Shown here piece after piece: positions 1 to 64,000 of a stretch of DNA of 64,000 nucleotides. How positions within the stretch are numbered: the stretch's first letter is position 1; every line of letters starts with the position of its first letter. Origin of the DNA: Nitrososphaerota archaeon. Lineage in GTDB: Archaea; Thermoproteota; Nitrososphaeria; Nitrososphaerales; Nitrosopumilaceae. The stretch is taken from positions 846,727 to 910,726 of the forward strand of contig JAGWFT010000001.1 of NCBI GenBank assembly GCA_028867755.1, written 5' to 3'. The translations under genes were made by a program, and so were the position numbers. A model generated the notes under the pieces. It saw only the letters and a program-made list of their open reading frames with translations. It made no database searches and was not told the origin of the DNA.

Positions 1-1
1 G

Positions 2-1165
2 CCAGCAGTGTATGGTGAAGTCAGGTCAAAGAAAAATCCAAGAAAAACAATTTTGTTTTACAATCATTATGACGTTCAACCAGAAGAGCCTCTTGAATTG
101 TGGGATGATGCGCCATTTAGTGGTAAGATAAAAGGGAATAAAATCTATGGAAGGGGATCTGCTGATGATAAGGGAGAACTAATCACTAGAATCAAAGCAG
201 TTGAAGCGTTCCTCAAAACTACAGGAGATGTACCGTGTAACATAAAGTTCCTAGTTGAGGGAGAAGAAGAAATTGGTAGCATGCATATTGAAAATTATCT
301 GAAAAAATATCAAAAGAGACTGTCATGCGATGGTGTAATCTGGGAGTTTGGATATGTTGATGAAAAGGACAGGCCGATAATCAGTCTTGGCATGAAAGGC
401 CTGCTGTATGTAGAGCTTTCAGTGCAAGAATCTATCCGCGATGCTCATTCCAGTCTTGCAGTGCTAATTGAAAATCCCGCTTGGAGGTTAATTGGAGCAT
501 TGAAAACATTACGTGACAAAAATGGCACTATTCTCATTAAAGATTGGTATGAGGAGGTTGATAATTTTACAAAAGAAGAACTTGATGTGATTGCCCTTGA
601 GCCATTTGATGAAAAGTCATTTAAAAAAGAATATGGTGTGAAGAGATTTGTGGGCAACAAAAAGGGGATAAATATACGAAAAGCAGTGGTAGGTGATCCC
701 ACCTGTAACATTGCTGGATTTTCATCTGGATGGGAAGGGCTTGGTGCAAAAACAGTTTTGCCATCAAAGGCACTTGTGAAAATTGATTTTAGACTTGTTC
801 CAAAAATGGATCCTCTAAGACAATTATCTAGACTCAAGCGGCATCTCAAAGAAAAGGGATTTGGTGATATTCAGGTGAGGATGATTCATGGTGAGGCAGC
901 TTCAAGAACCAAAATATCTGATCCATTTGTTAAGGTGGTAGAGAAGGCAGCAGACGAATCTTTTGGAACCTCAATAACAAGCGTTTCTTCTGCTGGAACA
1001 GGACCGATGTATTCATTCTCTAAGGTGCTCAAGGCGCCGTGTATCTCGATTGGAAGCACATACGTCTATGCAAGAATTCATTCGCCCAATGAATTTGCAA
1101 GAATTGACCTGCTAAAAAAGACAACAAAATGTATGTGTAAGATAATGAAAAAATTTAGCATCTAA
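2..1165 (+). CDS. M20 family metallopeptidase, 5'-partial
   Basis: Cytosolic co-catalytic zinc hydrolase of the M20 peptidase family, which cleaves dipeptides or N-acyl amino acids; the substrate cannot be told from sequence. The frame is open through the left edge, so roughly the first 60-70 residues (by family length) are missing. Metal-site motifs are visible in order: NHYDVQP (His, bridging Asp), GRGSADDKGE, EGEEEIGS (the Glu-Glu pair with the catalytic base) and a C-terminal IHSPNEF with the last His. The dimerisation domain lies between them. It ends about 130 bases before the proteasome gene on the same strand, and I see no sign of a shared operon. Confidence 0.9.
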   Translation, partial: PAVYGEVRSKKNPRKTILFYNHYDVQPEEPLELWDDAPFSGKIKGNKIYGRGSADDKGELITRIKAVEAFLKTTGDVPCNIKFLVEGEEEIGSMHIENYLKKYQKRLSCDGVIWEFGYVDEKDRPIISLGMKGLLYVELSVQESIRDAHSSLAVLIENPAWRLIGALKTLRDKNGTILIKDWYEEVDNFTKEELDVIALEPFDEKSFKKEYGVKRFVGNKKGINIRKAVVGDPTCNIAGFSSGWEGLGAKTVLPSKALVKIDFRLVPKMDPLRQLSRLKRHLKEKGFGDIQVRMIHGEAASRTKISDPFVKVVEKAADESFGTSITSVSSAGTGPMYSFSKVLKAPCISIGSTYVYARIHSPNEFARIDLLKKTTKCMCKIMKKFSI

Positions 1166-1292
1166 CAGAAAAATCTCAAGATATGTTTCTCTTTGCATGC
1201 CGATTAGATCGCATAATCTCAATAGTATACGGAATTTAGTTTACAAGTGATTCAGAGAAAGGCCTTTATTGTGCTCGGTTGGCAGTTCAATT

Positions 1293-1886
1293 ATGGCTTA
1301 TATGTATATGCCAGGTGCCACTGCAGTTGGAATTGCTTATGATAGCGGCATTATACTGGCAAGCGAGAGAAGGATATCTTATGGAAATTTCGTAGTAAGT
1401 AAAAGTACGAAGAAGACCTTTAAGATAACCGACTTTGTCGGGGCATGTTGTGCAGGAATGGTGGCAGACATGCAAGTTTTGGCCATGCAAATGCGTGCGT
1501 TGACAAAGATTAGAAAGTTGGAACTAAAAAGAGAGATTCCGCCAAACTCTGTAGCTAAAATGATGTCATCTCTGATGTATGAGCGAAGATTCTATCCTCT
1601 TCTTACTCAAGTAATTGTTGGCGGTGTAGATGGAGAGGCTGCTATTTACACGCTTGATCCTCTAGGTTCTGTTCTTCCAGATGATTATGCAGCTGTGGGA
1701 ACTGGTGCAGAAATGGCACTAGGTGTACTAGATCAGGAATTCAAGAAAGGAATGAAAGAAAAGGATGCAGTAACACTTGCAGTAAAGTCAATAAGATCTG
1801 CGATAATGCGAGATGCAGCAAGCGGAGATGGAATTGATGTGCTAGTTATCGACAAAAGCGGAACAAGAGAATTTACAGAGAACTAG
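1293..1886 (+). CDS. psmB: Proteasome beta subunit, probably the non-catalytic type
   Basis: Ntn-hydrolase-fold beta subunit of the archaeal 20S proteasome, which degrades unfolded cytosolic proteins. The start at the ATG giving MAYMYMPGATAVG is chosen over an upstream in-frame TTG at 1269 because it leaves the usual short N-terminus and a weak TATA-like ctttatt lies about 25 bases upstream. Aligned on the family pattern T-T-T-V-G, this protein reads A-T-A-V-G, so the position of the catalytic Thr1 is Ala. Glu17 (SERR) and Lys33 (STKKTF) of the active site remain. Archaea with two beta subunits often keep one inactive or structural copy. The active partner is not in this window. Confidence 0.88.
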   Translation: MAYMYMPGATAVGIAYDSGIILASERRISYGNFVVSKSTKKTFKITDFVGACCAGMVADMQVLAMQMRALTKIRKLELKREIPPNSVAKMMSSLMYERRFYPLLTQVIVGGVDGEAAIYTLDPLGSVLPDDYAAVGTGAEMALGVLDQEFKKGMKEKDAVTLAVKSIRSAIMRDAASGDGIDVLVIDKSGTREFTEN

Positions 1887-2363
1887 TCACTTTTTTATTG
1901 TTTTTGCAGACTCCCAATATTTGTCTGATATGTAATGTAGGTTCTTGATTACCTCGCCCTTTGTGATGTTGGACATTTCATCACTTGATACAAGTGATTT
2001 TCCTATTGCAAGAAACTTGTTATGAGTCTCTTCGACGACACAAACAAGCTGGTCTTTTTGAAAGTCAGTATGATTTTTGATTCCTGGACGCATGACATTT
2101 GCACCATTGCAGACAAACTTTATGGCGCCAGCATCCACCATTACTTTTGGAAATCTCTCAAGAAGGCCAGTCTCTGAAAGAAATGGCAAATATGTTTCAC
2201 CAATTTTAATTGCCATGAAACCATCACCAGTTATGATTGATGCTTCCTCGTCAATCTCATGTTTTATCAATGTCTTTAGTTTTGGTAAATCTATTTTCCA
2301 CTGGGAAGTGATTGCTTCTAGAATGTCGGTGGTATCGCTTTTAGATAGAGGATGAGACTTCAA
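1887..2363 (-). CDS. PUA-domain RNA-binding protein (MCT-1/Tma20-like)
   Basis: 158-residue protein with a C-terminal PUA domain (about residues 75-155; VDAGAIKFVCNGANVMRPGI is the typical PUA entry) after an N-terminal alpha/beta region like that of MCTS1/Tma20 proteins. Relatives bind tRNA or ribosomes and act in translation initiation or recycling. Its ATG overlaps the stop of homoserine dehydrogenase upstream by 4 bases, so the two are translationally coupled. The functional link between them is not obvious; gene order of this kind is common in compact archaeal genomes. Family call is firm, precise role inferred. Confidence 0.8.
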   Translation of the reverse strand: MKSHPLSKSDTTDILEAITSQWKIDLPKLKTLIKHEIDEEASIITGDGFMAIKIGETYLPFLSETGLLERFPKVMVDAGAIKFVCNGANVMRPGIKNHTDFQKDQLVCVVEETHNKFLAIGKSLVSSDEMSNITKGEVIKNLHYISDKYWESAKTIKK

Positions 2364-3373
2364 TCCCTTGCCATTTCCTGCTTGATGTCTAGCAAGTCGC
2401 GTAATATGGAACTTGCAGTTTCTATTCCACCTGCACCACGCCCTATTATTGTCTGTTGACCTGAGTGCTCTGAGCTAAAGGTAATTGCATTTAATGTCCC
2501 GTTGACACAAAGCGGATCATCTGTAGATATTTCTCTTGGAGATACCTCTAGATCCCTATTACACGATGCAATTAGTTTAACTGCAGCATGGTTTGTTGAT
2601 GCTCGTTTAATGTCAGCAGTTGACACATTTCTAATTCCAGTTCGTTTGATATCCTTGATTGTTACCTTCATATCCATTATCCAGTTTGCAAGTATCACAA
2701 GCTTGGCAGCTGCATCAAATCCGTCAATATCCAAGGATTCATCAGCTTCTACGTATCCTTTTTTCTTTGCGTCAGCAAGGGCTGTCTTAAAAGTCATGCC
2801 GCCAGCCATGTTTGTAAGAATATAATTTGTTGTACCGTTTAGTATGCCTTGAAAAGAAACTATCCTCTCTCCTCTGAGACTATTCTTTGCATAATCTAAT
2901 ATCGGCGTTCCGCCACCGACAGTTCCACTGAATCTTAATTGTACTTGATTGTATGTCGCTAGTTCTATTAAAGATGGAAACGCAAGTGCCAGTGGACCTT
3001 TATTTACTGTAATGACATGCAGGCCTTTTTTCATTGCAGTGACTATGTGTGACATGCCTGGCTCTGCATCCTTGTAGTTACTTGGGGTGGCCTCGATTAG
3101 AACCTCAGCCTCCATACCATTTATCATGTCAAGACCGTTTGCTTCCTTTTCCTTATTGTGATATTTTCGTATGTCTCCATATTTCTTCTTGACTTCAAGC
3201 AATCTGTTTAGATCAATTCCTGCAGACGAAGCAGCAGAACCTTTACTGTCAAATACGCCTACAATTCTAGGCTTGAGACCATGTTTTGCATAAAGATCTT
3301 CGGATCTAGAAAGGAGGAGTTTTGCAAAACTTTGGCCTACTATACCAAACCCCGACAGTATTATGCGCAACAT
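2360..3373 (-). CDS. hom: Homoserine dehydrogenase
   Basis: Reduces aspartate semialdehyde to homoserine with NAD(P)H, the branch point to threonine and methionine. The 337-residue protein has the N-terminal Rossmann motif SGFGIVGQ (residues 7-14), the substrate-domain signature GTVGGGTPILDYAKNSLRG with GILNGTTNYIL (about residues 152-187) and the catalytic Asp/Lys segment ESLDIDGFDAAAK. There is no C-terminal ACT domain, so it is the short, non-fused archaeal form, probably without threonine feedback through that module. First gene of a two-gene unit with the PUA protein. Confidence 0.93.
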   Translation of the reverse strand: MLRIILSGFGIVGQSFAKLLLSRSEDLYAKHGLKPRIVGVFDSKGSAASSAGIDLNRLLEVKKKYGDIRKYHNKEKEANGLDMINGMEAEVLIEATPSNYKDAEPGMSHIVTAMKKGLHVITVNKGPLALAFPSLIELATYNQVQLRFSGTVGGGTPILDYAKNSLRGERIVSFQGILNGTTNYILTNMAGGMTFKTALADAKKKGYVEADESLDIDGFDAAAKLVILANWIMDMKVTIKDIKRTGIRNVSTADIKRASTNHAAVKLIASCNRDLEVSPREISTDDPLCVNGTLNAITFSSEHSGQQTIIGRGAGGIETASSILRDLLDIKQEMARD

Positions 3374-3453
3374 TCACCAGACGCATGTTGGTATTAATTA
3401 AGATTGACGATTTTTGAGATTCCTTTATTAAAGCTTGAAAAACTTCGGATACC

Positions 3454-4107
3454 GTGAAATCTAAAAAATATGTTTACGTTGGAATTGCAGCAGCCTGTAT
3501 TGCAGCAGCAATTGTGATTCTCACCCAGTCCAATGTGGGGCAGACCGCCAGTACTCCCACAGGAATTTCTGCATATACTTTGGATTTTACTTATGAAACT
3601 GCGAACGCAGATTTGAAAAGCACCCTAATAAGTCAAAGCATAAACATGTCAAAACCTCTAGAGTTTAGTACTGCAACTGACATTAACCAGTATTGCAATT
3701 TTCTTACTAATCAGACAAAACAGGCAATGATACAATACTGTACTTCAACAGAAATCAAAGATGAAAACAATAGTTTTCTTGGGAATGTTAACATGGTAGG
3801 ATCCGCTCTTGCACCAGTGTTGGTGATTACGGCAGCACAGTCGGATCCAACATTTAGCAACTATCACGACGTAAAGACTCTCTTTGTAGATGTCATAAAT
3901 GAAACAGTGTGTCAATGTTGGGATAAAGAAAAACCAGGAGGATATTCTACACCATCAGATATGATTGATGCTCTTCGCGCTTTTCACTTGAAGGGAACAG
4001 AACCAGATAGCACCACTCACAGTATACCATTAAACGGAAAACACTTTGAAATTGAGATGACTACAAACACTCAAGGCTATCTCTGGAAATTACTTGTGGC
4101 CAGGTAA
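3454..4107 (+). CDS. Membrane-anchored hypothetical protein
   Basis: 217 residues with one N-terminal hydrophobic segment (about residues 5-24, VYVGIAAACIAAAIVIL) that could be a membrane anchor or signal peptide, so the rest is predicted to face outside. Start is GTG directly after a TATA-like element about 30 bases upstream. The exported part holds paired cysteines (QYCNFL, IQYCTS, VCQCWDK) that could form disulfides. I do not recognise the family. The next gene is a permease on the same strand. Confidence 0.65.
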   Translation: MKSKKYVYVGIAAACIAAAIVILTQSNVGQTASTPTGISAYTLDFTYETANADLKSTLISQSINMSKPLEFSTATDINQYCNFLTNQTKQAMIQYCTSTEIKDENNSFLGNVNMVGSALAPVLVITAAQSDPTFSNYHDVKTLFVDVINETVCQCWDKEKPGGYSTPSDMIDALRAFHLKGTEPDSTTHSIPLNGKHFEIEMTTNTQGYLWKLLVAR

Positions 4108-4167
4108 TTACTCTATATCTGGGTCCATTAAGCTTGACGCACTCACTTAACCTATGGGAGTTTCATT

Positions 4168-4947
4168 TTGGTGTTAGTATTGCTTGAATATCTCTGGCTG
4201 GTACCGCTTGGTTTTGCAGCTGGTATCATAGGTTCTATGATTGGCCTAGGAGGGGGATTTGTTATTGTTCCTGCATTAACCTTTGCTGGGTTTCCCCCCA
4301 CACTTGCAGCTAGCAACAGCCTCTTTGCAGCATTTTGTAACGCAGTAGCGTCTACGATATCATATGCCAAACAAAAGCGAATTGTATACTCACTAGGACT
4401 AAAACTGGGACTACTTTCTATACCTGGAACCGTACTTGGGGCATACATCTCAGATGAAATATCTGCATCTTTATTCAAGCTACTATTTGGTATGGTGCTG
4501 GTTGCTTCTAGTGTGTATATTTATTCTAGAAGAAAGATGGAACCAAAAGAATACAATCTCTCAAAACAGATGATGATACTTGCAGTTGGTTCTAGCTTCT
4601 TTGCTGGTATAATTTCAAGCCTATTTGGAATTGGGGGAGGCACGGTATTTGTTCCTCTCATGGTTGTGGCAATAGGTCTGTCTATGAAATTAGCTGCACC
4701 CACATCACAATTCATACTGATGTTTGCAGCTGCATCCGGAATGATTGTACACTCTATGTTAGGGCATCCTGATTACGCTCAAGCTGGCTTGTTATCGATA
4801 GGTGCATTTGCTGGAGGAATAGTAGGCAGTAAAATATCGCTGAGAGTTGATGAAAAGAAACTCAAGATATTTGTTACAATAGTGCTTGCCATAACATCAG
4901 TTAAACTCTTTATGGATGCTTTTAATGCACCAGTTAAAGTACCATGA
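4168..4947 (+). CDS. TauE/SafE family sulfite/anion permease
   Basis: Integral membrane protein of about eight transmembrane helices in two homologous halves, each with the family's glycine-rich loop (GLGGGFVIVPAL near residue 27 and GIGGGTVFVPLMV near residue 155). Relatives export sulfite, sulfoacetate or other small organosulfur anions, but the substrate is not predictable from these motifs. Start is TTG or the adjacent GTG, and no ATG is suitably placed. It converges on the hot-dog gene across an AT-rich gap of about 55 bases. Confidence 0.85.
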   Translation: MVLVLLEYLWLVPLGFAAGIIGSMIGLGGGFVIVPALTFAGFPPTLAASNSLFAAFCNAVASTISYAKQKRIVYSLGLKLGLLSIPGTVLGAYISDEISASLFKLLFGMVLVASSVYIYSRRKMEPKEYNLSKQMMILAVGSSFFAGIISSLFGIGGGTVFVPLMVVAIGLSMKLAAPTSQFILMFAAASGMIVHSMLGHPDYAQAGLLSIGAFAGGIVGSKISLRVDEKKLKIFVTIVLAITSVKLFMDAFNAPVKVP

Positions 4948-5003
4948 TAATAATTTGAAAAAATAAATAGCAAAAAATAATTTAACTGTTTTTTACTGGA
5001 TGG

Positions 5004-5450
5004 TTACTTTTTCATTTGATAAAGATTTCTTTTAGATACGAGTGCAGTCTCTCCATTTTCTTTTGTTCCTTCAAAATCGATTGACAGTAGACCAAATTCA
5101 TCATTAAGGTCACGTTTATCAACTATCTTGAATTTGATATTTAGCTTTTCATCTGTTTTGAGCGGCTTGAGAAATCTTGTCTGTCTATTGTTCCATGACG
5201 GATCCCCATCTATTCCATAGAAAATCAATAGATTCCCATACATCTCTTCAAGCCTAGTAAACTCTCCTTCAATTTTTGCTAGAATTGCTCTGCCTGAAAC
5301 CATTCTATCTTTCTGGTTTGAAATCTCATTTTTCTCATAAATTATGTTTTTTATTCCTGAAAAAGAAAGATATCTATCTAGATCATCTGAAGAAATCTTA
5401 CACTCTGAGAAAAACTCGTCGCCCACATTTAGCTCAGAGAATTTCTTCAA
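5004..5450 (-). CDS. MaoC-like hot-dog domain protein, catalytic motif not seen
   Basis: 148-residue protein whose layout resembles single hot-dog MaoC-type hydratases: N-terminal VGDEF strand, a central helix region (MVSGRAILAKIEGEFTRL) and C-terminal beta strands with NRQTRFLKPLKTDE. The usual Asp-x4-His dyad of enoyl-CoA hydratases is not apparent in the segment before the central helix, so it may bind acyl-CoA without hydration activity. Its ATG overlaps the stop of the tandem SDR gene by 4 bases, implying coupled synthesis and a joint function. Confidence 0.6.
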   Translation of the reverse strand: MKKFSELNVGDEFFSECKISSDDLDRYLSFSGIKNIIYEKNEISNQKDRMVSGRAILAKIEGEFTRLEEMYGNLLIFYGIDGDPSWNNRQTRFLKPLKTDEKLNIKFKIVDKRDLNDEFGLLSIDFEGTKENGETALVSKRNLYQMKK

Positions 5451-7234
5451 GACCTTGTTTCGTCTGGATAGTAAATTATTTCAGAATTTCCAATTGCCTT
5501 TCCAGAGCTGAAGAAATTTACTGCGTTTAGGATTTTTGAGCTGTCAGATTCTGTTCCATCGACGCTACCAGGAAGAATAAGGTATATTCTGATTTTTGAC
5601 TTGAGAACATCACTTAGCTCCTGATTGACTGTTGTAGTAAAGGGCCTTAATGCGCCACGAAATACTTCTACTTTTGCTCTGTCTTTTCCTGTTACCTTGC
5701 TACCAGAAGGCATGTCAGGTCCAATCAGTATGATTGTGCCTTCCTTTTCTTTGAAAAGCGGTGGATTTTTTGCCCCTCCGGGAACAAACCTGTTGAGAGT
5801 TTCTTGAAGGACTGATGCAGGTGTGTTTATGAATTTGTCCACAAGTCCATCCCATTGCTGTCTTGACAATTCTGTAATATTTGGTACTTGGGGTAATCTT
5901 CCAGTTGCATAAATCACTGTATTGATTGGACCTATCTTTTCTGTTGCTGTATTTAGCATTCTTTTCATATTTTCTTGACTTGTGATGTCCATTACATGCG
6001 AATGAAATTTGGATAATCGCTCTTCTGCCTGTTTGATACTGGTCTTTGAAATCAGAATTACTGTTTTCCCTCCATTGGTCTCAATATTTTGTGCTAAATG
6101 TTCTACTCTTGATACATCTGACTCTTCTGTGGCATCAACTACAAACAAAACCACCTTTGAGTTATAGTCTGGTCTGGTCTGGGGCGTTGAGCAAGATATG
6201 TGGGGTTTAACAGGGTAAAAGACTCTGTCACCTGGAATTACTTTTCCATTTAGGATCTTTGATATGTTTTCATCACATAACATCATAACAGTATCGGCAA
6301 CCTGCTGTTGTGACAAAAATTGCTCGTCTGCAATCATCTTACTGGTATTATTTTGAATTTTTTCTGCAATCTGTTGTATCTTGGTCAAAAGTGAAGAAAT
6401 AGTGTTACCGAGCTTCTCAATTTCTGATTCTGATATTATTGATTTTGTTTTTGCTAGTTTTGATGCGGCTTGTTTTATTCCATTTTTTACAGTGTTTTCA
6501 TCTTCGCCTAATAATGGGAGGATATCATTATTGACAATTTCTACTTCTTCTGGTGTGAGATTTTCAAAACCACTGACTCGCATAAATTCTGCGGCTGCTT
6601 TTGGATACACTGTTTTGTATATCCTATCAGAATGAACTGGACCGGGATTGGTAGCAATTGATGTTATCTTTTTATCTGTAAGCTCCCATGACATTACTTC
6701 TGCAAGTCTATTCTTTGCTCCCTGTGAAGCTGTATATGGGCTTCTAAATCTGTACGGCCTCTGCTCAAATGGGCGCTCTTCTGTAAAAAAAGTTGATATT
6801 GTTACAATCTTGCATCCTGGTTTCATGGTCTTAATTGCCTGAGCTGATGTCCAGAAAGTACCTGTGAGATGAATACCTACAGTACTCTTGAAATCACTCA
6901 TCGGGGAATTGGCAAAACATGTTACAGGGCCTGAGACTCCTGCATTGTTTACAACAATATCTACAGCTCCATGAGATTTCTTCAAATCTTCAAACATTCG
7001 TGAAACTCCCTCTTCATCACTAACATCAACACCTGGAAAAATTTTTACAAATGCTCCGCTTTTCTCTTTGTCAATTATCTGTTGTAACTCTTTGGCAGTT
7101 TCCTCAAGCGGCTCCTTTCTTCTCCCTAAAATGACTATGTTTGCACCATTTTCGGCAAATTTGATCGCTATTGCCTTTCCAATTCCAGTACCACTTCCGG
7201 TGATAACTACGAGTTTATTCTGGAACTCTGACAT
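5447..7234 (-). CDS. Tandem short-chain dehydrogenase/reductase protein
   Basis: 595-residue protein made of two SDR modules. Module 1 (about residues 1-260) has a complete dinucleotide motif TGSGTGIGKAIA, the NNAGVSG loop and a Ser-rich strand. The active-site segment reads YTASQGAK, so the YxxxK lysine is Gln. Module 2 (about 350-595) keeps Rossmann-like strands (KVVLFVVDA, INTVIYATG) but no glycine motif and no YxxxK. A helical linker of about 90 residues joins them. The partner gene is a hot-dog protein, a combination seen in fatty-acid or PHB-type hydratase/dehydrogenase pairs. The module 1 lesion makes ordinary oxidoreductase activity doubtful. Confidence 0.75.
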   Translation of the reverse strand: MSEFQNKLVVITGSGTGIGKAIAIKFAENGANIVILGRRKEPLEETAKELQQIIDKEKSGAFVKIFPGVDVSDEEGVSRMFEDLKKSHGAVDIVVNNAGVSGPVTCFANSPMSDFKSTVGIHLTGTFWTSAQAIKTMKPGCKIVTISTFFTEERPFEQRPYRFRSPYTASQGAKNRLAEVMSWELTDKKITSIATNPGPVHSDRIYKTVYPKAAAEFMRVSGFENLTPEEVEIVNNDILPLLGEDENTVKNGIKQAASKLAKTKSIISESEIEKLGNTISSLLTKIQQIAEKIQNNTSKMIADEQFLSQQQVADTVMMLCDENISKILNGKVIPGDRVFYPVKPHISCSTPQTRPDYNSKVVLFVVDATEESDVSRVEHLAQNIETNGGKTVILISKTSIKQAEERLSKFHSHVMDITSQENMKRMLNTATEKIGPINTVIYATGRLPQVPNITELSRQQWDGLVDKFINTPASVLQETLNRFVPGGAKNPPLFKEKEGTIILIGPDMPSGSKVTGKDRAKVEVFRGALRPFTTTVNQELSDVLKSKIRIYLILPGSVDGTESDSSKILNAVNFFSSGKAIGNSEIIYYPDETRS

Positions 7235-7335
7235 TGACAGGATCTAACATATTTTTCGACTATTTATTCGATTGTGCTTTGCTCTTAGAGGGTGGCACAC
7301 TAATATTTATTTGAGGGTCAGATTCACCCTGACGC

Positions 7336-7572
7336 ATGCACGATTCTGAACCAGATACCTTTGCACAAAAAAACAAACAAAAAGAATACTGTGAACTGTT
7401 GGAAAAAATTGGGGTAAGTGCAGAACCAAAACAATTTGAGACAGACGAAGTTGAAAAAAGTGATTATTATTCAAAGTATTTCTCGCATTCTCCAGCTATG
7501 GTTACAAATCATGGCTGTATCGATATTAAAGGCAGTAACATCGATGTTATACAAATAATCCAGAAAGGTTGA
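7336..7572 (+). CDS. Small hypothetical protein
   Basis: 78-residue, charged, soluble protein with no motif I recognise; a helical N-terminal half (KNKQKEYCELLEKIGV) is followed by a short beta-like tail (CIDIKGSNIDVIQIIQKG). It is separated by one base from the next gene, so the two form an operon. A TATA-like box (aatatttattt) lies about 25-35 bases before the ATG, together with a small inverted repeat AGGGT...ACCCT near 7313-7332. Confidence 0.6.
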   Translation: MHDSEPDTFAQKNKQKEYCELLEKIGVSAEPKQFETDEVEKSDYYSKYFSHSPAMVTNHGCIDIKGSNIDVIQIIQKG

Positions 7573-7573
7573 G

Positions 7574-7954
7574 ATGACACAAGATCTAAATCCAATGCCT
7601 TGGGGCGCACAGGATAGATTTCAGGCTCACTTTATTGTAAAAGTTAAAAATCATGCAAATGCTGATAATCTTCTTGCAAAAACTACACTAAAGACAAGCG
7701 GGCACTTTGCAACAAAAAAAGTATCTGGGGTGAAATGGGTTGGAGGAAATATTGCCAAATCTCTATCTTCTGACGAAGAACTAAGAGGCATGATTTTGAA
7801 GCTTCCATATAATGACGCATTAATTTGGGTTGAGCCAACCAAGACTGGAGTGAGGATTCACGGTAAATGGAAAAGTAGCAGGGAACTGGGTATTACAAAA
7901 GAGCTATTCGATGTTTATGATAAAATAGCATCTCATGTAAAAGAATCTCTCTAG
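7574..7954 (+). CDS. Hypothetical protein, second gene of a two-gene unit
   Basis: 126-residue soluble alpha/beta protein that I cannot assign. Notable segments are MPWGAQDRFQAHFIVKVKNH near the N-terminus, a basic middle stretch and GVRIHGKWKSSRELGI near the C-terminus. The alternating hydrophobic strands could form a small nucleic-acid-binding fold, but no family signature is visible. It converges on the tRNA endonuclease gene with a 4-base overlap of the 3' ends. Confidence 0.6.
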   Translation: MTQDLNPMPWGAQDRFQAHFIVKVKNHANADNLLAKTTLKTSGHFATKKVSGVKWVGGNIAKSLSSDEELRGMILKLPYNDALIWVEPTKTGVRIHGKWKSSRELGITKELFDVYDKIASHVKESL

Positions 7955-8496
7955 GCTCTCCACCAATCAAGTGCCAAACAATCAATCTTGTTACCTCTTG
8001 GAATTGCAAGAATGAATTGTTTTCTTACAGTTGTAGCTAATCTACCTGCTAAAACAACTCCAGTTGCAGACATTGTATCTGTAGAATTGTATACTTGTAA
8101 CAGATATGGTGCATGATCAATACCAGGACCTTTCTGGTAAACTGCAAAATCGCAACCAAACTTAATTCCTGGATTTACAATGTATCCTTTATCTCTGAAT
8201 TCTTTGTAAACAAGATATTTTCTGTCAAAGTTGTGGTGCTCACGTCTGCATATTTCCAACATTTCATTTAGTGCGATTATTTTTTTAGATCGATAGATCT
8301 TCAATTTTGATTTTTCCAAAAGATAGTGCCCTTCTATGAGGTCTAGAATCAATGGTACGTCTATCTCATCAGGTTTGGGTTTTGTAATTCCTATTGGTTT
8401 TCCGTAATATCCATCAGCAAATAATGTTCGTGATTCCTCTAGATCCCATACTATTATTCTGTTCTCGATTAGTTCTCCTTTTATCATTCTATTCAC
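7951..8496 (-). CDS. endA: tRNA-splicing endonuclease
   Basis: Cuts archaeal pre-tRNA at bulge-helix-bulge sites to remove introns. The 181-residue length fits the short alpha-type subunit that assembles as a homotetramer. The C-terminal catalytic domain shows the Tyr-His-Lys triad in order: FAVYQKGPG (Tyr), IDHAPY (His) and TVRKQF (Lys), with the interface tail ending LDWWRA. The N-terminal domain (residues 1-75) is the usual small alpha/beta module. An alternative start at MIKGEL three codons in is possible. Confidence 0.93.
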   Translation of the reverse strand: MNRMIKGELIENRIIVWDLEESRTLFADGYYGKPIGITKPKPDEIDVPLILDLIEGHYLLEKSKLKIYRSKKIIALNEMLEICRREHHNFDRKYLVYKEFRDKGYIVNPGIKFGCDFAVYQKGPGIDHAPYLLQVYNSTDTMSATGVVLAGRLATTVRKQFILAIPRGNKIDCLALDWWRA

Positions 8497-8554
8497 AAAT
8501 CACGCAATTGATTTTAGTGTTTAGAAAATGCTATTGAGAAATATACCTTTTATC

Positions 8555-9208
8555 TTATAGGCTAAGGGCAAGCAAAATGAATGAATCTGATACCTGAAGG
8601 CATTTGTCAGACATTTCCTCTATTCCTTCTACGACATCTATTAGAAGCATTAGTTCCTTTGTAGCTGTAACCTCGTCCAAGACCTTTATGGTTAAAGCGC
8701 GATACTTTTCATCAACTGCTCTTTCCATCTTCTGAGCTTCATGAGCAAGATCAATTGCAACTGTAGCGTTACCACCTAACGCACGAACGATTTCATTTAT
8801 TTTATAAATCTGGTCTACTGCCTGCTCAATCAGACCTGCTAGATCTTTTTCAATTTTTTCCTTCTTAAGTGTGGCTCCCTTTATGTTTGACAACTTGAAA
8901 GCAATGCCTGTAATGTAACCTGCAATTTCATCCATCGTATATGCTGTATTCAGCAGGTTTTCTCTGTTCATCATTAGTCCACCAACATCTGCAATTTCGC
9001 GAGTTATTTTCCTGCGCAAAGCCTCTACTTCGTCTTCAGTATTTTTTATTCTCTCAAGAACCTGCTTTATCTCGGATTTGTCAGCCTTGATTATCAACTC
9101 TGGAAGTGATGACAGGTCTCTAACTGCATTAAGAATCCTGTTTATTTCATCTTGCAAAACGGCAAGTGCCTTTCTTTTTGCCTGAACTTCAAGTTCCCCG
9201 CTGTACAT
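8555..9208 (-). CDS. DUF47/PhoU-like helical protein
   Basis: 217-residue all-alpha protein of the DUF47 (TIGR00153, PhoU-related) type, with long amphipathic helices and conserved acid/metal-type pairs such as NTEDEVEALRRKI and IVRALGG...DLAHEAQKMERAVDEKY. Family members often sit next to phosphate or inorganic-ion permeases and are thought to regulate them or bind metal clusters. No transporter is adjacent here. It lies downstream of the ligase gene on the same strand with a gap of about 75 bases. Confidence 0.75.
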   Translation of the reverse strand: MYSGELEVQAKRKALAVLQDEINRILNAVRDLSSLPELIIKADKSEIKQVLERIKNTEDEVEALRRKITREIADVGGLMMNRENLLNTAYTMDEIAGYITGIAFKLSNIKGATLKKEKIEKDLAGLIEQAVDQIYKINEIVRALGGNATVAIDLAHEAQKMERAVDEKYRALTIKVLDEVTATKELMLLIDVVEGIEEMSDKCLQVSDSFILLALSL

Positions 9209-9284
9209 CTAGACGTTTAACTTGATGCCAGCAGCTAATAATCCTTACGTAAAGAGATTTCCCCTTGATCAAGTCAATCTTTGC

Positions 9285-11051
9285 TCAAAATTGTTTTTCG
9301 TCTTGTACCACTTTCTTTTGACTGTTATACATGGTGATAATCTCATCTACAGAAGTAGCATTTTCCGGAGTTTTTTCAAATCTAATCTTCCCAGTAAATT
9401 TAGGGAAACGTAAGGCAAGACCACTGCCCTTTCTTATCTTGTCTAAAGCTGTTTTGTGAATGGGACTCAATGTAATCTCAGAAGCTACTATCTCAATTAC
9501 GACCTCTGGCTCAAACCATACATCTGCTTCAAGGCCACTATCAATCCTAGGATCTTTCTTGACGATGATCTTGTCAGACAGTATTTGATAGAATTGATCT
9601 AAACTCTCATCTGTAAACCCCGTTCCAACTTTGCAAACACTGGGATATCCATCTGTATTTTCATCATACGCAGATAAGAGTAACGCCCCATATCGTCCAG
9701 TCCTTCTGCCTCGACCATAAAATGCCCCTATGACAACCAAATCTAGAGAATCTCCCAACTCATTTTTGTATTCACGTTTTAGCTTGAGCCAATTACTTGC
9801 TCTGGCACCAGCTCTGTACGGTGAGTCAAGTTGTTTTAGCATCAATCCCTCACAACCCGAGTTAATGGCATTTTCTAGAAAGTCTTCTACCTCGTCATCT
9901 GTTTTGATTAACATCATTGGCATAACTCTGGCAAAAGAATCCTCATTTATTGAACTTTCAAGGATGCGTCGCCGCTCTTTATACGACATATCTAAACAGC
10001 TTTTACCATCAACAAACATGATATCAAAGAAATTAACTGTGATGGGATACTCGTTTACTGCTTTTGCTATGTTGTATTTCCGCCTTCTGTGCATAAGCTC
10101 TTGAAATGGTAGAAACTCTCCAGTGTTTTCGTTTATTGCCACTGCCTCTGCCTCTAATATTATTTCGTTAGCCTTTATGGATTTTCCAATCTTCTCCACA
10201 ATATCTGGATAATAATTAGTGATGTTCTCAAGGCTCCTAGAATAAAGAATGATCTTATCTTTTTGCATGTGTACCTGAACTCGCTCTCCATCAAGTTTGT
10301 ATTCTGCTGCAAAATCTGCTTGTATTTTTTCACGAGCTTCTTGTGCATCCTTTACTCTCTCTGCAAGCATCGGACGGATAGGACTAAAGACAGATACCTG
10401 AAAATGCTTCAATGCCTCTATTCCATTTTTTGCTACATCTTCTGCCACTCTTCCTAAATCACTACAAACGTTGTACGCATGTTCTAACATAGGTCTATTT
10501 TCTTTTGAACCAGTAAAAGCAATTGATAATGCGTCAAGAATGGTATAATCTGCTACCCCTAACCGCAGATTAGATGTAATTATTTTTGCAATGAATCTCC
10601 CTTCTATGGGGCTAGCATCATTCAAGAGGCTGGAAATGTATTTCATTTTCATATTTTGAGACCTATTTCCCTTGAGTTCTGCTATCTTGAATAAAGTATC
10701 ATAGACTCTCTCTATTGTTATGTCTTCTTTGAGAAAAGTTGTTTGTGTTTTTTGTTCCAAGATGTTAGCAGTAGCATGACCAAAATCCCCTACTTTTTTG
10801 TACTCGTGTTCAATTTTCAATGCTGGAACTCCCGTTGATTTTGATAGTGCTCTAATTGCAATCTTCTCGGCAACTCCTATTTCTATTCCCTCATGTTCTG
10901 GTCTTAATTTTCCCTGCAGTAAATATGCCACTTTTGAAATTATTTCAGGAGGCGTGATCTTAAACAAATCAACTAGATGCTGAGTCAGTTCTAGTCGTTT
11001 AGTGGTGCCTTCCATGTATCCTAAAGTATCAGCAACTAACGAGAATTTCAT
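9285..11051 (-). CDS. lig: ATP-dependent DNA ligase
   Basis: 588-residue archaeal replicative DNA ligase that seals nicks and joins Okazaki fragments. An N-terminal DNA-binding domain (about residues 1-215) precedes the adenylation domain with motif I EYKLDGERV (Lys is the AMP acceptor, near residue 252), motif III (IILEAEAVAINE), motif IV EGLMLKQL and motif V WLKLKREY. A C-terminal OB domain ends in the basic RFPKFTGKIRFEKTPE. The length and motif set are normal for the family. Confidence 0.96.
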   Translation of the reverse strand: MKFSLVADTLGYMEGTTKRLELTQHLVDLFKITPPEIISKVAYLLQGKLRPEHEGIEIGVAEKIAIRALSKSTGVPALKIEHEYKKVGDFGHATANILEQKTQTTFLKEDITIERVYDTLFKIAELKGNRSQNMKMKYISSLLNDASPIEGRFIAKIITSNLRLGVADYTILDALSIAFTGSKENRPMLEHAYNVCSDLGRVAEDVAKNGIEALKHFQVSVFSPIRPMLAERVKDAQEAREKIQADFAAEYKLDGERVQVHMQKDKIILYSRSLENITNYYPDIVEKIGKSIKANEIILEAEAVAINENTGEFLPFQELMHRRRKYNIAKAVNEYPITVNFFDIMFVDGKSCLDMSYKERRRILESSINEDSFARVMPMMLIKTDDEVEDFLENAINSGCEGLMLKQLDSPYRAGARASNWLKLKREYKNELGDSLDLVVIGAFYGRGRRTGRYGALLLSAYDENTDGYPSVCKVGTGFTDESLDQFYQILSDKIIVKKDPRIDSGLEADVWFEPEVVIEIVASEITLSPIHKTALDKIRKGSGLALRFPKFTGKIRFEKTPENATSVDEIITMYNSQKKVVQDEKQF

Positions 11052-11088
11052 CTGACGATTTTTACAAACTGTAGAATAAAAGGTTGAG

Positions 11089-11379
11089 TTATTTGAGGTG
11101 TAGATGTGTTTTGATTTTTAATCGTATTTCAGGAGTTCTCTTCAAAACAGTATTATGAAAGTCTGAGGATTCTTCTAAATCCAGATATCTCTTGTTTCTC
11201 TGCAAAAATCCATCAAAGAAAACGCCGCAGATATATCCGATGTATATTCCATATGAGAAATCTTCAAGGTTGGATATTATTGACAGGGATCTGGCCTCTG
11301 ATAAGATCATCTTAGGATAATCCAGAGCGTATGTTATTACATCATTAAGATTTTTTTCCTCAATTACATCCAGGCCCAT
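11089..11379 (-). CDS. Small hypothetical protein
   Basis: About 96 residues, starting at the ATG that gives MGLDVIEEKNLNDV. A GTG four codons upstream is also open, but a TATA-like tctaaatac lies about 25 bases before the ATG, which favours it. The sequence is helical and slightly acidic with no known motif (SEARSLSIISNLEDFSYGIYIGYICGVFFDGF is the hydrophobic core). Its upstream region is where the 2.2-kb element inserted, 37 bases before the chosen start codon. Confidence 0.55.
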   Translation of the reverse strand: MGLDVIEEKNLNDVITYALDYPKMILSEARSLSIISNLEDFSYGIYIGYICGVFFDGFLQRNKRYLDLEESSDFHNTVLKRTPEIRLKIKTHLHLK

Positions 11380-11415
11380 GTGACAGCCCACCTTTAACTT
11401 GTATTTAGAATTTCT

Positions 11416-11423
11416 GAAATTCT
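11416..11423. repeat. Left copy of 8-bp target-site duplication
   Basis: The octamer GAAATTCT directly abuts the left terminal inverted repeat, and the same octamer in the same orientation follows the right one. A direct repeat immediately outside inverted ends is the footprint of transposase-mediated insertion. Confidence 0.85.
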
Positions 11424-11484
11424 GGTGCTGGGTAATTGGTGAGACCTTGTAGACAAAATTCTTTGCGTTTACCGTCGAGACCTA
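11424..11484 (+). repeat. Left terminal inverted repeat
   Basis: 61 bases starting GGTGCTGGGTAATTGGTGAG. Matches the reverse complement of the right end perfectly for the first 39 positions, then with four consecutive differences and one further difference. The match stops abruptly at the A-rich run that follows. Confidence 0.9.
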
Positions 11485-11692
11485 AAAAAATTAGATTTTT
11501 TAAAAGGTCAGATTTAGGAAATAAGAATCTACGTTGTGGTTCAGAATCCATAGATCACAACTTACAAAGATGGGTTTGAGGCGATTTTAATGGATAATTT
11601 AGAAGACATTCTAATTATGACTGGAATAATTTTATCAGCACTTGGAATGTTGCCAGAACCTTTAACTTGAAGATGTTAGAGATCGATCAAGT
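11485..11692. other. Interior leader region of the element
   Basis: About 200 AT-rich bases between the left terminal repeat and the cargo gene. It contains a possible 26-codon reading frame (listed separately) and a TATA-like ctttaact near 11660 that is correctly placed for a leaderless TTG start of the cargo gene. I see no other structure. Confidence 0.5.
11590..11670 (+). CDS. Possible 26-residue hydrophobic microprotein inside the element
   Basis: ATG-initiated frame coding a short peptide with an acidic head (MDNLEDIL) and a membrane-like core (IMTGIILSALGML). It precedes the large membrane protein of the element by about 20 bases, so it could be a small partner or a leader peptide. Evidence is only the open frame and its composition; no promoter is clear. 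Confidence 0.2.
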   Translation: MDNLEDILIMTGIILSALGMLPEPLT

Positions 11693-13585
11693 TTGCTATC
11701 TTGTGAAAAAATTGCCGTTTTTGTGTGTTTTTCATTGTTATTAATGCCGTTAATCGTTTATGCAGACAATTACAGCAGTAAGGTTGGAAATCAACAGATC
11801 ACTATTGTAATCAGACCTAACAATACTATTGTCTCGAACATAACAAATAACACTGAAGAGGATAACCGACTGGAAAAGATAGCAGCAGAACTTTCTGAAA
11901 ACGAACGATTTTCATGGACTGAGGGGGATGTAATTATTGCATCTTCAACAATTTTTGCGTTTTTTACATTCAGTTCATTTCTAGTTATCAGATTCAAAAG
12001 CAAAAGGGTAGATGATTTACTAGATCTTATTGATACCATAATCACATCGATTCTATGTATACAAATCATACAGATAGGCATAATTATCATGATTTTGGCG
12101 GGTTGGTTCAAGGAAGGTGCATATGCATACTTGTTAGCTGCTACTGGGTTTTGCTTGATTTTAATTGCAGTTTCAATTCGACAAATAATTCATCTTGAAA
12201 ATAGAAGGGGCGAAAAAATCATCGAGGCAGATGCTACATACAAACAAGTTATGGATAAGATACTAGGATCTGAAAATGTAAAGCGTACCATAGAGAATAT
12301 CATAAATAAACCAATAACTGGGGTTAACAAACCATTTGTAGAACCTGAATTCCAAACATCATTGGATGACGATGATGACGATGAAGATGATGCGTTAGGA
12401 ATTGAAAAATTTTCTAAATTTGGTCAGGCTTCCAAAGCAGGATTAGGTGGAGAAATCATAGGACAGAAAGGACTTGGGAAGCTGTCTCTTCTACGCTTTG
12501 GCGAAAAAGTGAATTTTAGAACCAACAACGGTGAAATTGGCATGGATATAATAATGACTCCACAAGATTTTGAATACGATATAAAATCTGCAACTAAATT
12601 TTTAGATCATCAAGGAACACGCATAATAATACCTAGTCCAAAAGGTGTTCCCCCCGTTGACGATTTGGCAAATTATCTAAAGAAAGTTTTTGGTTTACGC
12701 ATTGCAAAAGGAACAGAGATCATTCTCAATGGGGTAAAACTAGAATCTAATTCTAAAATAGATCCTCAAGAAAAATTCTTGTTCAGGCTTTCTGGTGGTA
12801 AAGTAGATGTAACTGGAAACATGAAAGAAGATAAAAAAGGTCACGGAAATGCTGATCTTTACATAAGACATGTTCTTGTCACATCTCTTTTAGTAGACCC
12901 CGAAAGAAAGTTTTCTGGGTGGGTAAATTGTAATGAATTAATCCCTACAACTTCAAGAAACGATGTCGTTAGAGACAGTCATGGCGGGATATTTGATGAT
13001 TTTCTTGTCCATCTTAAAGATTATGTCCGTCGATTTCCAAAGGTTGAAGAGGAAATCACAAAAGATGAAGAATTGTTAGGTAATGAACTTAACAAAATGC
13101 TACGCAATTATCTAAGCGAGTTAAGGATTCTTCCTCAAGGAACTATTTTGATTGGACGAGGGAACGAAAATACCTTAGATAGACAAGATAAAACCAATAA
13201 GAAGGAAAAAATAATCAAGGACACACCTGAAGAAACGCCCGAATATGTCAAAATGCATACCTCACGAAAAACCAACAAACCTATCAAACGGACTGTTAAA
13301 ACCGATTATGGTGTTATGTGGGTAGATCAAAATATTGGAAATGAAAAAGAACCTATCTTTTTTGTAGAACCCAACATGGTTATTAGAAATAGAACAAATG
13401 ATATTTACAAATTCCTAGTGAAAAACAAAGCATCACTTGGTTCAAAACCAATAAGGGCATTTCCTTATCTTGCGAGAGTAGCTGTAAGTATGAACAAAGA
13501 ATCTCCGAAATGGAATCGTGAGCAGTTATTTCTTGAGATGGATAGGGCTATACGATATTTTCTAAAAAATAAAGGCGAACTTTAG
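11693..13585 (+). CDS. Membrane-anchored, degenerate HSP90/GHKL-type protein
   Basis: 630 residues. A signal-like segment (about 5-24) is followed by three transmembrane helices (about 79-100, 113-137, 143-166). After an aspartate run (225-233) comes a GHKL-like region. DALGIEKFSKFGQASK (233-248) resembles the DxGxG box and its following lid. IGQKGLGKLSLLRFGEKV (256-273) matches the HSP90 IGxFGVGFYS motif, and HQGTRIIIP (307-314) the late GT box. GWVNCNELIPTTSRNDVVRD (409-428) resembles the HSP90 middle-domain segment around its conserved SRE. No N-box (ExxxN/D) precedes, and DxGxG reads DDALG, so ATP turnover is uncertain. TTG start, TATA-like box about 30 bases upstream. Cargo of the terminal-repeat element; function unknown. 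Confidence 0.75.
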   Translation: MLSCEKIAVFVCFSLLLMPLIVYADNYSSKVGNQQITIVIRPNNTIVSNITNNTEEDNRLEKIAAELSENERFSWTEGDVIIASSTIFAFFTFSSFLVIRFKSKRVDDLLDLIDTIITSILCIQIIQIGIIIMILAGWFKEGAYAYLLAATGFCLILIAVSIRQIIHLENRRGEKIIEADATYKQVMDKILGSENVKRTIENIINKPITGVNKPFVEPEFQTSLDDDDDDEDDALGIEKFSKFGQASKAGLGGEIIGQKGLGKLSLLRFGEKVNFRTNNGEIGMDIIMTPQDFEYDIKSATKFLDHQGTRIIIPSPKGVPPVDDLANYLKKVFGLRIAKGTEIILNGVKLESNSKIDPQEKFLFRLSGGKVDVTGNMKEDKKGHGNADLYIRHVLVTSLLVDPERKFSGWVNCNELIPTTSRNDVVRDSHGGIFDDFLVHLKDYVRRFPKVEEEITKDEELLGNELNKMLRNYLSELRILPQGTILIGRGNENTLDRQDKTNKKEKIIKDTPEETPEYVKMHTSRKTNKPIKRTVKTDYGVMWVDQNIGNEKEPIFFVEPNMVIRNRTNDIYKFLVKNKASLGSKPIRAFPYLARVAVSMNKESPKWNREQLFLEMDRAIRYFLKNKGEL

Positions 13586-13646
13586 TAGGTCTCGACAGTA
13601 AACAAGTAGAATTTTGTCTACAAGGTCTCACCAATTACCCAGCACC
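13586..13646 (-). repeat. Right terminal inverted repeat
   Basis: Reverse complement of the left end. It begins one base after the stop codon of the cargo gene and ends CCCAGCACC, immediately followed by the second GAAATTCT octamer. Confidence 0.9.
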
Positions 13647-13654
13647 GAAATTCT
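13647..13654. repeat. Right copy of 8-bp target-site duplication
   Basis: Second copy of GAAATTCT in direct orientation, only a few bases upstream of the TATA box of the S25e gene. Confidence 0.85.
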
Positions 13655-13660
13655 TGTTCG

Positions 13661-13670
13661 TTTATAAATA
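13661..13670 (+). promoter_or_regulatory. TATA box of rps25e
   Basis: tttataaata lies 22-31 bases before the S25e ATG, the spacing expected for a leaderless or near-leaderless archaeal transcript. The element ends 14 bases upstream, so the BRE and anything further out now derive from the element end or the duplicated octamer. Confidence 0.65.
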
Positions 13671-13691
13671 GGAGGTAGAAAGATTCAGTCT

Positions 13692-14003
13692 ATGGGCGGA
13701 GCAAAGAAAAAATCCCCTGCACAAGCAGAAAAATCTCAGACTGCAGAGGCTGCAAAGAAAGATGGACCTTCAAAGAAAGACAAGAAAGAGCAGAAACAAA
13801 GAACAAACATTTCTGTAATTGTAGACGAAGGACAAGCTATGAGTTTTATAAAAAACTCCAAAGTTTTCACCGTTCAAGAACTGTCTAGGCAAACAAATGT
13901 CAAGGTGTCGGCTGCAAATGCATTTCTGTTAAACTTGTTAAAACAAGGAACAGTAAAGAGAATAGGTGGGTATAGCGGACATCACATCTATGTGCCGTCT
14001 TGA
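13692..14003 (+). CDS. rps25e: 30S ribosomal protein S25e
   Basis: 103 residues. A lysine-rich, disordered N-terminal arm (KKDGPSKKDKKEQKQR) is followed by a winged-helix domain (ISVIVDEGQAMSFIKNSKVF...VQELSRQTNVKVSAANAFL) and the basic GTVKRIGGYSGHHIYVPS end. Archaeal/eukaryotic small-subunit protein near the ribosome head. Its 3' end overlaps the convergent cyclophilin-like gene by 16 bases. Its promoter lies directly beside the inserted element. Confidence 0.95.
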   Translation: MGGAKKKSPAQAEKSQTAEAAKKDGPSKKDKKEQKQRTNISVIVDEGQAMSFIKNSKVFTVQELSRQTNVKVSAANAFLLNLLKQGTVKRIGGYSGHHIYVPS

Positions 14004-14374
14004 AATATAGAAAAAACATCTCCAGGTTTAACCTCTTTTAGCATTTCAATGTTAGATGTTATTTTACCAACCAATGTCATGGGCTTTGCTGATGCAACAT
14101 CTTCTAAAAAAAAGCAAATTGAGCCATTTGATGCCATGAACCCAACTTCTCCTTTTTTGAACTGAGTTCTGAGTTTTTCGCCTCCTGCAGTAAGAGTTGT
14201 ATCCATAAAAGCAATAGAACTTCCCATCATGTGCGAGTTGCCCTCAAGTGGTAGACCTCTTAATATGGCGCCAACAGTTTTTGGTGCAAGATGACGTTTT
14301 AATTCAATTTTCATCTGCACCTTTCCTTTCAAATCTAATACCAGATCAATTTTGGATACAGATCCAGCACTCAT
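13988..14374 (-). CDS. Cyclophilin-like fold protein
   Basis: 128-residue protein of the small cyclophilin-like family (the TM1367-type beta-barrel). The N-terminal half KIELKRHLAPKTVGAILRGLPLEG matches that family's start, followed by beta strands with GEVGFMASNGSICFFLED. These proteins lack the catalytic residues of true peptidyl-prolyl isomerases and have no settled function. Convergent with S25e; its start lies about 50 bases from the RpoK start on the other strand, so the two promoters share a short divergent region. Confidence 0.7.
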   Translation of the reverse strand: MSAGSVSKIDLVLDLKGKVQMKIELKRHLAPKTVGAILRGLPLEGNSHMMGSSIAFMDTTLTAGGEKLRTQFKKGEVGFMASNGSICFFLEDVASAKPMTLVGKITSNIEMLKEVKPGDVFSIFQDGT

Positions 14375-14395
14375 TTTTGAACGAGAGTATTATGA

Positions 14396-14403
14396 AATAT
14401 ATA
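14396..14403 (+). promoter_or_regulatory. TATA box of rpoK
   Basis: atatataa sequence 24-31 bases before the RpoK ATG, supporting that start over the longer open frame upstream. Confidence 0.55.
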
Positions 14404-14426
14404 ACGTTTCTTTCTGTTCGATCGTA

Positions 14427-14930
14427 ATGTCTGATGAACCTGAGGAAGTTAGTGTAGAAACTGAAGAGGTTCAAGCAGAGGAAGAGCCAGTGGTAGTTTT
14501 ACCGCCAGAGCCAGAAACTGTAGAAGTTGTATCTGAGGAAGGAGAAGAAAAACCAGTAACTAAACGAGGAAAGAAAGAACTCTCCCCAGAAGAACTTGCA
14601 GAACAGGAAAGAATACAAAAAATCATTGCAGCAAGAGAAATTATTGAAGTAGATCCTACACACGAACCAATAGAATACGAAACTACTGGAAAGGGAAAGA
14701 TCATGATAGGTCCTCCGACTCTTACACGTTTTGAAAAAGCCAGGATTCTTGGAGCACGTGCATTACAACTCTCACTTGGAGCACCACCATTTATCTCCGT
14801 ACCTAAAGAAGTTGCAACTTCACTTGATTTAGCTTATACAGAACTTGAAAAACGTGTTATTCCAATTACAATAAGACGTGTGTTACCAAATGGGGACTTT
14901 CAGAATATCCCAATTGATCTCTTTGATTAA
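14427..14930 (+). CDS. rpoK: DNA-directed RNA polymerase subunit K (Rpb6 homologue)
   Basis: 167 residues from the ATG giving MSDEPEEVSVETEE. The C-terminal 85 residues are a standard RpoK domain (GPPTLTRFEKARILGARALQLSLGAPP...ELEKRVIPITIRRVLPNG), a core polymerase assembly subunit. The first 80 residues are a strongly acidic extension rich in Glu/Val/Pro, much longer than in many archaea and reminiscent of the acidic tail of eukaryotic Rpb6. A frame open further upstream would overlap the divergent gene and its TATA box and is rejected. Confidence 0.93.
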   Translation: MSDEPEEVSVETEEVQAEEEPVVVLPPEPETVEVVSEEGEEKPVTKRGKKELSPEELAEQERIQKIIAAREIIEVDPTHEPIEYETTGKGKIMIGPPTLTRFEKARILGARALQLSLGAPPFISVPKEVATSLDLAYTELEKRVIPITIRRVLPNGDFQNIPIDLFD

Positions 14931-14985
14931 ATGGATGATTCGTCGATAAGATTTTAATAGAATACCAAAGTCTGTGTGATAGAGT

Positions 14986-15306
14986 TTGTTGAGTGGAATT
15001 GAGGAAAATGTGCAACTAAACGGTGTGTCATCCCACTCAAAAGATAGAAAATTGATCACAATTAATCAACAGCCAGTAATGGAATGGGCGCTTCACATTT
15101 TGACAGAATTGGTACAACATGGGACTGTAACTCTAGAGGCTAGAGGTGACTTGATACCTACGGCAGTTGCTGTAGCAAATATAGTAACTGAAAATATGAT
15201 GAAAGGTAACTCTAGGATAGTTGATATCGTGGTAGATAGTGAAAGCCAAGGAAACTTTGGCCCGCTTGTCTCAATAATTGCAATTACTATAACTAAAACA
15301 AACTAG
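14986..15306 (+). CDS. albA: Alba-family DNA/RNA-binding protein
   Basis: 106 residues with the Alba fold signature VTLEARGDLIPTAVAVANIVTE after an N-terminal strand-helix (ITINQQPVMEWALHILTELV). Alba dimers coat archaeal DNA and bind RNA, influencing chromatin and transcription. The usual Lys-Lys of the DNA-binding loop is not obvious near residues 22-24 (DRKL is the closest), so binding may be weaker or regulated. Start is TTG (or the next TTG); attttaata about 30 bases upstream is a plausible TATA box. 3' end overlaps the following convergent gene by 4 bases. Confidence 0.85.
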   Translation: MLSGIEENVQLNGVSSHSKDRKLITINQQPVMEWALHILTELVQHGTVTLEARGDLIPTAVAVANIVTENMMKGNSRIVDIVVDSESQGNFGPLVSIIAITITKTN

Positions 15307-15719
15307 AACGCAGTTCCAGGACCTTTGAGAAGCATGCTCTCGCACTCTTTGCATATTGCTTCGTCTATGTTTGATTCCAGCTTGTGATGTATGTCGCAGA
15401 TCAATAGACTTGATTTTATATAATTGCAAAGACCTATGAATTTTGAAAGGCTAGATGGTGTATACGCCATATTGGATGCTAGATTGGCGCAAATGTCACC
15501 TATCATCTCTGATACTTCTTTGACTGCAAGAAGTTTGTTGATAAGTTCAGGATCGCCCCTGGTTCCTCTCACATAGTTGCTAATTGCAGCCTGTGTTACT
15601 CCAAGCATTTTTGAAACTTCCTCTTCCCGTATTTTGTGGTCTTCTATCAGCTTTTTAGCCAAAATAGCTCTTAATGCAGGGATGAGCGTCTTTGTTTCGA
15701 TTTCAGCAGGCAAAAGCAT
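15303..15719 (-). CDS. HTH transcriptional regulator (COG2522 type)
   Basis: 138 residues from MLLPAEIETK. An N-terminal HTH (KIREEEVSKMLGVTQAAISNYVRGTRGD, about residues 30-57) is followed by a helical domain with two cysteines near the end (AICKECESMLL) that could bind metal. This is the archaeal predicted-regulator family that often sits by biosynthetic genes. The start is chosen because a TATA-like ctttaaatattt is 20-31 bases upstream; the 16 extra residues of the longer frame would include that box. Divergent from the asparagine-synthase-like gene, which it may regulate. Confidence 0.78.
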   Translation of the reverse strand: MLLPAEIETKTLIPALRAILAKKLIEDHKIREEEVSKMLGVTQAAISNYVRGTRGDPELINKLLAVKEVSEMIGDICANLASNMAYTPSSLSKFIGLCNYIKSSLLICDIHHKLESNIDEAICKECESMLLKGPGTAF

Positions 15720-15738
15720 ACAATTTTTTTCTTTTGTA

Positions 15739-15750
15739 AAATATTTAAAG
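15739..15750 (-). promoter_or_regulatory. TATA box of the COG2522-type regulator
   Basis: On the minus strand ctttaaatattt, 20-31 bases before the chosen ATG; fits a leaderless transcript and decides the start. Confidence 0.55.
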
Positions 15751-15805
15751 CTAATCTTTACTGTCATGATAACTTATTTGAGAGATGAGTTGAAAGATCA
15801 ATTAA

Positions 15806-16756
15806 TTGCAAGAGATTTGTTTACAACTCCAGTCACTTGTATCTGATGCTGCTATGAGATGTAAATCTGAAAGCATATCTTTGTCAGGTGGTCTTGACTC
15901 GTCTATTCTGGCATCTTTTCTTGATGCTAAAACAACACATGCATATGCAATGGTAACAAAAGATTTTCCTTCAACAGATCTTGTCAATGCACAAATGATT
16001 GCCAAGATAAATGATCTAAAACTTACTGTGATTTCTGCATCAGTTGACAACCTATTGCAATCAATTGAAGAAACAATTCAAATTCTGAAGGTGTTCAACC
16101 CTATAGAAATTCGAAATAATATTGTAGTTTACCTGACAATGAAAAATGCAAAAAAAGATGGGCTCAGATCTATTATGACAGGTGATGGGGCTGACGAACT
16201 TTTTGCAGGCTATAACTTTTTCCAAAGAATGCAACCATTAGAGCTGCAAAAAGATCTTGAACGAATATGGAAAGTAATGCATTTTCCATCATTGTCTATA
16301 TCGAAGGCTCTTGGAATAGAACTACAGATGCCTTTTCTGGACAAAAAAGTTGTAGAATATGCAAAATCCATACCTTCAGAACTCAAGGTACATGACGAAA
16401 ATGGCAAAAAATATGGCAAATGGATTCTAAGAAAAACATTTGAAAAAACTTTGCCACAGTCAATTACCTGGAGAGATAAGATTGCTATGCAAGATGGCTC
16501 TGGTACGAATGGTCTAACACACTTTTTTGATAGTGCCATATCGGACTCTGTATTTTCTGAAAAGGCAAAAAAATATCTAGAAAAAGAACAAGTTGTGCTA
16601 TCATCAAAAGAAGCACTTCACTATTATGAGATCTATAGGAGATACTATGACTATCCATCTAAACTTGGTTTGTCCAAAAGCAAATGCCCTAACTGTAACT
16701 ATTCTGTTGAAGAAGGATCACATTTTTGCCGAATGTGTGGAAGTTTTCCTATCTAA
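15806..16756 (+). CDS. Asparagine-synthase-like ATP-pyrophosphatase with C-terminal zinc ribbon
   Basis: 316 residues. PP-loop SLSGGLDSS at about 24-32, the asparagine synthase motif MTGDGADELFAGYNFF near 128-143, and ELQMPFLDKKVVEYA. The N-terminal glutaminase domain of AsnB (with its catalytic Cys2) is absent, so amide nitrogen would have to come from free ammonia or another subunit. The last 30 residues form a zinc ribbon (CPNC...CRMC). Start is TTG immediately after an in-frame stop. Relatives without glutaminase amidate or adenylate other substrates, so asparagine synthesis is only one option. Its stop codon overlaps the YHS gene on the other strand. Confidence 0.82.
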   Translation: MQEICLQLQSLVSDAAMRCKSESISLSGGLDSSILASFLDAKTTHAYAMVTKDFPSTDLVNAQMIAKINDLKLTVISASVDNLLQSIEETIQILKVFNPIEIRNNIVVYLTMKNAKKDGLRSIMTGDGADELFAGYNFFQRMQPLELQKDLERIWKVMHFPSLSISKALGIELQMPFLDKKVVEYAKSIPSELKVHDENGKKYGKWILRKTFEKTLPQSITWRDKIAMQDGSGTNGLTHFFDSAISDSVFSEKAKKYLEKEQVVLSSKEALHYYEIYRRYYDYPSKLGLSKSKCPNCNYSVEEGSHFCRMCGSFPI

Positions 16757-16896
16757 TCTTTCTTCCACTTATTGGGTTTTCTTACAAAAATTCTCTTGCA
16801 CCCGTGGCAGCAAAAGTAGTATTTTTTTCCTTTGTATTCGTGTTCTAGAGCAAGCTTCTCATCTAATTCTATACCGCATACTGGATCCACAGGCAT
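16753..16896 (-). CDS. YHS-domain microprotein
   Basis: 47-residue protein made entirely of a YHS domain: MPVDPVCGIELDE, then HEYKGKKYYFCCHGC and a basic tail. The Cys pattern (PVCG...FCCHGC) is that of the metal-binding YHS domain found in copper/heavy-metal ATPases and in some hydroxylases, so a small metal chaperone or sensor is a reasonable guess. The 3' ends of this gene and the asparagine-synthase-like gene overlap by 4 bases. Confidence 0.8.
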   Translation of the reverse strand: MPVDPVCGIELDEKLALEHEYKGKKYYFCCHGCKRIFVRKPNKWKKD

Positions 16897-16934
16897 GTTT
16901 TGGTTCGTCTGTTATTCGTATTTAAAACTTACAA

Positions 16935-18044
16935 TTATGATGGTGATAGTTTACTAACAAGTTCAGAAAATTCTGCTGTACTCAAAACAGAAGTTTTTGC
17001 TAATTCCAAATTTTCATCCACATGGGAAGGAGATTTTTGTCCAACCAATGGTGCTATCACTCCTGGTGTTGATCTGACAAACTGAATTGCTCTATGTGAT
17101 GGGTGTGTCAACTCTCCAAATTCAGGCAAGACACCTTGACCAAGAAGTTTTGCCTGCATGAGTGGAACACTTGTGAAAACACCTATCCCAAGTTTTATTG
17201 CTGCTTCAAAAATATTGAATGCGACACCATCTTGCATCTGATTCTTCATGGTAAGAGCTTGATCAAGATACATGTTGTATGGAAGTTGAATGAATTTGAA
17301 TCCGTTTTCAGAACCTCCTATATCTCTAGCCATGTTGGCTATGTCAAAAATTGAAAGATACTGTGGATGTTCTTGCGGTACTCTAAAGCAGTCCCATGTG
17401 GCCATTCCATAGTATCTTATTGTTCCAGACTTTCTCTGCTTCTCATAAAATTCAAACACTTCTCCAAGTCTTTTCATAAACTCATCTTTTGTCATATCCT
17501 GTAATTGACCTTCTGCAGCATTGTGTAGATACATCAAGTCAATGCATTCAAGTCCCAAGTTTTTGAGGCTTCTGTTTAATTGATCCTGAAGATACGGTAT
17601 TGTCATACAGTGATATCCTGAAGATATATCGCCAGATTTGATTACACCTGACTTTACAAGAGTATTTTGGATATTTTCCCAAAAGTCCTCTTTTACGTTC
17701 CCATCATTTGTTATGTATCCATTCTTTGTACTTATGAATAATTGATCCCTTTGCGCCTTGTTTTTTTCAATTAGTTGGGCAATTGCTTTACCTACTGATC
17801 TCTCTGCCTTCTGCGATCTGTAGTTGATGGCTGTATCTATGACATTTGTACCCAAAGTAACTGATTTTACCACTGCATCCTTGACTAGCGTGTCTGTTGC
17901 ATCATCTGGATTTCCAAGATACGTGCCTATTCCAATAGATGATAATGCCAGTCCATTGAATTGTTTGAAATGATTCTTTGCCACATTAGTATGGTTTTTT
18001 GCAAACTCTAAAGTTCCCTCTGGAGTGGAATATCCTGATATCAC
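16935..18044 (-). CDS. Aldo/keto reductase
   Basis: 369-residue NAD(P)H-dependent TIM-barrel oxidoreductase. Catalytic-tetrad segments are visible: GTNVIDTAINYR (Asp, Tyr), FISTKNGY (Lys) and MYLHNA (His). The protein is longer than the usual 310-330 residues, with an extended N-terminus and an insertion before LQDQLNRSLKNLGLECIDLMYLHN. The C-terminal SVPLMQAKLLGQGVLP and VRSTPGVIAPLVGQKS segments line the cofactor site. Substrate unknown. Downstream of the UbiA gene on the same strand with a 30-base gap. Confidence 0.88.
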   Translation of the reverse strand: MISGYSTPEGTLEFAKNHTNVAKNHFKQFNGLALSSIGIGTYLGNPDDATDTLVKDAVVKSVTLGTNVIDTAINYRSQKAERSVGKAIAQLIEKNKAQRDQLFISTKNGYITNDGNVKEDFWENIQNTLVKSGVIKSGDISSGYHCMTIPYLQDQLNRSLKNLGLECIDLMYLHNAAEGQLQDMTKDEFMKRLGEVFEFYEKQRKSGTIRYYGMATWDCFRVPQEHPQYLSIFDIANMARDIGGSENGFKFIQLPYNMYLDQALTMKNQMQDGVAFNIFEAAIKLGIGVFTSVPLMQAKLLGQGVLPEFGELTHPSHRAIQFVRSTPGVIAPLVGQKSPSHVDENLELAKTSVLSTAEFSELVSKLSPS

Positions 18045-18074
18045 AAAATGGCTTTAGACGTGGTTGATTTAACT

Positions 18075-18977
18075 CTACTGAGCAATTCTTACAAGATAAT
18101 CTACAATAAAACTGACAACAAGTAAAATTCCGGTGATTCTACTGTATGACACAAAATCTTTCATTATGGGCACAATCTCCTCTATCTGATCAAACCTTTG
18201 TTTCAATGATATGCCAGATTTTATTGCTATAGGTAAGGTTGCAAGTGTGATAAGGGACACAATTGGAAAAAAATGTAATGCGACAGATATTATGATGATT
18301 CCGTATGATACAGCTGGAAAGATCCATATGCTTGATGCCGCCCTTGCTTTTCCAAGCAATATGACAAGTGTTTTTCTTCCATGAGCCTTATCTGCATCAT
18401 GATCTGGAAATGAATTTACAAAAAGAATGGTTGATGATAAAATTCCAGACACTGCTCCAGCAAGAATGGGCTCAGTAGTTATGTGTGAAGCTTGTACAAA
18501 ATACGTTCCAAGCACTATCATGGCACCCTTTATGGCAACAAACACTTCTCCTAGACCAGAATCAACTATCCTAGTGGAGTAAAAATAAATCGAAATAACT
18601 GCAAATCCCAAGATTATTGCGATTATTACCCCTCTTTCAAATACAAAATATGCTCCAATTAAAGAGCCAATGATTAGCAAAATAATTCCTGCACGATAGA
18701 CTTCGGATGGCCTGAGTAGTCCTTCAGGCAAAACTCCTGTACCGCCACTGAATTTAGTTCTCTTAGTTTCGGTATCTATCTTTCTTTTGTAATCCCAATA
18801 ATCATTTAGTAAATCCACGCTAGCATGCAGTGCTATGACTCCCACTAGCGTTAATACGAAGAATTCTAGGTTGATTGTAGTATTTTGCCACCAATTTATG
18901 ACAGCTCCGAGAAAAACTGAGATGACTGATGCAAGTAGAAATCTGATTCTAACTGCACGTAGCCAGTATGACAACAT
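18075..18977 (-). CDS. UbiA-family prenyltransferase
   Basis: 300-residue membrane protein with about eight or nine helices. The two aspartate-rich prenyl-diphosphate motifs are present: NDYWDYKRKID with TKFSGGTGVLPEGLL (about residues 58-86) and NSFPDHDADKAHGRKTL (second motif). The pattern is that of the MenA-like branch that attaches an isoprenoid tail to a quinone head group. In ammonia-oxidising archaea a menaquinone-like electron carrier would be the likely product, but the head group is inferred, and no other quinone genes are adjacent. Confidence 0.88.
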   Translation of the reverse strand: MLSYWLRAVRIRFLLASVISVFLGAVINWWQNTTINLEFFVLTLVGVIALHASVDLLNDYWDYKRKIDTETKRTKFSGGTGVLPEGLLRPSEVYRAGIILLIIGSLIGAYFVFERGVIIAIILGFAVISIYFYSTRIVDSGLGEVFVAIKGAMIVLGTYFVQASHITTEPILAGAVSGILSSTILFVNSFPDHDADKAHGRKTLVILLGKARAASSIWIFPAVSYGIIIISVALHFFPIVSLITLATLPIAIKSGISLKQRFDQIEEIVPIMKDFVSYSRITGILLVVSFIVDYLVRIAQ

Positions 18978-19036
18978 TATGTAATATCCGTGTGTTGGTC
19001 TATTTCGGTATATGGTTTGTAAATCAGGGCAACTAT

Positions 19037-19441
19037 CTATCGTAGTTTTTCCAAATCGACAGTTTCTATTGGTTTTCTACCATTGAAGCCTTCATCTTTT
19101 CCATGCCAAAACTTGATCTCAGTCTCTCCTTCTTTCCAGCAAAGCCATATCTCTTCATTAAATCGAAGTGATGGAAAATCCAATAATCCTTCGTCTAGAC
19201 TTTTTATGACTATGCCAGTACTTTCAGTGTCTTCTATTGCTTTGTAAAAGTTAGAGATGGCTGTATTGAGCTCTTGTTTCTTAAGTACATAGTCTTTGAA
19301 GCTAGACATGTACTTTGGATTTGTCTCTATCTCAGTTTGAATTCTTACTACTTCATTTTTTAAATTCACCATCTCTTTGAATTTCTTAATTATGGAAGGA
19401 AGCATTGCATTTGCCTCTTTTAGCGTAAAGTGGGAAAACAT
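19037..19441 (-). CDS. DUF2203 family protein
   Basis: 134 residues: HFTLKEANAMLPSI at the N-terminus, a coiled-coil-like middle and the family's C-terminal signature GLLDFPSLRFNEEIWLCWKEGE followed by KFWHGKDEGFNGRKPI. The family is widespread in bacteria and archaea and has no established function. It stands between the agmatinase-type and UbiA genes on the same strand. Confidence 0.8.
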   Translation of the reverse strand: MFSHFTLKEANAMLPSIIKKFKEMVNLKNEVVRIQTEIETNPKYMSSFKDYVLKKQELNTAISNFYKAIEDTESTGIVIKSLDEGLLDFPSLRFNEEIWLCWKEGETEIKFWHGKDEGFNGRKPIETVDLEKLR

Positions 19442-19480
19442 TACAACACTAGCACGATGGCCCAGTTAAAAGTATTAAGT

Positions 19481-20332
19481 CTAGATCATTGATGATATCA
19501 CTTCAGCAATCATTCTTGATGCTAGATGCGATGTTCTATCTTTTATGTCGTAGCTTGGACAGACTTCCATAATGTCAAGCCCAACGATCCCTCTTTTTGC
19601 TATTGATTTGAGAAGATACACCACCTCTAGATTTCTCAGCCCTAGTGGGACAGGAACAGATACTCCAGGTGCGTATGCAGGGTCAACTGCGTCCATGTCT
19701 ACTGAAACGTAGACGTTTTGTCCAATCTTATCAAGTATAGATTCTTCGATTTTTGTAATGCCATTTTTGAGAATGTCAAGAGGGGTTACCACTGATAAGC
19801 CATATTTTTTGATGTTGTCTATCTCCTCTTGTTCTGGAGTCCTTATTCCTATCTGAACACTTGATTTTGTATCAATGTCAGACAAGACATCATACAAGAC
19901 AGAGCCGTAATAGCCCCTCGAAGAGCCAATGAAATCAGGATGTGCATCAAAATAGACTAGTGATACCTTGCCATATTTTTTTGATATTGACTTGACAATC
20001 TCAGTTGTGATGGCATGATCGCCTCCTATGGATATTGGAATTTTTGAGCTTGAAATTATCTTGTGTATTGTGTCATTGACTTCGGTCCTCAATATGTTAC
20101 CATAATCATACACTTTCTTGTTTATGCCACCAAATGGCAAGCCTGTTGAGATCTCATCTTCTCTTTTGTATGTGTCTCTTATGTTAGAAATCTCTCTTAT
20201 TTTGTGCGGTGCCTCAGAAGTTCCTTTACGTAATGAATGAGATTTTGATTCATCAGGTATTCCCAAAATAACTACATTAGAGTCATCAAAGTTTTTGGTA
20301 TTTGCCCAGCATATGTTCACACTCATACTCAC
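19481..20332 (-). CDS. speB: Agmatinase/arginase-family ureohydrolase
   Basis: 283-residue binuclear-manganese hydrolase. All metal motifs are present: IGGDHA (first His), YFDAHPDF (Asp-His-Asp) and SVDMDAVDPAYAPG (Asp-x-Asp), plus the C-terminal Glu in DIMEVCPSYD. Agmatinase (agmatine to putrescine and urea) is the usual call for this length; formiminoglutamase- or guanidine-hydrolase-type activities cannot be excluded by eye. Urea released could feed ammonia metabolism. The gene symbol is a family-level assignment. Confidence 0.85.
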   Translation of the reverse strand: MSMSVNICWANTKNFDDSNVVILGIPDESKSHSLRKGTSEAPHKIREISNIRDTYKREDEISTGLPFGGINKKVYDYGNILRTEVNDTIHKIISSSKIPISIGGDHAITTEIVKSISKKYGKVSLVYFDAHPDFIGSSRGYYGSVLYDVLSDIDTKSSVQIGIRTPEQEEIDNIKKYGLSVVTPLDILKNGITKIEESILDKIGQNVYVSVDMDAVDPAYAPGVSVPVPLGLRNLEVVYLLKSIAKRGIVGLDIMEVCPSYDIKDRTSHLASRMIAEVISSMI

Positions 20333-20375
20333 AATTTTTAATTATAAAAAATGACTGGTAATACTCATAGTTTGG

Positions 20376-21392
20376 TTAGATCTGGTAAGATACGTCACCA
20401 ACCAGTAATCTTTGGGTCTTTCCCTTGCTGAAAACCAATAACGCCCCGTCATCATCTATTCCTATTGCCTTGCCTTTTGTTTTTCCGCTTGGAGACAAGA
20501 TAGTGACATTCTTTCCAACTGTGGAAGATCTTTTCTCCCACTCGTTTTTAATTCCACTGAGGTTGCCAACAACTACTTTGTTGTACAGTTGTTCAAGTTC
20601 GTACAGAAATGCCTGAAGTAGCAATATGGGGTCTGCTTTTTCTTTTTTCTTTACTAGTGTTGTTGCACCATAAAAATTCCCAGAATTTTTAAGTACTTTG
20701 GATATTGCTGTAGAATCAATCCTGAAATTTATCCCAACTCCTATGACTAGGTAATCTATCTGATTGGATTCAATTGATGCATCAACTAGTATGCCAGCCA
20801 CCTTCTTATCGCCAAGAGTCAGGTCATTTGGCCATTTCAACTTGGGTTTGATCTTTAGTGTTTTTTCTATGGCAATCGCAAGTGCAAGTGATGTTAACAT
20901 GGGAAATAGCGAGGCGTGAGAGACTTCAAAATTTGGTTTGAGAAGGATTGATATCCATATGCCGCCGCTTGGAGATGACCATTTCCTATTGTGTCTTCCT
21001 CTGCCATGCGTCTGGCGCTCAGCTATTACGACTGAGCCGCTCTCATGAGGTTTTGAAGCTAGCTTCAACGCAAAAGTTTGTGTTGAGTTAATTGTATCAA
21101 AATAATATATTTTTCTTCCGATGATTTCTGTTTGCAATCCATCTGAAACCTCCCACGGTAGCATGAGGTTTGTTTTTGTAATTAACTTGTACCCCGATTT
21201 TTGTTTTGATTTTATTTTGTAGCCCAACAATTGAAGTTTTTTTATGTTCTTCCATACTGCAGCTCTGCTAAGCCCAAGTGATCTGCTAAGTTCTTCTCCG
21301 GAAAGAAACCCCGACTGATTAGATTTTAGTAATCTGACTATTTTATCCAGTGTATCATCAAATGAGGTGTACATGCGATGTTTAGTTGACAA
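20376..21392 (-). CDS. birA: BirA: biotin-protein ligase with HTH repressor domain
   Basis: 338 residues. An N-terminal winged helix (GEELSRSLGLSRAAVWKNIKKLQLLGYKI, about 37-65) is followed by the ligase domain with the biotin loop HGRGRHNRKWSSPSGGIW, KWPNDL and GVGINFR, and a C-terminal SH3-like cap. It activates biotin to biotinyl-AMP and loads the acetyl/propionyl-CoA carboxylase carrier, essential for the 3HP/4HB cycle. The HTH suggests it also represses its own or carboxylase genes. An alternative ATG six codons in (MYTSFDD) is equally plausible. Confidence 0.92.
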   Translation of the reverse strand: MSTKHRMYTSFDDTLDKIVRLLKSNQSGFLSGEELSRSLGLSRAAVWKNIKKLQLLGYKIKSKQKSGYKLITKTNLMLPWEVSDGLQTEIIGRKIYYFDTINSTQTFALKLASKPHESGSVVIAERQTHGRGRHNRKWSSPSGGIWISILLKPNFEVSHASLFPMLTSLALAIAIEKTLKIKPKLKWPNDLTLGDKKVAGILVDASIESNQIDYLVIGVGINFRIDSTAISKVLKNSGNFYGATTLVKKKEKADPILLLQAFLYELEQLYNKVVVGNLSGIKNEWEKRSSTVGKNVTILSPSGKTKGKAIGIDDDGALLVFSKGKTQRLLVGDVSYQI

Positions 21393-21413
21393 GTTAACAT
21401 CACTTGATGGGTA

Positions 21414-22097
21414 TTACTCGCTTAGTAACTTTTTGATGTTTTCTTCAAGAAAATTGTTTTGGCCAAATGCAACATCTCTGAGTACTCCCTTTTTGTCAAT
21501 AAGGATGGAAGAAGGTGTACCTCGCAGAGAATACTGCTCAAATGTCTGCGCAGCGTATTCCTTGCTTTTCAAATATTGCTTGACACGTTCTATGATGTCT
21601 GTTTTTTGTTGCTCGTTATAGGAGTCAAACCCTGGCACATTTGTTTCAATGACCTCGTTTATCTTCTCTTGACTAATTGGGGCATCGTCTTTTTTTAAGA
21701 GATCCATACCTACAGGAAATGGAATTTTGTATGGAAGTTTTTTTCCATCTGCAAGTTGGCCATATTGTCCTAGTGCCTTAAGCGTTTCACCTATTGTCTC
21801 ACCCTTTGTTAGAAGAAGTTCTAGATTTTCAACGGTATTTTTATCAAAATCCTCAAATGCAGTTGCAATTCCAAGGACTGTAACGCCATCTTTACGATAC
21901 TTGTTGTAAATGTCGATTGCTTGTGGTATTCCATATAGAAAACATCCAGGGCAATTTACCTGAAACACTTCGACAAAAACAACATTATCTTTTTCTTTGT
22001 CGATGTTAGTTGGTAACCCCTGCACCCATTTTGAGACGCCCAAGTTTGGCGCCTTTGAGCCCACCTTTGCAATCATAAACAACACATGTGGTGTCAT
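21414..22097 (-). CDS. TlpA-like thioredoxin-fold protein with CPGC site
   Basis: 227 residues. The segment VFVEVFQVNCPGCFLYGIP carries the redox CxxC motif on a thioredoxin beta-strand. A long helical insertion (about residues 85-165) follows, as in TlpA/ResA-type proteins. The C-terminal YSLRGTPSSILIDKKG holds the cis-proline and the final strands. No convincing signal peptide, so it may be cytosolic, or the start may be downstream of the true one. Role: disulfide reduction or peroxide-type redox; the partner is unknown. Confidence 0.8.
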   Translation of the reverse strand: MTPHVLFMIAKVGSKAPNLGVSKWVQGLPTNIDKEKDNVVFVEVFQVNCPGCFLYGIPQAIDIYNKYRKDGVTVLGIATAFEDFDKNTVENLELLLTKGETIGETLKALGQYGQLADGKKLPYKIPFPVGMDLLKKDDAPISQEKINEVIETNVPGFDSYNEQQKTDIIERVKQYLKSKEYAAQTFEQYSLRGTPSSILIDKKGVLRDVAFGQNNFLEENIKKLLSE

Positions 22098-22171
22098 TTG
22101 TTATCTATTTCTTTGCAAGGTGAGTAGGAGCATGCGAAATTCTTTTATATGCGAATTCTATAGCTAAAATT

Positions 22172-22567
22172 ATGTCGTCCAAGTTACCGGTACTACTGTT
22201 GTTAACAGCAGTTTTGATGACATCTGTCGCAGTATCAACTATTCCAGCATCAAATGCATTGATACAGAGAGACTTCTCCTGGCTCAATGATAACCACCTA
22301 ACCGTATTGACAGGAAATACGAAAGTGTGTGGGGATCATCTATGTGCACCTGGTGAATGGGACAAACTACAAACATCAATTAATTCTGCACAGCTTGGAA
22401 ATCAAACTGGAAAAGGTGCATCAACTACAGTTACACCAACCACAGTACCACCTACTACAACACCAAGCGTATCACCAAATGTATGCATGATGGTAAAGAG
22501 CGCACTTACTAGTGAAAATGTAAGCTCTGCTGTTGCACAAGTGATATTGTCAAAACTAGGTTGCTAA
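22172..22567 (+). CDS. Secreted hypothetical protein with VCGDHLCAPGEW motif
   Basis: 131 residues: a clear signal peptide (about 1-29, LPVLLLLTAVLMTSVAVS...SNA), a short domain with TKVCGDHLCAPGEWDKL (a cysteine pair), a Thr/Pro-rich linker (VTPTTVPPTTTPSVSP) and a C-terminal helix with two more cysteines. The CGDHLC-type motif recurs in exported thaumarchaeal proteins in my recollection, but no function is established. Divergent from the TlpA-like gene, whose start lies about 75 bases away; extracellular disulfides would fit a redox neighbour. Confidence 0.7.
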   Translation: MSSKLPVLLLLTAVLMTSVAVSTIPASNALIQRDFSWLNDNHLTVLTGNTKVCGDHLCAPGEWDKLQTSINSAQLGNQTGKGASTTVTPTTVPPTTTPSVSPNVCMMVKSALTSENVSSAVAQVILSKLGC

Positions 22568-22571
22568 AAGA

Positions 22572-22630
22572 GTAAACTTCAAATCTCTTTTTTTAAAATC
22601 TGTCTCCCTAATCGAGATTCAAAAGTTTAC
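22572..22630. terminator. Stem-loop between convergent genes
   Basis: GTAAACTT-c-AAATCTC on the left pairs imperfectly with GAGATT-caa-AAGTTTAC on the right, with a run of Ts just inside the left arm. The right arm includes the stop codon of the convergent wHTH gene. Position and symmetry suit a bidirectional transcription end. Confidence 0.4.
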
Positions 22631-23185
22631 GTCAAAGCCGCCCATGTCGCCAGGCCCACCATCACCATGACCAAAATCTCCACTTCCATAGTCGCCTTGG
22701 CTTGTATCATGGCCGCCATCATGACCACCCATATCTGTTGAACCGGTGTCGTACATGTATGAGTCAGGCATAAAACTTGTCATAGCAAGTCCCATAAACG
22801 ACATCATTGAAGAGAACATCATCATGTCCATGATTCCCATGAACATCATGCTAGGAAGTATAGAGCGATTGTTATCCATATGTTGTTGGAGTTTGTCCTT
22901 GTCGCCACTCTTCCAAATGGTTACCATCTGATTCCAATTTTGCTCTAATTCAAATTTTCTTTCCTCTAATTCTTTTACTCCTTTCTCAGTTAGAACAGTT
23001 TCTATCTTTGGGCCAAAGAACCCTTTCTTTTCCACTGTGGTGATTAATCCTTTATCGTCGAGGCGTTTTATGATATTATTTAGCTCTGGGTCTTCAATTC
23101 TTGTCTTTTTTCTTATCTTGTCTAATTTCTTAGCACCTTGACTAATTGCACTTAGAACTATCACATCGCTTGGCTCTTCTTCCAT
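22619..23185 (-). CDS. Winged-helix protein with Gly/Asp/His-rich tail
   Basis: 188 residues from MEEEPSDV (the longer frame adds a cysteine-rich stretch without support). N-terminal winged helix (LSAISQGAKKLDKIRKKTRI...LNNIIKRLDDKGLITTVEKKG), then a coiled-coil, a Met/Phe-rich hydrophobic patch (MMFMGIMDMMMFSSMMSFMGLAMTSFM) and a tail of about 45 residues of Gly, Asp, His and Ser (GGHDGGHD, GSGDFGHGDGGPGDMGG). A metal-responsive DNA-binding protein is a possible reading of the tail, but nothing in the window tests it. Confidence 0.65.
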   Translation of the reverse strand: MEEEPSDVIVLSAISQGAKKLDKIRKKTRIEDPELNNIIKRLDDKGLITTVEKKGFFGPKIETVLTEKGVKELEERKFELEQNWNQMVTIWKSGDKDKLQQHMDNNRSILPSMMFMGIMDMMMFSSMMSFMGLAMTSFMPDSYMYDTGSTDMGGHDGGHDTSQGDYGSGDFGHGDGGPGDMGGFDVNF

Positions 23186-23257
23186 ACAGTAAAGAAATGT
23201 GCATATGCCTATAAATCGTTCCACGACAAGCTATTAAGAGGAACACTTTTACATAAT

Positions 23258-23671
23258 ATGATGGAAAAAGATTCTCATTCTGATGAACAGATAAAAAAAA
23301 TATATGAATTAAAAAATGTAGCCGTCGTTGGCATGTCAAAAAATCCAGAAAAAGCAGCACACTATGTGCCAAAATATCTTGCAGAAAAGGGTTACAACAT
23401 AATACCAGTCAATCCTACGACTGATGAAATTCTTGGAAAAAAATGTTATCCGAATTTACTGGATATTCCAATATTGATTGATATCGTAGATGTTTTCAGA
23501 CCATCAGATCAGGTAAAACCTGTAATAGAAGAAGCAATCAAGATAAAACCACAAGTGATCTGGCTACAGGAAGGAATTCATAACCCTGAAGCCGAATTGC
23601 TGGCAAAAAAAGCAGGAATTGACATAGTTTTCAACAGATGCATGCTTGCAGAACATCAACGACTATTCTAA
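23258..23671 (+). CDS. CoA-binding domain protein (COG1832)
   Basis: 137-residue single Rossmann-like CoA-binding domain: KNVAVVGMSKNPEKAAHYVPKYL at the N-terminus, GYNIIPVNP, and the C-terminal VIWLQEGIHNPEAELLAKKAGI with NRCMLAEH. Such stand-alone domains resemble the alpha subunit of succinyl-CoA ligase but lack a catalytic partner, and the role is unsettled. The next gene begins 3 bases after the stop, so the two are cotranscribed. Confidence 0.85.
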   Translation: MMEKDSHSDEQIKKIYELKNVAVVGMSKNPEKAAHYVPKYLAEKGYNIIPVNPTTDEILGKKCYPNLLDIPILIDIVDVFRPSDQVKPVIEEAIKIKPQVIWLQEGIHNPEAELLAKKAGIDIVFNRCMLAEHQRLF

Positions 23672-23674
23672 GAT

Positions 23675-24040
23675 ATGGCAGAAGATTTTGCAAAATTCTA
23701 TGATGCTCTTTTGGAACTGGTAAAAGCGTTTGAACAAAAAAATGTGCCAGTCAAGGTCACATCAGATGTTGATTCCACCATGGTCAAGATATATGGTGAA
23801 AGATCTAGTGCGCTTGAGCGTGCAAACGCAGCTCTTGAGGAGATCTCAGAGCTTGCGTATGATACTGCAGAGCATCATCCGTATTGGAGTCTATTGTATG
23901 ATAGTTCACAAATCCTAAAAATAGTTTTAGAAAAATGGAACGACACGCTAACAGAAGAAGAACTCAAAGAGATCAAATGGTATGCAGACAAGATAAAAGA
24001 TTCACTTGAAAATGTCTCAAGTAACCATCATCACGAATAA
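23675..24040 (+). CDS. Conserved-looking helical hypothetical protein
   Basis: 121 residues, acidic and almost wholly helical (FAKFYDALLELVKAFEQKN..., ERANAALEEISELAYDTAEHHPYWSLLYDSSQILKIVLEKW), ending in His-rich SNHHHE. No family recognised. It follows the CoA-binding gene with a 3-base gap and precedes the YchF-type GTPase on the same strand by about 30 bases, so it is part of a short operon. Confidence 0.6.
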   Translation: MAEDFAKFYDALLELVKAFEQKNVPVKVTSDVDSTMVKIYGERSSALERANAALEEISELAYDTAEHHPYWSLLYDSSQILKIVLEKWNDTLTEEELKEIKWYADKIKDSLENVSSNHHHE

Positions 24041-24073
24041 TCTGCAACAGAGATAAATAGTAAGTATTGCGAG

Positions 24074-25303
24074 ATGAAACTCATGCCAATAAAAATTGGC
24101 CTTATTGGTAAAACAAATACTGGTAAAACTACATTCTTTAATTCTGCCACATTGTCAGGCGGAGAGATATCCACCTATCCGTTTACCACAAAAAAGCCAG
24201 AGCGCGGCACAGGAAATGCAATCACACCATGTGTTCACACAGAATTTAGCATAAGAGACAATCCTCAAAATTCGAAATGTACCGATGGGTGGAGGTTTAT
24301 ACCGATTGAGCTAATTGATCTTCCAGGCCTCATAAAAGGAGCTTGGGCAGGAAAGGGACTTGGTAACCAATTTCTTTCTATTGCAACCCAATCTGATGCA
24401 TTGCTGCATGTGGTGGATGTATCAGGAAGTGTAGATGCGTCTGGAAGAATAACTGAAGTTGGACAAGGTGATCCAATTGCCGATGTGTCAGATATTGAGG
24501 AAGAATTGATAATGTGGTACCAAAAACTCTTGGAAGGAAATAGGGAAAAGATATCAAAACTTGTCAACTCTGAAACAGAGCTTATGCTAGCAATTACAGA
24601 TGTATTTCGGGGAATAGGAGTAAAAGAAATTCATGTAAAGGAGGCATTGAAGGTGACTGGGCTTGAGGACAAACACTTTGATAATTTTGATATGATAGAT
24701 AGCAAGAAATTTTCTGCACATTTACGAAAGATTTCAAAACCCACGTTGATAGTTGCAAACAAAATCGACTTGCCTGGGGCTGACAAAAACTTTGACAGGC
24801 TACGAGAAAAGTATGTTGACACGATAATCATACCTGCCAGTGCAGACAGCGAGCTCTCTCTTAGGCGTGCTGAGCAAAAGGGCTTGATAAAATATGTGCC
24901 TGGCTCAGAACAATTTGAAATACTACACAAAGAAGCGCTGGCAAAAAGACAACTAGATGCCCTCGAGTTTATCACAAAAGGTATACTTGGGGAATATATG
25001 AGAACAGGTGTCCAGTTTGCAATTAATGTCACTGTCTTCAAATTGCTAAAGATGAACTCAGTTTATCCTGTCGCAGATCCTGAAAAACTATCTGATAGGA
25101 AAGGACGAATTCTCCCTGACCTTATTCTGATGAAAGATGGTTCTACAATCGAAGATCTGGCAAAAGAGATTCACTCAGATCTAACAAAGGGCCTACTTTA
25201 TGCAAAAGATGTTAGATATGGCGTAAGGTTGCCAGTTACCTATCAATTGCGTGACAGGGATATTGTATCGCTGGTTAGTGCAAAGACAAAAAAATCCATC
25301 TAA
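24074..25303 (+). CDS. ychF: YchF/OBG-type translation-factor GTPase (ATPase)
   Basis: 409 residues. P-loop GLIGKTNTGKTTFF near the N-terminus, switch II/Walker B DLPGLIKGAWAGKGLG, the base-recognition motif ANKIDLPG, a helical insertion (about 130-215) and a C-terminal TGS domain ending RLPVTYQLRDRDIVSLVSAKTK. The family binds ribosomes and prefers ATP in several members. ATG at 24074 or 24083 are both possible. Its stop overlaps that of the convergent cysS by 4 bases. Confidence 0.88.
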   Translation: MKLMPIKIGLIGKTNTGKTTFFNSATLSGGEISTYPFTTKKPERGTGNAITPCVHTEFSIRDNPQNSKCTDGWRFIPIELIDLPGLIKGAWAGKGLGNQFLSIATQSDALLHVVDVSGSVDASGRITEVGQGDPIADVSDIEEELIMWYQKLLEGNREKISKLVNSETELMLAITDVFRGIGVKEIHVKEALKVTGLEDKHFDNFDMIDSKKFSAHLRKISKPTLIVANKIDLPGADKNFDRLREKYVDTIIIPASADSELSLRRAEQKGLIKYVPGSEQFEILHKEALAKRQLDALEFITKGILGEYMRTGVQFAINVTVFKLLKMNSVYPVADPEKLSDRKGRILPDLILMKDGSTIEDLAKEIHSDLTKGLLYAKDVRYGVRLPVTYQLRDRDIVSLVSAKTKKSI

Positions 25304-26703
25304 TTTTCTGCACCGATTTTTTCTTGTTTCATCCACAATGTCTTTTTCTTGTGATCAATTAGAACAACTCCCATGTCTGATATCTTCTTCCTAATGATAT
25401 CAGCATCTTGAAAATTTTTCTGACTTCGTAACAGGTTGCGTTGGCTTATGAGTTCATTTATCTCGTTTTTTTCTTTCAAAGTGATTTGAGACACCTCCAA
25501 ACCCAAAATGTCAAGCATTTGGTCAAGTGCTGGCAAAACCATTTTGGAAATGGAAGACACCAGGCGTTCGGATGCGGCAATCTGGTTTGTAGCCTTGACA
25601 AGTTTGAAAAATGCACTAGTTGCAAGTGGTGTATTAAAGTCAGAACTCAAAGCTTCATCAAATTCTTTTTTGGTCTCTTTTATGGCATCTTCAATGAATT
25701 TTGTATCTTCTGCGATGGCAGCTTCATCGCCTGACAAAATCAATTCATAATAACAGTTCTCCACCTGGCGCCATTTTGTTATGATCTCTTTGAGTGCGTC
25801 TTCAGAATAATCGATAGGTTTTGAATAGTGGCCTGAGAGGCAAAAAAGTCTGATTATGTTTGGGCCCCATTTTTTTAGAACAAAATCCACTGATTTTGTA
25901 TTTCCTAAAGACTTTGACATCTTCTCTCCATGTATTGTGACCATTCCAACATGCATCCAAATCTTGGCAAAGTTCTTTCCAGAGTACGATTCTGACTGTG
26001 CTATCTCGTTCTCATGATGGGGAAATATCAAATCTCTTCCGCCTCCATGTATTTCAAAGTCTGATCCAAGATACTTTAGGCTCATGGCTGAGCACTCGAT
26101 GTGCCATCCAGGCCTTCCACCGCCCCATGGGCTTTCCCATCTGGGCTCATCATCTGCAAACTTCCATAATGCAAAATCTAACGGATCTTTTTTAGTGTCG
26201 TCTACTTCTACGCGTGCGCCAGAGATCAACTCATCTGTCTTTTTCTTTGAAAGCTTTCCATATTCATGAAACTTTGAGACTGAAAAATAGACCCCATTTC
26301 TTGATATATACGCAAAGTCTTTCTCAACTAGTCCTTTGATTAAACTGACCATGTCATCTATGTGCTCTGTTGCCTTTGGATATCTGTCCGCACGCTTGAC
26401 ATTAAGACTGTCAAATCCTTCAAAGTAGTTTTCAATGTATTTTGAACTTATCTTGTCTGAAGATACATTTTCGGTTCTTGCTCGATTTATTATCTTGTCA
26501 TCTACATCTGTAAAGTTTTGAATAAATTCAACTTTGATTCCTTTGGATTCTAGAAATCTACGAAGTATATCAAAAACTATTATTGTTCTTGCATGTCCTA
26601 TGTGGCTGTCATCATACACTGTAACACCGCAAAGGTAGATTCTCACCTTGCTTGTTGTATCTAACTCCTTTTCTGTTACTGATAGTGTATCAAAAATTTT
26701 CAA
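25300..26703 (-). CDS. cysS: Cysteinyl-tRNA synthetase
   Basis: 467-residue class I synthetase. HIGH motif DDSHIGHAR close to the N-terminus with the first zinc Cys in YLCGVTVYD, further zinc ligands in GWHIECSAMS and HHENEIAQ, and KMSKS as GEKMSKSLGN. The DALR-type anticodon domain follows. Length and motif order are ordinary. Fourteen bases separate it from nadE upstream on the same strand. Confidence 0.96.
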   Translation of the reverse strand: MKIFDTLSVTEKELDTTSKVRIYLCGVTVYDDSHIGHARTIIVFDILRRFLESKGIKVEFIQNFTDVDDKIINRARTENVSSDKISSKYIENYFEGFDSLNVKRADRYPKATEHIDDMVSLIKGLVEKDFAYISRNGVYFSVSKFHEYGKLSKKKTDELISGARVEVDDTKKDPLDFALWKFADDEPRWESPWGGGRPGWHIECSAMSLKYLGSDFEIHGGGRDLIFPHHENEIAQSESYSGKNFAKIWMHVGMVTIHGEKMSKSLGNTKSVDFVLKKWGPNIIRLFCLSGHYSKPIDYSEDALKEIITKWRQVENCYYELILSGDEAAIAEDTKFIEDAIKETKKEFDEALSSDFNTPLATSAFFKLVKATNQIAASERLVSSISKMVLPALDQMLDILGLEVSQITLKEKNEINELISQRNLLRSQKNFQDADIIRKKISDMGVVLIDHKKKTLWMKQEKIGAEN

Positions 26704-26717
26704 ACCTTATCATCTTA

Positions 26718-27506
26718 TCAAAGAACACATGTTTTGGGTGTTATTCTTTTGTGCTCGCTTCTTTTGTTCATCTGGTAAATTTTATCCACATCTGAAATTG
26801 GTATGCCTGTAAGTTTGGCAGTATCTTCAACTGATAAACTCTTGTCAATTATACAATGCAAGATTGAATCAATCTCTTCGTATGTTATCCCAATTTCAGC
26901 TTCTGCCGTATGTCCTTCCCATAAACGTGGGCCGCTTGGTTTTGATATGATGTTATGTGGAACACCAAGAAATCTTGCAAATTCACGAACTTGGGTCTTG
27001 TACAATGAAACTATTGGCAACAGATCTGCCGCACCATCGCCGTATTTGGTAAAATATCCTATCAGAAATTCGCTTCTATCGCCTGAGCCAAGAACAAGAT
27101 AATTTCTTGCATTCGCATAATAATACAGGATGTTTGATCTAATCCTGGCGCCAAGATTGCCAAAAGCTAGCGGACTTGGTTCTATGTATTTTGAATATTC
27201 TTTGTGAATAAAACCAATATCGATTAACTTGTATTCTAGATTCAAGCTATCCACAATTCTGACTGCATCTTCAGTGTCAGACTCGGGGGTGATCTTGGCA
27301 TCTGGCATTATCAAGGCAAGGGATTTTTCTTTGATAAATTTTGCACATAGCATGGCAATAACTGCAGAATCTATTCCACCACTGAGACCAAATATTACAC
27401 CTTGTGATTTTCTTTCCTTGATCTCCTCTAAAAGAAATGAACCAATCTTTTCTTGTATGTCTTTAAAATCTTTTCTTGTAATCTCTTCTAGTATCTGAGA
27501 GTTCAA
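26718..27506 (-). CDS. nadE: NH3-dependent NAD+ synthetase
   Basis: 262 residues, the short form without a glutaminase domain, so it uses free ammonia to convert nicotinate adenine dinucleotide to NAD+. PP-loop GLSGGIDSAV, the ATP/NaAD-binding stretch GSGDRSEFLIGYFTKYGDGAADLLPI and the C-terminal KPSGPRLWEGHTAEAEIG are all present. Ammonia dependence fits an ammonia-oxidising cell. Likely cotranscribed with cysS. Confidence 0.95.
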   Translation of the reverse strand: MNSQILEEITRKDFKDIQEKIGSFLLEEIKERKSQGVIFGLSGGIDSAVIAMLCAKFIKEKSLALIMPDAKITPESDTEDAVRIVDSLNLEYKLIDIGFIHKEYSKYIEPSPLAFGNLGARIRSNILYYYANARNYLVLGSGDRSEFLIGYFTKYGDGAADLLPIVSLYKTQVREFARFLGVPHNIISKPSGPRLWEGHTAEAEIGITYEEIDSILHCIIDKSLSVEDTAKLTGIPISDVDKIYQMNKRSEHKRITPKTCVL

Positions 27507-27540
27507 CGCTTGTTAAAATTATTATAAAGAATTAAACTTA

Positions 27541-27843
27541 TCACAAATCTAGATAGATACCATCGCTTTTCACTTCAACTTTGTATGTCTGAAGCTTTAT
27601 TCCCTTGATGTAATCTAAGAGTTCTCCTGTCTTGATGTTGTAATGCCAAAAGTGGAGTGGGCATTCTACTACATCGCCTTCTAGTGTACCTGGTGCAAGT
27701 GAGCCGTCTTGGTGTACACAAACTGAGTCAAGTGCATGAAAGCCATTTTGATTGAATATGGCAATTTTTTTGCCCTCGACTGAAAACTCTCGACCCTTTC
27801 CAGGTGCAATATCGTTTTTTTCAGCTACTTTTTTCCAGGCCAT
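27541..27843 (-). CDS. Rieske [2Fe-2S] ferredoxin-like protein
   Basis: 100-residue soluble Rieske domain: cluster ligands CVH (SVCVHQDG) and CPLH (VVECPLHFWHYN), flanked by the usual three-sheet fold. No membrane anchor and no dioxygenase partner in the window, so it probably acts as a small electron carrier like those of the NirD/ferredoxin type. Thirty-four bases separate it from nadE downstream on the same strand. Confidence 0.9.
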   Translation of the reverse strand: MAWKKVAEKNDIAPGKGREFSVEGKKIAIFNQNGFHALDSVCVHQDGSLAPGTLEGDVVECPLHFWHYNIKTGELLDYIKGIKLQTYKVEVKSDGIYLDL

Positions 27844-27923
27844 GTTTTCTTAAGCAAAAAGTATCCAATATTTAGATTGCCATTTCTGATAGAATTTTAT
27901 ACCTCTAAAATTCGAGATTCTGT

Positions 27924-29165
27924 ATGAGCCAGATAAAGGACCCAAGCCTTGCTGAAAAAGGAAAGATGTCATATGAGTGGGCAAGGGATCACATGAAGAT
28001 TCTTACTAATACTATTGAACGATTGAAAAGATCACAGCCTCTTAAAGGGATAAGGCTGGGAGTTTGTTTGCACATTACAAAAGAGACCTCGGTTCTCATG
28101 ATGGGAGCCAAAGCCCTTGGCGCAGATGTAAGCGCATGTGGTGCAAATCCTCTTTCCACACAAGACGATATTGCTGCATTTCTTGCAGAAAATGGAATTC
28201 ATATCTATGCCTGGGAAGGGCAAACTCCAGAAGAATATGATTCGTGCATAGAGCAAATGCTCAGCCACAAACCACAAATTCTGACAGATGACGGCTCTGA
28301 TTGTCACAGTAAAATTCATGGCAGCCGTGAATTTTCTTCGTGGACCATAATGGGTGGAACAGAAGAGACCACAACAGGAGTAATTCGACTCAAGGCACTT
28401 GAGAAACAAAAGAAACTCAAGTACCCCGTAATTGCTGTCAATGATGCATACACAAAACACATGTTTGATAACAGATACGGAACAGGACAGAGCACCATTG
28501 ATGGATATCTCAGATCAATGAACTTACTTTTTGCAGGAAAGCGAGTTGTAGTAGCAGGATATGGTTGGGTGGGACGTGGTGTAGCTTCTAGATCTAATGG
28601 GCTTGGAGCTAAAGTGTACATCACTGAAATCGATCCTGTGAGAGCACTTGAAGCACACATGGACGGATACGAAGTCATGCCAATTGCAGAAGCTGCAAAA
28701 GTGGGAGACATATTTATCACGGCCACAGGCCAAACAGGCGTAATACGAAAAGAACACATTCTCAAGATGAAAGAGAGTGCAATCATGGGAAATGTAGGAC
28801 ACTTTGATGTTGAAGTTGATTCCAAGTTTCTCTTAACTGAATCAAAATCTGTACGAGAGGTTCGTCCGAACTTGGACGAGTGCACATTAAAAAATGGAAA
28901 ACGTGTTTATTTAATTGGAAAAGGAAGAATTGCTAATCTTGTTGCAGCAGAAGGGCACCCGCCAGAAGTTATGGCACAGTCATTTTCAAACCAATTACTG
29001 TCAATGATTCATATCGCAAAGAATCATAAAAAGATAGGAAAAAGAGTAATTACTGTACCTGAAGAAATCGACAAACAAATTGCAGTGGATGCGTTAGCTG
29101 CAATGGACGTAAAAATAGACAAACCAACTCTGGCACAAATAAAATACGCACAAAGTTGGGCATAG
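27924..29165 (+). CDS. ahcY: S-adenosylhomocysteine hydrolase
   Basis: 413 residues. Splits S-adenosylhomocysteine to adenosine and homocysteine, clearing the product of methylation. NAD-binding signature VVAGYGWVGRGVASRSNGLGA near residue 208, substrate-binding DDGSDCHSK and AVNDAYTKHMFDNRYGTGQS, and the C-terminal cofactor tail. TATA-like ttttata lies about 25 bases before the ATG. Thirty bases before metG, so a methionine-cycle pairing is suggested. Confidence 0.95.
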   Translation: MSQIKDPSLAEKGKMSYEWARDHMKILTNTIERLKRSQPLKGIRLGVCLHITKETSVLMMGAKALGADVSACGANPLSTQDDIAAFLAENGIHIYAWEGQTPEEYDSCIEQMLSHKPQILTDDGSDCHSKIHGSREFSSWTIMGGTEETTTGVIRLKALEKQKKLKYPVIAVNDAYTKHMFDNRYGTGQSTIDGYLRSMNLLFAGKRVVVAGYGWVGRGVASRSNGLGAKVYITEIDPVRALEAHMDGYEVMPIAEAAKVGDIFITATGQTGVIRKEHILKMKESAIMGNVGHFDVEVDSKFLLTESKSVREVRPNLDECTLKNGKRVYLIGKGRIANLVAAEGHPPEVMAQSFSNQLLSMIHIAKNHKKIGKRVITVPEEIDKQIAVDALAAMDVKIDKPTLAQIKYAQSWA

Positions 29166-29195
29166 CTTAAATCACGCACAAATCCTAACACAATA

Positions 29196-30845
29196 ATGAA
29201 GAGGGCAATAATTACAAGCGCATTACCATATGCTAATGGTGAGATACACCTAGGGCATGTTGCATCTACTTATTTGCCGGCAGACATTACCAAAAGATTT
29301 CTCAAGCTTACTGGTACTGAGGCCTATTACATATGCGCCTCAGACGATTATGGCACACCTATCTTGATCCAAGCTGAAAAAGAAAAAAAGACGCCAGAAG
29401 AATATGTCAAAGTCTGGAACAAAAGAGATTATGATGATTTTACTGCATTTGGGATAGAGTTTGACATATTCTACAGGACAAGCTCGCAAGAAAATATCGC
29501 CTTTGTGCAAGACACATTCAAAAAATTAATGGAAAACGGTCACATCTACGAGAAGGAAATAATCCAGTTCTACTGCAAATTTGACAAAAAGTTCTTGCCA
29601 GACAGATACGTGATAGGCAGGTGTCCATACTGCAAAGCTGAAGACCAGTATTCTGACTTGTGTGAAAAATGTGGGCGAGTACCACAAGAGATAGAAGAGC
29701 CAAAATGCTCAATCTGTAAAAATCCGCCTACAAAAGAGAAGACAAAACACTATTTTTTCAAGCTAACAAACTTTGTAAATGAACTCAACCAATGGCTTGA
29801 TGGAGACTCTCACCTACAAAAGGATGTAAAAAAATATGTTCAAAATTGGATAAAAGACGGTCTTGTTGATTGGGATATTACAAGGGACATTAGCTGGGGT
29901 GTGCCAATCCCGCTTGCAGACGCCAAGGGTCAGGTCTTTTATGGGTGGTTTGACAATCACCTAGCCTACATATCCTCTGCGCTAAAATTTCTAAATGATA
30001 AAGGAATAGATGGCAAGGAATTTTGGAACTCAGCTGATATTTACCACTTTATTGGTAAAGATATTGTGTACCATCACTATCTGTTTTTGCCTGCAATGAG
30101 AATTGGAATAAAAAAAGAATACAAGCTGCCTAATTATGTCCCAACTCGTGGGCATCTCATGCTACAGTCAAAAAAGATTTCAAAGAGTCGCAATTGGTAT
30201 ATTGGGCTAAAGGACTTTCTGCAGCTCTATCATGCTGACTACCTGAGGTTTTATCTTACCATGATTACACCTTACAGCCAAGATGATCTAAATTTTGACT
30301 GGGATGAGTTTGCAGCCAGGATAAACTCTGAGCTTATAGGAAATGTTGGTAATTTTATCAATCGGGCACTTGGATTTACAAAAAAGAGTGTTGGAGGTAT
30401 AGTGCCACAACCTGACAATCTTGATCCTGCTGACAAGGAAGCACAAGACAAGATAAAAAATTTGGTAAACGAGATAACTCCTCTGATGGAAGAAAATAAT
30501 CTTGATAGAGCACTCAAGAAGATCTTGGAATTTTCTGCGTACTTTAACCAGTACTTTCAGAAAAAAGAACCATGGAAAGGAGGTACAGGTACAAACAACT
30601 GTATATTTAATTCGGTAAATGCAGTGCGTTCTATTGCAATAACGCTTTATCCATTTTTGCCAGTGTCATCGCAGAAAATATGGTCACAGCTTAACTTGGC
30701 AGGAAATGTATCAGAACAAGCCTGGCAATCCCTGTCTGAAACTGCAGTAAAGCCAGGTCATAATCTTGGTGATGCTTCTCCACTCTTCAAGAAAGTAGAA
30801 GATGAAGATATCAAAGTACAAAAATCAAAGCTTGGGCAAAAATGA
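29196..30845 (+). CDS. metG: Methionyl-tRNA synthetase
   Basis: 549-residue class I synthetase. HIGH box as PYANGEIHLGHVAS; two zinc knuckles (CPYC...CEKCG and CSICKNPP with an upstream partner), the double-zinc archaeal/eukaryal type; KMSKS as KKISKSRNW. It lacks the C-terminal EMAP-II-like tRNA-binding dimerisation domain found in many homologues, which may be a separate gene elsewhere. The next gene overlaps its stop by 4 bases. Confidence 0.95.
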   Translation: MKRAIITSALPYANGEIHLGHVASTYLPADITKRFLKLTGTEAYYICASDDYGTPILIQAEKEKKTPEEYVKVWNKRDYDDFTAFGIEFDIFYRTSSQENIAFVQDTFKKLMENGHIYEKEIIQFYCKFDKKFLPDRYVIGRCPYCKAEDQYSDLCEKCGRVPQEIEEPKCSICKNPPTKEKTKHYFFKLTNFVNELNQWLDGDSHLQKDVKKYVQNWIKDGLVDWDITRDISWGVPIPLADAKGQVFYGWFDNHLAYISSALKFLNDKGIDGKEFWNSADIYHFIGKDIVYHHYLFLPAMRIGIKKEYKLPNYVPTRGHLMLQSKKISKSRNWYIGLKDFLQLYHADYLRFYLTMITPYSQDDLNFDWDEFAARINSELIGNVGNFINRALGFTKKSVGGIVPQPDNLDPADKEAQDKIKNLVNEITPLMEENNLDRALKKILEFSAYFNQYFQKKEPWKGGTGTNNCIFNSVNAVRSIAITLYPFLPVSSQKIWSQLNLAGNVSEQAWQSLSETAVKPGHNLGDASPLFKKVEDEDIKVQKSKLGQK

Positions 30846-32068
30846 CACTGGATTGGATATCACGAGATGGAAAACTGATACTTGGTGCGCGAATCGTAAG
30901 GACATTTTCTTACGGATTTCTAAGCGTTACTTTGGCAATCTATCTTAGTTTGCTTGGGTTCAATGAAATACTGATTGGTGTTGTCTTGACTGCAACTCTG
31001 GTAAATAGCGTAATTTTCAACTTGATATCAAGTGCATATGCAGACAAGATAGGACGAAGGAAATTTTTGATACTTTATGCAATCTTGATGATTGTCTCTG
31101 CTGTCATCTTTTTTATGACAAATAACTATGTTGCACTAGTTGTTGCAGCACTCATTGGCACAGTCAATGTAACAGGCTCAGAAGTAGGTGCATTTCTGTC
31201 CCTTGAGCAAGCAATATTGCCACAGACTGTGAACGATGAAAAGAAACGAACTTCAATTTTTGCTATCTATAACATGGTTGGCATGTTTGCCATGTCAGGC
31301 GGCGTGCTGCTCTCAGGATTACCACACATTTTTTCGCAGAAATTTGGCCTTGATGAGACAAGTGCAATCAAGTTTCTCTTTATTGCATATGCTGCTTGTG
31401 CATTGGGCGCTCTTGCAATATACCTTGTCTTGTCTCCAAAGATTGAGGCCCAGTCAAAGAACAGTAAAACCAATTCGCCATTTAGTGGAATAACTCAAAA
31501 GTCTCGTGGAATAATTACAAAAATGTCATCTTTATTTGCAATTGATTCTTTTGCGGGTGGATTTGTGATACAAAGCATAGTATCTTTTTGGTTCTACACA
31601 AAATTTGGGGCTGATCTTTCTACACTGTCTTACATATTTACAATTGCGGGAATACTCACCGCTGTATCGTATCTGTTAGCAAGCAAGATGGCATCAAAGA
31701 TTGGTCTTGTCAATACGATGGTATACACACACATACCGTCCAACATACTTCTAATACTTGTGGCATTTGCACCAACTTTTCCACTTGCCATTGGGTTATA
31801 CTTTGCAAGGATGAGCATATCGCAGATGGATGTTCCAACGCGTCAATCATATCTTATGGCGGTGGTAAATGAAAACGAACGCGTTGCAGCTGCTGGAATC
31901 ACCAACACATCAAGAAACATTGCTCAGGCAGTAAGTCCATCTCTTGCAGGAATAATAATTGGGTCACTTTTGTCTGCCCCTTTTGTGATAGGTGGTACAC
32001 TAAAACTTGTATACGATGTTGCATTATTTCTTAACTTTAGAAAAATAAAGCCACCTGAAGAACTCTAG
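30842..32068 (+). CDS. Major facilitator superfamily transporter
   Basis: 408 residues with about twelve transmembrane helices. The MFS loop signature is visible between helices 2 and 3 (SSAYADKIGRRKFL). The ATG overlaps the metG stop, so it is translated from the same message. Substrate cannot be inferred. Convergent 4-base overlap with the following oxidoreductase. Confidence 0.85.
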   Translation: MTLDWISRDGKLILGARIVRTFSYGFLSVTLAIYLSLLGFNEILIGVVLTATLVNSVIFNLISSAYADKIGRRKFLILYAILMIVSAVIFFMTNNYVALVVAALIGTVNVTGSEVGAFLSLEQAILPQTVNDEKKRTSIFAIYNMVGMFAMSGGVLLSGLPHIFSQKFGLDETSAIKFLFIAYAACALGALAIYLVLSPKIEAQSKNSKTNSPFSGITQKSRGIITKMSSLFAIDSFAGGFVIQSIVSFWFYTKFGADLSTLSYIFTIAGILTAVSYLLASKMASKIGLVNTMVYTHIPSNILLILVAFAPTFPLAIGLYFARMSISQMDVPTRQSYLMAVVNENERVAAAGITNTSRNIAQAVSPSLAGIIIGSLLSAPFVIGGTLKLVYDVALFLNFRKIKPPEEL

Positions 32069-32955
32069 GTATTACTTGTCTTTTCCAGATATGCAAGAAT
32101 TCCAGTATAGTCGATATTTCCAAACCCGTCCTTGACTGCATTTTGGTACAACTCGTTTGCAAGTCTTGCAACAGGCAATTTTGCCCCAAATTTCTTGGCA
32201 GTGTAGTTTATCTCATCCAAGTCTTTTTGCATCACATTTAGAAAGAAACTTGGCTCAAAGATTCCCTTTGCCATCTTTGGTCCCTTGAGAAGGCTCATTC
32301 CTGTCTTAAAATAGGTGGAGTTTAGCACATCTAAGAAAAGAAGCGGGTCTAGGCCAGACTTTTTTGCAAACATGATTCCTTCTGATATTGATAGTGCCAG
32401 AATTGCAATCTGCAAGTTCATGGCAAGCTTCATTGCATCAGCAGCACCATTTTCTCCTAGGTAAAATGTTTTCTCCCCGATAGAATCAAAAACTGACTTG
32501 AATCTTTCGTATGATTCTTTTTTTCCTCCTATCATGACAACCAGTTGCCCTTTTTCTGCAAGGGAGGGCCCACCCATAACAGGACTATCAATCATTGTGA
32601 TTCCATACTTGGAATAATTTTCAGCTATCTTTTTTGATGAAATGGGATTGATTGTGCTCATGTCAGCAACTATTAGTTTTTCATGCTTGCCATGTATGAT
32701 ACCATCCTTGCCAAACGCCACTGATTCAACAGCGTTAGCATCTTTTACTATTGTGATTACAAGGTCAGATTTTTTGGCCACTTGTTTTGGAGATTCTGCA
32801 ACTTGGGCGCCCAAGATTTTCAGTGATTCTGTTTTTTCCTTTGTTCGGTTGTATACCATAACTTTGTGTCCTGTACTAAGAAGGCGTTTTGCTACTGCTG
32901 TGCCAAGCAATCCTGTGCCAATAACTCCAACATTCATCATATCATAGTTTTTCAT
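32065..32955 (-). CDS. 3-hydroxyisobutyrate-dehydrogenase-family oxidoreductase
   Basis: About 290 residues. Rossmann motif VGVIGTGLLGTAVAKRLL, NADP-favouring NRTKEK, the substrate signature DSPVMGGPSLAEKG, and the catalytic lysine in GAADAMKLAMNLQ. The family reduces small 3-hydroxy/2-hydroxy acids or semialdehydes (3-hydroxyisobutyrate, tartronate, glyoxylate, succinic semialdehyde). A role in the semialdehyde steps of the 3HP/4HB cycle is possible but not shown. In-frame starts a few codons downstream (MMNVGVIG) may be the real ones. Confidence 0.88.
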   Translation of the reverse strand: MKNYDMMNVGVIGTGLLGTAVAKRLLSTGHKVMVYNRTKEKTESLKILGAQVAESPKQVAKKSDLVITIVKDANAVESVAFGKDGIIHGKHEKLIVADMSTINPISSKKIAENYSKYGITMIDSPVMGGPSLAEKGQLVVMIGGKKESYERFKSVFDSIGEKTFYLGENGAADAMKLAMNLQIAILALSISEGIMFAKKSGLDPLLFLDVLNSTYFKTGMSLLKGPKMAKGIFEPSFFLNVMQKDLDEINYTAKKFGAKLPVARLANELYQNAVKDGFGNIDYTGILAYLEKTSNT

Positions 32956-32981
32956 GACAGTATTTTTTTCTATTGTATTAG

Positions 32982-33506
32982 TTACGATACAAGAGCTTTG
33001 AATCTGTCGTCATTTCGTAGAATGTCAAAATCCTTGTCTCCGCTGGCTTTTGCCCCATACTGTGGATCAAGAACTATGGCACGCTCAAGCAGTATCAGGG
33101 CTCCCTCAGTATCTTTCTGGAGTGATTTGCTACATGCCTTGTGATACAAGGCATTGGGTTGATCTTGCAGTTGTGATAAAATTTTGTCATAGCATGATAC
33201 TGCCTCATCATATCTTTGGAGATAATGCAGTGCAAGTCCCTTGTTTAAAAGGCAGGCAGTATGGTTTGGCAATATCTTCAAAACTGCGTCATAGGCAGAA
33301 ATTGCCTCATTGTACTTGCCTATCTTTCCTAGTGCATTTCCCTTGTTAGTCAAGGCATTCAAGTGTGCGGGGTTTACTGTTAGAACCTTGTCAAAGTAAA
33401 ATATCGCATCTCGCGGCTTGCCACGCTTTGCATGACCTAGACCAATGTTATACAAATACTCGAGGCTTGCCTCTTCGTCATCTGTAGAAAAGTGTATTCC
33501 TTTCAT
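32982..33506 (-). CDS. TPR-repeat protein
   Basis: 174 residues containing four tetratricopeptide repeats (about 13-149), for example AKRGKPRDAIFYFDKVLTVN and KIGKYNEAISAYDAVLKILP. It is a soluble scaffold for protein-protein contacts, without an enzymatic domain. Gene lies just upstream of the hydroxyisobutyrate-dehydrogenase-type gene on the same strand; partner unknown. Confidence 0.88.
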   Translation of the reverse strand: MKGIHFSTDDEEASLEYLYNIGLGHAKRGKPRDAIFYFDKVLTVNPAHLNALTNKGNALGKIGKYNEAISAYDAVLKILPNHTACLLNKGLALHYLQRYDEAVSCYDKILSQLQDQPNALYHKACSKSLQKDTEGALILLERAIVLDPQYGAKASGDKDFDILRNDDRFKALVS

Positions 33507-33589
33507 GTTTGTACGTATTTCTCTCTATTTGATAAAAGCTATTGTATCTTGGTCAAACTGATAAAGTACTGGTGATTATATCATAAGAT

Positions 33590-33709
33590 ATGGAAAAGCT
33601 AAGGGCGTGCCCAATCTGTCCTAATTGTGGTTCCAAAAAGTTTGACAGGATACAGGCAAAAGATACCGTTGTTAGATGTGTAAAATGTGGAAAGACAATA
33701 ACCATTTGA
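33590..33709 (+). CDS. 39-residue zinc-ribbon microprotein
   Basis: Short ATG frame with two CxxC knuckles: ACPICPNCGSKKF and RCVKCGKTITI, a complete rubredoxin-like zinc ribbon. Such one-ribbon archaeal proteins resemble the zinc ribbons of transcription and translation factors. Transcribed divergently from the TPR gene. An inverted repeat ATATC-ataa-GATAT overlaps the start codon region. Confidence 0.7.
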   Translation: MEKLRACPICPNCGSKKFDRIQAKDTVVRCVKCGKTITI

Positions 33710-33756
33710 GAATTTTAAATATTGTATGAAACTATTGAGATTTAGATAAAACTAAA

Positions 33757-33963
33757 TTATTGTAAAGGGTCTGATTTGAGAAACTCTGTACTCTCTTTTT
33801 CAAACAAGTCTGATTTTTCTTTTGCTTGTTTGATGACTGAATATAGTTTGAACAGCAATTCATCGCTAGGATTGGTTGTTTCCAAGGTCTTACGGTCTAT
33901 GCCATGCTCTTCTATTGCTTGCAATATATCATCACACGATACCTTTGAATTCAATTTGCTCAT
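33757..33963 (-). CDS. Small helical hypothetical protein
   Basis: 68 residues, acidic and helical (DDILQAIEEHGIDRKTLE, DELLFKLYSVIKQAKEKSDLFEKE). No family recognised. It lies 45 bases downstream of the response-regulator gene on the same strand and may be its partner. Confidence 0.5.
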   Translation of the reverse strand: MSKLNSKVSCDDILQAIEEHGIDRKTLETTNPSDELLFKLYSVIKQAKEKSDLFEKESTEFLKSDPLQ

Positions 33964-34008
33964 GTTGGTTCAAAATTAATCCTGTATTTAAAAATTTTCT
34001 CGAGTGAC

Positions 34009-34428
34009 TCAATTCAAAAATTTTGTTTGGTTGACATTTGTTTTCGATATCAAATCCTTGACCAAGTTTACTATATCATTGATATCAAATGGTTTGTATA
34101 TGACTGCTGAAGCGTGCAGTTCCTTTAATCGTTCAGCCGTTGCAGCTACCAGATCTGCTGTGACCATTATCACTATTGCATTGGGATTAATTTCTCGAAT
34201 TTTTTCTAATGCATACAGTCCATCTCCGTCTGATGTGAAAACGTCCAGAAATGTTATGTCTGGCCTAAGAGTACGATACATCTCTACAGCTTCTTGGCCG
34301 CTATGTCCTTTGCCAACAACTTGAAAGTCCTTTAATTGCAAAAGCTCTACAAACAGGTTCAAAACATCCTGGTTGGCATCTATAGCTAGTGCTCTCAGTT
34401 GTTGTCTCTTCTCTCCCAACAATAACAA
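34009..34428 (-). CDS. CheY-like response regulator receiver
   Basis: 139 residues, a receiver domain with no output domain. Phospho-acceptor Asp in DITFLDVFTSDGDG (near residue 57), acidic pocket ALAIDAN, conserved Thr in IVIMVTAD and Lys in VIYKPFD. Single-domain receivers act as diffusible signalling relays; the cognate histidine kinase is not in this window. Confidence 0.9.
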   Translation of the reverse strand: MLLLGEKRQQLRALAIDANQDVLNLFVELLQLKDFQVVGKGHSGQEAVEMYRTLRPDITFLDVFTSDGDGLYALEKIREINPNAIVIMVTADLVAATAERLKELHASAVIYKPFDINDIVNLVKDLISKTNVNQTKFLN

Positions 34429-34812
34429 ATACTGAATTTCCTATTTAAGGTATTTTTTATCAAATGTTTGCCTTTAAAGGATTATTTGTAAAATCGTAAC
34501 ATGCGTTGTACATTTGTTCAATTGATCTTTAGATGTAAATGATCAAAAGTGCTAGTTATGGTAAACTGCAGCCTGTTCTACGATACCATGTTTCAAGGGA
34601 AAACATTGGTAAATGCGCCACTTGAGTTTTGTTGTCTGTAACTTGTTTTGATTGATTTTATTCTTCTACAATCTTCACTTGAAAATCTCTAGTATTTCTA
34701 TGCCCGCTGCTACTATCTGTCATATCTTGTTTGGGACTTGGGCTAGAATTTTCGCTTGTCTGGGCATGAATATGTTGTACGTTTTTATTTCGATTATTTT
34801 CAATTATCTAGC
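34429..34812. other. Intergenic region upstream of ilvC
   Basis: About 380 AT-rich bases. The right end carries a TATA-like tttttattt 23-31 bases before the ilvC ATG. The rest shows no convincing gene, RNA or repeat; a short unsupported minus-strand frame is described among the rejected items. A long untranslated leader or small RNA for branched-chain control cannot be excluded. Confidence 0.5.
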
Positions 34813-35811
34813 ATGGCAAGAACTTGGAAAGATTCCGATGTAAGTCTAGATCCGATAAAGAATGAAACTATCGCAGTACTTGGATATGGGATTCAGGGCA
34901 ACGCGCAGGCAAACAATCTAAAGGACTCTGGTCTTAATGTCATCGTAGGAGTAAAGGAATCTGGGACTAGCTGGAAGAAAGCAAAAGAAGATGGCCACCA
35001 AGTAATGTCTGTTCAAAAGGCATGTGAAAAAGCTGACATCATTCATGTCTTGATTCCAGATATGGTTCAAGCTCAAGTTTACAAAGACGATATCGCGCCA
35101 TATTTGAAAACAGGCAAAGCATTATCATTTTCTCACGCTGCTGCAATATACTGGGGATGGATTACACCGCCAAAAGATGTTGATGTTATAATGATAGCTC
35201 CAAAAGGACCTGGCTCGAAGGTTAGAGAAACATACCAGCAAAACTTTGGAACTCCAGCAATTGTTGCAGTTTATCAAGATCACACCAAAAAAGCTTGGGA
35301 CAGAACACTTGCTATTGCAAAGGGCATAGGAAGCGCAAGAGCAGGAGTAATTGAGACAACTTTCAAAGAAGAAGTTGAGACTGATTGGTTTGGTGAACAA
35401 GTGGACCTTTGTGGAGGTTCAGCATCGATGGTAATGAATGCGTTTGAGACTTTGGTTGAAGCAGGATACCAACCAGAGATTGCATACTTTGAAGTGCTTC
35501 ATGAATTAAAATTAATTGTAGACATGATTCAGCGATACGGAATAGCTGGAATGTATCGAAGAGTAAGCGAGACTGCAAGATATGGTGGCTTGACTCGCGG
35601 TCCTATGGTGATGGACAAAGAGGTTAAAGAGAAGATGAAAAAGGCACTAAAAATGATACAAGACGGTACGTTTAACCAAGAATGGACAAGCGATTACAGA
35701 AAGAATGGCAAAAATGCATTTGACAGACACATGAAAGAGATTGAGGCACATCAGGTAGAACAAGTAGGCAAGAAGATGCGAAAGATGATGTGGCCTGATT
35801 CCACAGAATAA
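34813..35811 (+). CDS. ilvC: Ketol-acid reductoisomerase
   Basis: 332 residues from MARTWKDSD (the longer frame upstream includes the promoter). Converts acetolactate to dihydroxyisovalerate in valine/leucine/isoleucine synthesis with NADPH and Mg2+. NADPH motif LGYGIQGNAQANNLKDSG, then the acidic metal-binding segment KEEVETDWFGEQVDLCGG and YEVLHELKLIVDM-like helix (YFEVLHELKLI). Length is that of the short class I enzyme. Confidence 0.95.
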   Translation: MARTWKDSDVSLDPIKNETIAVLGYGIQGNAQANNLKDSGLNVIVGVKESGTSWKKAKEDGHQVMSVQKACEKADIIHVLIPDMVQAQVYKDDIAPYLKTGKALSFSHAAAIYWGWITPPKDVDVIMIAPKGPGSKVRETYQQNFGTPAIVAVYQDHTKKAWDRTLAIAKGIGSARAGVIETTFKEEVETDWFGEQVDLCGGSASMVMNAFETLVEAGYQPEIAYFEVLHELKLIVDMIQRYGIAGMYRRVSETARYGGLTRGPMVMDKEVKEKMKKALKMIQDGTFNQEWTSDYRKNGKNAFDRHMKEIEAHQVEQVGKKMRKMMWPDSTE

Positions 35812-35816
35812 TGTAT

Positions 35817-36236
35817 CTAGCCTTTAGTTTTTGTTAGATTAGACTGGATAAAACCAATTATTGTAGGCAGTGGTGTACCTGGTCCAAAATTTCCAAGCAC
35901 GCCTGCTTTTTCAAGCTCTGACTTGTCGTCCTGTGGAATTACTCCGCCTCCTATTACAAGCACGTCATTGATTCCTTTTGCTCTGAGGGCTTTGACAACT
36001 CTTGGAAATAGTGTAAGATGTGCGCCATTTAGCAAACTTAGTGCGATGACATTGACGTCTTCGTCTTCTGCAATTTGTGCAATTCTTTCTGGTGTGGCAA
36101 ATAATCCGGAATAAATGACTTCCATTCCAGCATCTCTGAATGCTCTGCATAACACAAGGGCTCCCCTATCATGTCCGTCCAGTCCTAACTTTGATACCAA
36201 TATTCTGACTCGTTTTGTTTGAGTCTTCTGTGACAT
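35817..36236 (-). CDS. mcmA2: Methylmalonyl-CoA mutase, cobalamin-binding subunit
   Basis: 139-residue stand-alone B12 domain. The DxHxxG motif is present as LDGHDRGA (the His that coordinates cobalt), with the downstream SLLNGAHL and VIGGGVIP segments of the cobalamin fold. It pairs with the separate large subunit encoded just beyond the divergent MeaB gene, interconverting methylmalonyl-CoA and succinyl-CoA in the 3HP/4HB cycle. It faces away from the other mutase genes, so the two subunits are made from different transcripts sharing a divergent promoter region. Confidence 0.94.
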   Translation of the reverse strand: MSQKTQTKRVRILVSKLGLDGHDRGALVLCRAFRDAGMEVIYSGLFATPERIAQIAEDEDVNVIALSLLNGAHLTLFPRVVKALRAKGINDVLVIGGGVIPQDDKSELEKAGVLGNFGPGTPLPTIIGFIQSNLTKTKG

Positions 36237-36352
36237 GGTGTTAAAAGTACAAAATGGGTTTTAAAACCTTTATTTGAAAATTCTACAAATATGTATGCTT
36301 TACCATTATTGCAACAAGATTTTATTGTACGTGTGGTACGTGATTGTTCTAT

Positions 36353-37267
36353 ATGGATTTGGTAAAGGATCTCAAGCGAGGTAACAGGAGAGCCATTGCA
36401 CGAGCCATATCTATAGTTGAAAATAACGAAAAAGAGGCAAGAATTCTAATCAAAAAAATCTTCAAGAGTTCTGGCCAATCTCTTACTATTGGAATAACTG
36501 GACCTGCAGGTGCTGGCAAGAGTGCCCTAATTAACAAAACAAGCATTGAACTCAAAAAACTTGGCTACAAGGCAGCTGTTCTTGCAATAGATCCAACAAG
36601 CCATCTCACAGGAGGTGCAATTCTTGGAGACAGGGTTCGTATGACAGAATCAACAGACTCTGGAATATACATTCGTAGCATGGCATCAAGGGGTGCAACA
36701 GGTGCAGTGTCGATGGCACTGCGAAATAGCATCAGAATATTAGAGTTTGCAGGATTCAATCCGATAATAATTGAAAGCGTTGGGGCAGGACAGACAGAAG
36801 TTGACATATCGCGAGTTGTTGATATCACAACGGTGGTCTTTAACCCTAACACAGGAGACAACATTCAAACGATAAAAGCTGGCCTAACTGAGATTGGAGA
36901 TATTTATCTAATTAACAAGAGTGATCTTCCTGGAGCAAACCAACTATTTGATTCAGTAAGGGATTTCATAGGAATGTCAGAAAAAAACCCACTTGTCATG
37001 ATGACCTCTACTAAATCAAACAAGGGAATTTCGGAATTTGCAAAAAAGCTGCAGGGACTAATGGAAACTGGGAAAAAATCCAAGAAACAAAAGGAGGAGA
37101 TGCGACTTGATATGGAACTAAGGGATATTATTTTAAATAATGTTAAAAATAAAGTGAGCAACATGCTTGATTCAAGTAAGACTTATGCTAAATATCTCAA
37201 ACAAGTACAAACAAAGAACTTGGACCCGTTTGAAGCTGCAGACAAGATGGCTAAAACATTAAAGTGA
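36353..37267 (+). CDS. meaB: MeaB-type G-protein chaperone of methylmalonyl-CoA mutase
   Basis: 304 residues from MDLVKDLKRG. Walker A GITGPAGAGKSALIN, the signal-recognition-like IDPTSHLTGGAILGDRVRM, ESVGAGQTEVDI and base motif LINKSDLPGA. It protects and reloads B12 in the mutase, coupling GTP hydrolysis to cofactor gating. First gene of an operon with the mutase large subunit (overlapping start) and the epimerase. A TTG three codons upstream is open but less likely. Confidence 0.94.
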   Translation: MDLVKDLKRGNRRAIARAISIVENNEKEARILIKKIFKSSGQSLTIGITGPAGAGKSALINKTSIELKKLGYKAAVLAIDPTSHLTGGAILGDRVRMTESTDSGIYIRSMASRGATGAVSMALRNSIRILEFAGFNPIIIESVGAGQTEVDISRVVDITTVVFNPNTGDNIQTIKAGLTEIGDIYLINKSDLPGANQLFDSVRDFIGMSEKNPLVMMTSTKSNKGISEFAKKLQGLMETGKKSKKQKEEMRLDMELRDIILNNVKNKVSNMLDSSKTYAKYLKQVQTKNLDPFEAADKMAKTLK

Positions 37268-38847
37268 GAATTATGGCAGATAAAATAAAAACTGATTCCA
37301 ACATTCCGGTAAAGCGCTTCTACGACTCTAAAGTTAAACCAAAAAGCAAGAATGAGCTGCCAGGAAAACATCCGTTTACAAGAGCAATTCACCCTGGAAT
37401 GTATCGAGACAGACTTTGGACGATGAGGCAGTATACAGGTTTTGGAACAGCTGCTCAGACAAATCAGAGATTCAAGTATCTGCTTGAGAGGGGGCAGACA
37501 GGTCTGAGCATGGCGTTTGACTTGCCTACGCAGATAGGATACGATGCAGACGACTCGCATGCAGAAGGCGAGGTGGGAAAGGTGGGAGTATCAATAACGT
37601 CGCTCAAAGACATGATGACGTGCTTTAATGGAATACCGCTTGACAAAGTAAGCACATCTATGACAATTAACTCCACAGCTTCGACATTGCTCTCCTTGTA
37701 TATTGCAACAGGCGAGTCACAGGGAGTAAAAAGTGAGCAGCTGCGTGGCACCACACAAAACGATATTCTCAAAGAATACATTGCAAGAAACACATACATC
37801 TATCCGCCAAGACCGTCAATGAGGTTAATTGGCGACATGATAGAGTACTGCTCAAAAAAGGTACCACAATGGTATCCGATATCTATATCAGGATATCACA
37901 TGCGAGAAGCAGGATGCAATGCGATACAGGAAGTTGCGTTTACACTTGCAAATGCTATCGAGTATATTGACACATGCGTTGACCGAGGCCTTAAGATTGA
38001 TGATTTTGCTCCAAGGTTGTCATTTTTCTTTTGTTGCACAAGTGAATTCTTGGAAGAAGTTGCCAAATTTCGAGCTGCAAGAAGAATCTATTCAAAGATA
38101 GTAAAGGACAGATTCCATGCAAAAGACAAAAAATCAATGCAGCTCAAATTCCATGTCCAGACAAGTGGTGAGTCATTGACTGCACAACAGCCAGACAATA
38201 ACATTGTCCGAGTTGCAATCCAGTCCATGGCAGCAGTGCTAGGGGGATGCCAGTCTCTTCATACCAACTCAAAAGACGAGGCACTTGCATTGCCAACTGA
38301 AGCTGCTGTAAAAATTGCATTAAGGACACAACAGATTGTGGGTCACGAAAGCGGAATAACAAAGAGCGTAGACCCGCTTGCAGGCTCCTATTACGTGGAA
38401 TATCTGACTGACAAGATAGAAGACGAGGCAAACAAGTATCTAAAGAGAATAGATAGAATGGGCGGATCGCTTGCAGGAATTGAGAAGGGCTTTTTCCAGT
38501 CTGAAATTAGGCAGAACGCGTACAGGCTCAAAAAAGAGATAGACAGTAACGAGCGTGTCATTGTTGGGGTAAACAAGTTTACAGACTCGACAGAAGAAAA
38601 ACCAGAAATAATGAGAATTGATGACAGCATTCAGGTACAACAGATACAGAGCCTAAAAGAGCTCCGCAGTACACGTGATAACAAAAAGACAGAAGCTGCG
38701 CTATCAAAGATGAAGAATGCTGCTGAAAAAGAAGAGAACTTGATGCCTTTCATCTTGGAATCTGTGAGAAGCTATGCTACATTGGGAGAGATAAGCAACA
38801 CATTTCGGGAAGTCTTTGGTATATACCAGCCAAAGGAGTCATTTTAA
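37264..38847 (+). CDS. mcmA1: Methylmalonyl-CoA mutase, large (catalytic) subunit
   Basis: About 525 residues, a TIM-barrel substrate domain without the B12 domain. The substrate-binding segment RQYTGFGTAAQTNQRFKYLLERG, TGLSMAFDLPTQIGYDADD and the later KFHVQTSGESLT and GGCQSLHTNS are present. GTG at 37264 overlaps the meaB stop, and the ATG three codons later is equally good. Works with the separately encoded cobalamin subunit. The epimerase follows after 1 base. Confidence 0.95.
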   Translation: MRIMADKIKTDSNIPVKRFYDSKVKPKSKNELPGKHPFTRAIHPGMYRDRLWTMRQYTGFGTAAQTNQRFKYLLERGQTGLSMAFDLPTQIGYDADDSHAEGEVGKVGVSITSLKDMMTCFNGIPLDKVSTSMTINSTASTLLSLYIATGESQGVKSEQLRGTTQNDILKEYIARNTYIYPPRPSMRLIGDMIEYCSKKVPQWYPISISGYHMREAGCNAIQEVAFTLANAIEYIDTCVDRGLKIDDFAPRLSFFFCCTSEFLEEVAKFRAARRIYSKIVKDRFHAKDKKSMQLKFHVQTSGESLTAQQPDNNIVRVAIQSMAAVLGGCQSLHTNSKDEALALPTEAAVKIALRTQQIVGHESGITKSVDPLAGSYYVEYLTDKIEDEANKYLKRIDRMGGSLAGIEKGFFQSEIRQNAYRLKKEIDSNERVIVGVNKFTDSTEEKPEIMRIDDSIQVQQIQSLKELRSTRDNKKTEAALSKMKNAAEKEENLMPFILESVRSYATLGEISNTFREVFGIYQPKESF

Positions 38848-38848
38848 A

Positions 38849-39247
38849 ATGAGAATAGATCATGTCGCAATAGCTGTTAACAACTTGGATGAGGCAGTAA
38901 AGGAATATCGAAATGCACTTGGGGTAAAAGAAGTAGAGTTTGAGACAGTGGAGGCAGAAGGAGTGCGAGTTGCAATACTTCATCTAAATAATTCAAGAAT
39001 TGAGTTGATGGAGCCAACAAAGGATACAAGCCCAATCAAGAAATTTCTTGACACAAGAGGGGAGGGCTTGCACCACATTGCGCTTGAAACCGAATCAATA
39101 GAGGGAGAAGTTGACAGGATGAAAGGTACGGGAGTGAGATTTCTTGGCGACGTGCGAGCAGGATCTAGGGGAACAAAGATTACATTTATCCACCCAAAAT
39201 CGCTTCACGGTGTGCTAACTGAGCTCTGCTCGCATCCAAAAAAGTAA
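38849..39247 (+). CDS. mce: Methylmalonyl-CoA epimerase
   Basis: 132-residue vicinal-oxygen-chelate protein that interconverts (S)- and (R)-methylmalonyl-CoA ahead of the mutase. Metal ligands are visible in DHVAIAV (His), GLHHIALE (His) and the C-terminal VLTELCSH (Glu); the catalytic Glu is in RIELMEP. One base separates it from the mutase stop. The longer upstream frame would sit inside the mutase gene and is rejected. Confidence 0.95.
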   Translation: MRIDHVAIAVNNLDEAVKEYRNALGVKEVEFETVEAEGVRVAILHLNNSRIELMEPTKDTSPIKKFLDTRGEGLHHIALETESIEGEVDRMKGTGVRFLGDVRAGSRGTKITFIHPKSLHGVLTELCSHPKK

Positions 39248-39295
39248 GTTAACAATTCCTAGGCCTTGCTAGACTCAGTTCTTTTTTTGCTAATT

Positions 39296-40156
39296 TTACT
39301 CAAAATGGGGATCTTTTTTGGCAAGACGGAAATGCGTTTCAACCTCAGAATATGCCTTTACAATATCTGTAGAACTTATGATGCCCTCAAGAGATCCATT
39401 ACTGTCAACTACTGGTATCCCACTTACCGTGTAATCTGTCATTAACTTGGCAGCAGTAGCCAGATCGTCTTGAGTCTCCACTGTAAGCAATTCATCTTTT
39501 ATTAGATCCCCCACCCTCATCTCCTTAGCATTGGCGCTGGGTAAAAGATAATCACGCGTACTCTTGCTTGCCTTGAAAAAACCACTATTTCTTAGAAATG
39601 TATCATATGTGATTACACCAACCGGATTTCCTTCGTTATCAGTAACTACCAATCTTGAGATCTTGTTCTTGTTTAACATGTCTAAAGCAAAGAGTAGCAA
39701 ATCTGTCTTGCGACAGGTGATTATCTTCTTTGACATGTAATCTGCAACTCTGTAGGCTCTAGCGTAAAGACTCGCAAAAATTCTTGCCAAATCAGATTTT
39801 GTTGTAATTCCAACTAGTTTACCCTCGTTATCTACAACAATCACGGAACTTATCTGAAATGTATCCATCCTAATAGCTGACTGTGTTGCAATATCTTCAT
39901 CTTCTACAGATATGGTAACTAGATTCCTGTTCATTATATTATGAATAGGTATCTTATCGAGAGTTTTTGTTGTCTTGTCGTGCTCCAAGAATCTCCCCAT
40001 GTCGCGCTCTGTAACTATTCCAATAGGAAAATTATTCTGTACAATGACAACTCGTTTTATGTCATTTTTTTGCATTAAAAATAATGCGTCATTAATGGTA
40101 CCTTCTGGTTCTAGTGTTATGACAGGTGAGGTAAATTGTCGTATTTTAGACATCAT
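39296..40156 (-). CDS. Four-CBS-domain protein
   Basis: 286 residues built from two tandem CBS pairs; repeating cores include DIKRVVIVQNNFPIGIVTERDMGRF, ISSVIVVDNEGKLVGITTKSDLAR, ISRLVVTDNEGNPVGVITYDTF and VSGIPVVDSNGSLEGIISSTDIVKAY. CBS modules usually sense adenine nucleotides or SAM. No catalytic or DNA-binding domain is attached, so it is probably a regulatory subunit for an unknown partner. Confidence 0.92.
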   Translation of the reverse strand: MMSKIRQFTSPVITLEPEGTINDALFLMQKNDIKRVVIVQNNFPIGIVTERDMGRFLEHDKTTKTLDKIPIHNIMNRNLVTISVEDEDIATQSAIRMDTFQISSVIVVDNEGKLVGITTKSDLARIFASLYARAYRVADYMSKKIITCRKTDLLLFALDMLNKNKISRLVVTDNEGNPVGVITYDTFLRNSGFFKASKSTRDYLLPSANAKEMRVGDLIKDELLTVETQDDLATAAKLMTDYTVSGIPVVDSNGSLEGIISSTDIVKAYSEVETHFRLAKKDPHFE

Positions 40157-40240
40157 CGTATCATCTTTACTTGTATCACATTTAAAATCCGGGCTCTATT
40201 TTCAAACATGATTTTCATCTTGAAAAATTTTTTACAACTC

Positions 40241-40585
40241 TTAACTCTCAACTAATGTAGAATTAGGAACAACCTCAACTTCAAGTGAACCATTGTTAAA
40301 ACAAGTCATGATTGACTTGACCTTGGATTTGTACAAAAAATATTTTTTACCATCTTGACTGATAGAGCCTGAGATGCCAAGCAGCTTGTGCCTGTGCAGC
40401 ATTTGCACTCTGCGATAAGCGGTGCTGATTGGTATGCCACATTCATTAGCCAAGTCAAGGGCTGATTTTGGCATGTCTATTGTATACTCTAGTATGGTTC
40501 TAGAATACTTGTCTGCCAAGATCTCAAGCAAGACATCTTTTGTTGTCTCTTCTTGTATTGGTTTTCCTTGTAGCAATACTTGCAT
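40241..40585 (-). CDS. Winged-helix transcriptional regulator
   Basis: 114 residues with a central winged helix (MPKSALDLANECGIPISTAYRRVQMLHRHKLLGISG, about 38-74), typical of archaeal ArsR-like one-domain regulators, and a short strand-rich end. No metal-binding cysteines. A near-symmetric sequence 39-57 bases before its ATG, upstream of the TATA box, is a likely operator and suggests autoregulation. Confidence 0.8.
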   Translation of the reverse strand: MQVLLQGKPIQEETTKDVLLEILADKYSRTILEYTIDMPKSALDLANECGIPISTAYRRVQMLHRHKLLGISGSISQDGKKYFLYKSKVKSIMTCFNNGSLEVEVVPNSTLVES

Positions 40586-40623
40586 AGGTCATATTGGTTA
40601 AGATTTGATATAACAAGTAGGAA

Positions 40624-40642
40624 TGCATTGCCGTGCAGTGCA
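40624..40642. promoter_or_regulatory. Palindromic operator candidate of the winged-helix gene
   Basis: TGCAtTGC-CGT-GCAgTGCA: an 8-base half-site with one mismatching position and a 3-base centre. It sits just upstream of a minus-strand TATA-like box (cttgttata near 40605-40613). Unusually GC-rich for an intergenic stretch here. Confidence 0.45.
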
Positions 40643-40707
40643 CCTAGAGCGCTACCATGTCAGTATAATTATATAAATCAGTAATGAAAACCTAGAAACC
40701 TATCTAA

Positions 40708-41286
40708 ATGACTGTCAAGCGAAAACCGCATCCTGCAAAACATGAAGAGACAAGAAGCATAAGTTACAGATTGCCAACACATGTAGTAGAAGAATTAGAG
40801 ACAGAAGCAATGCAGAAAAAAATTTCTCAAAATGTTCTTGTAAGACAGATTTTGGAAAAATATGTCAACTGGGATAGGTTTGCAGAAAACATCGGTATGA
40901 TACCTGTTCCAAAGGACATCCTCAAGACATTAGGTGAAGAGATGGAAGGAGACTCAATGAACAAGATAATCGATGTCATGGTTCCGCTAGTAAAGGACTG
41001 GGTGATGTTCATGAAGGGCAATTACGATCTAAAACGTGCTATCGAGGCTTTTGAAGATTACATGAAGGCATCTGGCATGACATCAGACCATAGAATAGAA
41101 GGCGAGGTTCACCACTTTATTGTACAACACAACCTTGGCATCAAGTGGTCGCTTTTTACGGAGATGCTTTTGAAACAGATCTTTCATCAATTCCTACCAA
41201 ACCTTGCAGTAAACTCGCGCACTACCCCAAATACGGCCATAATTAGTACTGCCCTTGGGTCCGATTTTAGCGAACACAGTTATTGA
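40708..41286 (+). CDS. Hypothetical protein with RHH-like N-terminus
   Basis: 192 residues. Residues 17-50 (SISYRLPTHVVEELETEAMQKKISQNVLVRQILEKY) have the strand-helix-helix pattern of ribbon-helix-helix DNA-binding proteins; the rest is helical, with no family I recognise. TATA-like attatataaa lies about 35-45 bases before the ATG. A DNA-binding role is an inference from the N-terminus only. Confidence 0.6.
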   Translation: MTVKRKPHPAKHEETRSISYRLPTHVVEELETEAMQKKISQNVLVRQILEKYVNWDRFAENIGMIPVPKDILKTLGEEMEGDSMNKIIDVMVPLVKDWVMFMKGNYDLKRAIEAFEDYMKASGMTSDHRIEGEVHHFIVQHNLGIKWSLFTEMLLKQIFHQFLPNLAVNSRTTPNTAIISTALGSDFSEHSY

Positions 41287-41305
41287 AAAATATCTTAGAT
41301 GTGCA

Positions 41306-41638
41306 CTAGTAAGATGCACAAGTAGCAAAGCCGTCAATTTTTTCAATATCAGGATCCTTTGCCAGTACAAGTATATCAGTCAGCGTTGCCAGCCCAACTG
41401 CCCGAATGCCATTTTTTCCCTCTCTTGCAACCATATAATTTGCTTCTAGTTCGTATTTTTTCTTGTCTATATTGGTCCCGTCTCTATAGTGTATCTCTAG
41501 TTCAACTTTGGGCTCTACATCAGTAAAGTTTCTCTCATAATACATTACATTTGTAGCCAGTTTGAGGTCTATTTTTCCTAGCTTGCCAACAAGTTGGTCT
41601 AGGAAATTGTCATACTGGGCTTCTACATTTTCTGACAT
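41306..41638 (-). CDS. Hypothetical protein, member of the TTATC-palindrome group
   Basis: 110 residues from MSENVEAQYD; an upstream in-frame ATG three codons earlier is less well placed to the TATA box. Alpha/beta with a strand-rich middle (NFTDVEPKVELEIHYRDGTNI) and GKNGIRAVGLATLTDILVLAKDPDIEKIDGF near the end. No family recognised. Its promoter carries a TATA-like tttaaata and, 42 bases before the start, the palindrome described separately. Confidence 0.55.
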   Translation of the reverse strand: MSENVEAQYDNFLDQLVGKLGKIDLKLATNVMYYERNFTDVEPKVELEIHYRDGTNIDKKKYELEANYMVAREGKNGIRAVGLATLTDILVLAKDPDIEKIDGFATCASY

Positions 41639-41679
41639 GTAGAACAATGTGTGAAATATTATTTAAAACCAAAACAACA

Positions 41680-41695
41680 TTATCAATTTTGATAA
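41680..41695. promoter_or_regulatory. Palindrome TTATC-N6-GATAA, site 1
   Basis: TTATCAATTTTGATAA, a 7-base half-site with a 2-base centre. Its near edge lies 42 bases from the start codon of the minus-strand hypothetical gene and about 12 bases upstream of its TATA box. Same placement as sites 2 and 3. Confidence 0.6.
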
Positions 41696-41797
41696 CAAGT
41701 AAAATTGTCCAGATCATATCTATGTTAGATGTGATTTAGACACAGCAAATAAAAAAATGCACTAAAACAAGAGAAATTTTTTTGTAATTGATTTTTG

Positions 41798-42226
41798 CTA
41801 TTTCACAATCAAGACAGGGCATTTGGAATGTTGCGAAACGCCTGATGCTACACTGCCAAGTAGCAGCTTTTTGAATCCGCCAAGGCCTCTTGAGCCCATA
41901 ACTATGAGATCAATCTTGTGCGATTCTGCAAAAGATACCAATTCATCGGTAGCTGATATTCCCTCTAGTATCACAGTTTTGACCGGTATATTCAACTCGT
42001 CAAGTCTTGATTTTATTGTTGAGGTAGCGTTGGCAGCACTTTGGCGCATAAGTTTTAGTGTCTCTACATAGGCTGTGCCAAAACTTGGATCCATGGGAAT
42101 ATGTGGTATAACACAGGCTACTACACTAATGTCAGAGTTGAATTTTTTGGCAATATCAATTGCATATTCCAGTGCTCTGCTTGCAGGCTCTGACTTGTCA
42201 TATGGGACCATGATGTGTTTAATCAT
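41798..42226 (-). CDS. Universal stress protein (UspA type)
   Basis: 142 residues, a single Usp domain: MIKHIMVPYDKSEPASRALEYAI at the start and the ATP-binding signature GSRGLGGFKKLLLGSVASGVSQHSKCPVLIVK at the end (G2xG9xG pattern). Predicted ATP-binding stress protein that dimerises. A TATA-like catttaaag sits 23-31 bases before the ATG, with a near-match of the palindrome about 12 bases further up. Confidence 0.9.
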   Translation of the reverse strand: MIKHIMVPYDKSEPASRALEYAIDIAKKFNSDISVVACVIPHIPMDPSFGTAYVETLKLMRQSAANATSTIKSRLDELNIPVKTVILEGISATDELVSFAESHKIDLIVMGSRGLGGFKKLLLGSVASGVSQHSKCPVLIVK

Positions 42227-42268
42227 CGATCACACTACAGTAATCGTTCATTTAAAGAGAGTTTTAGA

Positions 42269-42284
42269 TTATCACTTGTGAAAA
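42269..42284. promoter_or_regulatory. Palindrome near-match, site 2 (UspA promoter)
   Basis: TTATCACTTGTGAAAA: identical left half TTATCA and one mismatch in the right GATAA half. Near edge lies 43 bases from the UspA start codon, upstream of the TATA box, in the same position as sites 1 and 3. Confidence 0.45.
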
Positions 42285-42290
42285 AGTATC

Positions 42291-43046
42291 TTATGATATT
42301 GTGACAACCCCAGTTCGCCAAGGGTGTATTGTACAAAAATAGTAATACACACCTGGTTTGTCAAACTTGTAGCTAAATGTATCACCTGTCTTCAATAGCG
42401 CACTGTTAAACATGGATACGATATTGCCATGTCCGTCTTGGCTTTGTATGACGTGGCCAATGTTATCCTCATTTTGCCATGTCACAGTCGTTCCTCGCAT
42501 TGCCTCTAGGTTTAGCGGTATGAAAAAACCAGTGCCTGCTACTACAGAATTACCGTTTGGGATCATCACAGTTGCATTTGAGGACACGTTTACAGTAGGA
42601 AATAGGTCTGCTCCAGTAATCAGATAATCAAGTATCATCCTTGTATTGTTATTTTTCATATCTGCACTTACTTTCCATAGGGAGCCAGCATTTGTTGCAA
42701 AAATTCTGTTGCCATCAAGTGCTACATTGAAGATCTGACCTTGGATGGACTGGACTGGACCTTGCCCATGAAAAGACCCATCTTTATTATACAAGAACGA
42801 CCAGTCTTGAGGCAAAATATACGCGTGTAGGAATGTATCGCTTCCATACACAAGAAATGTTCCTTTTGTGATGGTTGACTGGTCTGACAATGTTATTCTA
42901 AATATGGATTGATACATTTGCGGATTATTGGCATTCAACACTGCAGCTCCACTTCCTGACATTTGATATGATGATTCTGCATATGCCAAATTGTACACTC
43001 CAGATAAGGCAAGAATTGAAACTATTGTCGCAACAATAATTTTCAT
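42291..43046 (-). CDS. Secreted cupredoxin-domain protein, axial Met missing
   Basis: 251 residues: signal peptide (about 1-23, IIVATIVSILALSGVYNLAYA), a unique middle region of about 130 residues and a C-terminal plastocyanin-like domain. Type-1 copper ligands: His in NIGHVIQ, Cys and His in YYYFCTIHPW; the residue where an axial Met is usual (HPWMTG) is Arg (HPWRTG). Ammonia-oxidising archaea use many exported blue-copper proteins as electron carriers; here redox behaviour or copper binding may be altered. Palindrome site 3 lies 42 bases from its start. Confidence 0.85.
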   Translation of the reverse strand: MKIIVATIVSILALSGVYNLAYAESSYQMSGSGAAVLNANNPQMYQSIFRITLSDQSTITKGTFLVYGSDTFLHAYILPQDWSFLYNKDGSFHGQGPVQSIQGQIFNVALDGNRIFATNAGSLWKVSADMKNNNTRMILDYLITGADLFPTVNVSSNATVMIPNGNSVVAGTGFFIPLNLEAMRGTTVTWQNEDNIGHVIQSQDGHGNIVSMFNSALLKTGDTFSYKFDKPGVYYYFCTIHPWRTGVVTIS

Positions 43047-43087
43047 GCATGATTTATCTTGTCTATATTATATAATGAAAATGGAGA

Positions 43088-43103
43088 TTATCATCTAAGA
43101 TAA
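43088..43103. promoter_or_regulatory. Palindrome TTATC-N6-GATAA, site 3 (divergent promoter)
   Basis: TTATCATCTAAGATAA, extended to GATTATC...GATAATC at 43086-43105. Exactly 42 bases separate each edge from the start codons of the two divergent genes (cupredoxin and flavin-reductase-like), so one operator is positioned identically for both. TATA-like boxes lie between it and each start. Confidence 0.6.
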
Positions 43104-43144
43104 TCAGATATCGCTTTAATTAAAAAGAAACTGAAAGAAACCAT

Positions 43145-43621
43145 GTGGTTACAATTCCAGAAGATGTACTCTATATGATGAAAAAACAAAAATTTGTAGT
43201 AGTAGCTTCTGTTGACCCCAACGGATTAGCTAATATATCGCCAAGGACGGCATTTTATTTTACAGATGATTCAATATATTGGCTAGATTTTTTCAAGCAT
43301 AAATCACAAGGAAATTTTCGTGTAATACCATGGGTTAGTGTGGCTGTCTTTGACAAGGAAAAATTACGAGGATTTCAAATGAAAGGTAAGGTAAATTTCG
43401 TAACTGATGAAAAAAAGGGAAAAAAGATCATTGAAACAATATCACGATCAGTCACTGGCAAGACATCATCGAAGATATTCGAACAGCAAAGCAAGAACAG
43501 CCATCCTACTGTGATAATGTTCAAGCCAAAAGCAATCTATTCGCTAAACCCAAAGGAAGAGTCAGGCAAATCTCTGGTCTCCGACAAAGACGGGGAAACT
43601 GTATCTTTATTGGGAATCTAG
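43145..43621 (+). CDS. Pyridoxamine-5'-phosphate-oxidase-like flavoprotein
   Basis: 158-residue split beta-barrel protein: FVVVASVDPNGLANISPRTAFYF at the N-terminus and RVIPWVSVAVFDKEKLRGFQMKGKV in the middle, as in FMN- or F420-binding PNPOx-like proteins. The exact cofactor and reaction are not visible. Start is GTG, read because the family match begins at VTIPED; a nearby ATG is out of frame. Probably cotranscribed with the DUF6328-like and PPK2 genes downstream. Confidence 0.8.
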   Translation: MVTIPEDVLYMMKKQKFVVVASVDPNGLANISPRTAFYFTDDSIYWLDFFKHKSQGNFRVIPWVSVAVFDKEKLRGFQMKGKVNFVTDEKKGKKIIETISRSVTGKTSSKIFEQQSKNSHPTVIMFKPKAIYSLNPKEESGKSLVSDKDGETVSLLGI

Positions 43622-43646
43622 TTATCACAAATGAAATCTGGCTTGT

Positions 43647-44129
43647 TTGTTTAATATAGGAGAAATCCATCTAGGGTTTAGGTTGTCTAACAAAGATGGT
43701 GATGAGCGTGCAGACAAAGACAAACTGACAAGTGATTATGGCTCAATAATAAGGGAAAGTGCACTTTTAACAACATTTTCTGCTTTTCTATTTGGCTTTC
43801 TACTAAATATCTCAATTACATCCTCAGGTGGGTTTGATCTGCTAGACAAGATAACGATTTTGGTAGCGTTACTTTCTATAACCATATCAATCTCGCTTTT
43901 CATAATGCCGGTAATTTACCATCATTTAGGATACCCGTATCTTGATTTTAAAAAGTTCAAAGCGAGGAGTCATCGCTTTACATTATTTGGCTTGATACCT
44001 GCCATGATAACACTGTTCTTGGGTTTGGAACTTGCCATGACGTCCTTGGCACAAAACCATCCTGTTGCATTATCGCTTAGTACGATACCTTTTGTGCTTA
44101 TTTACGTATTTTATAGACTACGTAAATAA
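43647..44129 (+). CDS. DUF6328-like membrane protein
   Basis: 160 residues with four hydrophobic segments (about 40-56, 65-86, 106-126, 138-155). The charged N-terminus and the loop [20 protein letters not shown] resemble the DUF6328 family of small membrane proteins of unknown function. TTG start; 25 bases after the flavoprotein gene and 11 before PPK2. Confidence 0.6.
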
Positions 44130-44140
44130 AAGAGGATGAG

Positions 44141-45019
44141 ATGAAAATAAATTCCAAAGATTTTCTTGTGCATGCGGGAAAAAAGGTCAAACTCAAAAAC
44201 TATCCAACAACTGTCAAACCCATGTACAAATCAAAGGAACAATATGGCCAGATCCTCAAAAAACATATTGAAGAACTAAGCTCCTTGCAAAATCTTCTCT
44301 ATGCATCAAATCGTTATTCGTTGTTATTGATCTTTCAGGCAATGGATGCAGCAGGAAAAGACAGTGCCATCAAACATGTAATGTCAGGCATTAATCCTCA
44401 AGGCTGTCAAGTGTTCAGCTTCAAGCATCCAAGCACGGAGGAACTTGAGCATGATTTTTTATGGCGTATTGTTCAATGCTTGCCTGAGAGGGGACGAATA
44501 GGTATCTTCAATCGTTCCTATTATGAGGAGGTACTGATTGTCCGTGTACATCCAGAGATTCTCCACAGCGAAGGCCTTCCAAATGAATTATTGGGCAAGC
44601 ATACAATTTGGCACCAGCGGTATAATTCTATAGTGAACCTGGAAAACCATCTACATTCCAACGGAACACGCATAATCAAATTTTTTCTTCATATCTCAAA
44701 AGAAGAACAACGCAAGCGTTTTCTAAAGCGTATTGATGAGCCAGAAAAGAACTGGAAATTTAGCCTTGACGATATTGAGGAGAGAAAATTTTGGAAGCAT
44801 TACATGAAAGCCTATGAAGACTGTCTGAGTGCTACCAGCACGACTGACGCGCCTTGGTACGTTATTCCTGCAGATGATAAGGAGAACACTAGGCTAATCA
44901 TTTCACAAATAATTCTTGATGCACTAAAAGAACTAAAAATGAGTTATCCAAAACCAACTGCAAAACGCAGACAAGAGCTGCACTCGATTCGTAAACTACT
45001 AGGTACGCAAAAATCCTAG
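44141..45019 (+). CDS. ppk2: Polyphosphate kinase 2 (PPK2)
   Basis: 292 residues. Walker [22 protein letters not shown] near residue 63, the lid and Walker B region [22 protein letters not shown], and [16 protein letters not shown]-type segments typical of polyphosphate:nucleotide phosphotransferases. Moves phosphate between polyphosphate and AMP/ADP (or GDP), giving the cell an energy reserve. Third gene of the small operon beginning with the flavoprotein. Confidence 0.92.
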
Positions 45020-45055
45020 TCCATTGACAAGGCTTGGTTCATTAAAGAATGTTTT

Positions 45056-45079
45056 ATTCCACAATCTTTAGTGTATCAG
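45056..45079 (-). repeat. 24-base copy of the 3' end of the CBS-HTH gene
   Basis: Matches 46041-46064 at 23 of 24 positions. On the minus strand both code DTLKIVE followed by a stop, and the single difference is synonymous (GTG versus GTA). No other similarity extends upstream, so it looks like a relic rather than a gene. Confidence 0.45.
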
Positions 45080-45142
45080 TTTTTGGTTTTTCAAATTACT
45101 TGTGGATGTTTGGAAGACAAAGCAATAACCTCTAAACCAAAC

Positions 45143-45162
45143 AATTAAATAATTGTTTAATT
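45143..45162. promoter_or_regulatory. Inverted repeat before the ArsR gene
   Basis: AATTAAATAATTGTTTAATT, an imperfect palindrome ending 12 bases before the ArsR start codon, over the probable TATA box and transcription start. Placement suits repression by its own product. Confidence 0.45.
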
Positions 45163-45173
45163 ATTGTATCAAC

Positions 45174-45485
45174 ATGGAATCAGTCTGGAAGGCAGTTGCA
45201 GATGACAGCAGGCGCGAGATACTGATGCTGCTTCGAAAAAGGAAGATGACTCCAAGTGAGATGACAGAACACTTTCATTTTACAGCCCCCGCCTTGTCAA
45301 GTCACCTACGCATATTGAAGAGCGCAGACTTGGTCACTGAGGAAAAACTGGGCAAGAACAGATATTATTCATTAAACGAAAAAAAATCTCTTGAGATTGT
45401 AAATTTCTTTGAAAAGATGTGGGGATACAACCTAAACTCGCTTAAAGAATACGTCGAGAACAAAGAAAGGAAAAAAGGGACATGA
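45174..45485 (+). CDS. ArsR-family winged-helix repressor
   Basis: 103 residues from MESVWKAVADDSRREIL. DNA-recognition region MTPSEMTEHFHFTAPALSSHLRILKSADLVTEEKLGKNRYYSLN. No metal-binding CxC or other ligand set, so it responds to something else. Its last bases overlap the AHSA1-type gene by 4, a gene pair that is common in bacteria and archaea (regulator plus ligand-binding SRPBCC protein). Confidence 0.9.
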   Translation: MESVWKAVADDSRREILMLLRKRKMTPSEMTEHFHFTAPALSSHLRILKSADLVTEEKLGKNRYYSLNEKKSLEIVNFFEKMWGYNLNSLKEYVENKERKKGT

Positions 45486-45925
45486 GTGATCTAGAAATCA
45501 GAAAATCCATTGAAATTGATGCCTCTCCAGAAGTTGTATTCAAGGCTATTTCTGATCCTAGTGAATTGACCAACTGGTTTCCGGATGCGGCAATATTAGA
45601 ACCCAGAGTTGGAGGGAAAACTAAATTCTCATATTACAAGGATTCAAAGAGGATTACTGCATGTGCAAGAGATCATGATAAAACTAATGAAGGAAGGGTT
45701 TTAGAATTTGTCAAGAACAAAAAACTTGTTTATACCTGGCAGCACATGGATGTACCAGACTTTCCTGAAACTATAGTAACATGGGAATTGGAAGAAATAA
45801 GACAGAACAAGACTAGGTTGACCCTGACTCATACGGGATTTAAAAGCAAAGACCAAGTCAAAGATCATTTCGAAGGCTGGTCGTTCTTTCTTAACGAATT
45901 AGCTTCATACTGTAAGCGGAAATAA
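45482..45925 (+). CDS. AHSA1/SRPBCC-domain protein
   Basis: 147 residues of the START-like (SRPBCC) fold: IRKSIEIDASPEVVFKAISDPSELTNWFPDAA at the N-terminus and LTLTHTGFKSKDQVKDHFEGWSFFLNELASYC at the C-terminus. Binds hydrophobic ligands or acts as a stress-type co-factor in this family. Translationally coupled to the ArsR gene upstream, so it probably belongs to the same response. Confidence 0.9.
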   Translation: MSDLEIRKSIEIDASPEVVFKAISDPSELTNWFPDAAILEPRVGGKTKFSYYKDSKRITACARDHDKTNEGRVLEFVKNKKLVYTWQHMDVPDFPETIVTWELEEIRQNKTRLTLTHTGFKSKDQVKDHFEGWSFFLNELASYCKRK

Positions 45926-46038
45926 CATCCACAGTCTTATTGAAACCCGGCGAACATAAAAAATAAGGAAATCAAACCATTTGGCAAGTACCCCTAATGG
46001 CACTGAAATTGTACTATGATGATACCCTAGTCATATAG

Positions 46039-46593
46039 TCATTCTACAATCTTTAGTGTATCAGATGCAGTAATTATTCCAACTATCTTGCTCTGCTTTG
46101 AGACAAGAACACATTTTGAATATCGTATCAGGGAGACCAGGGTCTTGACTGGGGTGTCGTAATCTACAATGGGCGGACGCGGGTCCATTATCTCTGATAG
46201 TCTTATCTTTTTTCTCTGTGTCTCGTCGCTATCTATGAGGTGCTTTACAATGCCATCTTCTGTTACCACACCTACCACATCGTTTCCCTCAAAGACAGGA
46301 ACCTGACTGATGGATAAATCCTGCATTTTTTTAATTGCATCGTTTAAGGTGTCATTTGACTTTAGCTTGACAATTTCTTTACTGCAAATGTCTCCTGCCT
46401 TCATTGCTGACTGGCTTTCAAGCGACCACAGGACCTCAAATATTTTCCTTGCAGTGGCATAGCTTGGCTGACATCTTCCTGATTCAATCTGGTTTATCAT
46501 TGAGGTGCTAACACCTGTAAGGGAGGCAAGCTTTTGCTGCGTTAAACCAATTTTCTGTCTTGCTTGTTTTATTGATTCAAGTCTTGGTAGCAT
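46039..46593 (-). CDS. HTH (XRE) plus CBS-pair regulator
   Basis: 184 residues. An N-terminal XRE-type helix-turn-helix (RQKIGLTQQKLASLTGVSTSMINQIESGRCQPSYATARKIFEVL) is joined to a CBS pair (ISQVPVFEGNDVVGVVTEDGIVKH; SKCVLVSKQSKIVGIITASDTLKIVE). A metabolite-sensing DNA-binding regulator, perhaps of the pyruvate phosphate dikinase gene, which it overlaps by one base (same strand, downstream). Confidence 0.9.
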   Translation of the reverse strand: MLPRLESIKQARQKIGLTQQKLASLTGVSTSMINQIESGRCQPSYATARKIFEVLWSLESQSAMKAGDICSKEIVKLKSNDTLNDAIKKMQDLSISQVPVFEGNDVVGVVTEDGIVKHLIDSDETQRKKIRLSEIMDPRPPIVDYDTPVKTLVSLIRYSKCVLVSKQSKIVGIITASDTLKIVE

Positions 46594-49274
46594 TATCTGT
46601 CGCGCCTTATCTTTTTCTTTGAGGATTTAATAGACTTTTCAAGAGCGGCTTGGGCTGCAGCTATGATTGCTATTGGGACTCTATGTGCAGACGCACTTAC
46701 ATATGTCAGACCAGAGGCATTGCAAAACTTGATTGAGCGAGGGTCTCCACCATGCTCGCCGCAAACTCCTATCTCAAGGCCAGGTTTTACGCTTCGGCCC
46801 CTTGATATTGCAATTTGTATCAGGTTTCCAACGCCGTTAACATCTAGTGACTGGAATGGATTTTCTGCCATTATCTCTTTTTCAAAATACTCTGGAAGGA
46901 ACTTGCCTTCGGCGTCTTCTCTGCTAAAGCTAAATACTGCTTGTGTGAGGTCGTTTGTTCCAAAGCTGAAAAATTCCGCACTTTGTGCAAGCTCATTTGC
47001 TGTAAGGCACGCCCTGACAACTTCCATCATGGTGCCAAAATTCATCTTTAGTTTGACTTTGAATTTTGATTCCACATCTGATTTTATGGCCTCATAAGTT
47101 TTTTTGATGTTGTTTAATTCATTTACGCTGCCAACTTGGGGGACCATTATTTGAGGGTGCACGTTTATTTTTTCTATGGCAAGCTCTGCCGCTGCCTCAC
47201 AAATAGCTCTTATCTGCATCTCGTAGATCTCAGGATATGTTATGCCAACTCTGACTCCGCGGTGTCCCATCATGGGGTTTATCTCTGCCAACTCCTTTGC
47301 CCTGTCAAGCAACTTTTGGGTTACTGCAACTTGTTCTGGGGCGCCCTGTTTTTCTAGTGAATGGATCTTGCTTATCAATTCCTCAGTATTTGGAAGAAAC
47401 TCGTGCAATGGTGGGTCTAGCAATCTTATCGTAACATGATAGCCTTGCATTATCTTGAGAATTTCTTTGAAATCTTGTTTTTGTAATACACGAAGCTTTT
47501 CAAGAACTAGTTTTCTTTCTTGAACTGTCTTTGTCATTATCATATTTACAAAGACAGCTAGTCTATCGCGAGCATTGAACATCCTCTCAGTTCTGCACAG
47601 CCCAATACCTCTTGCTCCATATGTGCGTGCAAGTCTTGCAGCTTCTGGTGTATCGGCATTTGCTCTGATGCCAAGTGTTTTAAGCTTCTCAGACCACTCA
47701 AGTATTGTTCTAAAGTCATCTGTCAGTTTTGGCTCAACAGTGGGCAACTCGCCTGTGTAGACATTGCCAGTGCTTCCATCCACTGTAATTACATCTCCTT
47801 CAGTAACAGCTTTTCCATCAACACGAAATTGTTTTGCAGAATAATCTATCTTGATATCAGAGCATCCAACAATGCATGGCTTTCCCATGCCTCTTGCTAC
47901 AACTGCTGCATGCGACGTCTTGCCTCCTCTGCTTGTAAGAATACCTGCTGAAGAAAAAAACGCTGGAACATCTTCTGGCTTGGTCTCTTCTCTTACTAGG
48001 ATGACCCTTGTTCCGCTCTCTCCAACACTTGCTGCCCTTTTTACATCAAAAATAACAATGCCTGACGCAGCTCCTGGGGAGGCTGCTATGCCTTTTGTTA
48101 TGGGATTAAATCTCTTGACTGCCTCTGAATCTATAGTTCTGTGCAAAATTTGGTCAAGGTCTTCGGGATGAAGGCGCATGATTGCCCGCTCTTTTGATAT
48201 CAGCCTTTCTTTTACCATTGAGACCGAGGTTCTTATCATGCCAACTGCATTCATTTTGGCAGAGCGTGTCTGTAAAAGATAGAATTTTCCTTTCTCTACT
48301 GTAAACTCGATGTCTTGAGGTTCTTTGAAGTGTTTTTCAAGCTTGTTACATGTTTGAACAAGTTGCTTGTACGTTGACGGCATTTCTTTTACCATGTTGT
48401 CTATTGTTTGCGGTGTCCTGATTCCTGCTACAACGTCTTCTCCTTGTGCATTGACAAGATATTCGCCAAAGATCTTCTTTGAGCCGTCAGAAGGATCGCG
48501 TGTGAAAACAACTCCTGTTGCACTGTCATTTCCCATGTTGCCAAACACCATTGCAACAACATTGACTGCGGTGCCATTTGCTGCATCTTTTGAGATCTTG
48601 TATTTTTCTCTGTATACTATTGCTCGCTCCCCCATCCAGCTCTTGAATACTGCCTCTATTGCAAGCTCAAGATGCTTGTAGGGGTCTTCTGGAAATGGCA
48701 TTCCTATGTGTTCTTGGCAGATTGTTTTGTATTGTGATACTAGATTTTTCAGTGACTCGACGTTTAGCTCATGGTCTTGCTCTACATTTTGTTTCTTTTT
48801 TATGCCATGTAATGCATCTTCGAATTTTCTGTCTTCAATGCCAAAGACTACCTTGCCAAACAACTGGACAAATCTTCGATAAGAATCCCATGCAAATCTT
48901 GCATTTTTGCTTGAATCAGCAAGTGCCAAGACAGCCTTGTCATTTAATCCAAGATTTAGAATCGTATCCATCATGCCAGGCATTGATATTGCAGCACCTG
49001 ATCTGACAGACACTAGGAGGGGATTTTTATCAGAACCAAGTTTTCTGCCGGTCTTTTTCTCAATTTTTCGGATATTTTTTCTTACTTCGACCATGAGTTG
49101 TTTTGGTAATTTTTTATTGTTGGTATAGTACTTGACACAAACTTCTGTTGTAATGGTAAAACCTGGGGGCACTGAAAGCCCAAGCCTTGTCATCTCCATG
49201 AGGCCTGCTCCCTTGCCGCCAAACAATTTTTTGTTCTTGCCGTCGCCTTCGTTAAAAAAATAAACAGACTTCAC
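46593..49274 (-). CDS. ppdK: Pyruvate, phosphate dikinase
   Basis: 893 residues from the GTG giving KSVYFFNEGDGKNKKLFGGKGA; the frame upstream adds 22 residues that run into tpiA and do not fit the family. Converts pyruvate, ATP and phosphate reversibly to phosphoenolpyruvate. ATP-grasp N-terminus, the phospho-His swivel signature GGKTSHAAVVARGMGKPCIVG and the C-terminal PEP-binding barrel (GTNDLTQ, GVCGEHGGDP). Downstream of tpiA; with it forms a gluconeogenic pair supplying C3 units made by carbon fixation. Confidence 0.95.
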   Translation of the reverse strand: MKSVYFFNEGDGKNKKLFGGKGAGLMEMTRLGLSVPPGFTITTEVCVKYYTNNKKLPKQLMVEVRKNIRKIEKKTGRKLGSDKNPLLVSVRSGAAISMPGMMDTILNLGLNDKAVLALADSSKNARFAWDSYRRFVQLFGKVVFGIEDRKFEDALHGIKKKQNVEQDHELNVESLKNLVSQYKTICQEHIGMPFPEDPYKHLELAIEAVFKSWMGERAIVYREKYKISKDAANGTAVNVVAMVFGNMGNDSATGVVFTRDPSDGSKKIFGEYLVNAQGEDVVAGIRTPQTIDNMVKEMPSTYKQLVQTCNKLEKHFKEPQDIEFTVEKGKFYLLQTRSAKMNAVGMIRTSVSMVKERLISKERAIMRLHPEDLDQILHRTIDSEAVKRFNPITKGIAASPGAASGIVIFDVKRAASVGESGTRVILVREETKPEDVPAFFSSAGILTSRGGKTSHAAVVARGMGKPCIVGCSDIKIDYSAKQFRVDGKAVTEGDVITVDGSTGNVYTGELPTVEPKLTDDFRTILEWSEKLKTLGIRANADTPEAARLARTYGARGIGLCRTERMFNARDRLAVFVNMIMTKTVQERKLVLEKLRVLQKQDFKEILKIMQGYHVTIRLLDPPLHEFLPNTEELISKIHSLEKQGAPEQVAVTQKLLDRAKELAEINPMMGHRGVRVGITYPEIYEMQIRAICEAAAELAIEKINVHPQIMVPQVGSVNELNNIKKTYEAIKSDVESKFKVKLKMNFGTMMEVVRACLTANELAQSAEFFSFGTNDLTQAVFSFSREDAEGKFLPEYFEKEIMAENPFQSLDVNGVGNLIQIAISRGRSVKPGLEIGVCGEHGGDPRSIKFCNASGLTYVSASAHRVPIAIIAAAQAALEKSIKSSKKKIRRDR

Positions 49275-49299
49275 ACAAGGCTTCTGTTGTAGTAGGATA

Positions 49300-49995
49300 T
49301 CAAATTTTTCTGTTTTTTGTGAATGCCGACGCAAATTCATCTATTATTTTTTCCCAATCTTTGGCCTTTACGATGCCGCTTGCAACAAGTATGCCTTGGG
49401 CTCCAAGCTCAAGTGCCTTTGCAACGTCGTCTCCTGAAACAATTCCTGCACCACACAGCAACTGGGTGGAATTTTTTGCGTCTTTTACTGCCTTAACAGA
49501 ATTTGTTATTATTTCGGGTCTTTCCTTTGATACTGCCTTGCCGCTTCCTATCAACTCTGGAGGCTCTATTGCAATGTAATCAGGATTTAATCTTGCATAT
49601 TTTTTTGCCTCGTCTACATCCTTTACACATACTACTGATGTCATGCCAAGGCTCCGAAGTCTTGGGACAAGCTCTTCAATATCCTGGCTTGGAATCCTGT
49701 GTTCACTGTGGTTGATTAGGGTGCCGCTAACCTTGGATTTTTTTAAAATTTCTGGCACGACAAACCCTGTTGTGCTGCCGACCTTTACAGTATCAGTATG
49801 CTGGGCAAATACTGTTATTGGCAGTTTTGCCACTTCGGAGACAAGGTGCTGTGGGGGACAGACTGCAATTTTTATTTTATATTTTTTTTCAACCCTTGAA
49901 GCACTCTCTGCTAATCGCAATGAATTGTCAGCTGAAATTTCTTCGTAATTTTTAAAGTTGATTATGAACAATGTACTTTCAGCAGAATTTGTCAT
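49300..49995 (-). CDS. tpiA: Triosephosphate isomerase (archaeal type)
   Basis: 231 residues, the short archaeal TIM-barrel form. FIINFKNYEE at the N-terminus, HSEHR (catalytic His), AIEPPELIGSG (catalytic Glu) and LLCGAGIVSGDDVAKALELGAQGILVASGIVKAK phosphate-binding end. Followed by ppdK on the same strand, so the two are likely cotranscribed. Confidence 0.95.
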   Translation of the reverse strand: MTNSAESTLFIINFKNYEEISADNSLRLAESASRVEKKYKIKIAVCPPQHLVSEVAKLPITVFAQHTDTVKVGSTTGFVVPEILKKSKVSGTLINHSEHRIPSQDIEELVPRLRSLGMTSVVCVKDVDEAKKYARLNPDYIAIEPPELIGSGKAVSKERPEIITNSVKAVKDAKNSTQLLCGAGIVSGDDVAKALELGAQGILVASGIVKAKDWEKIIDEFASAFTKNRKI

Positions 49996-50098
49996 TCCCT
50001 ATATATCAAGAGTTCCTTGTTTGGGTTGCATACTGGTAATATCCATGAGATTTCATTTTTGAAAATTCTTATAAGATGAGAGAAAGAAAAAATCATCC

Positions 50099-50395
50099 AT
50101 GAAAAGTGAATCGCTCTTGTTGCTAGATGCTCTTCAAGATATTGCGTCAGCTGCATCTCTAGGATCACAGGATGAAGATCTTGTCAAGTCAGTTTTCAAA
50201 AAAATACTTGACAGCGGCGACACTTACAATATGACAGAGTTGGAAAGTTGGTTTTCCAAAGTTGTATCTGCCAACCAGTCTGCAGTTGATAGAGTGCTTA
50301 ACATTGCACATTATCAAAAATCAAAATTTGAAGCCCGCAATAAATTTAGAATGATATCAGATGGTGATGACTGTGGATGCGGCGGAGGCCACTGA
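50099..50395 (+). CDS. Small hypothetical protein with Cys/His tail
   Basis: 98 residues, helical throughout (SLLLLDALQDIASAASLG, LVKSVFKKILDSGDTYNMTELESWFS), ending in the sequence DGDDCGCGGGH, which could bind a metal. No known family. Its stop is directly adjacent to the end of the convergent L40e gene. Confidence 0.6.
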   Translation: MKSESLLLLDALQDIASAASLGSQDEDLVKSVFKKILDSGDTYNMTELESWFSKVVSANQSAVDRVLNIAHYQKSKFEARNKFRMISDGDDCGCGGGH

Positions 50396-50563
50396 TTACT
50401 TCTTTATGCCAAGTGTTCTGTTCTTTAGTCGCAAGTAAGGATTATGACATTTGCGACACCTTGTAGCTGACATTGAATTTTTGGCACCACATGAGAAACA
50501 GACCTTAAAGTAAAGTCTTGCCTTCTGGGCAATCTGTTTTTTTAGTGGATCTGTGATTGGCAT
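50396..50563 (-). CDS. rpl40e: 50S ribosomal protein L40e
   Basis: 55 residues with the L40e zinc ribbon: VCFSCGAKNSMSATRCRKCHNPYLRLK (four Cys) and a basic C-terminus ending LGIKK. Archaeal form is not fused to ubiquitin. It lies 24 bases upstream of the SucD stop on the same strand; genes are on the opposite strand to the small protein that converges on it. Confidence 0.93.
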   Translation of the reverse strand: MPITDPLKKQIAQKARLYFKVCFSCGAKNSMSATRCRKCHNPYLRLKNRTLGIKK

Positions 50564-50586
50564 TTTCTTTTTCTCCTATTTACCTG

Positions 50587-51507
50587 CTATTTGTTTCTAC
50601 CCTTTCCAAGCTTTCCTGCAAGAAGCATTGGCAGCTCGGCAGGTCTCTTAGCTACAGGTACATTTGCCTTGGCATACATTGATACTTTGGATTCTGCTGA
50701 ACCGTAGGTCCCATAAATTATGGCACCTGCATGGCCCATCCTCTTCTCTTTTGGAGCCGCACGTCCTGCAATGTATGCTACAACAGGCTTGTCAAACTTG
50801 GTATCAATAATGTGCTGTGCCAACATCTCTTCGGCGTCCCCGCCTATCTCTCCTACTACAACTACGCCGTCTATGTTGGCTCCATTTCTAATGGTGTCAA
50901 ATGCCTGTATCAAGGGGGTTCCGTTGATGGGGTCACCACCTATTCCAAAACAGATGCTTTGGCCAAAATTTGCAAGCGAGAGATTATGCGACACCTCATA
51001 CATGAGAGTGCCACTACGTGAAATCACTGCAATGTTTCCAGGCTTGAAAGGTGATGCTGGCATGATTCCAATCTTGATAATTCCAGGTATTATTATTCCA
51101 GGTGTGTTAGGTCCAACAACAATTGCATCCTTTCTTTTTGACAAATCTACAACTGTCAGTGCATCCTTTATTGGTACGTGCTCTGGAATTGCAATTAGCA
51201 ACTTGATTCCAGCCTCCAAGGCTTCAACTGCAGCACTTAGGAAAAACTTTGCCGGAACAAAGATTATTGAAATTTTTGCACCAGTTGCAGCTACCGCTTC
51301 TCCCATGTTTTCATAAATGGGCACGCCCTCTATTTTTTGTCCGCCTTTTCCTGGCGTGACTCCGGCAACTATGTTTGTTCCATATGCTAGCATTTGTTGT
51401 GTGTGAAATGATCCAAACTTTCCAGTGATGCCTTGGACTATGACTGGTTTTTTCTTATAGTCGCGGTCTCCTTCTTTTCCAATTAGTAAATCAAAAAGAT
51501 CAGCCAT
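50587..51507 (-). CDS. sucD: Succinyl-CoA ligase alpha subunit
   Basis: 306 residues from MADLFDLLIGKEG (a start five codons upstream is also open). CoA-binding Rossmann domain VIVQGITGKFGSFHTQQMLAYG and the active-site His in KRMGHAGAIIYG. Interconverts succinyl-CoA and succinate with nucleotide synthesis; in the 3HP/4HB cycle succinyl-CoA is a hub, so a role either here or in a partial TCA cycle is possible. Overlaps the sucC end by 8 bases. Confidence 0.94.
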   Translation of the reverse strand: MADLFDLLIGKEGDRDYKKKPVIVQGITGKFGSFHTQQMLAYGTNIVAGVTPGKGGQKIEGVPIYENMGEAVAATGAKISIIFVPAKFFLSAAVEALEAGIKLLIAIPEHVPIKDALTVVDLSKRKDAIVVGPNTPGIIIPGIIKIGIMPASPFKPGNIAVISRSGTLMYEVSHNLSLANFGQSICFGIGGDPINGTPLIQAFDTIRNGANIDGVVVVGEIGGDAEEMLAQHIIDTKFDKPVVAYIAGRAAPKEKRMGHAGAIIYGTYGSAESKVSMYAKANVPVAKRPAELPMLLAGKLGKGRNK

Positions 51508-52612
51508 TTTTATTGACCTCAATTACTGCTGCATTTATTGCTTCTTCTATAGTGTCAAACATTTTTGTTCTAGACCCTTTTAGCATCTCTTTTGATTTGT
51601 CAGCCTCTGCACCTGACATTCTTGCAAAAACTGGCATATCAATTAACTTGTTTTCATATGCCTTGATAAATGCAGTAGCTACTGTTGTTGTCTTGACAAT
51701 TCCGCCATAAAGATTTACAAGTATTCCCTTGACTTTTTTCATTTTGCTAATCAAGGTGAGTGCTTCGTATACCGTATCAGTTGTTGCCCCTCCGCCGACA
51801 TCAAGAAAACATGCTGGTTTTCCTCCATTGTCAGAAAGCATGTCTAGTGTTGACATGACTAGGCCCGCTCCATTGCCTACTACGGCAATGTTTCCGTCAA
51901 GCTCTACTAGCGAAAAGCCACTCTTCTCAGCACGTTCCTCAAGCTCTGAGACCTCTTGGAACTTGCGCAGCTCGTCATGCCTGAACATGGAATTGTCATC
52001 AATTATCACCTTGCCGTCAAGGGCTACAATGGAATCATCTTTTAAAACTGCAAGAGGATTTATCTCTGCAAGCTCGACTTCTTTTTCTATTGTAATCTTG
52101 GATAATTTCTGAAGAATATCGATAAACTGTGCAAGCGCCTTGTCTTTTAGCCCCATCTCTTTGCCAACGTCTTCTGCAGTCTTTGTGTCCACATTGCCCA
52201 ATCCCACTTCGTGTATGATCTGGTTTTTGACAGACTCTATCTCCACTCCGCCTTCTGCAGAAGCTATTATTGTATAGCATCTCTTGCTTCGATTCAAAAA
52301 CAATGAAAGGTAAAGTTCTTTTTTGATGTCTGCCATCTTTTCAAGCAAGATTGCCCTTGTTTTTTCTCCCTTGACAACTTTTTGCATTATTTCTGGATAC
52401 TTTAATTCCAACTCGTCGGCGTTGTGGCATTTTTGAATGGCTCCCGCCTTTCCTCTTCCGCCTACTGCCATCTGGGCCTTGATTACAAATGGAAACCCAA
52501 TCTTTGCGGCATCCTTTCTGCCTTGCTCGATATCAGTTGATGTTAATCCCTGTGGGATTGGAATATTGTAATCTGCAAATAACGACTTGGCTTGATACTC
52601 AAGTAAACGCAT
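51500..52612 (-). CDS. sucC: Succinyl-CoA ligase beta subunit
   Basis: 370 residues: ATP-grasp domain with MRLLEYQAKSLFADYNIPIPQG, FVIKAQMAVGGRGKAGAIQ and the acidic metal site ELAEINPLAVL, then the CoA-ligase domain (VGNGAGLVMSTLDMLSDNGGKPACFLDVGGGA). Works with SucD, encoded immediately downstream. The promoter lies in the 190-base gap to the next gene. Confidence 0.95.
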   Translation of the reverse strand: MRLLEYQAKSLFADYNIPIPQGLTSTDIEQGRKDAAKIGFPFVIKAQMAVGGRGKAGAIQKCHNADELELKYPEIMQKVVKGEKTRAILLEKMADIKKELYLSLFLNRSKRCYTIIASAEGGVEIESVKNQIIHEVGLGNVDTKTAEDVGKEMGLKDKALAQFIDILQKLSKITIEKEVELAEINPLAVLKDDSIVALDGKVIIDDNSMFRHDELRKFQEVSELEERAEKSGFSLVELDGNIAVVGNGAGLVMSTLDMLSDNGGKPACFLDVGGGATTDTVYEALTLISKMKKVKGILVNLYGGIVKTTTVATAFIKAYENKLIDMPVFARMSGAEADKSKEMLKGSRTKMFDTIEEAINAAVIEVNKNG

Positions 52613-52803
52613 GGAAGAATTTCATTTTCATGGTCTTTATAAACGCTGAATATAGACTATAACAAACAACGATCTGCCAAATCCCATCCACAATCTAAAA
52701 GACTTTTTAAAGTATGCTTTTTGTGGTTTAAAAAAGCCTAAAGACACTGAATGTGTCATTATTTCATACAAAAATAAAAAAGAGGATGACGTTCCATTAA
52801 AAC

Positions 52804-53412
52804 CTAGTTCTGGCCTGGAGGTCCACAATGAATGTGGTTTGTGTCACCAAAGCCGTTACCGGGATAACAGGTGTAGGAAACTGTGACCGAATATCCTTTG
52901 GTGTTATCTCCGTAAAAGTTGTCGTTGAATCCTAGCGTTAATGGGCCAGATTGACCTGTTATGGTAGATGATGTACCTAGTTGAAAGAAAGTTCCCGAAC
53001 CTCCTTGGCCAACTAAGCTAAATGCGGTCAAGTTTGGTGCTAGAAAATCTGATCCTGCAGTGCTTGGTCCTACATATCCACATGAATCATCAGGTGCACC
53101 AATGCCTGTACCACTGCCACTTGCATCGGAAGCTGCGCTACAACCACCTGCTCCATCGCCAGTTGCCCAAATTGCATCACCAGTAACAGTTACTGTGTAG
53201 GAACCAGTAGGAACTAGATTTATTCCTGTATTGACAAGTCCTGAACCTCCAAATGAGGGCAGAGTTGCACTTTGTGCAGAGACAAAGAAGGTTTGAGTGA
53301 TTGTTTGTGGGCCGTGAGCCGTGTTTGATGTTGCAAATACCAAATTTGGTGATATGATAGTCAGAACAAGAACAGCTCCAATGATAGTCATTGTGATAAT
53401 TTTGTTTGTCAT
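52804..53412 (-). CDS. Exported hypothetical protein
   Basis: 202 residues: signal peptide (about 1-28, IITMTIIGAVLVLTIISPNLVFA) and a Gly/Ser/Thr-rich, strand-forming body (TVTGDAIWATGDGAGGCSAASDASGSGTGIG, GYSVTVSYTCYPGNGFGD) resembling a jelly-roll or carbohydrate-binding-like exoprotein. Six cysteines may form disulfides. No family is recognised. An AT-rich 17-base palindrome lies 28-44 bases upstream of the start. Confidence 0.6.
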   Translation of the reverse strand: MTNKIITMTIIGAVLVLTIISPNLVFATSNTAHGPQTITQTFFVSAQSATLPSFGGSGLVNTGINLVPTGSYTVTVTGDAIWATGDGAGGCSAASDASGSGTGIGAPDDSCGYVGPSTAGSDFLAPNLTAFSLVGQGGSGTFFQLGTSSTITGQSGPLTLGFNDNFYGDNTKGYSVTVSYTCYPGNGFGDTNHIHCGPPGQN

Positions 53413-53611
53413 TGTTAGAATAATGTTCTATCAGTATTTCAATATTATCAATATTGTTACCATACGTATTGCAAGTTTAATGGTTAATGCAGCTTATTTC
53501 AGCTTGATCTTTTGGTAGTTTTTTATTTTGGTCTTTATAATCTGTATGTTGGGCGCTAGTGATTTAGTTGATCCCATAACTACCTAAGTACGATGACGCC
53601 CACCAATTATC

Positions 53612-53731
53612 ATGTCCGCTTTTATAACTGGCTCATGCATGAAGTGCGGATACCAAGCAAAACCGCGAAAACATAATTCTGCTGATGTGGGGGTTTATAC
53701 TTGTCCAGTCTGTCACAACGAATTGACATAA
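53612..53731 (+). CDS. 39-residue zinc-ribbon microprotein (second type)
   Basis: Short ATG frame with two CxxC pairs: GSCMKCGYQAKPRKH and YTCPVCHNELT. A single zinc ribbon unlike the other microprotein in sequence. No ribosome site or clear operon partner. Similar small zinc fingers of this size are easily missed by annotation. Confidence 0.55.
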   Translation: MSAFITGSCMKCGYQAKPRKHNSADVGVYTCPVCHNELT

Positions 53732-54097
53732 AAATTTCATTCTTTGGGCACGTGTAATACCGAACATTGTTACTTAACACAGTTCAACAATGGTTTTATT
53801 TTAAATCAAGAAATGATACATATGAAGAACAGAAAAAAAGAGTTCGAGTTTGGAGATACGAATGTACGATTCTATCATCCAGTTATAGTGGGAAATTGAA
53901 TCGATCAGAAAACCGCGATCTTTTTCCTAAAATCCCATCGGATTTTACCTCAATCCACTGACAACACATGTTCAAAATTAGGGATTCAGACCTGTGTAAG
54001 GACTCGTACCAAAAATAGGTTTAAACCAGAATTTGCGATAAAAAGGCAGACCTGTTACTAGAGATTGTAAATCTCATTGAATTTTAATTATATGAAA
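53732..54097. other. Intergenic region, no gene seen
   Basis: About 365 bases. The only open frame of note is a 64-codon plus-strand frame (53767-53961) without a start context, motif or believable composition. I see no RNA gene or repeat here. Confidence 0.5.
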
Positions 54098-54598
54098 TTA
54101 AGAACCGTATTGTTTGTGAGCCAATTTAGGAAACAATTTTTCTAATGTTTCCATTGCCTTTTGTTCACTTGTCTGCTTTGCTTTTTCAAGATTGACTTTT
54201 GTGTTGTTTCCTGATTCGTTTGTACTGGTATAATTAAACTGTTCATAGCTAATCTTTGCAGAAAAATTTTTCTTCGTTGAGCCAATTGTTTCTAGATATT
54301 GTTTAGCTTTTTCTTCACTTGCCTGTTTAGCTTTTTCTATCTCAGCATTTCTGTCTTTGGTTGATTGCCCTGCAGTGGTATAATTGAGATTCCCATAGCC
54401 CGATTTTATTCCAAGGTTCTTGAGATACTCTTCGGCATGCTCTTCATTTAATTTTTTTAGTTTGTTTAATTCATTTACACTGTTAATATCTGCAAAGACA
54501 TACTGAATCGGATTGCAAAGAACAGAGACAAGTAGTATTGAGATAGAAATCGCTGCTATAACTTTCAAATTTTCTGTCTTGGCCATCTCGGGTGTCAT
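54098..54598 (-). CDS. Exported three-repeat hypothetical protein
   Basis: 166 residues: an N-terminal hydrophobic segment (about 12-35) and three related helical units. ELNKLKKLNEEHAEEYLKNLG (43-63), IEKAKQASEEKAKQYLETIG (87-106) and LEKAKQTSEQKAMETLEKLF (137-156) are separated by linkers ending in NYT. Composition is Lys/Glu-rich. Its ATG overlaps the stop of the next gene upstream by 4 bases, so the two are coupled. Confidence 0.65.
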   Translation of the reverse strand: MTPEMAKTENLKVIAAISISILLVSVLCNPIQYVFADINSVNELNKLKKLNEEHAEEYLKNLGIKSGYGNLNYTTAGQSTKDRNAEIEKAKQASEEKAKQYLETIGSTKKNFSAKISYEQFNYTSTNESGNNTKVNLEKAKQTSEQKAMETLEKLFPKLAHKQYGS

Positions 54599-54924
54599 CT
54601 AAACTGCTCTTCGAGCAAATCTACACAAGTAAGTAAGAGATCTCTGCTTTTCTTTACAAGCCAGCCTGGGAATTCTTCTATCGTAAAAACTAGTTGTTGC
54701 TGAAAACTTGGTGGTATGCCTCCTCCTGACGTTACCACCTGCACTATGACATAATCATCAGTTAGCGTACAGACTGTCTCCTGATACGACTCTCCTTCCT
54801 CTTCCATTGTTGTCCTGTATAGTACTATTGGTATTTTTGTTCTTGCCACGTGAGCAGAGCCCTTTTTTAACAATACCTGAAAGTGAGACAGCAGCCAGCC
54901 ATCAAGTGTAATCTGTTTTGGCAT
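54595..54924 (-). CDS. Hypothetical protein coupled to the repeat protein
   Basis: 109 residues, beta-rich first half (KGSAHVARTKIPIVLYRTTMEEEGESY, DDYVIVQVVTSGGG) and a helical end with DLLLTCVDLLEEQF. No family recognised. Start is ATG (MPKQITLDGW). First gene of a two-gene unit, about 45 bases from the ileS stop. Confidence 0.6.
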   Translation of the reverse strand: MPKQITLDGWLLSHFQVLLKKGSAHVARTKIPIVLYRTTMEEEGESYQETVCTLTDDYVIVQVVTSGGGIPPSFQQQLVFTIEEFPGWLVKKSRDLLLTCVDLLEEQFR

Positions 54925-54969
54925 GATAACTGATCTCTATCTAATTATTTAATTGAAATGGATAAAACG

Positions 54970-57900
54970 CTACTCAATAGAGATTTGTATCTTTTGACCA
55001 TCAAGATCCTCATCTTTGTAGCTTTTGGCCTTGTCTGAAAATTCAACTCTTTTTGCCCTCACAAGAAAGGCAAGCTCGGATTGTTTCTCCTTGACCATCT
55101 CAAGTGAGTCGTCATCAAGGCCTAGTATGTATGCAGCATCCAAGACATCAGTTGGGTTGTATGCACGCTCCTTTCTGAGCACCTGCAATCGTCTTGCAAT
55201 GTCTCGAACCAGCCCGCGTACCATCATCTCACGGTTTCTTGCCGTGTTGATAAATACAATGAGCGAATCACGCCTTGCCATGGCGTATCCATCTTGCTCT
55301 GCAAAATCTATTACAAAATCATCTCTGTCAAGCTCGATCTTGTTGTTGCCAAGATCAAATGTGTAGGACCCTTTTTTCAATAATGCATCTACAATTGCAT
55401 CTTGTGCAGTCTGCGAGAACTTTGCTACAAGGCTTCCCATGTCTTGCTTTGCCTTTGGCCCTATCTTCTTTCGTTCAAGTTCCACTTTTGGAACAATCGG
55501 TAATTTTGCATTCATTAGATTTGCTATTAGCTCAAGTCCTTCTGATTTTGGTAATTCCACTATACGGTATTTTTCTACGTTGAGCTGCTGTATCATCAGG
55601 TCTGACAAGGACTCTAGTTTTTGTTTTTGTGATGGTTCGACACATATGATTGCCTCATTTAGGGGCCATCTTCGTTTCAATTTTCCTTTCATTCTTGCTG
55701 CAGAAGAAATCGAGACTGCTTCTTTCATCAGGTCAAATGATTCTTCTACTTTATCACTGACAAGTGACTTCTGCGGGGCAGGAAAGTCTTCTAAGAGTAT
55801 GTTCTTTTTTTCAGAAAACATGGCAGAGTGCAAGTATTGAGTTGTAAATGGGCAAATAGGATGAATCAAAATATCTAGTGTTCTTAAGATCTCATACAGT
55901 GTGGCATAAATTGCAAGCCTTCGCTCTCGCAGTGAGTCGTCTTCTGCCCATAACTCTTCTCTTGTAATTGGGATGTAGACTTGGCTTACGGAATTTATGA
56001 TATAGTCGTCAATTGCTTTTGCTGCCTCGTGAAACCTGCACCTGTCTTGTGATTCAATCACAGAAGAAATTAGTTTTTGAAGTTTTGAGAGTATCCACAC
56101 CTCTGGCTCTTTTAGTAGGTTCTTGTCTTTTGCCCACTGGACTGTAAATGACTTGTCATACTTGTCATACTCACTATTTTGTTTTAGGTAGATGTGCAAG
56201 TGATATAGTGTGCTAAGAATCTGGTAGGGTCTTGAAACAAGCTCGTCTGTGCTAAAGTTAAGAGGCTCAATTGGACTTGCCTTCCACATGAAATACAGGC
56301 GAATCAAATCAACTGGATACTTGTTCATTAACTCTATTGCATCTAGTACGTTTCCCTGACTCTTGCTCATCTTGTTGCCGTTCTTGTCAAGAACATGTCC
56401 CTGAAAGAGAAATGACTTGAATGGTGCAACAGGAGCGTTGTTGAATATTACATTTTCAATTAATAGTGTGTATGCCCATCCTCTTGTCTGGTCTATTCCT
56501 TCGGTAAGAAATACTGCAGGGATGTACTCTTTGTAATCACTGTCGGCAAGCGATGCATATGGTGCGGCTCCGCTGTTGTGCCATGTATCCAAAACAAACT
56601 GCTCTCGCTCCATCTTTGATTTGCATTTGTTGCAGTTTATTCCAACCTTGTCTATCCATGGTCTGTGCAGCTCAAAGCTTGGCCCGTCGGGAAGATCTGA
56701 TGACGCCTTGATTATCTCGTCTCTTGAGAAGAACCACTTTTGGTTTCCACAGTTTTTGCAATTCCAAAGAGGAAGCGGGCATCCCCAGATGCGCTCCCTT
56801 GAGATGCACCATGGGTGCTTGTCCTTGATTATCTCTACAAATCTGTTTTTTGGGGGCTCAAAAAAATATTCTACATTTTCTGCAGCCTTTACTGCCTTGT
56901 CTTCTAATCTGTCAAGAAAATAAAAAAATCCCCTTCTTGCAAGCCAGAGAAGCTTGTGCTGTGATCTCCAGCACAATGGATACTGGTGCTTTATCTTTCC
57001 TATCTTCACAAGGGCGTTTTTTTCCTTGATAGAGTTTACTATCTTGTCGTCTGCATCGCGCACAAAGAGGCCCTCGTAGACGCCTGCATCTTTTGTAAAT
57101 TTTGCCTCGTCGTTTATAGGGTTAAAGATTGGTATCTTTCTTTTTGTTGCAATCTCAAAGTCCTCTTCGCCGTTTGCAGGAGACAGGTGTACAAGGCCGC
57201 TTCCTGTCTGTACATCTACAAAGTTTTCTGATACTATGATATGAAAATTAGGAAGCTTGGAGCGTTCCTTGAGCCCGGGGATCTCGTCTAGCAGCGGGTG
57301 GATGTATTTTTTTCCTTCAAGTGTTGCACCCTTTACCTCTTTTACAATATGGTGCTCCTCGACACGTGCCTCCTTTACGAACTCCTCTAGGCGGCTCTTG
57401 CCGACAACCCATGTCTCGTCGCCAACCTTTGCGTGGACATAATCCTCGTCTGGATTTACTCCAACCATTGTATCAGTGACCAGAGTGAACGGCATTGTAG
57501 TCCAGACAATAAGGTACAGGTCCTCGTCTTGCATCTTTACCTTGTAGTAGAGTGATGGGTCCTGGACGGTGTCATATCCTTGGTTTACTTCGGCATGACT
57601 CAGAGATGTCTGGCAGCTTGGGCAGTATGCCACCACCTTGTATGCTTCTGAGAGAATTCCACTCTCATGGGCTTTTTTTAGGTACTTCCATTCTCGTTCT
57701 ATGTACTCATCTTTGTATGTCCAGTATGCATTTTTTTGGTTAAACGACATTCCAAGTAATTTATCTGACTCTAGCCATCTCTCGTTGAATTGATGCACAA
57801 TCTTTTTGCACTCTAAAACAATTTTCTCCACTCCTGCAGATTCTATGACCTGGGACTTGCTTCCTGAGATGCCAAGCTCTTTTTCAGCCTGTAGCTCAAC

Positions 57901-58167
57901 TGGGAGACCCTGTGTGTCCCATCCTGCATTGAAGATTATCTTGTATCCTCGCAGTGTCATGTACCTGTACCACAGATCCTTCATCACTCTTCCGCGAAGA
58001 TGGCCTGCATGCGGAATGCCGTTCATGGTAGGAGGGCCTTCTATGAATACAGTTTTTTTTGTTTTATTTGTAGACTCAAAAATTAATTTTTCTAAATCAA
58101 TACCTGACAGCTGCCGCTTTACTTCTTCTTCTACTTTCTTTGGATTAAACTCTGTTGAAATCTGCAT
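54970..58167 (-). CDS. ileS: Isoleucyl-tRNA synthetase
   Basis: 1065-residue class I synthetase. HIGH motif as GIPHAGHLRG, KMSKS as GNKMSKSQGNV, the editing domain between them (about 200-400) with TMPFTLVTDTMVGV and NGEEDFEIA, zinc-type CPSCQTSLSH and CNKCKSKM pairs and an anticodon domain with a long C-terminal extension. Eukaryal/archaeal type by length and the double zinc knuckles. Normal in every segment checked. Confidence 0.96.
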   Translation of the reverse strand: MQISTEFNPKKVEEEVKRQLSGIDLEKLIFESTNKTKKTVFIEGPPTMNGIPHAGHLRGRVMKDLWYRYMTLRGYKIIFNAGWDTQGLPVELQAEKELGISGSKSQVIESAGVEKIVLECKKIVHQFNERWLESDKLLGMSFNQKNAYWTYKDEYIEREWKYLKKAHESGILSEAYKVVAYCPSCQTSLSHAEVNQGYDTVQDPSLYYKVKMQDEDLYLIVWTTMPFTLVTDTMVGVNPDEDYVHAKVGDETWVVGKSRLEEFVKEARVEEHHIVKEVKGATLEGKKYIHPLLDEIPGLKERSKLPNFHIIVSENFVDVQTGSGLVHLSPANGEEDFEIATKRKIPIFNPINDEAKFTKDAGVYEGLFVRDADDKIVNSIKEKNALVKIGKIKHQYPLCWRSQHKLLWLARRGFFYFLDRLEDKAVKAAENVEYFFEPPKNRFVEIIKDKHPWCISRERIWGCPLPLWNCKNCGNQKWFFSRDEIIKASSDLPDGPSFELHRPWIDKVGINCNKCKSKMEREQFVLDTWHNSGAAPYASLADSDYKEYIPAVFLTEGIDQTRGWAYTLLIENVIFNNAPVAPFKSFLFQGHVLDKNGNKMSKSQGNVLDAIELMNKYPVDLIRLYFMWKASPIEPLNFSTDELVSRPYQILSTLYHLHIYLKQNSEYDKYDKSFTVQWAKDKNLLKEPEVWILSKLQKLISSVIESQDRCRFHEAAKAIDDYIINSVSQVYIPITREELWAEDDSLRERRLAIYATLYEILRTLDILIHPICPFTTQYLHSAMFSEKKNILLEDFPAPQKSLVSDKVEESFDLMKEAVSISSAARMKGKLKRRWPLNEAIICVEPSQKQKLESLSDLMIQQLNVEKYRIVELPKSEGLELIANLMNAKLPIVPKVELERKKIGPKAKQDMGSLVAKFSQTAQDAIVDALLKKGSYTFDLGNNKIELDRDDFVIDFAEQDGYAMARRDSLIVFINTARNREMMVRGLVRDIARRLQVLRKERAYNPTDVLDAAYILGLDDDSLEMVKEKQSELAFLVRAKRVEFSDKAKSYKDEDLDGQKIQISIE

Positions 58168-58283
58168 TAACAGATGGTGATAATTTTACTGATTTAATAA
58201 AGGTACAAAGTTGGAATCTGTTATATTGTATTTATGATAAAATTCCCCTTTTGCTAACCCGAAGCTTTTTTGCTTCTCTCTGG

Positions 58284-58682
58284 CTATGTCCATACTTTGA
58301 TTGAACCTTTTTTGTATTTCTCGTACAGCCCTATCTTGTATAGCTTCTTTTCTAGTTCCTTTTTGAGCTCTTTTGGTATTGCTATATGAAGAGGAATGTC
58401 CTTGCCATCCATCTCTCTGCCTGTAAATGCCTTCAATTGCGCATCTATGTTTGGGTCGTCTTTGAGGCTAGTTTTTGCCTCGCCAAAATGTCGTAATGCT
58501 CCCTTCATTCCTTCCAAGTCTGGAGTCTGTCCATCTCTTTCCTTTGGCTTTGGAAGAGACCTGTATCTCTCATCAAAATATTCTGGTGTCTTGTCTATGT
58601 CGATGTGTGTTATTGTTATTCCCTGTGATTCCATGGTGTTTGCCAGGGAGTTTACCAATCTCTGATGCTCATCTGATGTCAT
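58284..58682 (-). CDS. Hypothetical protein
   Basis: 132 residues, alpha/beta with basic helical C-terminus (LKKELEKKLYKIGLYEKYKKGSIKVWT) and a central stretch KPKERDGQTPDLEGMKGALRHFGEAKTSLKDDPNIDAQLKAF. No family is recognised. Upstream of ileS on the same strand, separated by about 115 bases. Confidence 0.6.
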   Translation of the reverse strand: MTSDEHQRLVNSLANTMESQGITITHIDIDKTPEYFDERYRSLPKPKERDGQTPDLEGMKGALRHFGEAKTSLKDDPNIDAQLKAFTGREMDGKDIPLHIAIPKELKKELEKKLYKIGLYEKYKKGSIKVWT

Positions 58683-58824
58683 GTTGATAACACCACCATA
58701 TGATAAAATCTAGGTATTATTTGATTTGTTAGATGTTCTTGCTTTGTGGATTGTGGGCGAATTTTTTTGTATTGATATTTTTTTGAAAAAAAAATTTGCC
58801 TATTTTATAATATCAAGACGCAAA

Positions 58825-58860
58825 ATTAGGAAGGGAAAGTCTAGCCGCTTTCCCTAATCT
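58825..58860 (-). terminator. Stem-loop with T run
   Basis: AGGGAAAG pairs perfectly with CTTTCCCT (8-base stem, 8-base loop), and on the minus strand it is followed by a TTTT run after a short spacer. It lies immediately downstream of the minus-strand 77-residue membrane gene and suits a transcription terminator. Confidence 0.5.
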
Positions 58861-58863
58861 TTT

Positions 58864-59097
58864 CTATGTAGCTCTAAAAACGAATGCTAGATAGCCTACC
58901 AAAACGCCTGCGGACATTAGACCTGCTGACTCGTAAAAACCCACGACATTGCTTCCTCCACCGTATCCTCCAGCTTCTGGGTTGATGCCAAATATGATAG
59001 TAAAACAGCAAGCCAACATTATGGCTACTGCTATTGGCAGGTACTCATCATGGCGTTTTCTTTGTTGCACTTTGCCAGACGAATCGTATGTTGACAT
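58864..59097 (-). CDS. Small membrane hypothetical protein
   Basis: 77 residues from MSTYDSSGKVQQ; starts 6 and 17 codons upstream are open but a TATA-like box (tctatatct on the minus strand near 59117-59125) favours the chosen ATG. Two hydrophobic segments (LPIAVAIMLACCFTIIFGI and SAGLMSAGVLVGYLAFVF) joined by a glycine-rich loop (PEAGGYGGGSNVVG). Unknown function. Divergent from the Lrp gene. Confidence 0.6.
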   Translation of the reverse strand: MSTYDSSGKVQQRKRHDEYLPIAVAIMLACCFTIIFGINPEAGGYGGGSNVVGFYESAGLMSAGVLVGYLAFVFRAT

Positions 59098-59195
59098 TGC
59101 CTCCCATACGTTATACATAGATATAGAGATATTCTGAATTTTTAGCACAAATATACAGATAAATGCTTAATTATTGAACAAATGTGCATTATTGT

Positions 59196-59642
59196 ATGGC
59201 AGTTGACGATCTGGATAGGCGTATACTAGAAGAACTGTTGAAGAACTCAAAGCGCTCGTACAGGCAACTTGCAGACGAGTTGAAGATTGCGCCTGGAACT
59301 GTTCTAAAAAGAATAAAGGACTTGGAATCAAGTGGGATAATCAAAAGCTATTCTGTGGTAATAGATCAAAGCAAACTAGGCTCGCAAATCATTGCCATAA
59401 TAGAAATACTTTCGTCAGGCGGGAAATTAGAAGAGATGGGAAAAAAGCTATCAAAACTGCCCAACATTTACTGTGTTTATGAAACCACTGGCTCCCCTGA
59501 TGTGATCATAATTGGAAAATTCAGGGATACTGACGAGCTTAGCAAGTTTGCAAGATATCTTTTAGGGCTGCCGTCTGTTAGCAGAACAAATACACATGTG
59601 GTGCTAAATACAGTCAAGGAAGATTTTAGAATTTTAATCTAG
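59196..59642 (+). CDS. Lrp/AsnC-family transcriptional regulator
   Basis: 148 residues from MAVDDLDRR. N-terminal HTH (RRILEELLKNSKRSYRQLADELKIAPGTVLKRIKDLESSGIIKSYSV) and a C-terminal RAM domain (GSQIIAIIEILSSGGKLEEMGKKLS...TTGSPDVIIIGKFRDTDEL). Ligand probably an amino acid or related molecule, not identifiable here. The GTG four codons upstream is not preferred. Confidence 0.9.
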   Translation: MAVDDLDRRILEELLKNSKRSYRQLADELKIAPGTVLKRIKDLESSGIIKSYSVVIDQSKLGSQIIAIIEILSSGGKLEEMGKKLSKLPNIYCVYETTGSPDVIIIGKFRDTDELSKFARYLLGLPSVSRTNTHVVLNTVKEDFRILI

Positions 59643-59670
59643 TCTGAAAAATACTTTTTGTAGTTCTGGC

Positions 59671-60843
59671 TTAGCTTAGTGCTATTTTGGAATCTACCTT
59701 GATGTGTATTTTTTCGCCAGTGTGTTGGTGGTCGTTGTAAATCATCTTTGTCTTGATTCCCTTTTTATTTAGATACCCTTCAAGCAATAGTGCCCAAGGA
59801 ATAGAGTGACCGCTATTTACTTTGGATTCAATAACAAAGTGGTTGCCCTGAGATTCGTACCTTAGCTGACCTGAACATGTAATATCAAGCGTAGAATCAA
59901 CAAGCGTAATTATCTCGTCAAGTGTCTTTGATTGTAGATCAAGGCCATTTTTTTCCAAAAATGCCAAAATGTCCATTGCTTTGCCCTTTGAGCGCAGCAT
60001 TGTGTTTAGGACAAAACCCAAGCCATTCTCATTTATCAACTGGACTACCTTGAGCGTCTCTTGGGCGTCTGATTTTGTCATGTCTGATAAATTGTTAACC
60101 TTGATTCCATTCTTCCAGGCGTGGTCAAAAGTCTTGACCTGGTTTGTGCCAAGAACATCAGTTGACAGAAATATCGCGCCCTTGCCGTTGCTGCTATTTA
60201 TCATAAGAATCTCAGAATCATCAAAAGTGATGACGTTTTGAGAAACTTCGGCAGTTTTTAATTTTATTTCTGCTGGCAAGTCGTGGAAGGCATCAGTGCC
60301 TACAAGATTTGACGGAATCACTATCTTGACATCTATGTTTCTTCTAAGCGCAGCCAAGAGTTCTTCCTTGCACTGTGCAATAAGGCCAAGTCCCCAAGAA
60401 TCAATTATTGCATGAATTGATGTCTTTGAGCCCTCTATCATTGACTGGAATTGTTTGAAAACATAATTCTGGGCAAGATGGAAATATCTTTTTTCTTCTG
60501 ATCCCCTTGCCTTCTTGCTGTCCTCGCTGAGTTTTTTTAATTTGGTAATTAGGCTGTTCATTGCATTTACCCGATTTATCTGCTCTTGAATTATCTCATC
60601 AAATGCATCTTCTGGGGCAATTGCAGTACACATTATTGGCTTGCTTTTTGATATTATTGTAATCTTCTTTTTTTCAAGTTTTAGTAATGTTGGATAAACT
60701 TTGGTTCTTGGCAAGTTGGAATAGTATGCAAGCTCGCCTGCAGAAATGGTGCCCTTTGTGATTAGCGTCACATAGGCCTGAGCCTCGTACTTGCTTAGGC
60801 CAAACTCTTCCAAGCTTACTGCTAAATCCTGCCCCTTGACCAT
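59671..60843 (-). CDS. TrmB-family transcriptional regulator
   Basis: 390 residues. N-terminal winged helix (LSKYEAQAYVTLITKGTISAGELAYYSNLPRTKVYPTLLKLEKKKI), coiled-coil linker and a phospholipase-D-like domain (IEGSKTSIHAIIDSWGLG, VKIVIPSN) as in sugar-sensing TrmB proteins. Divergent from the cdv operon; the divergent promoter suggests it may control it. No sugar-transport genes are near, so the usual ligand assignment may not hold. Confidence 0.88.
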   Translation of the reverse strand: MVKGQDLAVSLEEFGLSKYEAQAYVTLITKGTISAGELAYYSNLPRTKVYPTLLKLEKKKITIISKSKPIMCTAIAPEDAFDEIIQEQINRVNAMNSLITKLKKLSEDSKKARGSEEKRYFHLAQNYVFKQFQSMIEGSKTSIHAIIDSWGLGLIAQCKEELLAALRRNIDVKIVIPSNLVGTDAFHDLPAEIKLKTAEVSQNVITFDDSEILMINSSNGKGAIFLSTDVLGTNQVKTFDHAWKNGIKVNNLSDMTKSDAQETLKVVQLINENGLGFVLNTMLRSKGKAMDILAFLEKNGLDLQSKTLDEIITLVDSTLDITCSGQLRYESQGNHFVIESKVNSGHSIPWALLLEGYLNKKGIKTKMIYNDHQHTGEKIHIKVDSKIALS

Positions 60844-60970
60844 GGCTGAGATTATCTATTTGCAAGGTAAGCTCAATAGCTAAATTCATTGAACAAAGGC
60901 TAGAAAAAATACTAAGCTGTAACTGCGCACTGCGTTACTGTGGTTACACAAGTTGTCGCTACATGGGTTT

Positions 60971-60979
60971 GATATATCA
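60971..60979 (+). promoter_or_regulatory. TATA box of the cdv operon
   Basis: gatatatca, 23-31 bases before the ATG at 61002, decides that start and implies a leaderless operon transcript. Confidence 0.55.
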
Positions 60980-61001
60980 AAATCCAAAACCATATCTGAA
61001 A

Positions 61002-61565
61002 ATGGCAACTCAATCAAAATGGGTAATAGAAGATGAGACTAAAAATCAGATTGTTCGAGCAAGTACCATAAAACCTAGGATAGACTATGCAACCGAGATT
61101 GTAGACAAGACACTTGAGATCCTAGCACAAAAGAGACTTGACCTCAATAGGTCAAACCTGTCACTTTACAAGCAGTCAGATGGTGCCTCCGCATCTTTCA
61201 AGGTGCTTGAAGGGGGAGTAAGACACGAGCTTGAAATCTTGTATGCAATAGAGTCACTAAGGCAGGTAAGGCGAAGCCTTGATTGTATAGCGGGAATAGG
61301 AAATGTCCCTATTTCTCTTGCACCTACCATATCAATTGTAAGGGCAACTCGGTCAAGGATGCTTTCTATAATGCCTGCCCTTGACTTTCAACTAGGTGAG
61401 CTGTCACTTCTTTTGGGCGGGGTCATAATAGATGCAGCCCACATTGCAAGCTCTTGTCTGGACTTTGAGAGGGCAAACAAAGAATCAAGAATTTTACTTG
61501 ATGAAGCGAAGTTGATTGCCGACTCTAAAATATGCAAGCAGTTCCCTAATCTAGATTTACTGTAA
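61002..61565 (+). CDS. ESCRT-III-like (CdvB-type) protein
   Basis: 187 residues from MATQSKWVIEDE (the 13-codon longer frame overlaps the TATA box). Helical throughout; the segment LRQVRRSLDCIAGIGNVPISLAPTISIVRATRSRMLSIMPALDFQLGELSLLLGGVI matches the alpha2-alpha4 hairpin pattern of Snf7/CdvB-type proteins. It lacks the C-terminal winged helix and MIM tail of canonical CdvB. First gene of an operon with a Vps4-like ATPase, so a filament-forming division or membrane-remodelling role is inferred. Confidence 0.65.
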   Translation: MATQSKWVIEDETKNQIVRASTIKPRIDYATEIVDKTLEILAQKRLDLNRSNLSLYKQSDGASASFKVLEGGVRHELEILYAIESLRQVRRSLDCIAGIGNVPISLAPTISIVRATRSRMLSIMPALDFQLGELSLLLGGVIIDAAHIASSCLDFERANKESRILLDEAKLIADSKICKQFPNLDLL

Positions 61566-61574
61566 GGCCTTACC

Positions 61575-62135
61575 ATGTTACATTTCTCAAAAGATGACTC
61601 AGAGTATGACCTGTCTCATCCTCTTTTTAAAATCAAGACACTATCATCTAAGATTGAGCAGAAAATTGTCCAAAAAGACAATGGAAAAGAAGATGGCTTT
61701 ATCGAGACACTATCAGTTGAGGAGCTAAAGGACCTCCGGCAGGTAATTCTTGCATCTGAATATCTGCTTACAAAATATCAGGATAAAAAAGACCTCAAAG
61801 AATTCCTCGAGGAGTTCATTGGTATCATAATGCATGCTGCAAACTCAGTTAATGTCCTAAAAGACGACATGGAAGACTTGGTAATATCAGCAGAAGTAGC
61901 ATTGCAGCAGATTCAGACTCTGCATTACGATGTAACCCAGAACCTGGCCTTTGGAAGGGGAACACAAACAAAACTAGACGAATTTAAACTGCCTCTTGTC
62001 AAGACAGCGCCTGTCATGCCAGAGCCTGTAAAGGCCCAGCCTGAGGCATCTGGCACAAGTTCAATTAATTTAACAAATCCTACTAGACGAGTTCACACCA
62101 GTGATTACCTAACAAGAACCGCAGTTGAGATCTAG
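61575..62135 (+). CDS. Cdv-operon protein, unrecognised; possible MIT-interacting tail
   Basis: 186 residues. The first 125 are helical (LSVEELKDLRQVILASEYLLTKYQDKKDLKEFLEEFIGI...LVISAEVALQQIQTLHYDV). The last 60 are a Pro/Ser/Thr-rich tail with FKLPLVKTAPVMPEP (137-151), which resembles the proline-containing MIM2 motif that binds MIT domains of Vps4/CdvC. Stands between the ESCRT-III-like gene and cdvC with about 10-base gaps. I do not recognise the folded part; a Cdv adaptor or a second ESCRT-III-like protein are the best guesses. Confidence 0.55.
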   Translation: MLHFSKDDSEYDLSHPLFKIKTLSSKIEQKIVQKDNGKEDGFIETLSVEELKDLRQVILASEYLLTKYQDKKDLKEFLEEFIGIIMHAANSVNVLKDDMEDLVISAEVALQQIQTLHYDVTQNLAFGRGTQTKLDEFKLPLVKTAPVMPEPVKAQPEASGTSSINLTNPTRRVHTSDYLTRTAVEI

Positions 62136-62146
62136 TTGGTAATATT

Positions 62147-63331
62147 ATGAGTCTAGCCCCGCAAGAACTAGAAAACAGTGCAAGTAGATTTGCTGCAGAA
62201 GCTATAAAGCTTGATTCTCAAGGTGCTAGAGGCATGGCAATTTCTAATTATCAGAGAGCAATAGAGTCTCTCACTAAACTGATTCAACTATACCCTGAAA
62301 ACAAACTAAATAGGGTATACCAGGAACGCGTTGCTGCATATCAGAATCGCATCAAGGCACTTCAATTGAATAATGTGGACATTGAACCAGTGGTAGATTC
62401 AAAAGCAAGCCCTGAAGAGCAAAAACAATCTCTTGCAAAAAATGATCTTGATTCATTGATAATGAAGGAAAAGCCAAACGTCAGCTGGGCTGAGGTGATA
62501 GGTCTTGAAGATGCAAAAAATGCATTGCGAGAATCAATTGTTTATCCTGCTAAACGACCTGACTTGTTTCCACTTGGATGGCCAAGAGGCATGTTGCTTT
62601 ATGGTCCGCCTGGCTGTGGCAAGACTGTACTAGCTGCTGCCACCGCAAGCGAGATTGATGGATATTTCATTAATGTTGATGCTGCATCAATGATGAGCAA
62701 ATGGCTCGGCGAAGCAGAAAAGAATGTAGCAAAATTATTTACCATGGCACGAGGAATGGCAGAAAAAGAAGGACTGCCAGTAATACTATTCATTGACGAA
62801 GTGGACTCACTTTTAGGAAACCGCAACAGCGAGATGGGCGGGGAGATTCGAGTAAAAAACCAATTCCTAACTGAGATGGATGGAATCAACGGAAAAGGAA
62901 AGGACCTCAAGCTCTATGTTATCGGAGCTACGAACAAACCTTGGAGCCTTGACTGGCCATTTCTTAGAAGATTCACAAAGAGAATCTATGTATCGCTTCC
63001 AACACTAGAGGCAAGAATTAATCTCTTTGAGCTTTACACTGCACCTCTTAAGAACGCAGGCGACGTAAAACCTGCCGAGCTTGCAAAACTTGCAGATGGA
63101 TACAGCGCAAGCGACATCAAGGACATCTGCCAGTCTGCGCAGCTAATGGTCGTAAATGACTTGTTCCACTCTCCAGAGTTCAAAGACCCTGTAGTAGGAG
63201 AAGAAAGGTCACAGCCTCGCCTTATTACAATGTCTGACTTTAAGGAAATCGTAACAAGAAGAAAGCCAAGTGTCAGCATGGAAATGATTCGCGCCTATTA
63301 CAAGTGGAGCGATCAGTTCAAAGCTCTGTAG
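62147..63331 (+). CDS. cdvC: CdvC, Vps4-like AAA ATPase
   Basis: 394 residues. N-terminal MIT domain (about 1-75: AAEAIKLDSQGARGMAISNYQRAIESLTKLI), linker, and AAA core with Walker A YGPPGCGKTVLA, Walker B ILFIDEVDSLL, sensor VIGATNKPWSLDWPFLRRF and arginine-finger region. Disassembles ESCRT-III-like filaments at the division septum or during vesicle release. Third gene of the operon. Matches the archaeal Vps4/CdvC length. Confidence 0.93.
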   Translation: MSLAPQELENSASRFAAEAIKLDSQGARGMAISNYQRAIESLTKLIQLYPENKLNRVYQERVAAYQNRIKALQLNNVDIEPVVDSKASPEEQKQSLAKNDLDSLIMKEKPNVSWAEVIGLEDAKNALRESIVYPAKRPDLFPLGWPRGMLLYGPPGCGKTVLAAATASEIDGYFINVDAASMMSKWLGEAEKNVAKLFTMARGMAEKEGLPVILFIDEVDSLLGNRNSEMGGEIRVKNQFLTEMDGINGKGKDLKLYVIGATNKPWSLDWPFLRRFTKRIYVSLPTLEARINLFELYTAPLKNAGDVKPAELAKLADGYSASDIKDICQSAQLMVVNDLFHSPEFKDPVVGEERSQPRLITMSDFKEIVTRRKPSVSMEMIRAYYKWSDQFKAL

Positions 63332-63427
63332 ATTTTTCAAATCTATTGTGGAACCGTTGTACTTTAAACCAGAAAACAAAAACCAAATCTAGATCGACAT
63401 AAAACTTAAATTCTCATTGTTCTGCAG

Positions 63428-64000
63428 TTGCTGAGGGTCTCAGAAATTCCAACAAAAAAAGCCAAACATGTAAACAAGTTTGGTAAGCTTGTTTTGGAAG
63501 ATGGCACTGTTTTTAACGGAATGGGTTTTGGTTATTCTACGACTGTTTCTGGCGAGGCAGTTTTCAATACTGGGATGACTGGCTACACTGAATCTCTAAC
63601 TGACCCGTCATACAGCGGGCAAATTCTTACCCTCACATATCCATTGATAGGAAACTATGGAATTCCAAATGTTTCAGAAAAAGACAAAGATGGTATCAAA
63701 AAATACCTAGAGTCTGATAAGATACAGGTGCGTGCACTTGTGGTACACGAGTTGTCACTTACCGCAAGCCACTGGAATCTTGCCATGACGCTAGATGAGT
63801 GGCTGTACAACGAGAAAATACCTGGGATTGCAGGAATTGATACAAGGGAGCTTACAACAAAACTTAGGACAAAAGGTGTCATGATGGCAATACTTGCCGT
63901 ATCTGAAAAAGAAATTGATGAGCAAGAACTAAAAAAACAACTTGCATCTGCCAAAAAGTATTCTGATGATGAATTTATGACTGCAGTATCCACCAAGGAG
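63428..64000 (+). CDS. carA: Carbamoyl-phosphate synthase small subunit, 3'-partial
   Basis: The frame is open from a TTG to the right edge (about 191 codons). The N-terminal domain of the glutamine-hydrolysing small subunit is recognisable: KLVLEDGTVFNGMGFGYSTT, EAVFNTGMTGYTESLTDPSY, ILTLTYPLIGNYG and IPGIAGIDTRELTTKLRTKG. The catalytic glutaminase Cys lies beyond the window. Feeds pyrimidine and arginine synthesis. TATA-like aacttaaatt lies about 26 bases before the TTG. Confidence 0.92.
   Translation, partial: MLRVSEIPTKKAKHVNKFGKLVLEDGTVFNGMGFGYSTTVSGEAVFNTGMTGYTESLTDPSYSGQILTLTYPLIGNYGIPNVSEKDKDGIKKYLESDKIQVRALVVHELSLTASHWNLAMTLDEWLYNEKIPGIAGIDTRELTTKLRTKGVMMAILAVSEKEIDEQELKKQLASAKKYSDDEFMTAVSTKE

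Follow-up and report, generated by a model that had tools for sequence, protein, structure and literature searches.

A probable transposase-less member of a cargo-carrying, IS6-related archaeal transposon family, inserted beside the promoter of an S25e-like gene

Within a 64,000-nucleotide stretch of a Nitrosopumilaceae genome (assembly GCA_028867755.1, contig JAGWFT010000001.1; this whole stretch is called the window), one gene is enclosed by long inverted repeats and a directly repeated octamer, with no transposase between them. What kind of element is this, how did it come to lie immediately upstream of an S25e-like gene, and is it still mobile? The ends of the unit and its target have the following features.

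11416-11423, no strand: left target-site duplication GAAATTCT (octamer match; one copy at the empty site of relatives)
11424-11484, forward strand: left terminal inverted repeat, 61 bp (repeat pairing)
11424-11446, forward strand: outer box of the left end, GGTGCTGGGTAATTGGTGAGACC
11467-11484, forward strand: inner box of the left end, GTTTACCGTCGAGACCTA
13586-13646, reverse strand: 61-bp right terminal inverted repeat, with its inner box at 13586-13603 and its outer box at 13624-13646
13647-13654, no strand: right target-site duplication GAAATTCT
13661-13670, forward strand: TATA box TTTATAAATA of the S25e-like gene, intact beside the element, 6 nt beyond the duplication
13692-14003, forward strand: S25e-like gene (Pfam Ribosomal_S25), with the targeted promoter

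The unit proper spans 11424-13646 (2,223 bp), with target duplications on both sides. Its inverted ends pair at 56 of 61 positions, the first 39 being identical, and the repeat finder also returned an 82-nt arm pair (84%). GAGACCT is common to the outer and inner boxes of the left end. The terminal 39-mer occurs at two places only in the 1.64-Mb, 112-contig draft genome of the host, and these are the two ends. A perfect 39-bp inverted repeat with the same octamer abutting both sides far exceeds what chance would produce. The sole sizeable open reading frame (ORF; 11693-13585, forward strand) encodes 630 amino acids, and its last position directly precedes the right repeat. No transposase similarity, and no hidden remnant, was detected within the element when all six frames were searched with a profile built from 32 related transposases. 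The first-pass annotation had described the 61-bp ends with their 39 identical leading positions, the exactly flanking octamer, the missing transposase and the stop codon that touches the right repeat, and was accurate in each. A MITE reading was ruled out by the 630-aa ORF; a casposon reading was dropped on the grounds of a single, non-Cas1 ORF and the 8-bp duplication.

Relics with ends of this type occupy the S25e site in about ten of the genomes compared within the genus. This might suggest that the repeats belong permanently to the chromosome upstream of S25e and are not transposon ends, a possibility that the first-pass annotation had itself raised together with a proposal to look for the empty target site in relatives. 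Among 29 comparable genomes of the genus, 19 carry a precise empty site in which the flanks are joined directly and without scars (for example L074, in which ...CTGAAATTCT is followed directly by CGTTCGTTTATAAATAGG). Such ends also occur at many other loci, each with its own duplication, and the relics at the S25e site are scattered on the locus tree, some of them nested among empty sites. A fixed feature is contradicted by these observations, and we give it almost no credence.

The other 10 of the 29 genomes have insertions at the same S25e position. Four of these (L076, L075, L080 and L083) are scars, 39 bp long in L076 and 35-36 bp in the other three, each consisting of one partial repeat plus the duplication. 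To judge from its sequence, the 39-bp scar of L076 looks like the product of a deletion between AAATTCT in the left repeat and AAATTCT in the right duplication. Larger inserts range from 116 to 1,000 bp, several with recognisable family ends and one containing relics of a transposase C terminus. In a tree of the flanking sequences, occupied sites fall in approximately six places, with L086 nested among the empty L090, L089, L087 and L082. Provided that exact excision is rare, the occupied places correspond to about six separate insertions. A single ancestral insertion at S25e is disfavoured, as inserts nest among empty sites; the empty L074 site may nevertheless have arisen by exact deletion.

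The first-pass annotation had also suggested a search for full-length relatives. A model of the ends built from sequence only detected related ends in 43 of 250 genomes from the host's family (E<=0.01, a threshold at which the weakest matches may be chance), including convergent pairs. Five convergent pairs are flanked by exact 8-bp duplications: TAAAATAA (L048 and L049), TTTTTTAA, GAAAATAA and CAACAAGA. Three of these five enclose a transposase of 371-372 aa. All three transposases match DDE_Tnp_IS240 above the gathering score (E 2e-11 to 8e-15) and have matches to four-Cys zinc domains; SWIM zinc-finger matches are present in two of them. An alignment of the three had matches in 105 of the 250 family genomes (E<=1e-10) and in scattered genomes of the phylum's other families. 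When element ends were resolved de novo around transposase genes, several dozen elements were obtained, most with exact 8-bp duplications, and the outer and inner boxes were alike within one element. Resolved elements measure approximately 2 to 7 kb and nearly all contain passengers, among them restriction-modification genes in at least four elements, proteasome-fold proteins (Ntn-hydrolases) in four, HicAB, SoFic-like Fic and many membrane proteins of unknown function. Full-length relatives with related ends, an 8-bp duplication and a transposase thus exist in related genomes, but they are not small, ordinary IS: the elements appear to form an IS6-related family of DDE transposons that carry cargo and live in ammonia-oxidising archaea and their relatives.

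Two side observations concern the diversity of the family. A subgroup (L137, L202, L204-L206 and L209) has ACTTC or AGTTC tips instead of GG and a divergent transposase; some of its members also insert near TATA boxes. In L052:1348-2702 (G220), family ends and an 8-bp duplication enclose what appears by eye to be a TnpB gene in two frames, so that the interior resembles an IS200/IS605-like element in place of the family transposase.

With IS6 and the archaeal IS6-like elements (PMC7986276, PMC6807381) the family shares the 8-bp duplication and, it appears, a DDE core of IS240/IS6 type, and most of its ends begin GGTTCTGT or similar, as IS6 ends do. It differs from IS6 in how long its transposase and its ends are, in the domains of the transposase and in carrying cargo as a matter of course. 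IS6 transposases have 213-254 aa, whereas those of the family have about 370 aa with N-terminal SWIM and four-Cys zinc domains, and the NCBIfam IS6 scores of the relatives' transposases (108-119 bits) fall slightly short of the curated cut-off of 125. An IS6 element of about 800 bp with ends of 15-20 bp and GG tips contrasts with family elements of 2-7 kb with passengers, whose two-box ends measure about 60 bp and have GG tips in most cases. In the parts of the IS6 literature searched, ISDsp3 is the single passenger-carrying member listed in the IS6 review, archaeal IS6-like elements are argued to be a separate group (PMC6807381), and there is no report of TATA-adjacent targeting (PMC7986276, PMC6807381). 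A survey of the thaumarchaeal mobilome counts IS families, with IS6 among the terms found in the portion searched, and that portion has no description of their cargo or promoter targeting (PMC6563490).

The position of the unit beside S25e can be compared with the insertion sites of the family as a whole. Reconstructed empty sites show that insertions lie beside promoters, and that individual promoters are reused in different genomes. The radA promoter (gene named by eye) is occupied in L158, L161, L164, L172, L173 and L195; that of a signal-peptide protein gene in L050, L138, L145, L146, L148, L150 and L216; that of a 128-aa gene in L049, L051, L175 and L179; and that of a further gene in L204, L206 and L209. 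S25e is also reused, and L223 and L226 provide a reused promoter outside the host's family. Transposase lineages that are distant from each other occur at one site (L051 versus L175 and L179), and the first element of a tandem in L172 belongs to a lineage distant from that of the other radA elements. Note that in this tandem (L172:3344-11218, G119) the two elements, of distant lineages, lie at the radA promoter with the octamer TGTTTTAG between them and on both flanks.

Insertion is intergenic at 22 of 26 distinct in-family sites. A majority of this kind would also be given by purifying selection, if elements inserted widely and survived only upstream of core promoters. Of the 26 distinct sites, 11-12 combine a start codon at a distance of 34-48 nt with a TATA octamer whose first base lies 3-9 nt past the duplication. 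This joint criterion was chosen post hoc; random intergenic positions within these loci satisfy it in 2.6% of cases (P about 2e-11). At the window insertion the start codon is 37 nt from the duplication and the TATA box starts at +6, within these TATA-adjacent limits. The criteria were then frozen and applied to held-out elements from the phylum's other families. Start-codon distance failed (2/14), for which longer leaders in the held-out set would be our guess, while TATA spacing held (7/14 versus 11.5%); the start codon was accordingly rejected as the reference point and the TATA box taken instead. Starts of TATA octamers peak at +5, with 13 at the 26 family sites versus 1.2 per position elsewhere, and 6 at 13 held-out sites versus 0.42 per position elsewhere. 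A position profile trained in-family placed the true position within the top 2.5% of the intergenic positions of the locus at 10 of 13 distinct held-out sites (Fisher P 4e-13). Selection acting on widespread insertion is an unlikely explanation, in view of the peak at one offset in both site sets, the rarity of matching random positions, the use of the same promoters by distant lineages and the success of the in-family profile in other families. Insertion of the family appears to be directed to promoters, with the duplication ending about 5 nt upstream of the TATA box.

On the gene's side, the TATA box and the bases immediately before it (the BRE) stay intact behind the duplicated 8 bp and a further 5-6 nt, so that the gene would be spared. 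The preference for TATA boxes may operate via TBP/TFB or via bent AT-rich DNA. Tentatively, and with somewhat less than even confidence, we suggest that the active core promoter, bound by TBP/TFB, guides the transposase in a Ty3-like manner; this would account for the fixed distance and the spared gene, with highly expressed promoters used again and again as havens for defence genes and other cargo. Ty3 and Ty1 are eukaryotic retrotransposons whose integration is guided by promoter factors, those of Pol III. What is alike is that insertion keeps a small, constant distance from the binding site of the basal transcription machinery and spares the gene; the difference is that Ty3 and Ty1 are retroelements, whereas the archaeal family is a DDE DNA transposon beside TATA boxes with a putative protein tether. 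In the literature searched, of which coverage was incomplete, there was no report of a TATA-adjacent or promoter-targeted archaeal IS or prokaryotic transposon.

The cargo of the window unit bears on how the unit lost its transposase, and is divided as follows.

11693-13585, forward strand: cargo ORF, 630 aa, TTG start, intact, stop abutting the right repeat
11693-12262, forward strand: signal/transmembrane part of the cargo (residues 1 to about 190), with homologues among the passenger membrane proteins that autonomous elements carry
12356-12397, forward strand: acidic junction region of the chimera, LDDDDDDEDDALG (sequence and alignment A4; upstream part without a GHKL N-box)
12458-13582, forward strand: cargo residues 256-630, GHKL-ATPase-like, from the IGQKGLGKLS motif on (24% identical to L139:2820-4229)

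The N-terminal part is 36% identical to L138:3175-3798 and 49% identical to L137:3825-4274, both of which are passengers inside autonomous elements with exact duplications. The relative of the C-terminal part, L139:2820-4229, has HATPase_c_3 (PF13589), and the alignment with it begins at the region equivalent to DxGxG, where the cargo reads EDDALG. In this alignment the cargo C-terminal part has neither the N-box, which is missing, nor the DxGxG motif of GHKL ATPases, and a Pfam search of the window protein gave no HATPase. The whole 630-aa protein has no match in Pfam, NCBIfam, PADLOC or PDB sequences; an AlphaFold model from a four-row alignment (mean pLDDT 35) was unusable. Searches of genome_contigs and viral_contigs gave no relatives of the cargo, and the end sequence gave no match in viral_contigs; a search of phages was likewise negative. 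By sequence comparison, the cargo appears to be chimeric, joining a passenger membrane protein to a GHKL ATPase that begins after the N-box. The "membrane protein" of the first-pass annotation is borne out for the N-terminal third only and gives way to a GHKL-ATPase-like protein in the rest.

We regard it as very probable that the window unit is a transposase-less member of this promoter-adjacent family, because it has two-box ends, an 8-bp duplication, empty sites in relatives and one passenger gene. A family transposase (about 370 aa, with SWIM and four-Cys zinc domains and a DDE core) would have bound both boxes at either end and, with an 8-bp stagger, transferred the 3' ends into the target immediately before the S25e TATA box, so that the core promoter of the S25e gene stayed intact. 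Either a full element inserted and an internal deletion then removed the transposase and fused two passenger genes, or a cassette was moved by transposase supplied in trans. We lean slightly towards deletion after insertion. One deletion of a transposase gene lying between two genes would explain both the missing transposase and the fused cargo. For the window copy this deletion-fusion origin is offered as a hypothesis, and no full parent was found. A chimeric cargo together with loss of the transposase fits decay in place.

That a stable, transposase-free cassette was itself brought here by transposase in trans is a less favoured but genuine possibility. An intact 630-aa ORF fills the unit up to the repeat, and cassettes of this kind do exist: L049:1043-3537 (G122) is a transposase-less cassette with purD-like and ParB-like genes whose ends are 97-98% identical to those of the autonomous element L051 (G140, same promoter), the interiors being unrelated. 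This comparison supports family cassettes that move in trans or exchange interiors. Against a stable cassette, the window unit exists as one copy, with no sister copy anywhere searched and no second locus with the same cassette, and its own draft genome has only four C-terminal transposase fragments, the best of 89 aa. As the genome retains transposase fragments only, this single copy is probably now immobile and stranded. Note that contig gaps in this draft could conceal an intact transposase copy. No end nearly identical to those of the window unit, and hence no donor, was found in the data. The first-pass suggestion of a non-autonomous IS relative mobilised in trans therefore stands as to kind, given the related full elements and the empty sites, while movement in trans of this single copy is inferred. 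Separately, two stretches of the same genome (L141:2658-2936 and 3367-3654; C24 near 1124669) hold a C-terminal transposase fragment and, nearby, a 95-aa ORF similar by eye to a small ORF of the insert that L086 has at the S25e site; these are probably relics of one passenger type.

Taken alone, the window copy adds a new member to the mobile insertion cassettes: inverted ends surround a passenger gene without a transposase, GAAATTCT is duplicated at the element and present once at empty sites, and the ends are related, though not nearly identical, to those of autonomous elements. Mobile insertion cassettes (MIC231; the qnrD mic, PMC3913671) likewise have inverted ends, a target duplication and a passenger instead of a transposase. 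Trans mobilisation by IS231A was shown for MIC231; for the window copy it is inferred, and involves another transposase family and an archaeal host. The autonomous relatives resemble tIS, the name used in PMC7986276 for IS that carry passenger genes, in having a transposase and passengers between their ends; the window copy lacks the transposase. Passengers are usual rather than exceptional in the archaeal family.

If confirmed, these findings would establish a widespread archaeal transposon family that carries cargo (restriction-modification, toxin-antitoxin, Fic and unknown membrane proteins) and also prefers sites at a fixed distance from core promoters. Since the TBP/TFB promoters of archaea are similar to the eukaryotic system exploited by Ty elements, the family would allow a test of whether targeting through basal transcription factors arose outside eukaryotes. 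Its insertion specificity would be of possible use as a tool, and would supply a rule predicting where accessory genes enter streamlined thaumarchaeal genomes.
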